Assembly: GCA_017622795.1 (NCBI GenBank)
Contig: JAGAQI010000032.1
Coordinates: forward strand, 1-34,024
Length of the DNA stretch: 34,024 bases
From: Lachnospiraceae bacterium
Lineage (GTDB): Bacteria > Bacillota > Clostridia > Lachnospirales > Lachnospiraceae
Direction: 5' to 3'
The notes under the pieces: generated by a model
What the model was told of the DNA's origin: nothing
Seen by the model: the letters and a program-made list of their open reading frames with translations, nothing else
Databases searched by the model: none
In this document: piece by piece, positions 1-34,024 of the stretch
Layout: the number at the start of each line of letters is the position of its first letter
How positions within the stretch are numbered: the first letter of the stretch is position 1
Position numbers and translations under genes: made by a program

Positions 1-91
1 TCCATTCAGAGATGCCTTCTGGTGTTTCTGGATACCTTCCTTCGTAATACATTTCAACACACTTTCTTTTGAACTCATAAGAGTATCGCAT
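1..91 (-). CDS. IS3-type transposase OrfA, N-terminal fragment (runs off window)
   Basis: Thirty codons are visible before the window edge. They begin MRYSYEFKRKCVEMYYEG, a helix-turn-helix start of the kind found in OrfA of IS3/IS150-like elements, where it binds the element ends. The ATG at 91 follows a GGAGGG ribosome site (about 101-106) and lies only 42 bp inside the element end, as is usual for these elements. The rest of OrfA and the OrfB integrase lie outside the window, so it cannot be told whether the copy is intact. Assignment to IS3 rests on the start motif and the terminal sequence. Confidence 0.7.
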   Translation of the reverse strand, partial: MRYSYEFKRKCVEMYYEGRYPETPEGISEW

Positions 92-133
92 AAAAATAAC
101 CCTCCTTACTGGGTGTCCAGTAAAGAGGGTACA
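1..133 (-). mobile_element. End of an IS3-family insertion sequence
   Basis: Read on the minus strand the element appears to start at 133 with TGTACCCTCTTTACTGGACA, a terminal sequence of the 5'-TG type common in the IS3 family. Directly inside is a palindrome (TTACTGG / CCAGTAA, about 106-125). The transposase start codon is at 91. The other end lies outside the window, so the target duplication cannot be read. The element sits 41 bp beyond the prfA stop, in the same orientation as prfA. Confidence 0.65.
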
Positions 134-174
134 TATCAGTTTTCACGCAAACAGGCTTTTCTTATCTTATACTA

Positions 175-1251
175 TTAATTTTCTTCTGCCATAGCAGCCA
201 ATTTTTCTGCCTGGTCGGCTGCGATTAAGGAATCGATGAACTTCTGTAAATCACCGTTCATTACCGCATCCAGATTGTATGTGGTAAGATTGATTCTGTG
301 GTCGGTTACACGTCCCTGTGGGAAGTTATAGGTACGGATTTTTTCGGAACGGTCACCGGAGCCAACCTGACTCTTTCTTGCCGCTGCTTCTGCAGACTGA
401 GCCTTTTCCAACTCCAGTTCATACAATTTGGAACGTAATACCTTAAACGCCTTATCACGGTTCTTTAACTGGGACTTTTCATCCTGACAGGAAATTACGA
501 TACCTGTAGGAATATGGGTCAAACGAACAGCAGAGTCGGTGGTATTAACGCACTGTCCACCGTTACCGGAGGAACGGAACACATCGATACGGCAGTCGTT
601 CGGATTAATTTCAATATCTACTTCTTCTGCTTCCGGCATAATTGCTACCGTAATGGCAGAGGTTTGGATACGTCCCTGGGATTCTGTTACCGGCACACGC
701 TGTACACGGTGGGCACCACTTTCATATTTTAACTTAGAATATGCACCGGCACCGTTTACCATGAAGATTGCTTCCTTGAAACCACCAATACCGTTTTCAC
801 TGACAGAAATCAATTCCGTCTTCCAACGCTGGGATTCTGCATATTTACAATACATGCGGTAAATTTCTGCGGTAAACAGGGTTGCCTCATCACCGCCGGT
901 ACCTGCACGAAGTTCCACAATAACGTTTTTATCGTCATTAGGGTCCTTAGGAAGCAGTAAAACCTTTAACTTCTGTTCTAATGCTTCTACGTTTTCTTTG
1001 CTGGCATTTAACTCTTCCTTTGCCAGTTCTCTCATTTCTTCGTCGCTTTCTTCTTCCAGAATCATCAGACTGTCTTCAATATTCTGCTTTTCCTTTTTGT
1101 ACTCGGTATAAGCTTCTACAATCGGAGTCAAATCGTTCTGCTCCTTCATCAGCTTGCGGAAACGGTTCTGATCGCTGACTACGGTAGGCTCACTTAATTC
1201 GTTCTGGATTTCTTCAAAGCGTCTTAATAAATCCTCTAATTTATCAAACAT
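175..1251 (-). CDS. prfA: Peptide chain release factor 1
   Basis: RF1 reads UAA and UAG stop codons in the ribosomal A site and triggers release of the finished chain. The 358-residue length is normal. The class is set by the PVT tripeptide near residue 187 (the P-x-T anticodon-like motif of RF1; RF2 would carry SPF). The catalytic GGQ lies near residue 230 in [20 protein letters not shown]. There is no internal frameshift, as expected for RF1. The ATG at 1251 has AGAGGT eight bases upstream. It is the last gene of a DUF1385-prmC-prfA group, 14 bp after prmC, whose product methylates the GGQ glutamine. No terminator is visible after it; an IS end begins 41 bp downstream. Confidence 0.97.
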
Positions 1252-1265
1252 TTCTTTCTACCTCT

Positions 1266-2105
1266 CTATTTTACCAAAGTGGCACTGACCACCCGGTCCA
1301 GTCCTGCCAAATCTTTTATCACACGAATATTCTGAAACCCGTTTTCTCTCAATAGCAAGGACACATCCTCCCCTTGTTCACAACCGATTTCAAAGAAAAT
1401 TCTACCCTGATTTGCCAGGAACTTATTTGCTTCATGAATAATTTTTCTGTAAAAGAATAAACCGTCTTCATCGCCGTCTAACGCACTCATCGGCTCATGC
1501 TCTTTTACTTCCGGCATAAGTGTTTCGATAACCGCAGACGGAATATAAGGTGGATTGGATACTATAATGTCAAAGCATCTGCCCGTTGGCACCGCATCAA
1601 ACAAATCCCCGCAGTAAAATTCTGCAATTGCATCTAACCGCGTGGCATTACTTTTTGCGGTTTCAATAGCTTCCGCTGAAATATCGGTTCCCACCGCATC
1701 CGGCAAATGGCACATTTTTGCCAGGCTGAGTAAGATGCAACCTGTTCCGGTACATAAATCAAGCACCCGTTTTCCATTTGCTTCCCGGCTTACTTCCTCT
1801 ACCAGGATTTCCGTATCCTGTCTTGGAATTAACGTTGCGGGACTCACCAGAAATGAATATCCCATAAATTCCTGACTGCCGGTAATATACTGTAACGGGA
1901 CTCTTTTGGCTCTCTGTTCCGCCAACTTTACCAAAGTTGCTGCCTGTTCCTGCTCTATTTCCTCTTCTTTATGGAGGAAATACGAAGAACGGCTCATTCC
2001 GGTAACATATTCAAACAGATACCATGCATCTATGTCCGCATCCGGGACACCTGCTACTACCAACATGTTCACAACCTGCCCCAACGCTTCCTTACAGGTA
2101 ATCAT
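1266..2105 (-). CDS. prmC: Release factor glutamine N5-methyltransferase
   Basis: PrmC (HemK) transfers a methyl group from S-adenosylmethionine to the glutamine of the GGQ motif in release factors, which increases their activity. The 279 residues show an N-terminal helical substrate-binding part (about 1-85), a SAM-binding Rossmann segment with LDLCTGTGCILLSL near residue 115, and the defining NPPY motif (DIIVSNPPYIPS, near residue 185) that holds the target amide. The start ATG overlaps the stop of the upstream DUF1385 gene as ATGA, indicating translational coupling, and prfA, whose product is the substrate, follows 14 bp later. Confidence 0.95.
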   Translation of the reverse strand: MITCKEALGQVVNMLVVAGVPDADIDAWYLFEYVTGMSRSSYFLHKEEEIEQEQAATLVKLAEQRAKRVPLQYITGSQEFMGYSFLVSPATLIPRQDTEILVEEVSREANGKRVLDLCTGTGCILLSLAKMCHLPDAVGTDISAEAIETAKSNATRLDAIAEFYCGDLFDAVPTGRCFDIIVSNPPYIPSAVIETLMPEVKEHEPMSALDGDEDGLFFYRKIIHEANKFLANQGRIFFEIGCEQGEDVSLLLRENGFQNIRVIKDLAGLDRVVSATLVK

Positions 2106-3469
2106 CCCTCGGTATCCTCTTCCACTTCGTCGGAAATTTCCATAACCGACTTCGGACCCTTAAATTCAAAGTACATATCCAGTGCTTTTAAAATATCGTC
2201 ATCGTCTTCATCCTTGGAAAGACTCGCTGCAACAGCCTTGGTTGCTGCAGGCATAGGATCCTTCTTTGGTGCTTTGCCCTTCTTTGGTGCAGAAGCTGCA
2301 CTGGTAAGTTTAATATCAAATAACTGCGCAATATCTATTTCTAAAGGCTGGGCCGGAGCTTCTGCCTTCACTTCTTCCTGCTTAGGCACCTCACCCGCTG
2401 CTTCCTTTGTTGCAGTCAGTTCTTCTGCAGCCACTGTTTCCTGTGTTGCCGCTACTGCTTCTTCTGCCTTTTTTTCTTCCTTTGCAGGTTCCGGCTTTTT
2501 GCCGCCCTTATTGTTCTTATTATTTTTACTGTTTTTTGAATTTTTCTTAGATTTCTTACTATCCTTTTCGATAAACGCGTGCCAATCAAATACTGCTTCA
2601 ACAGAAGCCATGGCCACTTCAATCATGGAATCGTCCGGCTCTCTTGTGGTTAATGCCTGAAGCCACATACCCGGTCTGCTGAGTATATTCACGATCGGAT
2701 TATTACTTCTTCCCGCCAAACGGATAAACTCATAAGAAACACCGGCAATTACAGGAATCAGTAATAAGCGTATCACAAAACGAAGTAATGTATTCTCTAC
2801 CCGGATGAAAATAAAGAAAATAATACTGATTACCATCACCGTGAGCATAAAGCTGGTACCGCAACGCTTATGTTCCCTGCTCTGCTTTCTTACATTTTCT
2901 ACCGTAAGCGGCAGTCCGTTTTCGATACAATTGATCGACTTATGCTCTGCTCCATGATACATAAACAGACGCTTGATGTCTTTCATTCTCGCAATCAAAA
3001 CAATATATAATACAAAAATCAACAAACGGAAGACACCTTCCAACACGGCAAGTACGGTCGGGTTGTCAATCTTTGCGGCCAGGAAGCCTGCCAACAGCAT
3101 CGGTGCAACCACAAAAATCCCCACGGCAAGCACTACTGCCAAAACCATGGTAAAACCGTTTAATATTCCATCTGCATGGCCTTTTGTCATCTCATTTAAT
3201 TTCTTTTCAAATTTGGATTCTTCCTCTTCTTCTTCATAAAAAGATGCAGAAAAAGTCAAGGTTTTCATTCCAAGGGACAAGGAGTCAACAAATGCCACCA
3301 CTCCTCGAACAATTGGCAGGCTTAAAACCTTATTTTTTCTTTCAGGAAGGGTATTTGTTTCAATAGCAATTTCTTTATTTGGTTTTCTGACAGCTACGGC
3401 ATACTTATTGCCGTTTTTCATCATAACACCTTCGATGACCGCCTGTCCGCCTATTCCGGATGGTTTCAT
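2102..3469 (-). CDS. DUF1385 family membrane protein (YqhQ-like)
   Basis: The protein starts MKPSGIGGQAVIEGVMMKNG, the hallmark N-terminus of the DUF1385/YqhQ family, and carries the family motif HGAEHK near residue 173. About four hydrophobic segments between residues 105 and 235 suggest a multi-pass membrane protein. The biochemical role is not known, although the gene commonly sits beside prmC and prfA in Clostridia. Unusual here is a long low-complexity tail (about 295-455) rich in Lys, Glu and Ala that the core family lacks; it is probably disordered and cytoplasmic. The ATG has AAGGAGGAACC upstream. The stop overlaps the prmC start by four bases. Confidence 0.9.
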   Translation of the reverse strand: MKPSGIGGQAVIEGVMMKNGNKYAVAVRKPNKEIAIETNTLPERKNKVLSLPIVRGVVAFVDSLSLGMKTLTFSASFYEEEEEESKFEKKLNEMTKGHADGILNGFTMVLAVVLAVGIFVVAPMLLAGFLAAKIDNPTVLAVLEGVFRLLIFVLYIVLIARMKDIKRLFMYHGAEHKSINCIENGLPLTVENVRKQSREHKRCGTSFMLTVMVISIIFFIFIRVENTLLRFVIRLLLIPVIAGVSYEFIRLAGRSNNPIVNILSRPGMWLQALTTREPDDSMIEVAMASVEAVFDWHAFIEKDSKKSKKNSKNSKNNKNNKGGKKPEPAKEEKKAEEAVAATQETVAAEELTATKEAAGEVPKQEEVKAEAPAQPLEIDIAQLFDIKLTSAASAPKKGKAPKKDPMPAATKAVAASLSKDEDDDDILKALDMYFEFKGPKSVMEISDEVEEDTEG

Positions 3470-3501
3470 ACTTTGGTTCCTCCTTCAGTTTATTGAGCCA
3501 A

Positions 3502-3620
3502 GTTTGGAAATTCTTTGAATTTCCAAACTGTGCGGGGATATCCCCCGCGCACGAGCTTTTGTAGCAGCATTTTTTGAAAAGACGCTTTTCAAAAATGCTG
3601 TTGCAAAAACTCGTCTTGAC
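3502..3620. repeat. Block of three stacked palindromes (candidate dispersed repeat or leader RNA)
   Basis: Three adjacent inverted repeats fill the gap between the rpmE terminator and the DUF1385 start. First is a perfect 12-bp stem, GTTTGGAAATTC at 3502-3513 with GAATTTCCAAAC at 3517-3528. Second is GTGCGGGGA at 3530-3538 with TCCCC...GCAC ending at 3552, carrying a 2-3 nt bulge. Third is a long stem from about 3551 to 3613 built on CAGCATTTTTTGAAAAG and CTTTTCAAAAATGCTG around an ACG loop, with outer GAG/CTC arms. There is no plausible coding sequence. On the minus strand it would form the 5' untranslated region of the DUF1385-prmC-prfA group. It may be a REP/MITE-like element or a structured leader. 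Confidence 0.6.
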
Positions 3621-3632
3621 TATATTTAAAAA

Positions 3633-3664
3633 CAGGTTGAGCAAAACATTGTTAGCTCAACCTG
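3633..3664 (-). terminator. Rho-independent terminator after rpmE
   Basis: On the minus strand CAGGTTGAGC pairs perfectly with GCTCAACCTG (10 bp) around a 12-base loop and is followed by TGTTTTTAAA. It begins 26 bases beyond the rpmE stop and separates rpmE from the DUF1385 group. Confidence 0.85.
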
Positions 3665-3689
3665 ATTTTTAACCTTATATTTTTGTCTA

Positions 3690-3893
3690 CTACTGTGTTA
3701 AACCATACTTACGGTTGAACTTTTCAATAGCACCACGAGCAGCAGCAGCTTTCTGCTGACCGGTATAAAAAGGATGACACTTGGAACAGATTTCTACGTG
3801 AATTTCGCTCTTGGTGGAACCAGTTACGAATTCGTTACCGCAGTTACATGTTACCTTTGCCTGATAGTACTTTGGCTGAATAGCTTCTTTCAT
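3690..3893 (-). CDS. rpmE: Large-subunit ribosomal protein L31
   Basis: This is the 67-residue ribosomal protein bL31, which bridges the two ribosomal subunits. It begins [20 protein letters not shown] and has the four cysteines of the zinc-binding (C+) form, CNC near residue 18 and CSKC near residue 36. An in-frame GTG three codons upstream is rejected because the ribosome site GAGGTG overlaps it and is well spaced for the ATG at 3893. A promoter lies just past the rho stop and a terminator follows, so rpmE can be transcribed alone. Confidence 0.96.
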
Positions 3894-3952
3894 TCTTTTC
3901 ACCTCTTATTTTAAACATTACGATTATTAACCGCATAATAAACAGCTTTTAC

Positions 3953-3981
3953 ATTGTAGCATAAAACTTTTTTAAATGCAA
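3953..3981 (-). promoter_or_regulatory. Probable rpmE promoter
   Basis: On the minus strand TTGCAT (3981-3976) is followed by a 17-bp spacer and TACAAT (3958-3953), preceded by TGC as an extended -10. It lies 5 bp beyond the rho stop codon and 60 bp before the rpmE start. Confidence 0.7.
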
Positions 3982-3985
3982 TAGG

Positions 3986-5599
3986 TTAATTTATAATTTT
4001 TGTCTTTTTTATCATTTCTATAAAATCGGCGTTATTTCTTGTCTGGGTGAACAGCTTGATAATATTTTCCGTAGCCTCTTCCGACTTTACTCCGTTTAAC
4101 GCCCGACGCATTATGGTAGACGCTTCCAGTTCATTAGGATTAAGTAAAAGATCTTCCCGTCTGGTGCCGGACTTCGGTAAATCAATGGCAGGGAACACAC
4201 GACGTTCGGACAGATTTCTGTTCAGAACCAATTCCATGTTACCGGTTCCTTTAAATTCCTCGAATACCACATCATCCATGCGGCTGCCGGTGTCTACCAG
4301 GGCAGTAGCAAGAATGGTAAGACTTCCGCCCTCTCTCATATTTCGGGCAGCACCAAAGAATTTCTTTGGCATATGAAGTGCTGCCGGATCAAGACCGCCG
4401 GACAGCGTACGGCCACTGGCCTGTACAGTTAAGTTGTAAGCTCTGGCAAGACGAGTGATACTGTCGAGCAAGATTACAACATCCTTTTTATGCTCTACCA
4501 GACGCTTCGCCCGTTCAATTACCATTTCAGATACGCGTTTATGATTTTCCGGAAGTTCATCAAAGGTGGAATAGATGACTTCTACCTTTTCTCCTTCAAT
4601 AGATTCTTTAATATCGGTAACTTCCTCCGGACGTTCATCAATAAGCAAAATAATCAGATGCATATCCCGGTGATTTTTTGTAATAGCCTTAGCTACCTGC
4701 TTAAGCAACGTGGTTTTACCTGTTTTTGGCTGGGAAACAATCATTCCTCTCTGGCCTTTGCCGATTGGGGAAATTAAATCCACCATACGCATGGCAAGCG
4801 GACAGCCCGGCGTTTCCAGATGAATTCTCTCATTTGGAAAGATTGGTGTCAGATGTTCAAAGCGTGGTCTTCTCATCGGAGTTTCCGTCACCTGCACACC
4901 ATTAATGGATTTTACATATAACAACGGACTGAATTTCTCCGTTGCCGTACGGATTTTTGTATTACCTGAAACAATATCACCGGTACGGAGTCCGTATTTG
5001 CGAAGCAACGGCGTACTTACATACACGTCATTTTCACCCGGAAGATAGTTGTCACAACGAATAAAACCAAAGCCCTCCGGCATGATTTCGAGTATACCTG
5101 TTTTTGTTTCACCGCTGTCCAATGCTTCCAGTTCCTTTGGCGACATCGCTGCGATATCCTGCGGAGTAGGTCCCTTTGGCTGTTCCTGCGAAGCAGCTGC
5201 CGCCTGCGGACGCTGTTGGTTATAGCCGCTTTGCTGAGTATTATATGCCGGTCTCGGCTGCTGTACAAAAGACTGTGCAGCCGGACGACGCTGCACGGGA
5301 TATCCTGCTTGTCCTTTTTCCTGATATTGTACGGGACGACGCTCCGGTGCACTCTGATACGAAGCTTTTTTCTCTTCCTGTATCCGGGATTCTTCTGTTA
5401 CCGGCTCTTCTTTCCCTTCCTCAACAGCCGGTACATTTTTTGTTTCATCTTTTACGGAAGCTTTCTGCTCCTTTGCTTCAGGTTGCTCAGACAATAACTC
5501 CACTAATTCCGTTTTCCGCATGGTAGAAATGCCTTTTAACCCTCTTTTTTTTGCCTCTTCCTTTAATTCCGAAAGAGACCATACCGAATAATCTGCCAT
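3986..5599 (-). CDS. rho: Transcription termination factor Rho, with Gln/Pro-rich insertion
   Basis: Rho is a hexameric RNA-dependent ATPase that loads on nascent RNA and removes RNA polymerase. Domains in order: a Rho N-terminal SAP-like helical domain (1-40); a low-complexity linker (about 45-155) first rich in Glu and Lys, then in Gln, Pro, Tyr and Ala; the cold-shock-like RNA-binding domain with EGFGFIR near residue 170; and the RecA-like motor with Walker A QPKTGKTTL near residue 290, Walker B VVILLDSIT and the Q-loop region. At 537 residues it is longer than the roughly 420 of E. coli Rho because of the linker. The start has AAGGAG upstream. A transposon is inserted 119 bp before the start codon. 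Confidence 0.96.
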   Translation of the reverse strand: MADYSVWSLSELKEEAKKRGLKGISTMRKTELVELLSEQPEAKEQKASVKDETKNVPAVEEGKEEPVTEESRIQEEKKASYQSAPERRPVQYQEKGQAGYPVQRRPAAQSFVQQPRPAYNTQQSGYNQQRPQAAAASQEQPKGPTPQDIAAMSPKELEALDSGETKTGILEIMPEGFGFIRCDNYLPGENDVYVSTPLLRKYGLRTGDIVSGNTKIRTATEKFSPLLYVKSINGVQVTETPMRRPRFEHLTPIFPNERIHLETPGCPLAMRMVDLISPIGKGQRGMIVSQPKTGKTTLLKQVAKAITKNHRDMHLIILLIDERPEEVTDIKESIEGEKVEVIYSTFDELPENHKRVSEMVIERAKRLVEHKKDVVILLDSITRLARAYNLTVQASGRTLSGGLDPAALHMPKKFFGAARNMREGGSLTILATALVDTGSRMDDVVFEEFKGTGNMELVLNRNLSERRVFPAIDLPKSGTRREDLLLNPNELEASTIMRRALNGVKSEEATENIIKLFTQTRNNADFIEMIKKTKIIN

Positions 5600-5687
5600 A
5601 ACTCTTATTCTCCTTTTTACTTCTAAGTTTGTTGGGGGATTTATAGGGAAACAATAAATAACATAAGAAGACTTATGAATTTAATTT

Positions 5688-5716
5688 ATTATACATCATC
5701 TTTTAAAAAAAGAAAA
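5688..5716 (-). promoter_or_regulatory. Possible rho promoter
   Basis: A perfect TATAAT lies on the minus strand at 5693-5688, 88 bp before the rho start. With a 17-bp spacer the -35 would be TTTTCT (5716-5711), a weak match. The target duplication of the transposon begins at 5718, directly upstream of this -35. Confidence 0.45.
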
Positions 5717-5717
5717 G

Positions 5718-5725
5718 TAGTAATT
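5718..5725. repeat. Target-site duplication, left copy
   Basis: TAGTAATT directly precedes the left inverted repeat and is repeated exactly at 10099-10106 after the right inverted repeat. Eight bases is the duplication size expected for the IS1595 family. Confidence 0.85.
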
Positions 5726-5751
5726 TTATATTATCCAATAATCAGTTGATG
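5726..5751 (+). repeat. Left terminal inverted repeat of the transposon
   Basis: Reads TTATATTATCCAAT, then AATCAG, then TTGATG. The reverse complement of 10073-10098 reads TTATATTATCCAAT, CAGTAG, TTGATG, giving 23 of 26 matches without gaps. Confidence 0.85.
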
Positions 5752-5854
5752 GTTCTATCCCCTTTATTTAAGCCCTTTTCGCTTCAAAATCCCTTAAAAT
5801 AGGCATTTTCTTGGAGTTGAAAACCGTAAAATTTAACAGTAGGAAAAACATAAT

Positions 5855-5891
5855 AAAAAGACCTAAAGGGATTTCTCCAATAGGTCTTTTT
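5855..5891 (-). terminator. Terminator near the left transposon end
   Basis: AAAAAGACCTA and TAGGTCTTTTT form an 11-bp stem around a 15-base loop. The stem ends in a T-run on either strand, so it could stop transcription leaving or entering the element. No convincing gene lies between it and the 49-residue peptide unit. Confidence 0.65.
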
Positions 5892-5996
5892 CTCTTAGAA
5901 CACTTTTTATTTTCTCAAACACCTTAAGGATTGTATTTTCAGAATGGTAAGATAAAATAAAAATATAAAAACTTTTTAAAATTAGAAAGAAAAAAA

Positions 5997-6036
5997 GCCA
6001 ACGACTTAATGTGCTGCAACACACTAAGCCATTGAC
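5997..6036 (-). terminator. Terminator of the 49-residue peptide gene
   Basis: On the minus strand a 17-bp stem with a six-base loop is followed by seven T. All 17 positions pair only if G-U pairs are allowed, and those pairs exist only in the minus-strand RNA, so the direction is clear. It lies 20 bp after the peptide stop codon. Confidence 0.8.
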
Positions 6037-6055
6037 CTCCCTTGCAGGCATTATT

Positions 6056-6205
6056 TTAAAAATACTTACTTATATCTTCAAGAATCATTTCGATGGCATA
6101 ACCAGCGACAGTATTTCTTGCAAACGTAAGCATTCGAATAATGTTTCTCTGGGTTACTTTTTTGGTTAGTACTTTTTTTAGAAATTTCAAAAGTTTCCTA
6201 ATCAT
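6056..6205 (-). CDS. Small cationic peptide, 49 residues, function unknown
   Basis: The reading frame runs from ATG at 6205 to TAA at 6056 and gives a 49-residue peptide starting MIRKLLKFLKKVLTKKVTQR and ending LEDISKYF. The N-terminal half is a basic amphipathic helix candidate (Lys/Arg alternating with Leu/Ile/Val/Phe); the C-terminal half is more neutral to acidic. There is no signal peptide. Support for a real gene is strong: GAAAGGAGGG eight to nine bases before the ATG, a promoter with TTGAAC-17-TATAAT upstream, and a directional terminator 20 bp downstream. It forms a self-contained unit near the left end of the transposon. Family is not recognised; membrane-active peptide, toxin or DNA-binding accessory are possible but unproven. 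Confidence 0.7.
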   Translation of the reverse strand: MIRKLLKFLKKVLTKKVTQRNIIRMLTFARNTVAGYAIEMILEDISKYF

Positions 6206-6268
6206 AGGCACACCCTCCTTTCTCAATTTATAGAAAGTTCTCCTAGCGCTCTAGTTAGCACAAATCTC

Positions 6269-6297
6269 ATTATAACAAAAAATTCCCAAAGGTTCAA
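6269..6297 (-). promoter_or_regulatory. Promoter of the 49-residue peptide gene
   Basis: On the minus strand TTGAAC (6297-6292), a 17-bp spacer and TATAAT (6274-6269) with TGT before it (extended -10). The leader would be near 57 bases. The -35 sits in the loop of the upstream terminator hairpin, so the two signals overlap. Confidence 0.7.
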
Positions 6298-6314
6298 CTC
6301 CTTTGGGAATTTTT
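6278..6314. terminator. Terminator after the lipoprotein unit
   Basis: AAAAATTCCCAAAGG (6278-6292) pairs perfectly with CCTTTGGGAATTTTT (6300-6314) around a seven-base loop; the arms provide a T-run on either strand. It ends the minus-strand lipoprotein transcript, roughly 257 bases after the stop codon. Confidence 0.8.
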
Positions 6315-6411
6315 ATTTTATATAAAAAACTTTCCTTATTAACCAATGAGAATAACTATTTATGCCCATAGCACTCTCTCAAGCTCAAACAAATTATTTA
6401 AGTGAAACGAA

Positions 6412-6506
6412 GGTAACTAAGGGCGAAGATGTGCGGGAAGTTTAACTTCTGCCCGTCCTTTGGCTCTTAGGCTTCTACAGTTGGAATACTACCATCTTGG
6501 GTACAT
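6412..6506 (-). ncRNA. Candidate structured RNA with a five-codon reading frame, 3' of the lipoprotein gene
   Basis: The 250 bp between the lipoprotein stop and its terminator holds no normal gene but several nested complementary segments: GGTA 6412-6415 with TACC 6490-6493, CTAAG 6417-6421 with CTTAG 6466-6470, and an inner stem CGGGAAG 6434-6440 with CTTCtgCCCG 6446-6455 (two-base bulge, five-base loop). On the minus strand a good ribosome site (GAGGAG, 6519-6514) stands seven bases before an ATG at 6506 that opens MYPRW and stops at 6489, at the outer edge of the fold. The G+C of this patch is higher than that of the rest of the transposon. Strand and function are inferred. Confidence 0.4.
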
Positions 6507-6570
6507 ATTTTATCTCCTCTGTACAATATGATTTGTTTCTTAGGTAAGAGACATATTTTTGTATTTGAAA

Positions 6571-7740
6571 TTAACGAGGTTTAATCTCAAATACGATATG
6601 CATTCCGCCATTTTCTGTAAGGTAGGAATCTTCGATTGCATACCTTACTGCACAGTCTGCAATAGGGTAAAACTTCTTTGTGTAAATATCAGAAGAATCA
6701 CCATAGAGACCATCGTAAAGATAATCAAATAACACAGTTGGCTCACTACTTATCATAGATAACATAGCAACCAAAATTTCCCTGCTGTAAGGAGCAACGT
6801 CCTTACCAGTGTAAATATCTTCCTTTAAGTTGACATTAACTACAACCTCATAGTATCCAGCAGTTTTATTTTTATTTAATTCAAGGTCACCAGTAGCAGA
6901 CCAACCAGAATAATGCCATTCAAGACTACCGTTACTTAAGGAAAAGCCATTGGAAGAATTACCAATTACACCCTTATCAAGAAGTGCATCGTGAGTTGCT
7001 TCTAATGTAGCCCAAAGAATTTCAGACTGCTTCTCACCATAACCAGGTGTTTCGGCATCACCAAACCAACCGTCCTCAGTAAGGCCAAGGTCGTTGAAAT
7101 CGTCAAGAACTGGTATAGATACTCCAATTTTATCCAATTCAATAGTGTCACCCCAAGTCATCATACTACCATCATTAACTACTGGAGCCTTAGTAGGTTC
7201 TGGAGTTGGAGTAGCAGTAGGCTTAGGAGTTGCTGTCGGAGTAGGCTTTGGAGTAGCCGTAGGAACTGGTGTACTTGTAGCAGTTGGCACTGGAGTTGCC
7301 GTTGGAACTGGAGTGTTTGTTACTGTAGGCACTGGGGTTTCTGTTGGCTTTGGAGTAGCCGTAGGAACAGGAGTATTTGTTACTGTAGGCTCTGGAGTCG
7401 GAGTGCTACTTGGAGTAGGTTCTGGACTTGGAGTGCTTGTTGCTGTAGGCATTGGACTCGGAGTACTTGTTAAGGTAGGTAAAGGTGATGGTGTTGGAGT
7501 AGAGTTTGGCTCCTTAGTTGGCTCTATAATCGAGGTAGGCTCTATTACAGGCTCTTGAGTAATGGTAGGCAAGAGTGTTGGCTCTACTGCTTCCGTTGGC
7601 TCTATAGTTGAGGTAGGAACAAGGGATGGGACTTGTGTATTAGTTGGAGCAAGGGAAGGTACAACAGATGTTTCTTTGCTTCCGCAAGCACATAAAAGAC
7701 CTAAAGTTAATAAGCTTGTATATAAAATAAATTTTCTCAT
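6571..7740 (-). CDS. Lipoprotein with Pro/Thr repeat stalk, transposon passenger
   Basis: The 389-residue protein has a lipoprotein signal peptide, MRKFILYTSLLTLGLLCAC, with lipobox LCAC and the lipidated cysteine at residue 19. Residues about 28-190 are a Pro/Thr/Ser stalk with irregular repeats of the type TPVPTATPKPT. Residues about 190-389 form a globular domain that starts near DGSMMTWGDTIELD and ends HIVFEIKPR; it has many Trp, Tyr and Asp residues and matches no family I recognise. The design suggests a domain displayed above the cell wall on a flexible stalk. The ATG follows AAAGGAGA and a promoter with TATAAT lies upstream. The stalk DNA is repetitive, so copy number may vary. It is probable cargo of the IS1595-like element. 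Confidence 0.85.
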   Translation of the reverse strand: MRKFILYTSLLTLGLLCACGSKETSVVPSLAPTNTQVPSLVPTSTIEPTEAVEPTLLPTITQEPVIEPTSIIEPTKEPNSTPTPSPLPTLTSTPSPMPTATSTPSPEPTPSSTPTPEPTVTNTPVPTATPKPTETPVPTVTNTPVPTATPVPTATSTPVPTATPKPTPTATPKPTATPTPEPTKAPVVNDGSMMTWGDTIELDKIGVSIPVLDDFNDLGLTEDGWFGDAETPGYGEKQSEILWATLEATHDALLDKGVIGNSSNGFSLSNGSLEWHYSGWSATGDLELNKNKTAGYYEVVVNVNLKEDIYTGKDVAPYSREILVAMLSMISSEPTVLFDYLYDGLYGDSSDIYTKKFYPIADCAVRYAIEDSYLTENGGMHIVFEIKPR

Positions 7741-7777
7741 AAGTAATTCTCTCCTTTTTGCTTTGGCACTTTAGTTC

Positions 7778-7806
7778 ATTATAGCACAATAATAAGGGTA
7801 AATCAA
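7778..7806 (-). promoter_or_regulatory. Promoter of the lipoprotein gene
   Basis: Minus strand TTGATT (7806-7801), a 17-bp spacer, and TATAAT (7783-7778) preceded by TGC (extended -10). The -10 ends 38 bp before the start codon. Confidence 0.75.
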
Positions 7807-7859
7807 ATTTGAAATTAGGATAAATTATTATTTATAAAGCTGTTTTTATTAATAAGTGT

Positions 7860-7888
7860 TTTACAATTTATGTAATATATTTTATACA
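7860..7888 (+). promoter_or_regulatory. Possible promoter for the plus-strand micropeptides
   Basis: TTTACA (7860-7865), a 17-bp spacer and TATACA (7883-7888). Transcription would start close to the AAAGGAG ribosome site at 7894, leaving a very short leader, so the true start may differ. Confidence 0.4.
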
Positions 7889-7910
7889 ACAAGAAAGGAG
7901 TTTGAAGCGT

Positions 7911-7985
7911 ATGATAGAGTTGTATAAAAGTAACAATAAAAGAAGCTATCAATTAATATTTATATGGAGTATAAAGCTCTTGTAA
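7911..7985 (+). CDS. Micropeptide, 24 residues, function unknown
   Basis: The frame ATG 7911 to TAA 7985 encodes MIELYKSNNKRSYQLIFIWS followed by IKLL. A good ribosome site, AAAGGAG (7894-7900), lies ten bases before the ATG. The peptide has a short basic middle and a hydrophobic end. It is the first of two small frames on the plus strand, opposite in direction to every other gene of the transposon. It may be a leader peptide for the second frame, 24 bp downstream, rather than a functional product. No family recognised. Confidence 0.45.
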   Translation: MIELYKSNNKRSYQLIFIWSIKLL

Positions 7986-8009
7986 AAAATAATTGATGGA
8001 GGAAATTTA

Positions 8010-8108
8010 ATGAAAGATAATAGAAATAGCCATTGGGATAAAGTAATTATTATAATTGCTAATATTCTCAAAACTATCTATTATTTATTAAAGTTATTAG
8101 AAGAATAA
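8010..8108 (+). CDS. Micropeptide, 32 residues, hydrophobic, function unknown
   Basis: The frame ATG 8010 to TAA 8108 encodes a peptide that begins MKDNRNSHWDK and continues with an Ile/Leu-rich stretch (VIIIIANILKTIYYLLKLL) ending in two glutamates. TGGAGG stands seven bases before the ATG. The shape, a polar head followed by one hydrophobic helix, resembles membrane-inserting small proteins such as type I toxins or regulatory peptides, but this is only a resemblance. A strong terminator follows at 8152-8210, so the two plus-strand frames form one short transcript of about 300 bases inside the transposon. Confidence 0.5.
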   Translation: MKDNRNSHWDKVIIIIANILKTIYYLLKLLEE

Positions 8109-8151
8109 CTTTATAAGTTTTCCACTTCTTTTATTTGTTACAAAACAAATA

Positions 8152-8210
8152 AAAAAAGAGCAATCTTTTTCCTGATGCTGTCAACATCAGGTTTTTTAAT
8201 GCTCTTTTTT
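8152..8210. terminator. Nested bidirectional terminator
   Basis: Outer stem AAAAAAGAGCA (8152-8162) with TGCTCTTTTTT (8200-8210), inner stem CCTGATG (8171-8177) with CATCAGG (8185-8191) followed by GTTTTTTAA. It serves both the plus-strand micropeptides and the minus-strand transposase. A second small hairpin (TTATTTGTT / AACAAATAA) lies just before it. Confidence 0.8.
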
Positions 8211-8272
8211 ATATAAGTTTTCCATCTTCTTAATATATCTTATACATTTTATGATTATTTTATTCCATAAAA

Positions 8273-9874
8273 TTAATGACTATATTTCTTAGACTTAATT
8301 ACCTCAAGGTCTTCTTCACTAATGTCATAGTGTCTGTGTTCACCTATGAGAAGAAGTATATCATCATCAATATGAGGTTTGGTTAGAAGCTCACTAATTT
8401 TACTATACTTAACATACTTACTTGGAATACGGTATTTTTTACAAAGCTCATTAAGTTTATATAAGGGAATATCCTCAAGGAACTTGCGTTTGTTAAAGCT
8501 TACTACATTATCCTCTTCATCATATTTAAAGTATGGGTTCTTGGTAAGCGTTCTCATCCGTTCAGTTTTCTCTTTAAGAAGCGTCATATACTTATCACTT
8601 GCCTTTGGAAGAGTAATTTCTGCTTCCTTTAAATCCTTGTTTGTATAATTAGTTTTTCCTTTTAAAATGTCAATGAATATACTTTCGGCATCTGTAAGGG
8701 AAGATGGGTAATGACCGTTGCTTACTTTCCAGTTTCTAAGGTATGTATAAAAGCCAATGTAATCTTCTAAATATTTAGTTGATACTCCTTTAGGATTACA
8801 CACAAGAAATCTTTTAAGTTCACCGTGAAACTGATTTACTCTCGCAAGAGAAAGGCTGTTAGCATTCTTTAATTCATAAAACTCCTTATAGCTTAAATCA
8901 TCTCTGCCTACAATGTAATCAATCTGTCTTTTATAGTAAAGCTTCTCTAATATTTTCTGATTCTCTTCTTCCTGCTTAGCAGCAAGTGTAGTAGAACTCC
9001 AATCAGGTGTTTCATAGCCATTATCAGTAATTGTTTTAAGGTAGTTTGAAGGTTTTATATAAAGAGGAATATTCTTAAGCTCACAATAATTCTTATAAAC
9101 AAAGTTTCCATCAGCACAGATGAAGGAAGGATTATCAATATAAGAATCAAACATATCAGTAAAGACTTCCTTTGTAAGTTTGCCAAGGCCAATTACTTTT
9201 GATACACAAAAGCCCTTTAAGTCAACCATACACACTACATTAGCATACTCATTTCCCATTACACCATAATTTGATGATACTCTGCCGTACCTTGGAGTTC
9301 TATTTTCTCCCTTTACAAATGAAACTAACTCCCTGGAGCCTTTCTGTGATTCCCTAAAGAAAGTTTCATCTATCTGTATTACACCAGAAAGACGAGGAAG
9401 CGGCATACTAGCTAGTGCGTGAATGATTTTGTGCTTCCAAAGGAAAACTGTCTTATAATCAAGTTCTAAAAGCTTATAGTCCTTATGAAGAGTTTCAACT
9501 ATATGTTCTACTGGTATATTATTAAGCACCATAGAAAGCACAGCAATCCATATGTCCCAATGATATTTTGTTTTCTCTAAGATAGTATTTGTGAAGAGTG
9601 TAAATGTTTTACTACAAGCTTTACACTTAAATCTTTTAATATTACCATTTTTACCAAACCCTACAATATTTTTTCCTTTACAATAAGGACAATCTGTGTT
9701 TATATTGTTATTAACAAGTCTGTTTTGAAAATCATTAATAATAAGACTTTTCTTTACTGCACTTACATCGGTGCTAGTTGATGCAGAATATGTATTTAAC
9801 ATACTAATTATTTCTGTAAGAGAATATGTATTAAGTTGTTTTTGAATATCATCTTTACTTATTTTTCTACTCAT
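8273..9874 (-). CDS. IS1595-like (ISXO2-type) transposase with C-terminal extension
   Basis: The 533-residue protein probably moves the element that contains it. It has a zinc ribbon with Cys 62, 65, 84 and 87, then a helix-turn-helix-like stretch. The ISXO2-type catalytic part starts at IQIDETFF (Asp 169), includes FICADGNF (Asp 255) and ends with VNQFHGELK (Asn 347, Glu 352, Lys 354), followed by GVSTKYLEDYI, which fits the end of that domain. Usual family members have about 300 residues. Here there is a 40-residue insert after Asp 255 and a C-terminal addition of about 150 residues, including a helix-extended-loop-helix/SAP-like piece near 478-505 that may bind DNA. The ATG follows AAAGGAG. 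Family placement is by motif only. Confidence 0.75.
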   Translation of the reverse strand: MSRKISKDDIQKQLNTYSLTEIISMLNTYSASTSTDVSAVKKSLIINDFQNRLVNNNINTDCPYCKGKNIVGFGKNGNIKRFKCKACSKTFTLFTNTILEKTKYHWDIWIAVLSMVLNNIPVEHIVETLHKDYKLLELDYKTVFLWKHKIIHALASMPLPRLSGVIQIDETFFRESQKGSRELVSFVKGENRTPRYGRVSSNYGVMGNEYANVVCMVDLKGFCVSKVIGLGKLTKEVFTDMFDSYIDNPSFICADGNFVYKNYCELKNIPLYIKPSNYLKTITDNGYETPDWSSTTLAAKQEEENQKILEKLYYKRQIDYIVGRDDLSYKEFYELKNANSLSLARVNQFHGELKRFLVCNPKGVSTKYLEDYIGFYTYLRNWKVSNGHYPSSLTDAESIFIDILKGKTNYTNKDLKEAEITLPKASDKYMTLLKEKTERMRTLTKNPYFKYDEEDNVVSFNKRKFLEDIPLYKLNELCKKYRIPSKYVKYSKISELLTKPHIDDDILLLIGEHRHYDISEEDLEVIKSKKYSH

Positions 9875-9981
9875 ATAGGAACTCCTTTCTCTTTTTTATA
9901 TAAATATTATATAAATTAAGGAGTCCCAAAAAACGGACTTGCGTGTTAAAAAATGAACTTTTCGCTTTCAACAAATTCTAA

Positions 9982-10017
9982 AAAAGAGCCTATTTTTATA
10001 CAAAAACAAGCTCTTTT
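9982..10017. terminator. Hairpin near the right transposon end
   Basis: AAAAGAGC (9982-9989) and GCTCTTTT (10010-10017) pair perfectly around a 20-base loop. The T-run lies within the stem arms. It could reduce read-through between the transposon and yhcC. Two further small palindromes (GTGC/GCAC near 10030 and AAGGTA/TACCTT near 10060) lie between it and the right inverted repeat. Confidence 0.4.
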
Positions 10018-10072
10018 CACAAAATGTAGTGCTTATCAGCACACTTTCCCTACTGGATAAGGTAAGTACCTT

Positions 10073-10098
10073 CATCAACTACTGATTGGATAATATAA
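10073..10098 (-). repeat. Right terminal inverted repeat of the transposon
   Basis: The reverse complement begins TTATATTATCCAAT and matches the left end at 23 of 26 positions. Confidence 0.85.
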
Positions 10099-10106
10099 TA
10101 GTAATT
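10099..10106. repeat. Target-site duplication, right copy
   Basis: TAGTAATT, identical to 5718-5725. Confidence 0.85.
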
Positions 10107-10114
10107 CGTATTCA

Positions 10115-10143
10115 TTGACGAAAAACTTTTTCAGTGATAGAAT
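10115..10143 (+). promoter_or_regulatory. Promoter of yhcC
   Basis: TTGACG (10115-10120), a 17-bp spacer and TAGAAT (10138-10143). It begins nine bases after the transposon target duplication, so the insertion left the core promoter intact but replaced everything upstream. Transcription would start near 10150. Confidence 0.75.
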
Positions 10144-10185
10144 AATTAATTGTACGACTTCTACATAAAAGAGGAAAAACAGGCA

Positions 10186-11139
10186 ATGAAACCGTATTTT
10201 TTCAGTGCAGATGAATATTTTAAAGAAACCTTCGGAAAAAAAATGTACCGTCTCTCCTTGGACGGCGGTATGACCTGCCCAAACCGTGACGGTAACAAAG
10301 GAATTGGCGGTTGCACATTTTGCAGTGCCATGGGGTCCGGCGATTTTGCCGCTCCTCGCCAAATCACCATTACCGAACAGTTGGATACAGCTAAAGCCCG
10401 GATAAAAAACAAATTGCCGAAAAACGGCGCACCTTACGGTTATGTAGCCTATTATCAATCTTATACCAACACTTATGCCCCTATAGAATACTTACGCAGT
10501 CTGTTTACGGAAACCATCCTTCGTCCGGAGGTAGAAGCACTTTTTATTGGTACAAGACCTGACTGTCTTCCGGATACGGTTCTTGCTCTTTTGAAGGAAC
10601 TTGCGGCAATAAAACCGGTCTATGTGGAGCTTGGACTCCAAACCGCAAAACAGGAGTCTGTCGAGTATATCAACCGTTGTTATGACAATTCTGTTTTCGA
10701 ACAGGCAGTGCGGAATTTAAATACTTTAGAAATACCGGTTATCGTTCACTGCATCCTTGGTTTACCCTACGAAACCACGGATGATATGAAACATACCATA
10801 GATTATATCTGTGCACTTCCGATACATGGAATAAAGCTGCAGTTGCTGCATATTTTAAAAGGGACAGGCTTAGCGGCCGATTATGAAGGTTTTTTACACG
10901 ACCATGCCTTTTCCTGTTTGGAGCGCGAACAGTACTTTCATATTTTGACCGAACTGCTTCCGCGTATTCCGGCACACATTGTAATTTACCGGCTCACCGG
11001 TGACGGTCCGCGTAACCAGCTGATTGCTCCTTTATGGAGCATTGATAAAAAGCGGGTACAAAATGACCTGCGAAAACTACTGAAAGATAAAAATATTATT
11101 CAGGGAGGAGATTTACCGCCATGCAATCCGATGCTTTAA
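10186..11139 (+). CDS. YhcC-like radical SAM protein (TIGR01212 type)
   Basis: The 317-residue protein has the cysteine pattern C31, C43, C46 in MTCPNRDGNKGIGGCTFCS, which in this family holds a [4Fe-4S] cluster that splits S-adenosylmethionine. The sequence is close to the YhcC branch (relatives of Elp3) with TRPDCLPD and ELGLQTA stretches typical of it. The substrate is unknown. The start is set at the ATG 10186 with GAGG upstream; an in-frame TTG at 10150 coincides with the expected transcription start and is unlikely. The DUF4364 gene overlaps its 3' end by 19 bp, so the two are co-transcribed. Confidence 0.9.
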   Translation: MKPYFFSADEYFKETFGKKMYRLSLDGGMTCPNRDGNKGIGGCTFCSAMGSGDFAAPRQITITEQLDTAKARIKNKLPKNGAPYGYVAYYQSYTNTYAPIEYLRSLFTETILRPEVEALFIGTRPDCLPDTVLALLKELAAIKPVYVELGLQTAKQESVEYINRCYDNSVFEQAVRNLNTLEIPVIVHCILGLPYETTDDMKHTIDYICALPIHGIKLQLLHILKGTGLAADYEGFLHDHAFSCLEREQYFHILTELLPRIPAHIVIYRLTGDGPRNQLIAPLWSIDKKRVQNDLRKLLKDKNIIQGGDLPPCNPML

Positions 11140-11660
11140 TGCTGTATAAATTAATTATTTTATATATTTTAGACCGTATGGATTTCCCGATTACCAACAC
11201 TGAACTTACGCGTTTTATTTTAGACAAAGAATATTGTGATTATATTACAATCAATCAGATTCTGGAAGAATTAATTGAAGATAAATTTGTAGAGCTGGAG
11301 CGCTCCCACAATACCTATCTGTATCGCATCACTGCTTCCGGCAAAGAAACCCTTTCCTTTTTCTATACCAGAATTTCGGTTGCCATCCGGGATGAAATCG
11401 ACGCATACCTTTCCGAAAAAGAATATCAGCTTCGCGAAATGGTTTCCAACACTGCCGATTATTATGAGGCAAAGAAAAACGAGTTCGTTGTGGAACTCCG
11501 TGTGGAAGAACGTGACAGCGAACTCGTTCATATTAATTTACTGGTAACTTCTGCCGCAGAAGCGGATTTAATCTGCAGCCGTTGGAAAGAATGCAGTGCC
11601 GATATCTACGGCTACCTGATTTCCACCCTGACTGCCGGTCCGCAATCTACCGACAAATAA
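11121..11660 (+). CDS. DUF4364 family protein
   Basis: The 179 residues start MQSDALMLYKLIILYILDRM and look like the DUF4364 family, found mainly in Clostridia. The first 80 residues have the arrangement of a winged-helix domain (DFPITNTELTRFIL, then a wing-like YLYRITASGKETL), so a DNA-binding role is possible; the rest is mixed alpha/beta with no catalytic motif. GGAGGAG stands about ten bases before the ATG, which lies inside the end of yhcC. Its stop codon abuts the stop of the convergent yczE-like gene with no base between and no visible terminator. Confidence 0.85.
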   Translation: MQSDALMLYKLIILYILDRMDFPITNTELTRFILDKEYCDYITINQILEELIEDKFVELERSHNTYLYRITASGKETLSFFYTRISVAIRDEIDAYLSEKEYQLREMVSNTADYYEAKKNEFVVELRVEERDSELVHINLLVTSAAEADLICSRWKECSADIYGYLISTLTAGPQSTDK

Positions 11661-12320
11661 TTATTTCGTTTCAAAAATACCACTCTTTTTTACCAGACCG
11701 GATACAAAATCCACGCATGGTCCCAAAGTGAATACCATCAGGACGGTAACCACACCTACGGTGCCTCCTACGAAAATCGCCACAACAGTAGCAATTCCGT
11801 CGTACAACATACGTACAAATTTATACGGAATCTGTTTCTTTGTGGCCTTTTCTATTCCCTGATGTAATAGCAGCGGAAGGGCATCATAAGGAGATGTACC
11901 CAGACCGCAGTTCATATAAAGAGCTGCAGCAAACAAGAACAGAATCAGGGTAGGAATCATAATGCCAATCTTAATACCGAGCGTCATCTCTTCTGCCGTA
12001 GGGAAAAAGCCCAGCTTATCCACTACCCAGCCGGTAAAGTCCGCAGAATATCCTACAATTACCATATTTCCGATGGTACCTAAGCCAAATAAGGTTCTGT
12101 CCTTAAAAAGCACAATAAGAAACAGCACCGCATTGAACAACAGTTGGAACGTACCAAAACTGATTCCGAACATTTCAGCAAATCCGTAATTCATTGCCGA
12201 GAACGGATCCGGGCCTAAATTGGTGCGGTTTAAAAACTGTACGCCTACGCCCATGAAGAATACTCCCACCAGCATAAGAAGAATTCTCTTTCGCATTTCC
12301 TTTGTCAGATATTTTTTCAT
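11661..12320 (-). CDS. YczE/YitT-like integral membrane protein
   Basis: A 219-residue membrane protein with about five or six hydrophobic segments. Two related short motifs, NLGPDPFSAMNYG near residue 30 and GLGTSPYDALPLLL near residue 140, are typical of the YczE (COG2364) family and hint at an internal duplication. Function of the family is not settled. Its ATG overlaps the engB stop by four bases, making it the last gene of the lon-engB group. A weak match for a DnaA box (TTATCCACT, 12017-12025) within the gene is probably chance. Confidence 0.85.
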   Translation of the reverse strand: MKKYLTKEMRKRILLMLVGVFFMGVGVQFLNRTNLGPDPFSAMNYGFAEMFGISFGTFQLLFNAVLFLIVLFKDRTLFGLGTIGNMVIVGYSADFTGWVVDKLGFFPTAEEMTLGIKIGIMIPTLILFLFAAALYMNCGLGTSPYDALPLLLHQGIEKATKKQIPYKFVRMLYDGIATVVAIFVGGTVGVVTVLMVFTLGPCVDFVSGLVKKSGIFETK

Positions 12321-12928
12321 TCTTCTTCCTCTACTTCCCCGTTTCCTGCCAGATAGGAATCAATAATATTCCAAACTTCTTCCTTTCCCTGTTTTGTTTC
12401 AGAAGAAAACGGAATCAAAATGGTTTCTTTTTTCAATCCCAGACCGGTACGCAGCATTTTTAAGTGCTTCTGCACCTGGCTACGGTTAATTTTATCCAGC
12501 TTTGTAGCAATTATGACCGGTTCAAAGCCATTATATTCAATCCACTCATACATATTCTTGTCATTTGCAGAAGGTTCATGCCGGATATCAATCAGCAGAA
12601 AGACCAGCTTTAACTGCTTGGATTTCTGCAGATAACGTTCTATCATTTTACCCCATTTTGCCTTAATCTCCTGGGACACTTTGGCATAGCCGTAGCCCGG
12701 AAGATCTACGAAATACAGGGCATTTTCCACATTATAAAAATTAATAGTCTGGGTTTTTCCCGGCTGAGCCGATGTTCTTGCCAGAGCTTTTCGGTTTATC
12801 AGTGCATTAATGAGAGAGGATTTTCCCACATTGGACTTCCCCGCAAAGGCAAATTCAGGCAATGTATTTTCCGGCAGGGTACTTGTAATACCGCATACGG
12901 TTTCCAGAGATACATTATTTACATTCAT
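12317..12928 (-). CDS. engB: Ribosome biogenesis GTPase YsxC/EngB
   Basis: A TRAFAC-class GTPase that helps assemble the large ribosomal subunit. The 203 residues show G1 (GKSNVGKSS, 30-38), G2 within TSAQPGKTQT, G3 (DLPGYG) and G4 (TKLDK), all intact. Length is normal for the family. It follows lon by 35 bp, an arrangement conserved in Bacillus (lonA-ysxC) and in Clostridia. Confidence 0.95.
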   Translation of the reverse strand: MNVNNVSLETVCGITSTLPENTLPEFAFAGKSNVGKSSLINALINRKALARTSAQPGKTQTINFYNVENALYFVDLPGYGYAKVSQEIKAKWGKMIERYLQKSKQLKLVFLLIDIRHEPSANDKNMYEWIEYNGFEPVIIATKLDKINRSQVQKHLKMLRTGLGLKKETILIPFSSETKQGKEEVWNIIDSYLAGNGEVEEEE

Positions 12929-12963
12929 ATAAATTCTCCTTATTTCCTGTTATATCCGTGCCG

Positions 12964-15297
12964 CTATTTCGCTAACGCCAGGTTCAATACTTCTTCCATT
13001 TTAGATACCGGAATAATTTCCATTCCTGCTGTAATTTCTTCTGAAATCTCATTCAGGTCTGCTTCGTTTTCCTTAGGAATCAGAACCAGTTTTATTCCGG
13101 CCTGTTTTGCAGCCAGCAGTTTTTCCTTCAAACCACCGATTGGAAGCACTTTGCCTCTCAGGGAAATTTCACCGGTCATAGCAACCTCCGCCTTTACCGG
13201 AACTCCCGTTACGGTAGAATAAAATGCCGTTGCCATGGTAATACCTGCAGAAGGACCGTCCTTTGGAACAGCACCCTCCGGCACATGAAGATGAAAATCA
13301 TGCTGCTCGAAGTATTCTTCCGAAACCTGTGCCTGCTCTGCCACCGAGCGTACATAGCTTAGCGCAATCTGGGCAGATTCCTTCATTACTTCACCCAGCT
13401 TACCGGTCAACTGTAAAACACCCTTGCCCGGCATACTGTTTACTTCAATCTGTAAGGTGTCGCCACCTGCTTCCGTCCAGGCAAGTCCACGGACAATGCC
13501 GACTTCTGCCTTCTCGTTTTTCTTGTCCTGACGGTATTTTCTCTTGCCAAGATATTCCGAAGCATTTTTCTTTGTTATTTTTATTCCGGCAAACTCACGG
13601 TTATCCTGTCTTGCCTTTAATACTTCCATTGCTGTTTTACGGCACAACTCGCCAATTTTACGTTCCAGGGAACGCACACCGGCTTCTCTTGTGTATCCGG
13701 AAATTACTTCCCTCAAACCGTCCGCTGAAATCTGCAGCTCCTTTTTGCTGAGACCATGCTTTTCCAGCTGCTTTGGAACCAGATGCTCTTTTGCAATATG
13801 GAACTTTTCATTTTCCGTGTAACTATGGACTTCAATCAGCTCCATACGGTCGAGCAGAGGCTTCGGAATTGTCTGGGTTGAATTTGCCGTACAAATAAAC
13901 AATACTTCAGATAAATCCACCGGAATTTCCACATAATGGTCTGTAAAATGTTTATTCTGTTCCGGATCCAATACTTCCAACAAAGCAGAACCCACATCAC
14001 CCTTAAAATCACTGCTGACTTTATCAATCTCATCCAACAACATCAAAGGATTCTTTACCTTAGAAGACTTTAATGCCTGAATTAAGCGTCCCGGCATAGC
14101 ACCCACATAAGTTCTTCTGTGTCCGCGGATTTCTGCTTCATCCCTGACACCACCGAGGCAGATGCGCACATATTCCTTCTTCAAGGCAGTGGCAACACTT
14201 CTCGCAATGGAGGTTTTACCGGTTCCCGGAGGGCCTACCAGGCAGATAATCGGCGACTGGCCTTTTTCATTCAGTGCACGTACCGCTAAAAATTCCAGCA
14301 CACGTTCCTTTACCTTTTCCAAACCGTAATGATCACGGTTCAGAATCTTTTCCGCTCTGATGATATCCAAATTATCCTTGGTTGCATAATCCCACGGTAA
14401 GGAAAGCAGGGTTTCCACATAGCCTCTTGCCACGGCACTTTCCGACTGACTGCCCAGTACTGTTTTATACCGGTCAATTTCTTTTTTGATTTTCTGCTTT
14501 ACTTCCTCGCTTGCAACAAGTTTTTCTGCTTTTTCATAAAACTCAGGAATCTCGTCACCGGTAGAGCCGTCACCTAATTCACCACGGATAACTTTTAACT
14601 GTTCCCGCAAAACGTAGTCTTTTTGATTTTTATCTACTTTGGCCTTTACCTTAGATTGCAAATCCTTTTTTATCCGGAGGATTTCTATTTCATTGGCAAT
14701 AATAACCATTATTGCCTCATATCGTTCCACAATATGTGTTGCATCCAGAATTTTCTGCTTAGATGTAACTGTCATAGGAATGCTGACTGCCAGTTGATTA
14801 ATCAAAGTATCAACCGTATCCGCGCTCATTAACTGTTTTACTACATCTTTTCCAAACTTATCGTTGATAGAGACATATACCTCTAAAATATCCTTTAAGC
14901 CCCGCAGCATTGCTCTCTGCTCAATTACCGTAAGACTGTCTGCATTCACCTCTTCCGGCATGGAAACCAGGCCTTCCAAATGCGGTTCGGTAGAAACCAG
15001 TTCTTCCAAATATCCTCTGCGAATTCCCGTAGCCAATACCCGGATTTGATTTCCCGGCATTTTAATCATTTGCTTTACGGAAGAAATGGTACCCATCGGA
15101 TATAAATCCACCTGGTTCGGGTCATCGGTTGCTGTATTTTTCTGGGTCACTACCAAAATTTGGCGTCCTTCCCGGAGTGCTACATTAATAGCACTGATAC
15201 TGGACTCCTTTTGTATATCAAAGTGAATCAACATGCCCGGAAGCATCGTAATTCCTTTTAATGCCACCACTGGCATCCGCTGTTTATCTTCACTCAT
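12964..15297 (-). CDS. lon: ATP-dependent protease Lon
   Basis: Lon is a cytosolic hexameric AAA+ serine protease that removes damaged and regulatory proteins. The 777 residues hold the N-terminal substrate domain (about 1-200), a coiled region, the AAA+ module with Walker A GPPGTGKTS near residue 355 and Walker B LMLLDEIDK, and the C-terminal protease with catalytic Ser in PKDGPSAG (near 680) and Lys in GGLKEKL (near 723). The start is placed at ATG 15297 after GAGAGGAAG; an upstream in-frame ATG at 15318 has no ribosome site. Confidence 0.97.
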   Translation of the reverse strand: MSEDKQRMPVVALKGITMLPGMLIHFDIQKESSISAINVALREGRQILVVTQKNTATDDPNQVDLYPMGTISSVKQMIKMPGNQIRVLATGIRRGYLEELVSTEPHLEGLVSMPEEVNADSLTVIEQRAMLRGLKDILEVYVSINDKFGKDVVKQLMSADTVDTLINQLAVSIPMTVTSKQKILDATHIVERYEAIMVIIANEIEILRIKKDLQSKVKAKVDKNQKDYVLREQLKVIRGELGDGSTGDEIPEFYEKAEKLVASEEVKQKIKKEIDRYKTVLGSQSESAVARGYVETLLSLPWDYATKDNLDIIRAEKILNRDHYGLEKVKERVLEFLAVRALNEKGQSPIICLVGPPGTGKTSIARSVATALKKEYVRICLGGVRDEAEIRGHRRTYVGAMPGRLIQALKSSKVKNPLMLLDEIDKVSSDFKGDVGSALLEVLDPEQNKHFTDHYVEIPVDLSEVLFICTANSTQTIPKPLLDRMELIEVHSYTENEKFHIAKEHLVPKQLEKHGLSKKELQISADGLREVISGYTREAGVRSLERKIGELCRKTAMEVLKARQDNREFAGIKITKKNASEYLGKRKYRQDKKNEKAEVGIVRGLAWTEAGGDTLQIEVNSMPGKGVLQLTGKLGEVMKESAQIALSYVRSVAEQAQVSEEYFEQHDFHLHVPEGAVPKDGPSAGITMATAFYSTVTGVPVKAEVAMTGEISLRGKVLPIGGLKEKLLAAKQAGIKLVLIPKENEADLNEISEEITAGMEIIPVSKMEEVLNLALAK

Positions 15298-15332
15298 TGT
15301 TCTCTTCCTCTCTAACATTACAACAAAAGTAA

Positions 15333-15372
15333 ACAGGCTGACATGCGTCCTTGGGATGTTCTGCCAGCCTGT
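15333..15372 (-). terminator. Hairpin between clpX and lon
   Basis: ACAGGCTG (15333-15340) pairs with CAGCCTGT (15365-15372), extended by ACAT/ATGT inside. On the minus strand it is followed by TTTACTTTT. It could be a terminator of clpX, partial or full, or an mRNA processing site between the two protease genes. Confidence 0.6.
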
Positions 15373-15394
15373 ATCAACCTATTTTCTTACTGCT

Positions 15395-16645
15395 TTATCT
15401 TACAAGCAGACTTGGCTGCTCGGTTCCTTCCGCCGACTCTTTTGTAACAATACACTTCAAAATCGACTCATCGGAAGGCATTTGATACATAGTTTCCAAC
15501 AAAGTTTTTTCCATGATGGAGCGAAGACCTCTTGCACCCGTCTTATATTCCAAAGCACGTTTTGCGAAAACGCGTAATGCCTCTTCCTCAAATTCCAATT
15601 CCACGCCATCCAGTTCAAACAGCTTCTGATACTGCTTCGTCAAAGCGTTCTTTGGATCACGCAAAATACTGATAAGCGCTTCTTCATCTAACATATCCAG
15701 TGCCACATGCACAGGAACACGTCCGATAAACTCAGGAATCAGCCCGAATTTCACCAAATCCTGCGGCATAACCTGACGGAACAATTCGCCGATGTTCTTG
15801 TCTTCTTTTTCATACAAGGTTGCTGCAAAACCCATAGACTTTTCGCCGATACGGCTTTCCACGATTTTTTCCAAACCGTCAAAAGCACCGCCGCAGATGA
15901 AAAGAATATTGGTCGTATCAATATGGATAAACTCCTGCTGCGGATGCTTTCTGCCGCCCTGCGGCGGAACAGATGCTACCGTTCCCTCTAAGATTTTTAA
16001 CAACGCCTGCTGTACACCTTCGCCGGATACATCTCTGGTAATAGAGGTGTTTTCAGACTTTCGTGTGATTTTATCAATTTCGTCAATATAGATAATTCCG
16101 TATTCCGCACGCTCAATATCAAAATCAGCTGCCTGAATAATTTTTAACAAAATATTTTCTACGTCTTCACCTACATAACCGGCTTCTGTTAAGGTTGTTG
16201 CGTCTGCAATTGCAAACGGTACATTGAGAAGCTTTGCCAATGTCTGGGCCAGATAGGTTTTACCGGAACCGGTAGGACCCATCATCAAAATATTACTTTT
16301 TTGAAGTTCTACTTCGGATTCTTCCGCAGATAAAACTCTTTTATAATGATTGTAAACGGCTACCGAAAGCACCTTTTTTGCTTCCTCCTGGCCAACTACA
16401 TACTGGTCGAGGAACTCTTTGATTTCCTTCGGCTTCAGCAGATTAATACCCTGTTCCTGTGCATAACCGGTGGTAGATACTTCTTCGGAATCCATATCCT
16501 CTTCATCCATAATTTCAGCGCAAAGTTCAATACAGGCATCACAAATAAATACCCCGTCCATTCCGGCGAGCATCCGGTGCACCTGATCCTGGCGCTTTCC
16601 GCAGAAAGAACAGCAAACCATATTTTTGTCATCTGATTTTGCCAC
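15395..16645 (-). CDS. clpX: ClpX, ATP-binding subunit of ClpXP protease
   Basis: ClpX is an AAA+ unfoldase that feeds proteins into ClpP. The 416 residues show the N-terminal zinc-binding domain (CSFC near 12-15 and CDAC near 35-38), Walker A GPTGSGKT, Walker [10 protein letters not shown], the pore loop GYVGEDVE and the IGF-type ClpP-docking loop region ([13 protein letters not shown]; the tripeptide here reads MGF). The start codon is GTG at 16645 with GGAGGT seven bases upstream; the next in-frame ATG would remove part of the N-terminus. It lies 25 bp after clpP. Confidence 0.96.
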
Positions 16646-16670
16646 TTAAGTTACCTCCGTCTACCCTTGC

Positions 16671-17255
16671 TTATGCTCTTTCCTTTACAATAACATCTAC
16701 CAGACCGTATTCCAACGCCTGCTCTGCAGTCATGTAGTTGTCACGTTCTGTATCAGCTTCAATTACTTCTACCGGCTTACCGGTGTTTGCTGCAAGGATT
16801 TCATTTAATTTCTTTCTTGTTCTTAAAATGTTTTCTGCCGCAATACGGATTTCCGTTGCCTGACCTCTTGCACCGCCCAAAGGCTGATGAATCATAACCT
16901 CGGAATTCGGAAGAATCATTCTTTTACCCTTTGTACCGCCTGCAAGCAGGAAAGCACCCATACTAGCTGCCATACCGATACAAATAGTGGAAACATCACA
17001 TTTGATGAATTGCATGGTATCATAAATAGCCATACCCGCAGTGACAGAACCGCCCGGGCTGTTGATATAAAGATGAATGTCCTTCTTTGGATCTTCTGCC
17101 TCTAAAAACAGCAGCTGTGCCACTACAAGACTTGCAGTAGTATCGTTTACTTCATCTCCGAGAAAAATAATTCTGTCCTTTAATAATCTGGAGTAAATAT
17201 CATAGGAACGTTCACCCTTACTGGTCTGTTCCACAACATAAGGTACAAAACTCAT
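16671..17255 (-). CDS. clpP: ATP-dependent Clp protease proteolytic subunit
   Basis: ClpP forms the 14-subunit proteolytic chamber used by ClpX. The 194 residues contain the catalytic triad in the expected places: Ser in GMAASMGAF (near 97), His in MIHQPLGG (near 122) and Asp in ERDNYMT (near 171). Ribosome site GGAGGT precedes the ATG. It lies between tig and clpX, the classic order. Confidence 0.97.
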
Positions 17256-17299
17256 ATCGTTAAACCTCCACTAAATTTTTCTTACTATAACGCAAAATG

Positions 17300-17321
17300 C
17301 CCGCCCACTGACGTGGGCAGG
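17300..17321 (-). terminator. Hairpin between tig and clpP
   Basis: On the minus strand CCTGCCCAC and GTGGGCGGG form a nine-pair stem (one G-U) around four bases, followed by CATTTTGCG. The T-run is short, so it may be a partial terminator that lowers clpP expression relative to tig, or a processing site. Confidence 0.5.
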
Positions 17322-17344
17322 ATTTTATTTGCAAAGCTTTTTAA

Positions 17345-18631
17345 TTACTTTTCTACTGCTGCATTTACAACAAGCTCAAGAGCCTTCTGCACTGCAACGT
17401 CTTCAGCCATAGCCTTCTTTTCATCTTCGCCGATAAGTCCCATTAACTTATCAACTTCCATCTGATACATTTCAGCCATGTTAGCGATTTCCTTATCTAC
17501 TTCTTCATCGGAAGCGGTAAGGCCTTCTGCCTTAACAACAGCCTCTAATACGAGTCTGCTCTGGATTCTCTTAAGAGCCTGTGGCTTTAAATTTTCCATG
17601 AAAGTATTCGCGTTCATACCGGTGAACTGGAAGTACTGTTCGATGGAAAGACCCTGTGCCTGGATTCTCTGAGCGAAATCTTCAGCCATCTGAGCTACAG
17701 TGTTCTGAATCATTGGTTCAGGAATGTCCATCTTTGCGCCTTCGATAATCTTGTCTACAACAGCTTCTTCCTTCACTGCCTTGGCATCCTTTTCCTTTCT
17801 TTCAAGGAGTGTTGCCTTTAAATCGTTCTTGTATTCATCTAAAGTATCAAATTCGGAAACATCCTGTGCAAAATCGTCGTCTAATTCAGGAAGTTCCTTT
17901 ACCTTAATGCCGTTTACCTTAACCCTGAACATTGCAGGCTTTCCTGCCAGATCTGCTGCATGGTATTCTGTTGGGAAAGTTACGTTAACTTCTACTTCAT
18001 CACCGATGTTCTTACCGATTAACTGTTCTTCGAAAGTATCGATGAAGGAGTGGGAACCGATTGCAAGGTCATAACCTTCATCCTTACCGCCTGCGAAAGG
18101 AACACCGTCGCAGAAACCTTCGTAGTCGATGTTAGCTAAGTCACCGTCTGCAATTGCTCTGTCGTCTACGGTAATCATTCTGGAATTCTGCTCACGTACT
18201 CTGTTTAATTCAGCTTCTAATTCAGCATCTGTTACTTCTACAGGAGCCTTTTCTACTTCTACACCCTTGTACTGGCCAAGCTCTACTTCCGGCTTAACTG
18301 CAACTTCTGCTGTGAAGATAAAATCCTTACCCTTTTCAATCTGAACAACGTCGATTTCCGGTCTGGATACGATGTCAAGACCACTTTCCTTTGCTGCTTC
18401 TGCATATGCATCCGGAATTAACTCGTTTGCTGCATCTTCATAAAAGATTGCTGCACCGTACATCTTTTCAATAACGCTTCTGGAAGCTTTACCCTTACGG
18501 AAGCCCTGTACGTTAATTTTATTTTTGTTTTTCTGATAAGCCTTTTCACATGCCTTTTCAAATTCTTCTGCACTTACTTCGATTGTAAGCTTTGCCATGT
18601 TCTTTTCGAGATTTTCTACTTTACAGCTCAT
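17345..18631 (-). CDS. tig: Trigger factor
   Basis: A ribosome-bound chaperone and prolyl isomerase that meets new chains at the exit tunnel. The 428 residues show the N-terminal ribosome-binding domain with the signature NVQGFRKGKAS (near 38-48), the FKBP-type isomerase domain (about 150-245, starting GDLANIDYEGFCDG) and the C-terminal helical chaperone arms. Length is normal. AAGGAGG stands before the ATG. It is the first gene of tig-clpP-clpX-lon-engB-yczE. Confidence 0.97.
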   Translation of the reverse strand: MSCKVENLEKNMAKLTIEVSAEEFEKACEKAYQKNKNKINVQGFRKGKASRSVIEKMYGAAIFYEDAANELIPDAYAEAAKESGLDIVSRPEIDVVQIEKGKDFIFTAEVAVKPEVELGQYKGVEVEKAPVEVTDAELEAELNRVREQNSRMITVDDRAIADGDLANIDYEGFCDGVPFAGGKDEGYDLAIGSHSFIDTFEEQLIGKNIGDEVEVNVTFPTEYHAADLAGKPAMFRVKVNGIKVKELPELDDDFAQDVSEFDTLDEYKNDLKATLLERKEKDAKAVKEEAVVDKIIEGAKMDIPEPMIQNTVAQMAEDFAQRIQAQGLSIEQYFQFTGMNANTFMENLKPQALKRIQSRLVLEAVVKAEGLTASDEEVDKEIANMAEMYQMEVDKLMGLIGEDEKKAMAEDVAVQKALELVVNAAVEK

Positions 18632-18697
18632 TAATATATTTCCTCCTTAAACCTTTGGCAGGCACTATTTTTCGCACACCTACCCACAATAGCCTAT

Positions 18698-18703
18698 AGT
18701 ATA
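18698..18703 (-). promoter_or_regulatory. Possible tig promoter (-10)
   Basis: Minus strand TGCTATACT gives an extended -10 (TATACT at 18703-18698) about 65 bp before the tig start. No clear -35 is present (TGGTAA at an 18-bp spacer). No CtsR or CIRCE operator is visible between this site and tig. Confidence 0.45.
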
Positions 18704-18738
18704 GCATATCTTTTTTCAAATTACCAGTACTTTTTTTA

Positions 18739-19830
18739 CTAACCGATTCTTGTAATTCGGTTCCGGGCACTTTGAGAACTTCTGACACAATTTCTTCCGT
18801 CCTGTTTTGCCTGATACAATGCCCGGTCTGCCCTGCCGTAAAGTCCCTGCAGAGTGGTATCTTCCGTGGCATATCTGACATCCATGCCGACACTTACCGT
18901 AACAACGGCACCGCCTGCGGTTCCTTTGGATATTTGCATATTTTCTACATCTTTTCTGATTTGTTCTGCCAGTTCATGAGCCTCCTGCACACTGCGGCCA
19001 CGCATAAATACCAGGAATTCTTCTCCGCCAATACGGGCTGCAATGCCATAGCCCCGTACCGTTTCTGCAATACGCTGCGCTACCTTTCGGATACAAACAT
19101 CGCCCTGTACATGACCGAATCGGTCATTATATGCCTTAAACAAATCAATGTCGATTACAAATGCCGCCACTGTTTCCTGACGATTAATGCTTGCCTGCCA
19201 GGAATCTTCTACTTTACGCTCTAAGCCGCGGCGGTTCATAAGGCCGGTCATAGGGTCATGTTCGGATTCGTACATTTCGCGGCGGAGTTTTTTCTCTTCT
19301 AAAAGGAAGTTCTTCTTTGTCGTATAAAAATCTCTGGAAATAGCAAAGGCAAACAAGTGGACACCTGCCAAAAACAACAACTGGCCAACCGGCAGTTCTG
19401 TTGCACCGCTTTTTACTACCAATGCCATATAGCATACCAGTTCTCCCAGTGCCATAATAATATAACGGTCTAACGGCAACAACACCATATAGGCTGCCAG
19501 TACAACTACCGTATAATAAAACAGAATATTCGTCTGGGCAATATACACAAAAAACAGATGGAAGGCTGTAAGATACGCCAATACCACCATGTCATAATAC
19601 TGCTTCATTTTGTTTTTTACTACCTGATGAAATAAATAAGCAAATGCTCCGGAACCAACAGAAAAAAAAGCTCCCGGAATCATGTAGGCTGTTGCAAATT
19701 CCGCATCAACCAAAGATAAAACCAAGAGAACCGGAAAAACAGCAACCGAAAGTAACGCTGCAAAGAAACAGCGTTTTGCATTTGCCTGACCAAAAATCTG
19801 ATTTATTTTATCTTTTCGTGTTCTACTCAT
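18739..19830 (-). CDS. Membrane diguanylate cyclase (GGDEF domain)
   Basis: The enzyme joins two GTP to make cyclic di-GMP. The N-terminal 170 residues form about six membrane segments without a recognised sensor domain. The GGDEF domain runs from about 193 (DPMTGLMNRRGLE) to the end, with an intact active site GGEEF near residue 268. The usual inhibitory I-site, RxxD five residues before GGEEF, reads RGYG, so the Asp is missing and product feedback is probably lost. GGAGA precedes the ATG at 19830. It is divergent from the symporter gene, and a DnaA-box cluster lies between them. Confidence 0.93.
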   Translation of the reverse strand: MSRTRKDKINQIFGQANAKRCFFAALLSVAVFPVLLVLSLVDAEFATAYMIPGAFFSVGSGAFAYLFHQVVKNKMKQYYDMVVLAYLTAFHLFFVYIAQTNILFYYTVVVLAAYMVLLPLDRYIIMALGELVCYMALVVKSGATELPVGQLLFLAGVHLFAFAISRDFYTTKKNFLLEEKKLRREMYESEHDPMTGLMNRRGLERKVEDSWQASINRQETVAAFVIDIDLFKAYNDRFGHVQGDVCIRKVAQRIAETVRGYGIAARIGGEEFLVFMRGRSVQEAHELAEQIRKDVENMQISKGTAGGAVVTVSVGMDVRYATEDTTLQGLYGRADRALYQAKQDGRNCVRSSQSARNRITRIG

Positions 19831-19947
19831 ATAGACTCTCCATTGTAAAATAACTGTTTACATACAAAAATCATAACACAATTTAACTTTTTATACAAGA
19901 AGAAATTGCAGAATCCGCAGAAAATAGTCGTTCTACATTTGTCGCAC

Positions 19948-20019
19948 TTATTCACATATTTTTCAAGTTATCCACATATAAATGTGGATGAATGATACTA
20001 TTAAGGAAAGTTATCCACA
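19948..20019. promoter_or_regulatory. Cluster of four DnaA-box-like sites
   Basis: Two perfect consensus boxes TTATCCACA lie at 19968-19976 and 20011-20019. TTATTCACA (one mismatch) lies at 19948-19956, and an inverted TGTGGATGA (one mismatch to TGTGGATAA) at 19983-19991. The middle pair also forms a perfect palindrome ATCCACAT-ATAA-ATGTGGAT (19970-19989). The last box overlaps the probable start codon of the symporter gene. No dnaA, dnaN or recF gene is nearby. It may be a DnaA titration or regulatory site. Confidence 0.6.
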
Positions 20020-21344
20020 TGTCGTTCCTTTGCCCTATTCTTCAAACAGTAAACAGTGTTTTCTGGAATGGACCGTTACTTCTCTTTCTGTTGTTTACCC
20101 ATTTGTATTTCACCAAAAAAACCGGATTTGTGCAGAGGATGTTGCCAAAGGCACTGCGCCTGTCCGTTTCTGTACCATCGGATTCTGCCGACACCTCTAA
20201 ACCGGCAGGACTGGGCGCTTTTGCTTCCCTGGCTACAACCCTGGCTGCAACCCTTGGTACCGGCAACATCATCGGTCTTTCTACAGCTGTAGCCTTAGGC
20301 GGTCCCGGTGCTGTTTTCTGGTGCTGGGTTACCGGTTTCCTGGGTATGGCGACCTCCTATACAGAATGTTTTCTGAGTCTAAAATTCCGGGAAACACGCG
20401 CCGACGGAAGTTTCTGCGGCGGTCCTATGTATTTGCTGAGGAATCAGCTGCACCGGCCAAAAACTGCCCGGTTCTATGCCTATTTGCTTTTAGCTTCCGC
20501 CTTTTGTGTCGGATGCTCCACCCAAAGCCGTGCCGTAACAGAAACCCTGCATACCCTTTTTGACCTGCCGGAATTTCCTGTCGGTGTATGCCTTGCTCTG
20601 GTGATTACCATAGCACTGCTTGGAGGGATTACAGGTATAGGAACTTTATGCAGCTTTTTGGTTCCATTCATGGGCGGATTTTTCCTGCTTTCCTGCATCA
20701 TTTTACTGTTTCTCTTAAGAAACCAGGTATTAGATGCCTTAAAGCTCATCCTAAGCTCTGCCTTTTCCTTTTCTTCGGTAACCGGCGGACTTCTTGGCAG
20801 TTCTTTCCTTCTTGCGGCAAGGCAGGGCATCGCAAGGGGATTATTTACCAATGAAGCGGGACTTGGTTCTGCTCCGGTTGCTGCCGCAAACAGCAGCGGC
20901 AGCTCAAAAGAACAGGCTCTGGTTCTGATGAGTGCCACCTTTTGGGATACTGTGGTTATGTGCGGTATTACCGGTCTTGTTATCGTCTGTGCAGGTCTGG
21001 CTGTTCCCGGGCTGTTTGATGGCTATGCTCCCGGCGACTATACTCTTGCCGCTTTTACCCTGCTTCCCTTTGCCGGAGATAAACTGCTTGGCATTGCCAT
21101 TGTACTCTTTGCCGTAGCCACACTGCTTGGATGGTGTTTCTTTGGCGAAAAAGCGGTAGAATTCCTGTTTGGCGCCAATCAGATTACTTATTACCGCTTT
21201 TTATACTGTCTGATGGTATTTTTCGGTTCCCAGATGACCATGAATCTGGTATGGGAGCTCAGCGATTTATTTAACGGGCTGATGTTTGTTACCAACGTCT
21301 TCTGCATCTTCTTATTGAGAAAAAATATAGAGAGGCCGTCATGA
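20019..21344 (+). CDS. Sodium:alanine/glycine symporter family protein (AGCS)
   Basis: A membrane carrier of about 10-11 segments that takes up alanine or glycine with sodium. Family marks are the N-terminal PLLLFLLFTHLYFTKKTGF stretch, GTGNIIGL near residue 85, ALGGPGAVFWCWVTGFLGM after it, CGGPMYLL, and GLGSAPVAAANS. The 441 residues fit the family. Two in-frame starts exist: ATG 19992 has no ribosome site, ATG 20019 has AAGGA eleven bases upstream and gives an N-terminus like that of relatives, so it is preferred. A DnaA-like box overlaps this start. The gene ends 37 bp before the stop of the convergent surface-protein gene. Substrate choice cannot be read from the sequence. Confidence 0.88.
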   Translation: MSFLCPILQTVNSVFWNGPLLLFLLFTHLYFTKKTGFVQRMLPKALRLSVSVPSDSADTSKPAGLGAFASLATTLAATLGTGNIIGLSTAVALGGPGAVFWCWVTGFLGMATSYTECFLSLKFRETRADGSFCGGPMYLLRNQLHRPKTARFYAYLLLASAFCVGCSTQSRAVTETLHTLFDLPEFPVGVCLALVITIALLGGITGIGTLCSFLVPFMGGFFLLSCIILLFLLRNQVLDALKLILSSAFSFSSVTGGLLGSSFLLAARQGIARGLFTNEAGLGSAPVAAANSSGSSKEQALVLMSATFWDTVVMCGITGLVIVCAGLAVPGLFDGYAPGDYTLAAFTLLPFAGDKLLGIAIVLFAVATLLGWCFFGEKAVEFLFGANQITYYRFLYCLMVFFGSQMTMNLVWELSDLFNGLMFVTNVFCIFLLRKNIERPS

Positions 21345-21368
21345 TTTTTTCTACCAAACAGCCTCTCT
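21329..21368. terminator. Terminator between the symporter and surface-protein genes
   Basis: AGAGAGGC (21329-21336) pairs with GCCTCTCT (21361-21368) around 24 bases. On the minus strand it is followed by ATATTTTTTC, which suits the surface-protein gene; the stem overlaps the end of the symporter gene. On the plus strand the trailing sequence is GTTATTATTT. Confidence 0.6.
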
Positions 21369-21380
21369 GTTATTATTTCA

Positions 21381-24300
21381 TTATTCTTCTGTATCCTGTA
21401 CGATAAGTACTACAGGTGCCACCGTCAGATATTTGCCGGTGGTCTTTTCTTTCAACTTCAGTCGGATAATGGCCATCCCCGGTTTCTTTGCTGTTACTAC
21501 ACCCGTTTTTCCTACGGTTGCTACTTCTTCATCAGAAGAAATCCACTGATATTCATAGTTATTCTTCTTCCAGTTCTTTACGCCGTAAAAGTTCAGATCT
21601 ACCGGTTCACCCGGAGCCAGTTTACGTAAGATTTCCGCATCCTTGGCAGAAGTTCCGAGGAATACATCATAAACCGCTTCCGGTACACCTATCAACATTG
21701 GTGCTACGGAAATCTTCTCACCGGTGACCTTGTAAACCAGATCCAGACGGATAATCGCAATGCCCTCATCCAGCATGGTTACCACGCCGGCCTTGTCTAC
21801 CACTGCCACACTTTCGTCGGAGGAGGTCCACTTATAGATGTAATCATTCTTCTTCCAATTCTTAACGCCATAAAAGTTTAAGTCAATGGACATGCCCACT
21901 TCCAGGGTTTCCACCATGGAAGCTTCCTTCTTGGATGTACCAAGCAACACATCATACTGCTTTTCTGCCTCTTTATATTCCTTTGCCGCCTCTCCCGTTA
22001 CCCAGGTTTCTTCCGGATTATGGGTCGGAACCGGTGTAGAGGTTGGAACTGCTGTCGGTATAGGAGTCGGTACAGCCGTTGGAACAGGAGTTGGCGTTAC
22101 TACCGGATCACTCGGATAATAACCTCCGCCGGTGCTTCCGCCTCCTCCACCAGGGGTTATCGTCGGCATTGGTTCCAGCTTTGCGATTGCCTCTGTATAG
22201 CTATGACCGCAGTTGCCGCAGGTATAGGTTTCTTCGCCCTCCTCGTAAACGGTAGGCTGCTTTGTTACTTCGCTCGTGTAACTGTGGCTGCAGGTGCTTC
22301 TGGTAATGGTAACCACAACTGTTTCGTTTACGTAGTTGCCCTTATCGAGGCCGGTGTATACCGCGGTTGCAGTTACTTCTTCGCCTACGGTAAGAGACTT
22401 GGAAGCATCTTCCTCTGCCCATGCCCAGCCGTCCGGAAGGGTTACGGAACCGACGGTTTCGGTTTCATAGGAAACATCCATGATGCCGGGTGGCATATCC
22501 GGAGCATTTTCTACTTTGTTTATCACTAACGTTACCGGAATGCCGGTAACTTCCGCATACATAGTGTTAGTTGCACAAAATTTTGCAGTAAATTCGGTAT
22601 AGATACCTGCTTCCGGTACTGTTTCATCTGCATTTTCATCATCCCACGTAAAGTGACCGTCTACTACGGTACCGTTAAAGTTTGCCGTACCGGAAATTAA
22701 AATTTCGGAAAGGTGGTCCCCGTAGGTTCCGATGGCGGTTACCTCAGAAATAACCGGTGTAGCATGTAGTGTCGTAGCTACAACATAAACCGGACCAAAC
22801 GCAAAATATTCGCCTTCCTTTGCCTCAATCTTTACATATAACAGATAATTGGCATTTGGCTGTAATCCGGTAAATTCGTTGCTTGTCTGCCAGATAATCT
22901 CTTCTTCTGCTGCTTCGATCAGACCCACACCGTATCTTGTGGTTCCTGCATAGATTTCATCCTCAGGTACCATTACGATGGAAGTAGCCGTAACACTTTC
23001 TACATTACAAGCCACAACCGGTCTGGTCGGAATCCGTATTTCCTCACACGCACTTGCCGGTGTAAATACGCCGCCGGTAAGGCTTCCCTTGGTTCTGAAC
23101 CACAGGCAGGCTCCCGGCTCTGCGGTAAGTGGTCCGGTGACTGCATTCCAGACAACATTCATGGTGATATCCGTGCTGTATTCCACATTTTCAGCAGAAG
23201 TTCCAATCGTTTCCTTGATGAAATCAATTACCGGCACCGCTGCTGTATCCATAATTGGGCGATTCTCTGTATTAGAATAAACCAGCTCATATGCCGTTGC
23301 TATCACGGCTACACTTTCTGCCGGCATAACAAAGGTGTATTTCAATACATTATCCGGAATATCAGCTCCCGTTACCGAAGTTACAGGAACTTCTGTACCG
23401 GATGCTCCCTGTACCGAAAGCTCTAATTGATAATCATCTACATAAGCCGCATCCACGTTCCAGGTTACCGTTATTTCATCCCCTGCATCGGCAGAAGATG
23501 CGCTGACGGTAAGACCCTCGCCGTCTACGGTAATCGCTGAATTTATATTTTCTACATTCAATGTTACCTGAGTAGTCACGGAATTGTAATTAACCGCATC
23601 TGCCGGTGTAAATGTAACCGTGTACTTTGTAACGCCGCCATCTGCTACCGTAGGTATTACATCGGCAATTTCGCTGTTCCAGGAAAAGCTTCCGTCGACG
23701 GCTGCAGTATTATTATCGCTGTGTTGAGCTTTGCCTCCTGTTAAAGTCGAAGCACTCACAGGCTGGCCGTATGTAATACCGCCGGCGGTCGGGTTCTCAA
23801 TAATATAAGGAGTAGCCTTTGCGATGGTGTAATCTATGCTTGCTGTCTTTTCGTTATAAGTAATCTTTGCGGTGTAGGTGCCTGCGTTTACAGGTGCAGC
23901 ACCAAGTAAAATGCCGCCTTCATAGTACGCCACGGTAAGCTCTGCATTTGCAAGGGTACCGGTCTTTGTTACGGTTACCTCTTTCGCAGTTCCGTCATAG
24001 GTTGCATTCTGCGCGGTGACAGTGACGGTGCCAAAGGTAGTCTCACAGATTTCACAGGTTTCTTTAATTACATTTCCTGATGCAGAGTAAACTTTTACAC
24101 CGCTATGGTCACATCCAACTGTTACAGTACCGGTTATAGAAGTAGCATCATCAGCTACCGTAAGAAGGTTGCCGTTTGCATCATAGAAGCCTGCACCGGT
24201 AGCAAGAATAGCATTCAGGGTGTTGCTCGCTTTGCCCGTTACCGTAATGCCATCCGGGAAGGTTGCTCCCTTGCCGTTTTCGTCAATGCCAAGGAATCTA

Positions 24301-26363
24301 AGTCCGTCGGTATATGTAAAAATACTGCCCGTGAAGCTGCCGCCGGTAATAGATGCCGCTTCTACATCACCAGCAATTGACAGCGCATATTCCCCGCCTG
24401 CAATCGTACCATCCTTGATAGTAACAGCACCTGTTTTGGCATATATGCCGCATCCGCCAGTACCGTTATCCGATATTTCACCACCATTCACGGTAAGAGA
24501 AGGATTATTCGCTCCCTGAGAATAAATACCGGATGCCACAGCTTTCGTTGATGTTGTAGATGCATAAATTTTTCCACCGTTAACGGTTACCTTTCCATTG
24601 GTATTCCAAACACCATGGGCATCGGCTGTACCTTCCACTTTTATTGTGCCGCTGTTGATGAAAAGTGTTCCGCAATAATTTATGATAGAGCATTTTCCGT
24701 GTGCAACTGTTCCTACTTTGGTAACAGCACCGGTGCCCTCGGTGCTCTGCGCCGAACTATCCATAATTGTTACTACAGCGCCACAGGGTTCATTATAATC
24801 TGTACCAATTTGAATGGTTGCATATGCATCCGAATTGCTGAGTGTAAAACCGTTTAAGTCTATTTTCATCACGCCTGCATCGATCAGTACTCCATATGCC
24901 TTATCATCTGGATAATTCAGATCAGGCGCCACGCCCGGCAAATCAAGGTTCGCCATCAGCTTAATGGTAGCAGGATTATTGGTTGTTCCGCTTATCTCCG
25001 CCGCATCGATGGCTGCCTGTAACTCTGCAAAGTATGTAGTGCCCGCACCGGTAGTAACGGAGGCTACTGCCAAAAAGTTACCACAGCCATTGGAACACTT
25101 ACCGGTAGCCGGGTCCATTGCGCCATGGTTATTCGCATCCAACTCGCCGTATGCGCTGCCGCAGATTTCACATATCTTACCGCTCACACAGGTTGCCGTG
25201 CCGCCGGTATGACCGGCACATCCGACTGTTACAGTTTCATTTATAGAAGTAGCACTATCAGCTACCGTAAGAAGGTTGCCGCTTGCATCATAGAAGCCTG
25301 CACCGGTAGCGAGAATAGCATTCAGGGTGTTGTTTTCCACCGTAATACCATCCGGGAAGGTTGCTCCCTTGCCGTTATTCTTATCAACACCTAATCCTTT
25401 GGTTTCACCGGAAAGTGTGCAAATATCAGCCTTACCACCATTAAAGCTTCCACCGGTGATAGAAAGTTTTACATCAGAGTCTATCAGCAACGCGCGGTCA
25501 TTAGAGGTGATAGTACCGCCGGTAATCGTGCAGAGTCCATCATTAATGTCTATACCATTACTATTGGATCCTTCCGCTGATATCGTACCACCCTTCATGA
25601 TGACAGCTGCGTTACTTCCGAAGGATATAACTGCACTTAGACTATCATCCTGCGCTTTTTTTGATGCAGAAATATTTCCATCATTGATAATCACTGTTCC
25701 CTCAGTATTCCAAATGCCGCATGCATACGCAACTCCTTCTGCTATTATTGCACCTTTGTTAACAATCAGCCATCCTCCTAAGTTATTGATGGCATAAGAT
25801 TCCTGAGAAATATCTCCATTTACATTACTGATAACACCGGTTCCGGCATTGGAACTGTCAGTAATGGTTACCCTAGCATTACTGATTTGGCCCCATTCAG
25901 CACCTATTTGTAAAGTATAATATCCATCAGCTCCGTTAAGTGTATAACCATTCAAATCAATGATTATTACACCTCCCGTCACTAATACTCCATATTTATA
26001 ATCACCATCATCCACCCCCGGCAAATCAAGGTTCGCCATCAGCTTAATAATAGCAGGATTTTGGGTTGTTCCGCTTACCTCCGCCGCATCAATGGCTGCC
26101 TGCATTGCGCCTGCAGTATATACTTCATATGTGTTGGTTTCGGCGTTATAACTGTAGCCACATGTCTCATCATGCACATGCCCGCAAGACCAACTCAGAG
26201 CCCCCGAAGTGGCACTTTGTGTATATCCTCCGTTACAGATTGCACAGGTGTGGTTGCATGCCTGTTCTGATTCTGTTGCAAATATTTCCCCCGGCGCACC
26301 GATTCCTGCACCAATCAATAACGCCACCAAAGCAACGCCAAATAGTTCTTTCCATTTCTTCAT
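21381..26363 (-). CDS. Large secreted multidomain protein (beta-helix-like modules, Pro/Thr linker, Ig-like C-terminus)
   Basis: The 1660-residue protein has a signal peptide (MKKWKELFGVALVALLIGAG, likely cut after IFA near residue 29). A Cys/His-rich piece with paired CxxC motifs follows. Then come two tandem modules, about 1.1 kb apart at DNA level, that share AAIDAAE, IKLMANLDLPG, IDLNG and NAILATGAGFYDA and probably form parallel beta-helices. Next are a MBG-like segment (NATYDGTAKEVTV), further beta domains, a CxxCxH motif, a Gly-rich and Pro/Thr linker, and two Big2-like repeats each containing FYGVKNWKKN. No LPxTG or SLH anchor is seen, so attachment is unknown. ATG 26363 is chosen because AGGAGG lies seven bases before it; two in-frame upstream ATGs lack good spacing. 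The role is perhaps adhesion or matrix. Confidence 0.85.
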   Translation of the reverse strand: MKKWKELFGVALVALLIGAGIGAPGEIFATESEQACNHTCAICNGGYTQSATSGALSWSCGHVHDETCGYSYNAETNTYEVYTAGAMQAAIDAAEVSGTTQNPAIIKLMANLDLPGVDDGDYKYGVLVTGGVIIIDLNGYTLNGADGYYTLQIGAEWGQISNARVTITDSSNAGTGVISNVNGDISQESYAINNLGGWLIVNKGAIIAEGVAYACGIWNTEGTVIINDGNISASKKAQDDSLSAVISFGSNAAVIMKGGTISAEGSNSNGIDINDGLCTITGGTITSNDRALLIDSDVKLSITGGSFNGGKADICTLSGETKGLGVDKNNGKGATFPDGITVENNTLNAILATGAGFYDASGNLLTVADSATSINETVTVGCAGHTGGTATCVSGKICEICGSAYGELDANNHGAMDPATGKCSNGCGNFLAVASVTTGAGTTYFAELQAAIDAAEISGTTNNPATIKLMANLDLPGVAPDLNYPDDKAYGVLIDAGVMKIDLNGFTLSNSDAYATIQIGTDYNEPCGAVVTIMDSSAQSTEGTGAVTKVGTVAHGKCSIINYCGTLFINSGTIKVEGTADAHGVWNTNGKVTVNGGKIYASTTSTKAVASGIYSQGANNPSLTVNGGEISDNGTGGCGIYAKTGAVTIKDGTIAGGEYALSIAGDVEAASITGGSFTGSIFTYTDGLRFLGIDENGKGATFPDGITVTGKASNTLNAILATGAGFYDANGNLLTVADDATSITGTVTVGCDHSGVKVYSASGNVIKETCEICETTFGTVTVTAQNATYDGTAKEVTVTKTGTLANAELTVAYYEGGILLGAAPVNAGTYTAKITYNEKTASIDYTIAKATPYIIENPTAGGITYGQPVSASTLTGGKAQHSDNNTAAVDGSFSWNSEIADVIPTVADGGVTKYTVTFTPADAVNYNSVTTQVTLNVENINSAITVDGEGLTVSASSADAGDEITVTWNVDAAYVDDYQLELSVQGASGTEVPVTSVTGADIPDNVLKYTFVMPAESVAVIATAYELVYSNTENRPIMDTAAVPVIDFIKETIGTSAENVEYSTDITMNVVWNAVTGPLTAEPGACLWFRTKGSLTGGVFTPASACEEIRIPTRPVVACNVESVTATSIVMVPEDEIYAGTTRYGVGLIEAAEEEIIWQTSNEFTGLQPNANYLLYVKIEAKEGEYFAFGPVYVVATTLHATPVISEVTAIGTYGDHLSEILISGTANFNGTVVDGHFTWDDENADETVPEAGIYTEFTAKFCATNTMYAEVTGIPVTLVINKVENAPDMPPGIMDVSYETETVGSVTLPDGWAWAEEDASKSLTVGEEVTATAVYTGLDKGNYVNETVVVTITRSTCSHSYTSEVTKQPTVYEEGEETYTCGNCGHSYTEAIAKLEPMPTITPGGGGGSTGGGYYPSDPVVTPTPVPTAVPTPIPTAVPTSTPVPTHNPEETWVTGEAAKEYKEAEKQYDVLLGTSKKEASMVETLEVGMSIDLNFYGVKNWKKNDYIYKWTSSDESVAVVDKAGVVTMLDEGIAIIRLDLVYKVTGEKISVAPMLIGVPEAVYDVFLGTSAKDAEILRKLAPGEPVDLNFYGVKNWKKNNYEYQWISSDEEVATVGKTGVVTAKKPGMAIIRLKLKEKTTGKYLTVAPVVLIVQDTEE

Positions 26364-26436
26364 AGCCATTCCTCCTATCAACAGTTCTCTGATATATTCT
26401 TTTCCATATAATTGCCCGAAGCACTCCAAAAAGCAC

Positions 26437-26541
26437 AAAAAACGCCTCAGGTAGCACCTTGCGGCGCTATCTAAATGCGTTTATTCTAAAAGTTTTATTG
26501 TTTTAGCCACTTTGAATCACATCTCCTTTTTGTTTCAAAGT
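26437..26541 (-). promoter_or_regulatory. Attenuator-like leader of the surface-protein gene
   Basis: The minus-strand leader holds three hairpins. The first is ACTTTGAA/TTCAAAGT (26541-26534 with 26516-26509), with AAAGGAG in its loop. The second is CTAAAA/TTTTAG. The third is a long stem from ACGC (26480-26477) to GCGT (26445-26442), with UUUAG/CUGAG pairing and UAGCGCC/GGUGCUA closed by a GCAA tetraloop, followed by six T. This is an intrinsic terminator about 75 bases before the start codon. A nine-codon frame from GTG 26510 (MAKTIKLLE, stop at 26481) ends just before the terminator stem, but its spacing from AAAGGAG is long (12). The whole looks like a conditional terminator. Confidence 0.6.
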
Positions 26542-26554
26542 ATTTTGCTGATTA

Positions 26555-26560
26555 ATTATA
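26555..26560 (-). promoter_or_regulatory. Surface-protein promoter (-10)
   Basis: Minus strand TGATATAAT, a perfect TATAAT (26560-26555) with a TG extension; the -35 is poor. Transcription would start near 26548, giving a leader of about 185 bases that contains the hairpins. Confidence 0.6.
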
Positions 26561-26608
26561 TCACATTATGCCTGCAAAATAAAGAAAAAAAGTAGGAGAA
26601 AGTCAAAA

Positions 26609-26638
26609 AAGACCACATCCGCATCGGGATGTGGTCTT
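26609..26638 (-). terminator. Terminator of the DJ-1 gene
   Basis: AAGACCACATCC (26609-26620) pairs perfectly with GGATGTGGTCTT (26627-26638) around six bases; on the minus strand six T follow. It starts eight bases after the DJ-1 stop. Confidence 0.9.
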
Positions 26639-26645
26639 GCTGCTT

Positions 26646-27194
26646 TTACTTATACTGTACTGCCTTCGCAATATTCTCCGCTGTTTCCGCATTCACCAAA
26701 AGGGTAATCAGCTCCAGGGAAAAATCAATGGCGGTGCCAAGGCCCTTGGAAGTAATGAACTGTCCGTCGGTTACCACGCCTTCATTAGTGACGATGGCAC
26801 CTTTCAGTTCCTCTTCAAAGCCCGGATAGCAGATGGCCTTCTTGCCTTCCAGCATGCCGTTCCATCCGTATACGGAAGGAGCCGCACAAATGGCAGCCAG
26901 ATACTTTCCGGCATCCTTATAAGCAAACAGCACCTTGCGGAGTGCCTCGTGATTCTTTAAATGGGTAGTGCCCGGCATACCGCCAGGTAAAACAATCATA
27001 TCCCCGTCCATGTAGTCGGATTCTCCGTATAATTCATCTGCTTCCACGCCGATTTTGTGGGAAGTCATTACCTGCTTTTTCTCCATAACGGAAACCGTAA
27101 CCACATTTACCTTGGCACGGCGTAATAAGTCGATGACAGTGAGTGCTTCTACTTCCTCTGTTCCGTCTGCCATAAATACATATACTTTGCTCAT
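26646..27194 (-). CDS. DJ-1/PfpI family protein
   Basis: A 182-residue cytosolic protein of the DJ-1 branch (DJ-1/ThiJ/PfpI). It shows the nucleophile-elbow cysteine Cys103 in AAICAAPSV and a conserved acidic site near Glu13-Glu16 (ADGTEEVEA). Members act as glyoxalase-like or protein-repair enzymes or redox sensors; the exact activity cannot be read here. GAGGAGG precedes the ATG. It follows the AAA/DUF4143 gene by 21 bp and is probably co-transcribed with it. Confidence 0.92.
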   Translation of the reverse strand: MSKVYVFMADGTEEVEALTVIDLLRRAKVNVVTVSVMEKKQVMTSHKIGVEADELYGESDYMDGDMIVLPGGMPGTTHLKNHEALRKVLFAYKDAGKYLAAICAAPSVYGWNGMLEGKKAICYPGFEEELKGAIVTNEGVVTDGQFITSKGLGTAIDFSLELITLLVNAETAENIAKAVQYK

Positions 27195-27215
27195 ACTATA
27201 ATCCTCCTCGTTCTT

Positions 27216-28568
27216 TTACTGTAAAACCGACAAATCCAGTTTATAAATTGGATGTTCCAGTTCCTTTTCTTTTTGTAAAAACATCAGCATATAAACCGGA
27301 TAATATCTCACCTTATCTTTCCTTCTTACATTTCCGTTATGAAATACATATGCTTTGGAAACATTGTAGGTTTCGTTTTCCAGCACATTGCTCAGTGCCG
27401 CATGCTTTGTATAATCTTTTCCGGACTTAATTTCCAACGGAAGGACTTCGCCCTCCTGCTCAATCAGAAAATCCAATTCTCCCTGCTTTTTACTGTTAAA
27501 ATAGTATAAGTCGAAACCATGGGCTTTTAATTCCTGTGCCGCCACATTTTCGTAGATAGCACCGAAGTTAATATCCTTTTCCTTATTCAACACCTTAATC
27601 TGGATATTGTCCATATACATGGCAGCCAAAAGCCCCACATCGGACAAAAACAGTTTAAACAAATTAGTTGCTTTTGATAATAGCAGAGGACTCCTTGGCT
27701 CTTCTACACAAAACACAGGAAGAGCCACACCGGCATCCTTTAACCAGACAAAGCTGTTACTGTATCTGGAAAACTTAAAATTCTCATTGAGGTTTTTCAT
27801 AATAAACCTCTTGTTTTTATTGTTTAACTCGCTTGGAATCAGGTTGAAAATATCCTCCAGATATAATTTGTTTTCCGGGTCGTATTTTCCGATATCCTTT
27901 TTATAGGCCTCCAGAATACTTTTCTGTTCGCGAATTACTTCCTGCAGGTTGTTAGTTTTCAGATATTTACTCACTACCGCAGGCATTCCTCCCACAATCA
28001 GATATAACCGGAACAGCTCCATCATTTTTTCATGAATCAGGAAATCTACTTCCTTTACTTCTTCAAAGGAGGTTTTTAATGCGGTTAACACCCGTTCGGA
28101 AACACCATTTGCCACCGCAAATTCTTCGAAATCCAACGGATACATTTCCACCGTATCCATATATCCCACCGGAACCGAACGGACATCCTTTAAATCCACT
28201 CCCAAAAGAGACCCGCTGAGCACATATTGATAACTGCCCTCTTCTACCAAGAACTTTATGGCGGTTACAATTTCTTTACACTCCTGAACCTCATCCAGAA
28301 ACACAAGCGTTTCCCCCGGAACAAGCGGTTCCTCTGCAAACATAGACAAGCGTAACAGCAGTTCTTCCCTGCTTCCTGCATTTTCAAATAAAGAACGGGC
28401 CATTTTATTTTCCAAAAAGTTTATTTCCACAAAGACAGGATACCGTTTGCCAAATTCTCTAATACTAAAGGTTTTGCCAATTTGTCGTGCTCCGGTAATC
28501 AGTAACGCTTTTTTTTCCTTTTTATCATAAAAATCATCTAATACTTTTTCGATTTTTCTTGCTATCAT
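27216..28568 (-). CDS. AAA ATPase with C-terminal DUF4143 domain
   Basis: The 450-residue protein starts MIARKIEKVLDDFYDKK, with Walker A GARQIGKT (26-33) and Walker B LVFLDEV (87-93) of the AAA_14 type. It ends with a DUF4143 region in which ELDFLIEQEGEVLPLEIKSG carries the E/D-xK pattern of a PD-(D/E)xK-like fold. Such proteins are very common in gut anaerobes; the role is unknown, and nucleic-acid or toxin-antitoxin related work has been suggested for the group. ATG 28568 has GGAGG seven bases before it; an in-frame GTG at 28577 overlaps that site. The promoter is preceded by a 33-bp repeat array. Confidence 0.9.
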   Translation of the reverse strand: MIARKIEKVLDDFYDKKEKKALLITGARQIGKTFSIREFGKRYPVFVEINFLENKMARSLFENAGSREELLLRLSMFAEEPLVPGETLVFLDEVQECKEIVTAIKFLVEEGSYQYVLSGSLLGVDLKDVRSVPVGYMDTVEMYPLDFEEFAVANGVSERVLTALKTSFEEVKEVDFLIHEKMMELFRLYLIVGGMPAVVSKYLKTNNLQEVIREQKSILEAYKKDIGKYDPENKLYLEDIFNLIPSELNNKNKRFIMKNLNENFKFSRYSNSFVWLKDAGVALPVFCVEEPRSPLLLSKATNLFKLFLSDVGLLAAMYMDNIQIKVLNKEKDINFGAIYENVAAQELKAHGFDLYYFNSKKQGELDFLIEQEGEVLPLEIKSGKDYTKHAALSNVLENETYNVSKAYVFHNGNVRRKDKVRYYPVYMLMFLQKEKELEHPIYKLDLSVLQ

Positions 28569-28594
28569 ACCGCACACCTCCGTTCCTTATCCTT

Positions 28595-28623
28595 AGTATG
28601 CCACAAAAAGCCTTTATTTACAA
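28595..28623 (-). promoter_or_regulatory. Promoter of the AAA/DUF4143 gene
   Basis: Minus strand TTGTAA (28623-28618), a 17-bp spacer and CATACT (28600-28595), 27 bp before the start codon. The first unit of the repeat array begins four bases upstream of the -35. Confidence 0.6.
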
Positions 28624-28626
28624 GCC

Positions 28627-28725
28627 TTTTGTCCGTTTTTCCATAACTTTTTCCAATGTTTTTGTCCGTTTTTCCATACTATTTAGCAACCTTTTTGTCC
28701 GCTTTTCCATAATTTTATCAAAAAA
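28627..28725. repeat. Three iteron-like repeats, 33-bp period
   Basis: The 19-bp core TTTTGTCCGTTTTTCCATA occurs at 28627-28645 and 28660-28678, and with one change (T to C at position 11) at 28693-28711. The starts are spaced exactly 33 bp apart, with 14-bp spacers that differ. Three turns of the helix per unit puts all cores on about the same face. On the minus strand the array reads open as three units beginning MEKRTK (ATG 28710 to TAA 28618), but no ribosome site stands before it. The third unit overlaps the T-run of the exporter terminator. Confidence 0.75.
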
Positions 28726-28728
28726 AGA

Positions 28729-28751
28729 GGCGGAGTCCTTACTACTCCGCC
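28729..28751 (-). terminator. Terminator of the ABC exporter operon
   Basis: GGCGGAGT (28729-28736) pairs with ACTCCGCC (28744-28751) around seven bases; on the minus strand TCTTTTTTT follows. It starts 16 bases after the stop of the second ABC subunit. Confidence 0.92.
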
Positions 28752-28767
28752 CTGAAAATCATTATAT

Positions 28768-30657
28768 TTAGTCTAATTCCTTCAAGCCCGTATACAGTTC
28801 ATAATATCTGCCGCCAAGCTCTAACAGCTCGTCGTGGGTACCACGCTCGATTACCTCACCCTGCTCCAGTACCATAATGGCATTGGCATTACGTACCGTG
28901 GATAAACGGTGGGCAATGACGAAGGTGGTACGGTTCTTCATAAGACGGTCCATACCGTGCTCGATATGACGCTCGGTTCTGGTATCGACAGAGCTGGTTG
29001 CCTCATCCAAAACAAGAATCGGTGCCTTAGAAATGGCTGCTCTGGCAATGTTAAGCAGCTGACGCTGACCCTGGCTAAGGTTGGCACCGTCGCCTTCCAA
29101 CATCGTATCGTAGCCGTGCTCCAAACGCATAATGAAGGAATGGGCGCTGGCAACCTTAGCTGCTGCTTCTACTTCTTCGTCTGTAGCATCCAGACGGCCG
29201 TAACGGATATTTTCTCTTACCGTTCCGGTAAACAGGTGGGTATCCTGCAGAACCATCGCAATATTCTTACGCAGGAAGTCTCTCTTGTAATTCCGGATAT
29301 CCACGCCGTCGATGGTAATTTCACCGGACCAGATATCATAGAAACGGTTCAGCAAATTGGTGATGGTTGTTTTTCCCGCACCGGTGGAACCAACAAAGGC
29401 AATCTTCTGTCCCGGCTTTGCATACAGGGAAATGTTCTTTAAAATGGTCTTCTCCGGATTGTAGCCAAAGGTTACATCCTTTAATACCACGTTGCCGGTA
29501 ACCGCGACCGGTTCTGCAGCATTCACAGCATCAGGAAGCTCCGGCTCCTGATCCATAATACCGAATACACGCTCTGCGCCTGCAAGGGCAGAGAATACGG
29601 TGTGCATCTGCATGGATACTTCGTTAATTGGTCTGGAAAACTGCTTGGCGTAGTTTACAAAAATGGTAAGACCACCGATGTCAAACTTTCCGATGGCACA
29701 AAGAATACCGCCGGTCAAAGCAGTAATCGCATAGCTTATCTGGCTTAAATTACCCATCACAGGTCCCATTAAGCCACCCACAAAGGATGCTCTGATTTGT
29801 TTATTTCTTAAATCTTCATTTAATTTATTAAATTCATTTACCGTGGTTTCTTCGTGACAGAATACCTTAATCACCTTCTGTCCGGTTACGGCTTCCTCTA
29901 CATAACCGTTTACTGCACCGATGGCCGCCTGCTGCTCGGAATAGAAATTCCGGCTACGCTTGGCAATCATCATACCCGCACTGGAAAGAAGGGGCATGGT
30001 AACAATGGTTACAATTGCCAGAATCCAGTTGGTGTAGAACATAAGCACCAGAGTTCCAACCAAAGTAATTACAGCGGAAATAATCGACGGAATGGTATTG
30101 TTTAACATTTCGCCCACCGCATCCAAGTCGTTGGTAAAGCGGCTCATTAAGTCTCCGTGATTGTTGGTATCAAAGAAACGGATTGGCAGCTCCTGCATCT
30201 TTGTAAAGAGGTCATTACGCATATTGCGGATAGCTCTCTGGGAAATGCTTACCATAATGCGGGACTGGGCGTAGGAACATACCACGCTGAACAAATACAC
30301 CGTCATCATTAAAAGCAGACCCTTTAACAGGGCTGAAATACCGTTTGCCAGAATCTCCGCCTGGGCAGAAGAAGACGTAGCCGTAATATATGCCGCTGCA
30401 TCATCCCCCAGGTTATTGATAATCGGACGCAGGAGATATGAGCCCGCCAAGCTGCAGGCAGTATTCGTCAATACACACACCAGTACAATCACCAGCATCG
30501 GTACATCTTGCTTAATGTAACTAAAAATCCGTTTCACGGCAGCCTTGGCATTCTTTGGCTTTCCGCCCGGACCTTTCATGCCTCTAGGGCCGTGTCCCGG
30601 TCCACCCGGTCTTCCCGGGCCCATCGGTGGTCTGTTATTGTTCTTTACGTCAGCCAT
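28768..30657 (-). CDS. ABC exporter subunit with canonical ATPase site
   Basis: A half-size ABC exporter of 630 residues. A Gly/Pro/Arg-rich N-terminal tail (1-42) is followed by six membrane segments and an ATPase domain with Walker A GSTGAGKTT near residue 426, signature LSQGQ near 527 and Walker B ILVLDEAT near 547 with the catalytic Glu. The start at ATG 30657 overlaps the stop of the partner gene (TAATG) and has GGAGGTGG upstream; an upstream in-frame start would lie inside the partner. It pairs with the 30657-32390 product as a heterodimer of the multidrug or lipid export type. Substrate unknown. Confidence 0.93.
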   Translation of the reverse strand: MADVKNNNRPPMGPGRPGGPGHGPRGMKGPGGKPKNAKAAVKRIFSYIKQDVPMLVIVLVCVLTNTACSLAGSYLLRPIINNLGDDAAAYITATSSSAQAEILANGISALLKGLLLMMTVYLFSVVCSYAQSRIMVSISQRAIRNMRNDLFTKMQELPIRFFDTNNHGDLMSRFTNDLDAVGEMLNNTIPSIISAVITLVGTLVLMFYTNWILAIVTIVTMPLLSSAGMMIAKRSRNFYSEQQAAIGAVNGYVEEAVTGQKVIKVFCHEETTVNEFNKLNEDLRNKQIRASFVGGLMGPVMGNLSQISYAITALTGGILCAIGKFDIGGLTIFVNYAKQFSRPINEVSMQMHTVFSALAGAERVFGIMDQEPELPDAVNAAEPVAVTGNVVLKDVTFGYNPEKTILKNISLYAKPGQKIAFVGSTGAGKTTITNLLNRFYDIWSGEITIDGVDIRNYKRDFLRKNIAMVLQDTHLFTGTVRENIRYGRLDATDEEVEAAAKVASAHSFIMRLEHGYDTMLEGDGANLSQGQRQLLNIARAAISKAPILVLDEATSSVDTRTERHIEHGMDRLMKNRTTFVIAHRLSTVRNANAIMVLEQGEVIERGTHDELLELGGRYYELYTGLKELD

Positions 30658-32390
30658 TACGCAACCACCTCCTTCTCTTCCTGGGAAATACAAATTTCCC
30701 GGTACGCTTCACATGTATTATACAGGGACGCATGGGTACCCTCACCCACAATCTGTCCATCATCGATCACAAGAATGCGGTCCGCATCCTTTACGGAAGA
30801 AATTCTCTGGGCAATAATAATCTTGGTAGTATCCTTTAATTCGCCTTCAAAAGCCTCGCGGATTCGACGCTCCGTAGCAGTATCCACTGCGCTGGTACTG
30901 TCATCCAGAATAAGAATCTTTGGCTTTTTCAGCAAAGCTCTGGCAATACACAAACGCTGCTTCTGGCCACCGGACACATTGACACCCCCCTGGCCCAGTT
31001 CTGTATCATATCCATCGGAAAAAGAGGTTACAAAGTTGTGGGCCTGTGCACTTTCCGCTGCCGCCTGTACTTCTTCTACGGTAGCGTTTTCATCGCCCCA
31101 CTTTAAATTATCCATAATGGTTCCGGAGAACAGGACATTTTTCTGAAGTACCATGCCCACGCCCTCACGCAGATTCTTTAAAGAGTAATCTTTGACGTTG
31201 ACACCATCCACCAAAACCTCGCCGGCATCGCAGTCATAAAGTCTTGGAATCAACTGCACCATGCTGGTTTTACCGGAACCGGTGCCGCCGATGATACCGA
31301 CGATTTCACCCGGATTTGCGGTAAAATTGATGTTTTCCAACACATAGTTCTCATTATCTTTATAATACTTAAAGCAAACGTCCTTAAATTCCACTTTGCC
31401 CGCAGTAACCACTGCATCCGGTCTCAGCGCGCCCTCGTCGGACAAATCCACCTCTGTATTTAATACTTCGCTGATACGCTTTGCGGATGCCATAGCACGG
31501 GAGCTGTTTAAAATAACCATGGCGGTCATCATTAAGGAAATTAAAATCTGTACAATATAAGTAGTGAAGGCTGTCAAATCACCCACTGCCATCCGGCCTA
31601 CAATAATCTGACGACCGGCAAACCAAACCACTGCTAACGTTGTAACATTCATAGCCAGTGTCATAATCGGCATGGTCATAATCACTGTTTTGAAAGCATC
31701 AATGCTACCTGCACGAAGGTCTTCATTCGCTTCCGCAAACTTTTCAATTTCTTCTTCCTCTCTTACAAAGGATTTTACAACACGGATGTTGGTCAGGTTC
31801 TCCTGCACGCTGGTATTTAAGCGGTCCAGCTTTTTCTGCATGGCGTTAAACTTCGGAAATGCCTTCTTCATAACCAGCACCAGGGCAATGACCAATACCG
31901 GAATTACCACACCGATTACCGCCGCCAAACTTGGGTTCATGGTAATTGCCATAATCAGGGCGCCCACCAGCATACCCGGTGCACGGAACGCCATTTTCAA
32001 ACCCATATTGATGATATTTTGCAACTGGGTAATATCATTGGTTAAACGGGTTACTAAGGAACCGGTACTGAATTTATCAAGATTCGCAAAAGAAAATTCC
32101 TGTACCTTGGCAAACGCATCCTTACGGAGCGCTGCTGCAAAACTTACACTTGCCTTGGCGCTGAAGTAGCCGCCGCCGATTCCTCCGAGCATCATTACAA
32201 TTGCCATACCCGCCATCGCAAAGCCCATGGCAACTATATAACCGGTGTTCTTTTCCGGAATACCGATATTAATGATGTTTGCCAAAAATTTTGGCATAAA
32301 CACTTCACCCACGACTTCCACCAGCATCAGTACCGGTGCCAGTAAGAAGTAGAGCGCGTATGGTTTTACATACTTAAAATACTGTTTCAC
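30657..32390 (-). CDS. ABC exporter subunit with degenerate catalytic residue
   Basis: A half-size exporter of 577 residues: six membrane segments (about 1-310) and an ATPase domain with Walker A GGTGSGKTS near 370, signature VSGGQ near 472 and Walker B ILILDDST near 495. The residue after the Walker B Asp is Asp where the catalytic Glu is expected, as in one half of asymmetric heterodimeric exporters. It would therefore form the weak ATP site together with the LSQGQ signature of its partner. It lies three bases after marR and overlaps the partner start by one base, giving a tight marR-ABC-ABC operon. Confidence 0.93.
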   Translation of the reverse strand: MKQYFKYVKPYALYFLLAPVLMLVEVVGEVFMPKFLANIINIGIPEKNTGYIVAMGFAMAGMAIVMMLGGIGGGYFSAKASVSFAAALRKDAFAKVQEFSFANLDKFSTGSLVTRLTNDITQLQNIINMGLKMAFRAPGMLVGALIMAITMNPSLAAVIGVVIPVLVIALVLVMKKAFPKFNAMQKKLDRLNTSVQENLTNIRVVKSFVREEEEIEKFAEANEDLRAGSIDAFKTVIMTMPIMTLAMNVTTLAVVWFAGRQIIVGRMAVGDLTAFTTYIVQILISLMMTAMVILNSSRAMASAKRISEVLNTEVDLSDEGALRPDAVVTAGKVEFKDVCFKYYKDNENYVLENINFTANPGEIVGIIGGTGSGKTSMVQLIPRLYDCDAGEVLVDGVNVKDYSLKNLREGVGMVLQKNVLFSGTIMDNLKWGDENATVEEVQAAAESAQAHNFVTSFSDGYDTELGQGGVNVSGGQKQRLCIARALLKKPKILILDDSTSAVDTATERRIREAFEGELKDTTKIIIAQRISSVKDADRILVIDDGQIVGEGTHASLYNTCEAYREICISQEEKEVVA

Positions 32391-32393
32391 GTC

Positions 32394-32834
32394 TTATTCC
32401 TCCTGCCTGTCTTCCATTATCTTTAAGTTTCTTATTATTATCTCCATATAATCACAGAGCTGCTTCTGCTGTTCTTCCGAAAGCGACTCAAACATTTGGC
32501 CGTCCACCTCTTCAAATAAAACATTGGATTGTTGTACCACATCCTCTCCTTTAGCCGTCAAAGCAACTAAGTTAGAACGGCCGTCTTCCGGGCTGATCCG
32601 TTTCTCAATGTAGCCGCCTTTTTCCAGCTTTTTTAACGATACTGCCACTGTAGCCGCCGACACTTCCATTGCTTCCGCAATGCTGTTTTGGGCACATGCT
32701 CCATTTTGGGCAATATACATCAAAAAATGGTGCTGGCTCGGGTGTATTCCCAAATCGCAGATTCTCTTTTCCACAATTTTCCGGTGTTCTCTTGCAATCT
32801 TGATGATTTCCCATACAAGATATTTTTTATCCAT
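32394..32834 (-). CDS. MarR family transcriptional regulator
   Basis: A 146-residue winged-helix regulator. Recognition helix around QNSIAEAMEVSAATVAVSLK and wing ISPEDGRSNLVALT are typical of MarR. Such regulators usually repress their own operon and are released by a small ligand; here the operon encodes an exporter, so a drug or metabolite efflux switch is likely. The start is ATG 32834 with AAGGAGG; an in-frame TTG upstream is not used. A 16-bp palindrome lies between the promoter and the start codon. Confidence 0.93.
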   Translation of the reverse strand: MDKKYLVWEIIKIAREHRKIVEKRICDLGIHPSQHHFLMYIAQNGACAQNSIAEAMEVSAATVAVSLKKLEKGGYIEKRISPEDGRSNLVALTAKGEDVVQQSNVLFEEVDGQMFESLSEEQQKQLCDYMEIIIRNLKIMEDRQEE

Positions 32835-32853
32835 GTCATCCTCCTTACTTCGC

Positions 32854-32916
32854 AATTAGTTAACTAATTAACAATTAACACGTTAACTATTATAGTACAA
32901 AAAAAAGAAAAAGCAA
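32854..32916 (-). promoter_or_regulatory. marR-exporter promoter and operator
   Basis: The promoter is TTGCTT (32916-32911), a 16-bp spacer and TATAAT (32894-32889). Downstream lies the perfect palindrome AATTAGTTAACTAATT (32854-32869), and between them further TTAAC half-sites (TTAACACGTTAAC, 32875-32887). Binding there would block transcription start, which fits self-repression by the MarR protein. Confidence 0.75.
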
Positions 32917-32951
32917 TACCTACTTTTTCTTTTTTAGAAATTATTCATATA

Positions 32952-33410
32952 TCAGGATTCCTGTCGTGCGTCCATTCTTCGTTCTACTCTGATTTTATCC
33001 AACACAGCTTTATAAATCAACACCATATGGGCATCCACATAGCAAAATTTATTTACCAGGAACTCATACGTTTTCACCAGAAACATGGCGCTGATGAATA
33101 ACAGCAACGGAATTGCATACATTTGGATTACATAGCTGGCAATAATCACAAAAGCTGCCAAATAAGCCACAAACGCCCAAAAATAAGTTCTGCTGACCCG
33201 GAACGCATCCAGTAAAGAGGTGTTCAAACGCTCCTGCATTTCCTCCAACCGCTTTTCATCCTCAGACTTCAACATTGCATACAAATCATCAAAAATCTCT
33301 GCATTGTCCGTTTTTGCTTCTCTTATATTCTGTTTTATGGAACGGGCATATTGCTCATACTTTGCCCGACCGAATTCACTTTGCAGTGTCTTTTTCAAAA
33401 CATTAAACAA
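32952..33410 (-). CDS. Small membrane protein, two predicted segments, unknown function
   Basis: The 152 residues have a charged, helical N-terminal half (about 1-70, coiled-coil-like with EKRLEEMQERLN), then two hydrophobic segments (about 78-118) with a short turn, then a basic C-terminus. No family is recognised. The ribosome site is poor: the nearest purine stretch, GAGG, lies about 14 bases before the ATG at 33410. No good alternative start is seen. It is transcribed toward the marR operon but separated from it by the marR promoter region, so it is probably an independent gene. Confidence 0.65.
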   Translation of the reverse strand: MFNVLKKTLQSEFGRAKYEQYARSIKQNIREAKTDNAEIFDDLYAMLKSEDEKRLEEMQERLNTSLLDAFRVSRTYFWAFVAYLAAFVIIASYVIQMYAIPLLLFISAMFLVKTYEFLVNKFCYVDAHMVLIYKAVLDKIRVERRMDARQES

Positions 33411-33646
33411 CTATGGTATCCTCGTTTCTTTTCTATAGTATGTTCTTGCAACAATTTTCTATCCTGTAGCAACAGGTTCGAAAATTTACCAATTCATAAA
33501 ATTATCTTACAGTGACATATTTTTGAACCTAATTGTTTACAAAAAGTTCATAACTTATCCATACTATCCTCAAATATGAATAGTATACTAAAGCCATAAA
33601 GATAAAACATCTTTTAACATTACATTGCTAACAAGATAATTTTTTC
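33411..33646. other. Non-coding stretch between the small membrane protein and the sRNA candidate
   Basis: No gene is visible. One hairpin lies at 33453-33486 (AATTTTC / GAAAATT with an inner CCTGT-AGCA-ACAGG stem), near the start of the minus-strand gene and possibly in its leader. The rest is AT-rich. Near the end, TTTAAC (33613-33618) and GATAAT (33635-33640) at a 16-bp spacing are a weak promoter candidate for the RNA that follows. Confidence 0.5.
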
Positions 33647-33735
33647 ATAAAGCAAAGCCCGGCAGTTACCCTCCCCCTCTACCGGGCTTCTCCTCTGCCC
33701 AAAAATAGGAGTTTGCCCCTTCAGGGGCTTTTTTT
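33647..33735 (+). ncRNA. Candidate small RNA or attenuator with C-rich loop
   Basis: Three hairpins follow each other on the plus strand. The first is AAGCCCGG (33655-33662) with CCGGGCTT (33682-33689), whose 19-base loop contains ACCCTCCCCCT. The second is CTCCT (33690-33694) with AGGAG (33707-33711). The third is GCCCC-TTCA-GGGGC (33715-33728) followed by seven T, a clear plus-strand terminator. No plus-strand gene precedes it, so the terminator needs a transcript of its own. The C-rich loop is complementary to Shine-Dalgarno sequences, as in several Gram-positive small RNAs. It could instead be an upstream leader of upp, which starts 142 bp later but has its own promoter. Confidence 0.5.
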
Positions 33736-33798
33736 CTGCCGAAAAATATTATCTTCAACACATATTAACAAACTTATATAAATTTTGCAAGGTTCTCC

Positions 33799-33827
33799 TT
33801 TTCAATCCAGAAAAAAAATGGTATACT
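33799..33827 (+). promoter_or_regulatory. Probable upp promoter
   Basis: TTTTCA (33799-33804), a 17-bp spacer and TATACT (33822-33827) preceded by TGG (extended -10), about 50 bp before the upp start. A small GCAC/GTGC hairpin lies in the leader. Confidence 0.65.
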
Positions 33828-33877
33828 GGAGGTTAAGAAAATACAATCGCACAAAAGCGTGCAGAAAAGAGGTACTT

Positions 33878-34024
33878 ATGTCAAAGGTTATGGTTATGGA
33901 TCACCCACTGATTCAGCACAAAATCGGCATTATGCGCGACAAAAACACTTCCACCAAGGAATTCCGTGCCCTGGTAGCCGAAGTTGCCCAGCTTGTTTAC
34001 TACGAAGCCAGCCGCAACTTGGAA
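33878..34024 (+). CDS. upp: Uracil phosphoribosyltransferase, N-terminal part (runs off window)
   Basis: The first 49 codons are present, starting [20 protein letters not shown], the characteristic Upp N-terminus (DHPLIQHK). The enzyme makes UMP from uracil and PRPP in pyrimidine salvage. AGAGG stands seven bases before the ATG. The PRPP-binding and catalytic regions lie beyond the window edge. Confidence 0.93.

What the first reader, a model, noticed from the sequence alone, without database searches (positions are those of the whole stretch)
5718..10106. Complete IS1595-like transposon with readable ends, target duplication and passenger genes
Directly seen: 26-bp terminal inverted repeats (5726-5751 and 10073-10098, 23 of 26 matches, first 14 identical) flanked by an exact 8-bp direct repeat TAGTAATT. 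Known: the IS1595 family makes 8-bp duplications and some members carry passenger genes. Inferred: everything between, including a lipoprotein and micropeptides, moves as one 4.37-kb unit. Few such units are this compact, with four transcription units fenced by terminators.
Basis: partly seen in the sequence, partly recalled or inferred. Interest (0 to 1): 0.8.

Follow-up and report, generated by a model that had tools for sequence, protein, structure and literature searches.

The report
Jumping gene with swappable cargo slot
A 4.4-kb bacterial jumping element of the IS1595 type carries a surface lipoprotein gene beside its transposase, and related elements carry unrelated genes in the same place, so the element looks like a compact carrier whose cargo gets exchanged.

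Summary
Terminal inverted repeats (23 of 26, first 14 identical) lie next to an exact 8-bp repeat, and no other 8-bp repeat pair in the window passes the same filter. A species of the same genus has the empty site with one TAGTAATT. The 533-aa transposase passes NCBIfam's IS1595 cut-off, keeps the DDN..K residues and joins seven other long transposases in one clade (100/100), next to ISSag10 (82/87). An Oscillibacter element 66% alike in transposase has nearly the same ends, its own 8-bp duplication and a different cargo, a restriction-modification pair. So the unit is real and its ends are placed correctly. IS1595 elements with passenger genes ('tIS', e.g. tISSag10/MTnSag1) are already known. 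New here: a long-transposase subgroup with altered tips, and a defined cargo slot: three relatives share about 93% of their backbone yet hold three unrelated cargo genes, two of the elements in one genome. The window's main cargo is a lipoprotein with a paralogue elsewhere in the genome; the 'micropeptides' have ribosome sites but no convincing relatives. Side find outside the window: a TTTTATAAAA array at 21/22-bp spacing in four related loci.

The parts
5718..5725 (.). target-site duplication, left copy TAGTAATT
   Evidence: sequence; only one copy in the empty site of congener L007
5726..5751 (+). terminal inverted repeat, cargo-side end
   Evidence: 23/26 with the other end; GTTG at positions 20-23, as at both ends of 7 of the 9 IS1595 reference elements whose ends were found
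5726..5804 (+). cargo-side end block (TIR plus about 50 bp) shared with the Oscillibacter element
   Evidence: blastn element 1-79 to L002 9527-9450, 75%
5994..6039 (-). terminator-like hairpin behind the 49-aa ORF
   Evidence: scan
6056..6205 (-). 49-aa cationic ORF with strong ribosome site; possible small peptide
   Evidence: GGAGGG upstream; no homologue in plasmids; besides its own genome only weak matches (E 0.02-0.09) in 5 of 195 genomes searched; unproven
6278..6314 (.). 15-bp perfect stem behind the lipoprotein gene, terminator-like
   Evidence: the scan lists it on the + strand; its symmetry on the - strand is my reading
6571..7740 (-). cargo: 389-aa lipoprotein (signal peptide with L-C-A-C lipobox, Pro/Thr stalk of about 160 residues, C-terminal domain of about 200)
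   Evidence: ORF and ribosome site; C-terminal domain 34% identical to a second protein in the same genome, G000:C47; no Pfam or NCBIfam match; signal and lipobox read by eye
7778..7806 (-). promoter-like site TTGATT-17-TATAAT with TG, upstream of the lipoprotein
   Evidence: consensus scan (29 such sites found in the region against 18.8 in shuffles), not proof
7911..7985 (+). 24-aa ORF with ribosome site; possible leader or small peptide
   Evidence: unproven
8010..8108 (+). 32-aa hydrophobic ORF with ribosome site; possible membrane micropeptide
   Evidence: no match in phages; unproven
8152..8210 (.). inverted repeat, terminator-like, between the convergent small-ORF unit and the transposase
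8273..9874 (-). transposase, 533 aa: N-terminal zinc ribbon (C62, C65, C84, C87), catalytic residues D169, D255, N347, K354, an insertion before N347 and a C-terminal extension of over 100 residues
   Evidence: NCBIfam NF033547 84.8 bits (cut-off 75), NF050000 30.6 (cut-off 28); alignments and tree
10073..10098 (-). terminal inverted repeat, transposase-side end
   Evidence: blastn element 4342-4373 to L002 5802-5771, 91%
10099..10106 (.). target-site duplication, right copy TAGTAATT

Best explanation
This is a complete single-unit transposon of the IS1595 family ('transporter IS' type) that inserted between the divergent genes rho and yhcC in an ancestor of this strain. Shown: matched ends, target duplication, an empty site in a congener, a homologous element with nearly the same ends elsewhere, and an intact transposase ORF with its catalytic residues. 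Inferred from established knowledge of DDE transposases and of the related element tISSag10/MTnSag1: the transposase binds the inner part of the 26-bp ends, probably through its zinc ribbon, cuts or copies the element out (a replicative, circular intermediate is suggested for MTnSag1) and joins it to an AT-rich target with an 8-bp stagger. Everything between the ends moves along. The region from behind the transposase to about 40-80 bp short of the far end is a cargo slot. It holds one or a few self-contained transcription units, here a lipoprotein that probably came from the chromosome of a related host. The slot is refilled over evolutionary time, so nearly the same backbone carries different genes in different copies.
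For: TIR and TSD beyond chance. Empty site with a single TAGTAATT; 3 of 3 congeners held are uninserted. IS1595 HMM above cut-off. Long-transposase clade 100/100, next to ISSag10 at 82/87. Convincing TIR-plus-duplication pair in 5 of 11 related loci examined besides the window; the duplication is 8 bp in four and 9 bp in L030. Transposase near one end reading inward and cargo behind it in all six complete elements, window included. Cargos differ: IceA-family endonuclease plus methyltransferase (L002), SLH protein plus lipoprotein (L030), exported membrane protein (L029), lipoprotein (L032), DUF4180 (L033); pairwise BLASTP among ten cargo sequences gives nothing below E 0.004, that one over 28 residues of two lipoproteins. 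L031, L032 and L033: 93% identical over 2.0-2.4 kb and 89-97% over the last 38-75 bp, with unrelated cargos between. Transposase under purifying selection in that trio (dN 0.02-0.03, dS 0.21-0.24).
Against: No second transposase in the own genome at E 1e-3; the end pattern gave, besides the two known ends, two 3-mismatch matches against one in the control. So recent activity in this strain is not shown; the genome is a 147-contig draft, 87% complete. Pfam's IS1595 DDE model does not hit. The TIR tip differs from the GGC/CGC tip of all nine reference elements whose ends were found. The inner GTTG motif is absent from L030, L032 and L033. Some long relatives depart from DDN..K: L032 and L033 have D for N, L030 has T for K, L036 lacks all four. 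The slot was not seen refilled on this exact backbone: its nearest relative, L002, is only 66% identical in transposase. For 6 of the 11 related loci no TIR pair was found, most of them at contig ends.
Confidence: 0.9

Rival explanations
1. A simple IS1595-like insertion sequence landed next to a resident lipoprotein locus; the outer repeat is a solo end or second-copy remnant, and the cargo was always chromosomal.
For: A paralogue of the lipoprotein domain lies on another contig of this genome, so such lipoproteins do occur in the host.
Against: The congener's empty site joins the flanks with nothing between them, so the cargo was not resident there; a single 8-bp duplication brackets transposase plus cargo; the Oscillibacter element has nearly the same two ends around another cargo.
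Confidence: 0.04
2. The cargo is not a passenger but an accessory part of transposition or element maintenance, for example a surface protein or small membrane peptides that help spread between cells or act as an addiction module.
For: At least one cargo protein has an export signal in 4 of the 6 complete elements (window, L029, L030, L032; read by eye); the small ORFs have strong ribosome sites.
Against: Cargos are not detectably related to each other and include a restriction-modification pair and DUF4180, and close backbones carry different genes, so no one cargo is needed for movement. PADLOC has no match for the three window cargo proteins scanned.
Confidence: 0.12
3. The element is an immobile relic: ends and duplication survive, but the transposase is dead or domesticated.
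For: Only one transposase of this kind in the genome; a relative (L036) keeps an open frame but has lost the aligned catalytic residues.
Against: In the window all four catalytic positions, the zinc-ribbon cysteines and both ends are intact.
Confidence: 0.1

Closest known systems
tISSag10 / MTnSag1 (and tISCpe8), IS1595-family elements with a passenger gene (PMC5704250, passages seen; that the passenger is lincosamide resistance: title of the tISCpe8 paper in that reference list and the annotation of L039)
   Same: DDN..K transposase with zinc ribbon; 8-bp duplication; TIRs with GTTG at positions 20-23; transposase first, passenger behind it (in L039 a TIR pair bracketed by duplications 1318-1325 and 3051-3058 encloses transposase and lnu(C)). 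Nearest reference in the tree.
   Different: Transposase 345 aa instead of 533, without the insertion before N347 and the long C-terminal extension, 25% identical; GGC tips instead of TTATAT; passenger is a resistance gene; conjugal mobilisation is reported for it and was not tested here.
ISAma5, ISMsa1, ISH4 and other classical IS1595-family elements
   Same: 8-bp duplication, DDN..K in ISAma5 and ISMsa1 (ISH4 has E and R at the last two positions).
   Different: The ends found lie about 1 kb apart in these three; ends start GGC or CGC; transposase 294-320 aa.
Oscillibacter sp. MSJ-31 element (L002, found here; I know of no description in print, and searched for none by name)
   Same: Transposase 66% identical, ends nearly the same, 8-bp duplication, same layout.
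   Different: Cargo is an IceA-family endonuclease plus DNA methyltransferase.

Membership tests
IS1595 family of insertion sequences | 8-bp target duplication (PMC8101967 passages) | tested here: met
   TAGTAATT twice in the window, once in the empty site
IS1595 family of insertion sequences | N-terminal zinc-binding domain, except IS1016 group | tested here: met
   NF050000 30.6 bits, cut-off 28
IS1595 family of insertion sequences | DDE_Tnp_IS1595 catalytic domain | tested here: met
   NCBIfam NF033547 84.8 bits, cut-off 75. Against: the Pfam form PF12762 gives no match at E 0.1 for the window and 18.6 bits (cut-off 27) for relative L032, so this is a divergent member
IS1595 family of insertion sequences | single transposase gene between terminal inverted repeats | tested here: met
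   one transposase ORF between 5726 and 10098
IS1595 family of insertion sequences | ends like those of known groups (GGC or CGC tip in the nine reference elements whose ends were found; not named as defining in the passages seen) | tested here: inconclusive
   tip TTATAT does not fit; inner GTTG at 20-23 fits at both window ends
transporter IS (tIS: IS with passenger genes) | gene unrelated to transposition between the ends of an otherwise single-unit IS (PMC3129680 passage) | tested here: met
   lipoprotein ORF inside the unit; different cargos in relatives
integrative and mobilisable element of the MTnSag1 kind | mobilised between cells by a conjugative element; circular form | not tested
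   no origin of transfer was sought; mobilisation and circle need an experiment

The most novel reading that the evidence does not exclude
The long-transposase IS1595 clade is a family of cassette transposons of Clostridia: a fixed backbone (end, transposase, end block) with one slot in which complete promoter-gene-terminator units are exchanged often, mostly surface proteins and sometimes restriction-modification systems. They would spread single surface genes between distant hosts much as integron cassettes do, but without an integrase.
Probability: 0.4. Interest if true: 0.65.

Novelty: new variant of a known kind. Interest (0 to 1): 0.45.

Why it matters
The passenger-carrying IS1595 elements that I met in the papers (tISSag10, tISCpe8) carry resistance genes. 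This clade shows the same plan with surface and defence cargo, with ends sharp enough to annotate and with a natural experiment (same backbone, three cargos) that makes the question of how a simple transposon changes its cargo directly testable. It also gives annotators end sequences (TTATATTATCC..., CCTATAACT...) that a search for the usual GGC tips would miss.

Tried and rejected
Rfam on 5600-10250: three matches, all far below their families' gathering scores, taken as terminator look-alikes. Relatives in viral contigs: none for the transposase alignment or the lipoprotein domain; lipoprotein domain in plasmids: none; in 391 genomes of the class only the own. Transposase in phages: two distant Streptococcus records; in plasmids 86 records, all under 60% identity, none covering 80% of the query. 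A DNA search of the cargo half in 98 relatives gave 15 genomes with matches, the own included; outside the element the strongest hits fall on the Pro/Thr repeat region and the rest are short stretches, so I dropped them as evidence of cargo elsewhere. The 55-aa 'micropeptide' of L032 (49 aa in L033) was dropped: its FIK repeats are read off the TTTTATAAAA array. The 49-aa ORF's matches in 5 of 195 genomes besides the own, E 0.02-0.09 and inside longer frames, were rejected. A pattern scan of viral contigs for the array gave 30 stretches that I did not follow. Ends of two reference loci (L076, L079) were not found, also on a second try with wider bounds for L076. Papers: I saw search listings and passages only; Siguier et al. 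2009, which defines the family, and a 2014 review are not held, so whether they already describe long transposases or cargo exchange is not known to me.
Full report
OBSERVATION. The stretch 5718-10106 reads as described: TAGTAATT at 5718-5725 and 10099-10106, and inverted repeats at 5726-5751 and 10073-10098 with 23 of 26 matches, the first 14 identical. Among 9588 pairs of identical 8-mers 0.3-10 kb apart in the window it is the only pair flanked by an inverted repeat of 17/26 or more (or 12 of the first 14); the best in 60 first-order Markov windows was 14-18 of 26.

EMPTY SITE. The protein encoded right of the element (yhcC-like) was found in all 4 genomes of the genus that are held, the own included. 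In the three others the left and right flanks match within a few bases (L007, L008) or about 200 diverged bases (L009) of each other, with no insert. In G001 (L007) the junction reads AAAAGTAGTAATTCG, with a single TAGTAATT; in G003 (L008) the site is diverged (AAAAGTAGGAAATCG), in G002 (L009) more so. The element therefore arrived as a unit, cargo included. It lies between two divergent genes; a promoter-like TTGACG-17-TAGAAT at 10115-10143 stays just outside the right duplication. The names rho and yhcC are recognised from the sequences; I ran no family search on either.

TRANSPOSASE. The 533-aa ORF (8273-9874, minus) scores 84.8 bits against NCBIfam IS1595 (cut-off 75) and 30.6 against the IS1/IS1595 zinc domain (cut-off 28). 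Pfam gives nothing above its cut-offs. In an alignment with seven other long and eleven reference transposases the window keeps D169, D255, N347 and K354. Departures there: E and R at the last two positions in ISH4 and ISNpe7, a gap and E in Niallia_b; among the long ones D for N in L032 and L033, T for K in L030, and all four lost in L036. Compared with ISSag10, ISAma5 and a Niallia element the window protein has an extra segment between the second D and the N, and a C-terminal extension of over 100 residues. The eight long transposases form one clade (100/100); the fork joining them to ISSag10 has 82/87, so that placing is moderate.

RELATIVES. A scan of genome contigs gave 4 loci: Oscillibacter sp. 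MSJ-31 at 66%, three MAGs at 39-40%. Among 397 genomes of the family only the own has a match at E 1e-60; among 391 of the class 7, the own included; one copy in the own genome. Of 11 related loci examined for ends five gave a convincing TIR-plus-duplication pair: L002 (AATTTGCT), L029 (TTTTTTCA), L030 (TTATCTGAT, 9 bp; no 8-bp solution), L032 (TTTTTTGT), L033 (CCTAAAAT). In the other six (L031, L034-L038) none was found; L031 shows only the cargo-side end because its contig stops, and L035-L038 lie at contig ends.

ENDS. Eleven reference IS1595 loci were scanned; a pair was found in nine, all with GGC or CGC tips; GTTG stands at positions 20-23 at both ends in seven, at one end in one (Niallia_b), not in ISOar1. 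Both window ends and both L002 ends have GTTG at 20-23, L029 at one end, and L030, L032, L033 do not (positions counted by me on the sequences). So the inner motif links the nearest long elements to the family, while the tips (TTATAT, or CCTATA in L032/L033) have changed.

CARGO SLOT. In all six complete elements the transposase starts near one end and reads inward, with cargo behind it. Cargos: window, 389-aa lipoprotein; L002, endonuclease of the IceA family PF05315 plus methyltransferase PF01555; L029, 209-aa exported membrane protein; L030, 115-aa lipoprotein and 318-aa SLH protein; L032, 214-aa lipoprotein; L033, DUF4180 (export signals read by eye). That IceA proteins resemble NlaIII is recalled. 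Pairwise BLASTP among ten cargo sequences (two of them versions of the window lipoprotein) gave nothing below E 0.004, and that over 28 residues of two lipoproteins. L031 and L032 (same genome) and L033 (another family) are 93% identical pairwise over 2.02-2.43 kb of backbone and 89-97% over the last 38-75 bp, while the cargo between is unrelated (148-aa membrane protein in L031, no Pfam match). In these three each cargo appears to have its own TTGAC..TATAAT promoter and a hairpin behind it (read by eye). The transposases differ by dN 0.02-0.03 against dS 0.21-0.24, so they have been kept functional. Window against L002 is saturated at silent sites.

WINDOW CARGO. The lipoprotein has a signal peptide ending in LLCAC, a Pro/Thr stalk and a C-terminal domain 34% identical to a protein at the start of contig C47 of the same genome. 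Among 391 class genomes only the own matched that domain. A two-row profile of it found 4 of 397 family genomes, the own included; the three others are weak matches (E 8e-8 to 1.9e-4) inside proteins that look secreted, two of them next to an ORF that looks like a phosphatase by eye. A chromosomal origin of the cargo is therefore likely but not shown. The 49-, 24- and 32-aa ORFs have good ribosome sites; the 49- and 32-aa ones were searched and have no convincing relatives.

MECHANISM AND NOVELTY. From passages of PMC5704250: MTnSag1/tISSag10 and tISCpe8 are IS1595-type elements with 25-bp ends and 8-bp duplications, insertion sequences with passenger genes; a circular intermediate was found for MTnSag1 and replicative excision is suggested. 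PMC3129680 and PMC8496243 state that passenger-carrying 'transporter IS' are recognised, the latter naming this family. So the kind is known. The long transposase, the altered tips and the cargo change on a nearly constant backbone are the additions; the listings of my paper searches showed no description of them, but the defining 2009 paper could not be read.

VERDICT. The step from 'passenger' to 'frequently exchanged cassette' is supported by one trio and by the window/Oscillibacter pair, and needs a wider survey.

Noticed in passing
L032 7125-7718, L033 9561-10155, L034 7448-7640, L031 9640-9749: Array of TTTTATAAAA-like words at 21/22-bp steps (a few of 33 or 44) between the transposase-side end and the transposase start, just before its promoter-like site: 17, 17, 9 and 5 copies of TTTATAA against 0.25-0.82 on average in 500 shuffles. 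Not in the window element, L002, L029 or L030. Possibly phased binding sites for transposase or a host protein; unexplained.
   Followed up: partly
L036 7705-9279 (G426): A long transposase whose frame is open but whose aligned catalytic D, D, N, K read G, Y, E, E: a dead or domesticated member.
   Followed up: no
L044 1-2000 (G000:C47): The lipoprotein's paralogue is followed by a 23S rRNA intervening-sequence (four-helix) protein gene, PF05635, and an ORF that looks like ArdA antirestriction by eye, with no Pfam match; possible mobile region.
   Followed up: partly
L002 5771-9527: A restriction-modification pair (IceA-family endonuclease plus methyltransferase) carried inside a 3.76-kb single-unit transposon.
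   Followed up: partly
L041 1253-3033 and L076 1672-3392: Short IS1595 elements with possible passengers: a DinB-family gene inside the Niallia TIR pair; MarR and YciI genes directly behind an Alicyclobacillus transposase, ends not found.
   Followed up: partly
window 5855-5891 and 9980-10018: Terminator-like stems just inside both ends, seen by eye and not listed by the scan; they may insulate cargo and neighbours from read-through.
   Followed up: no
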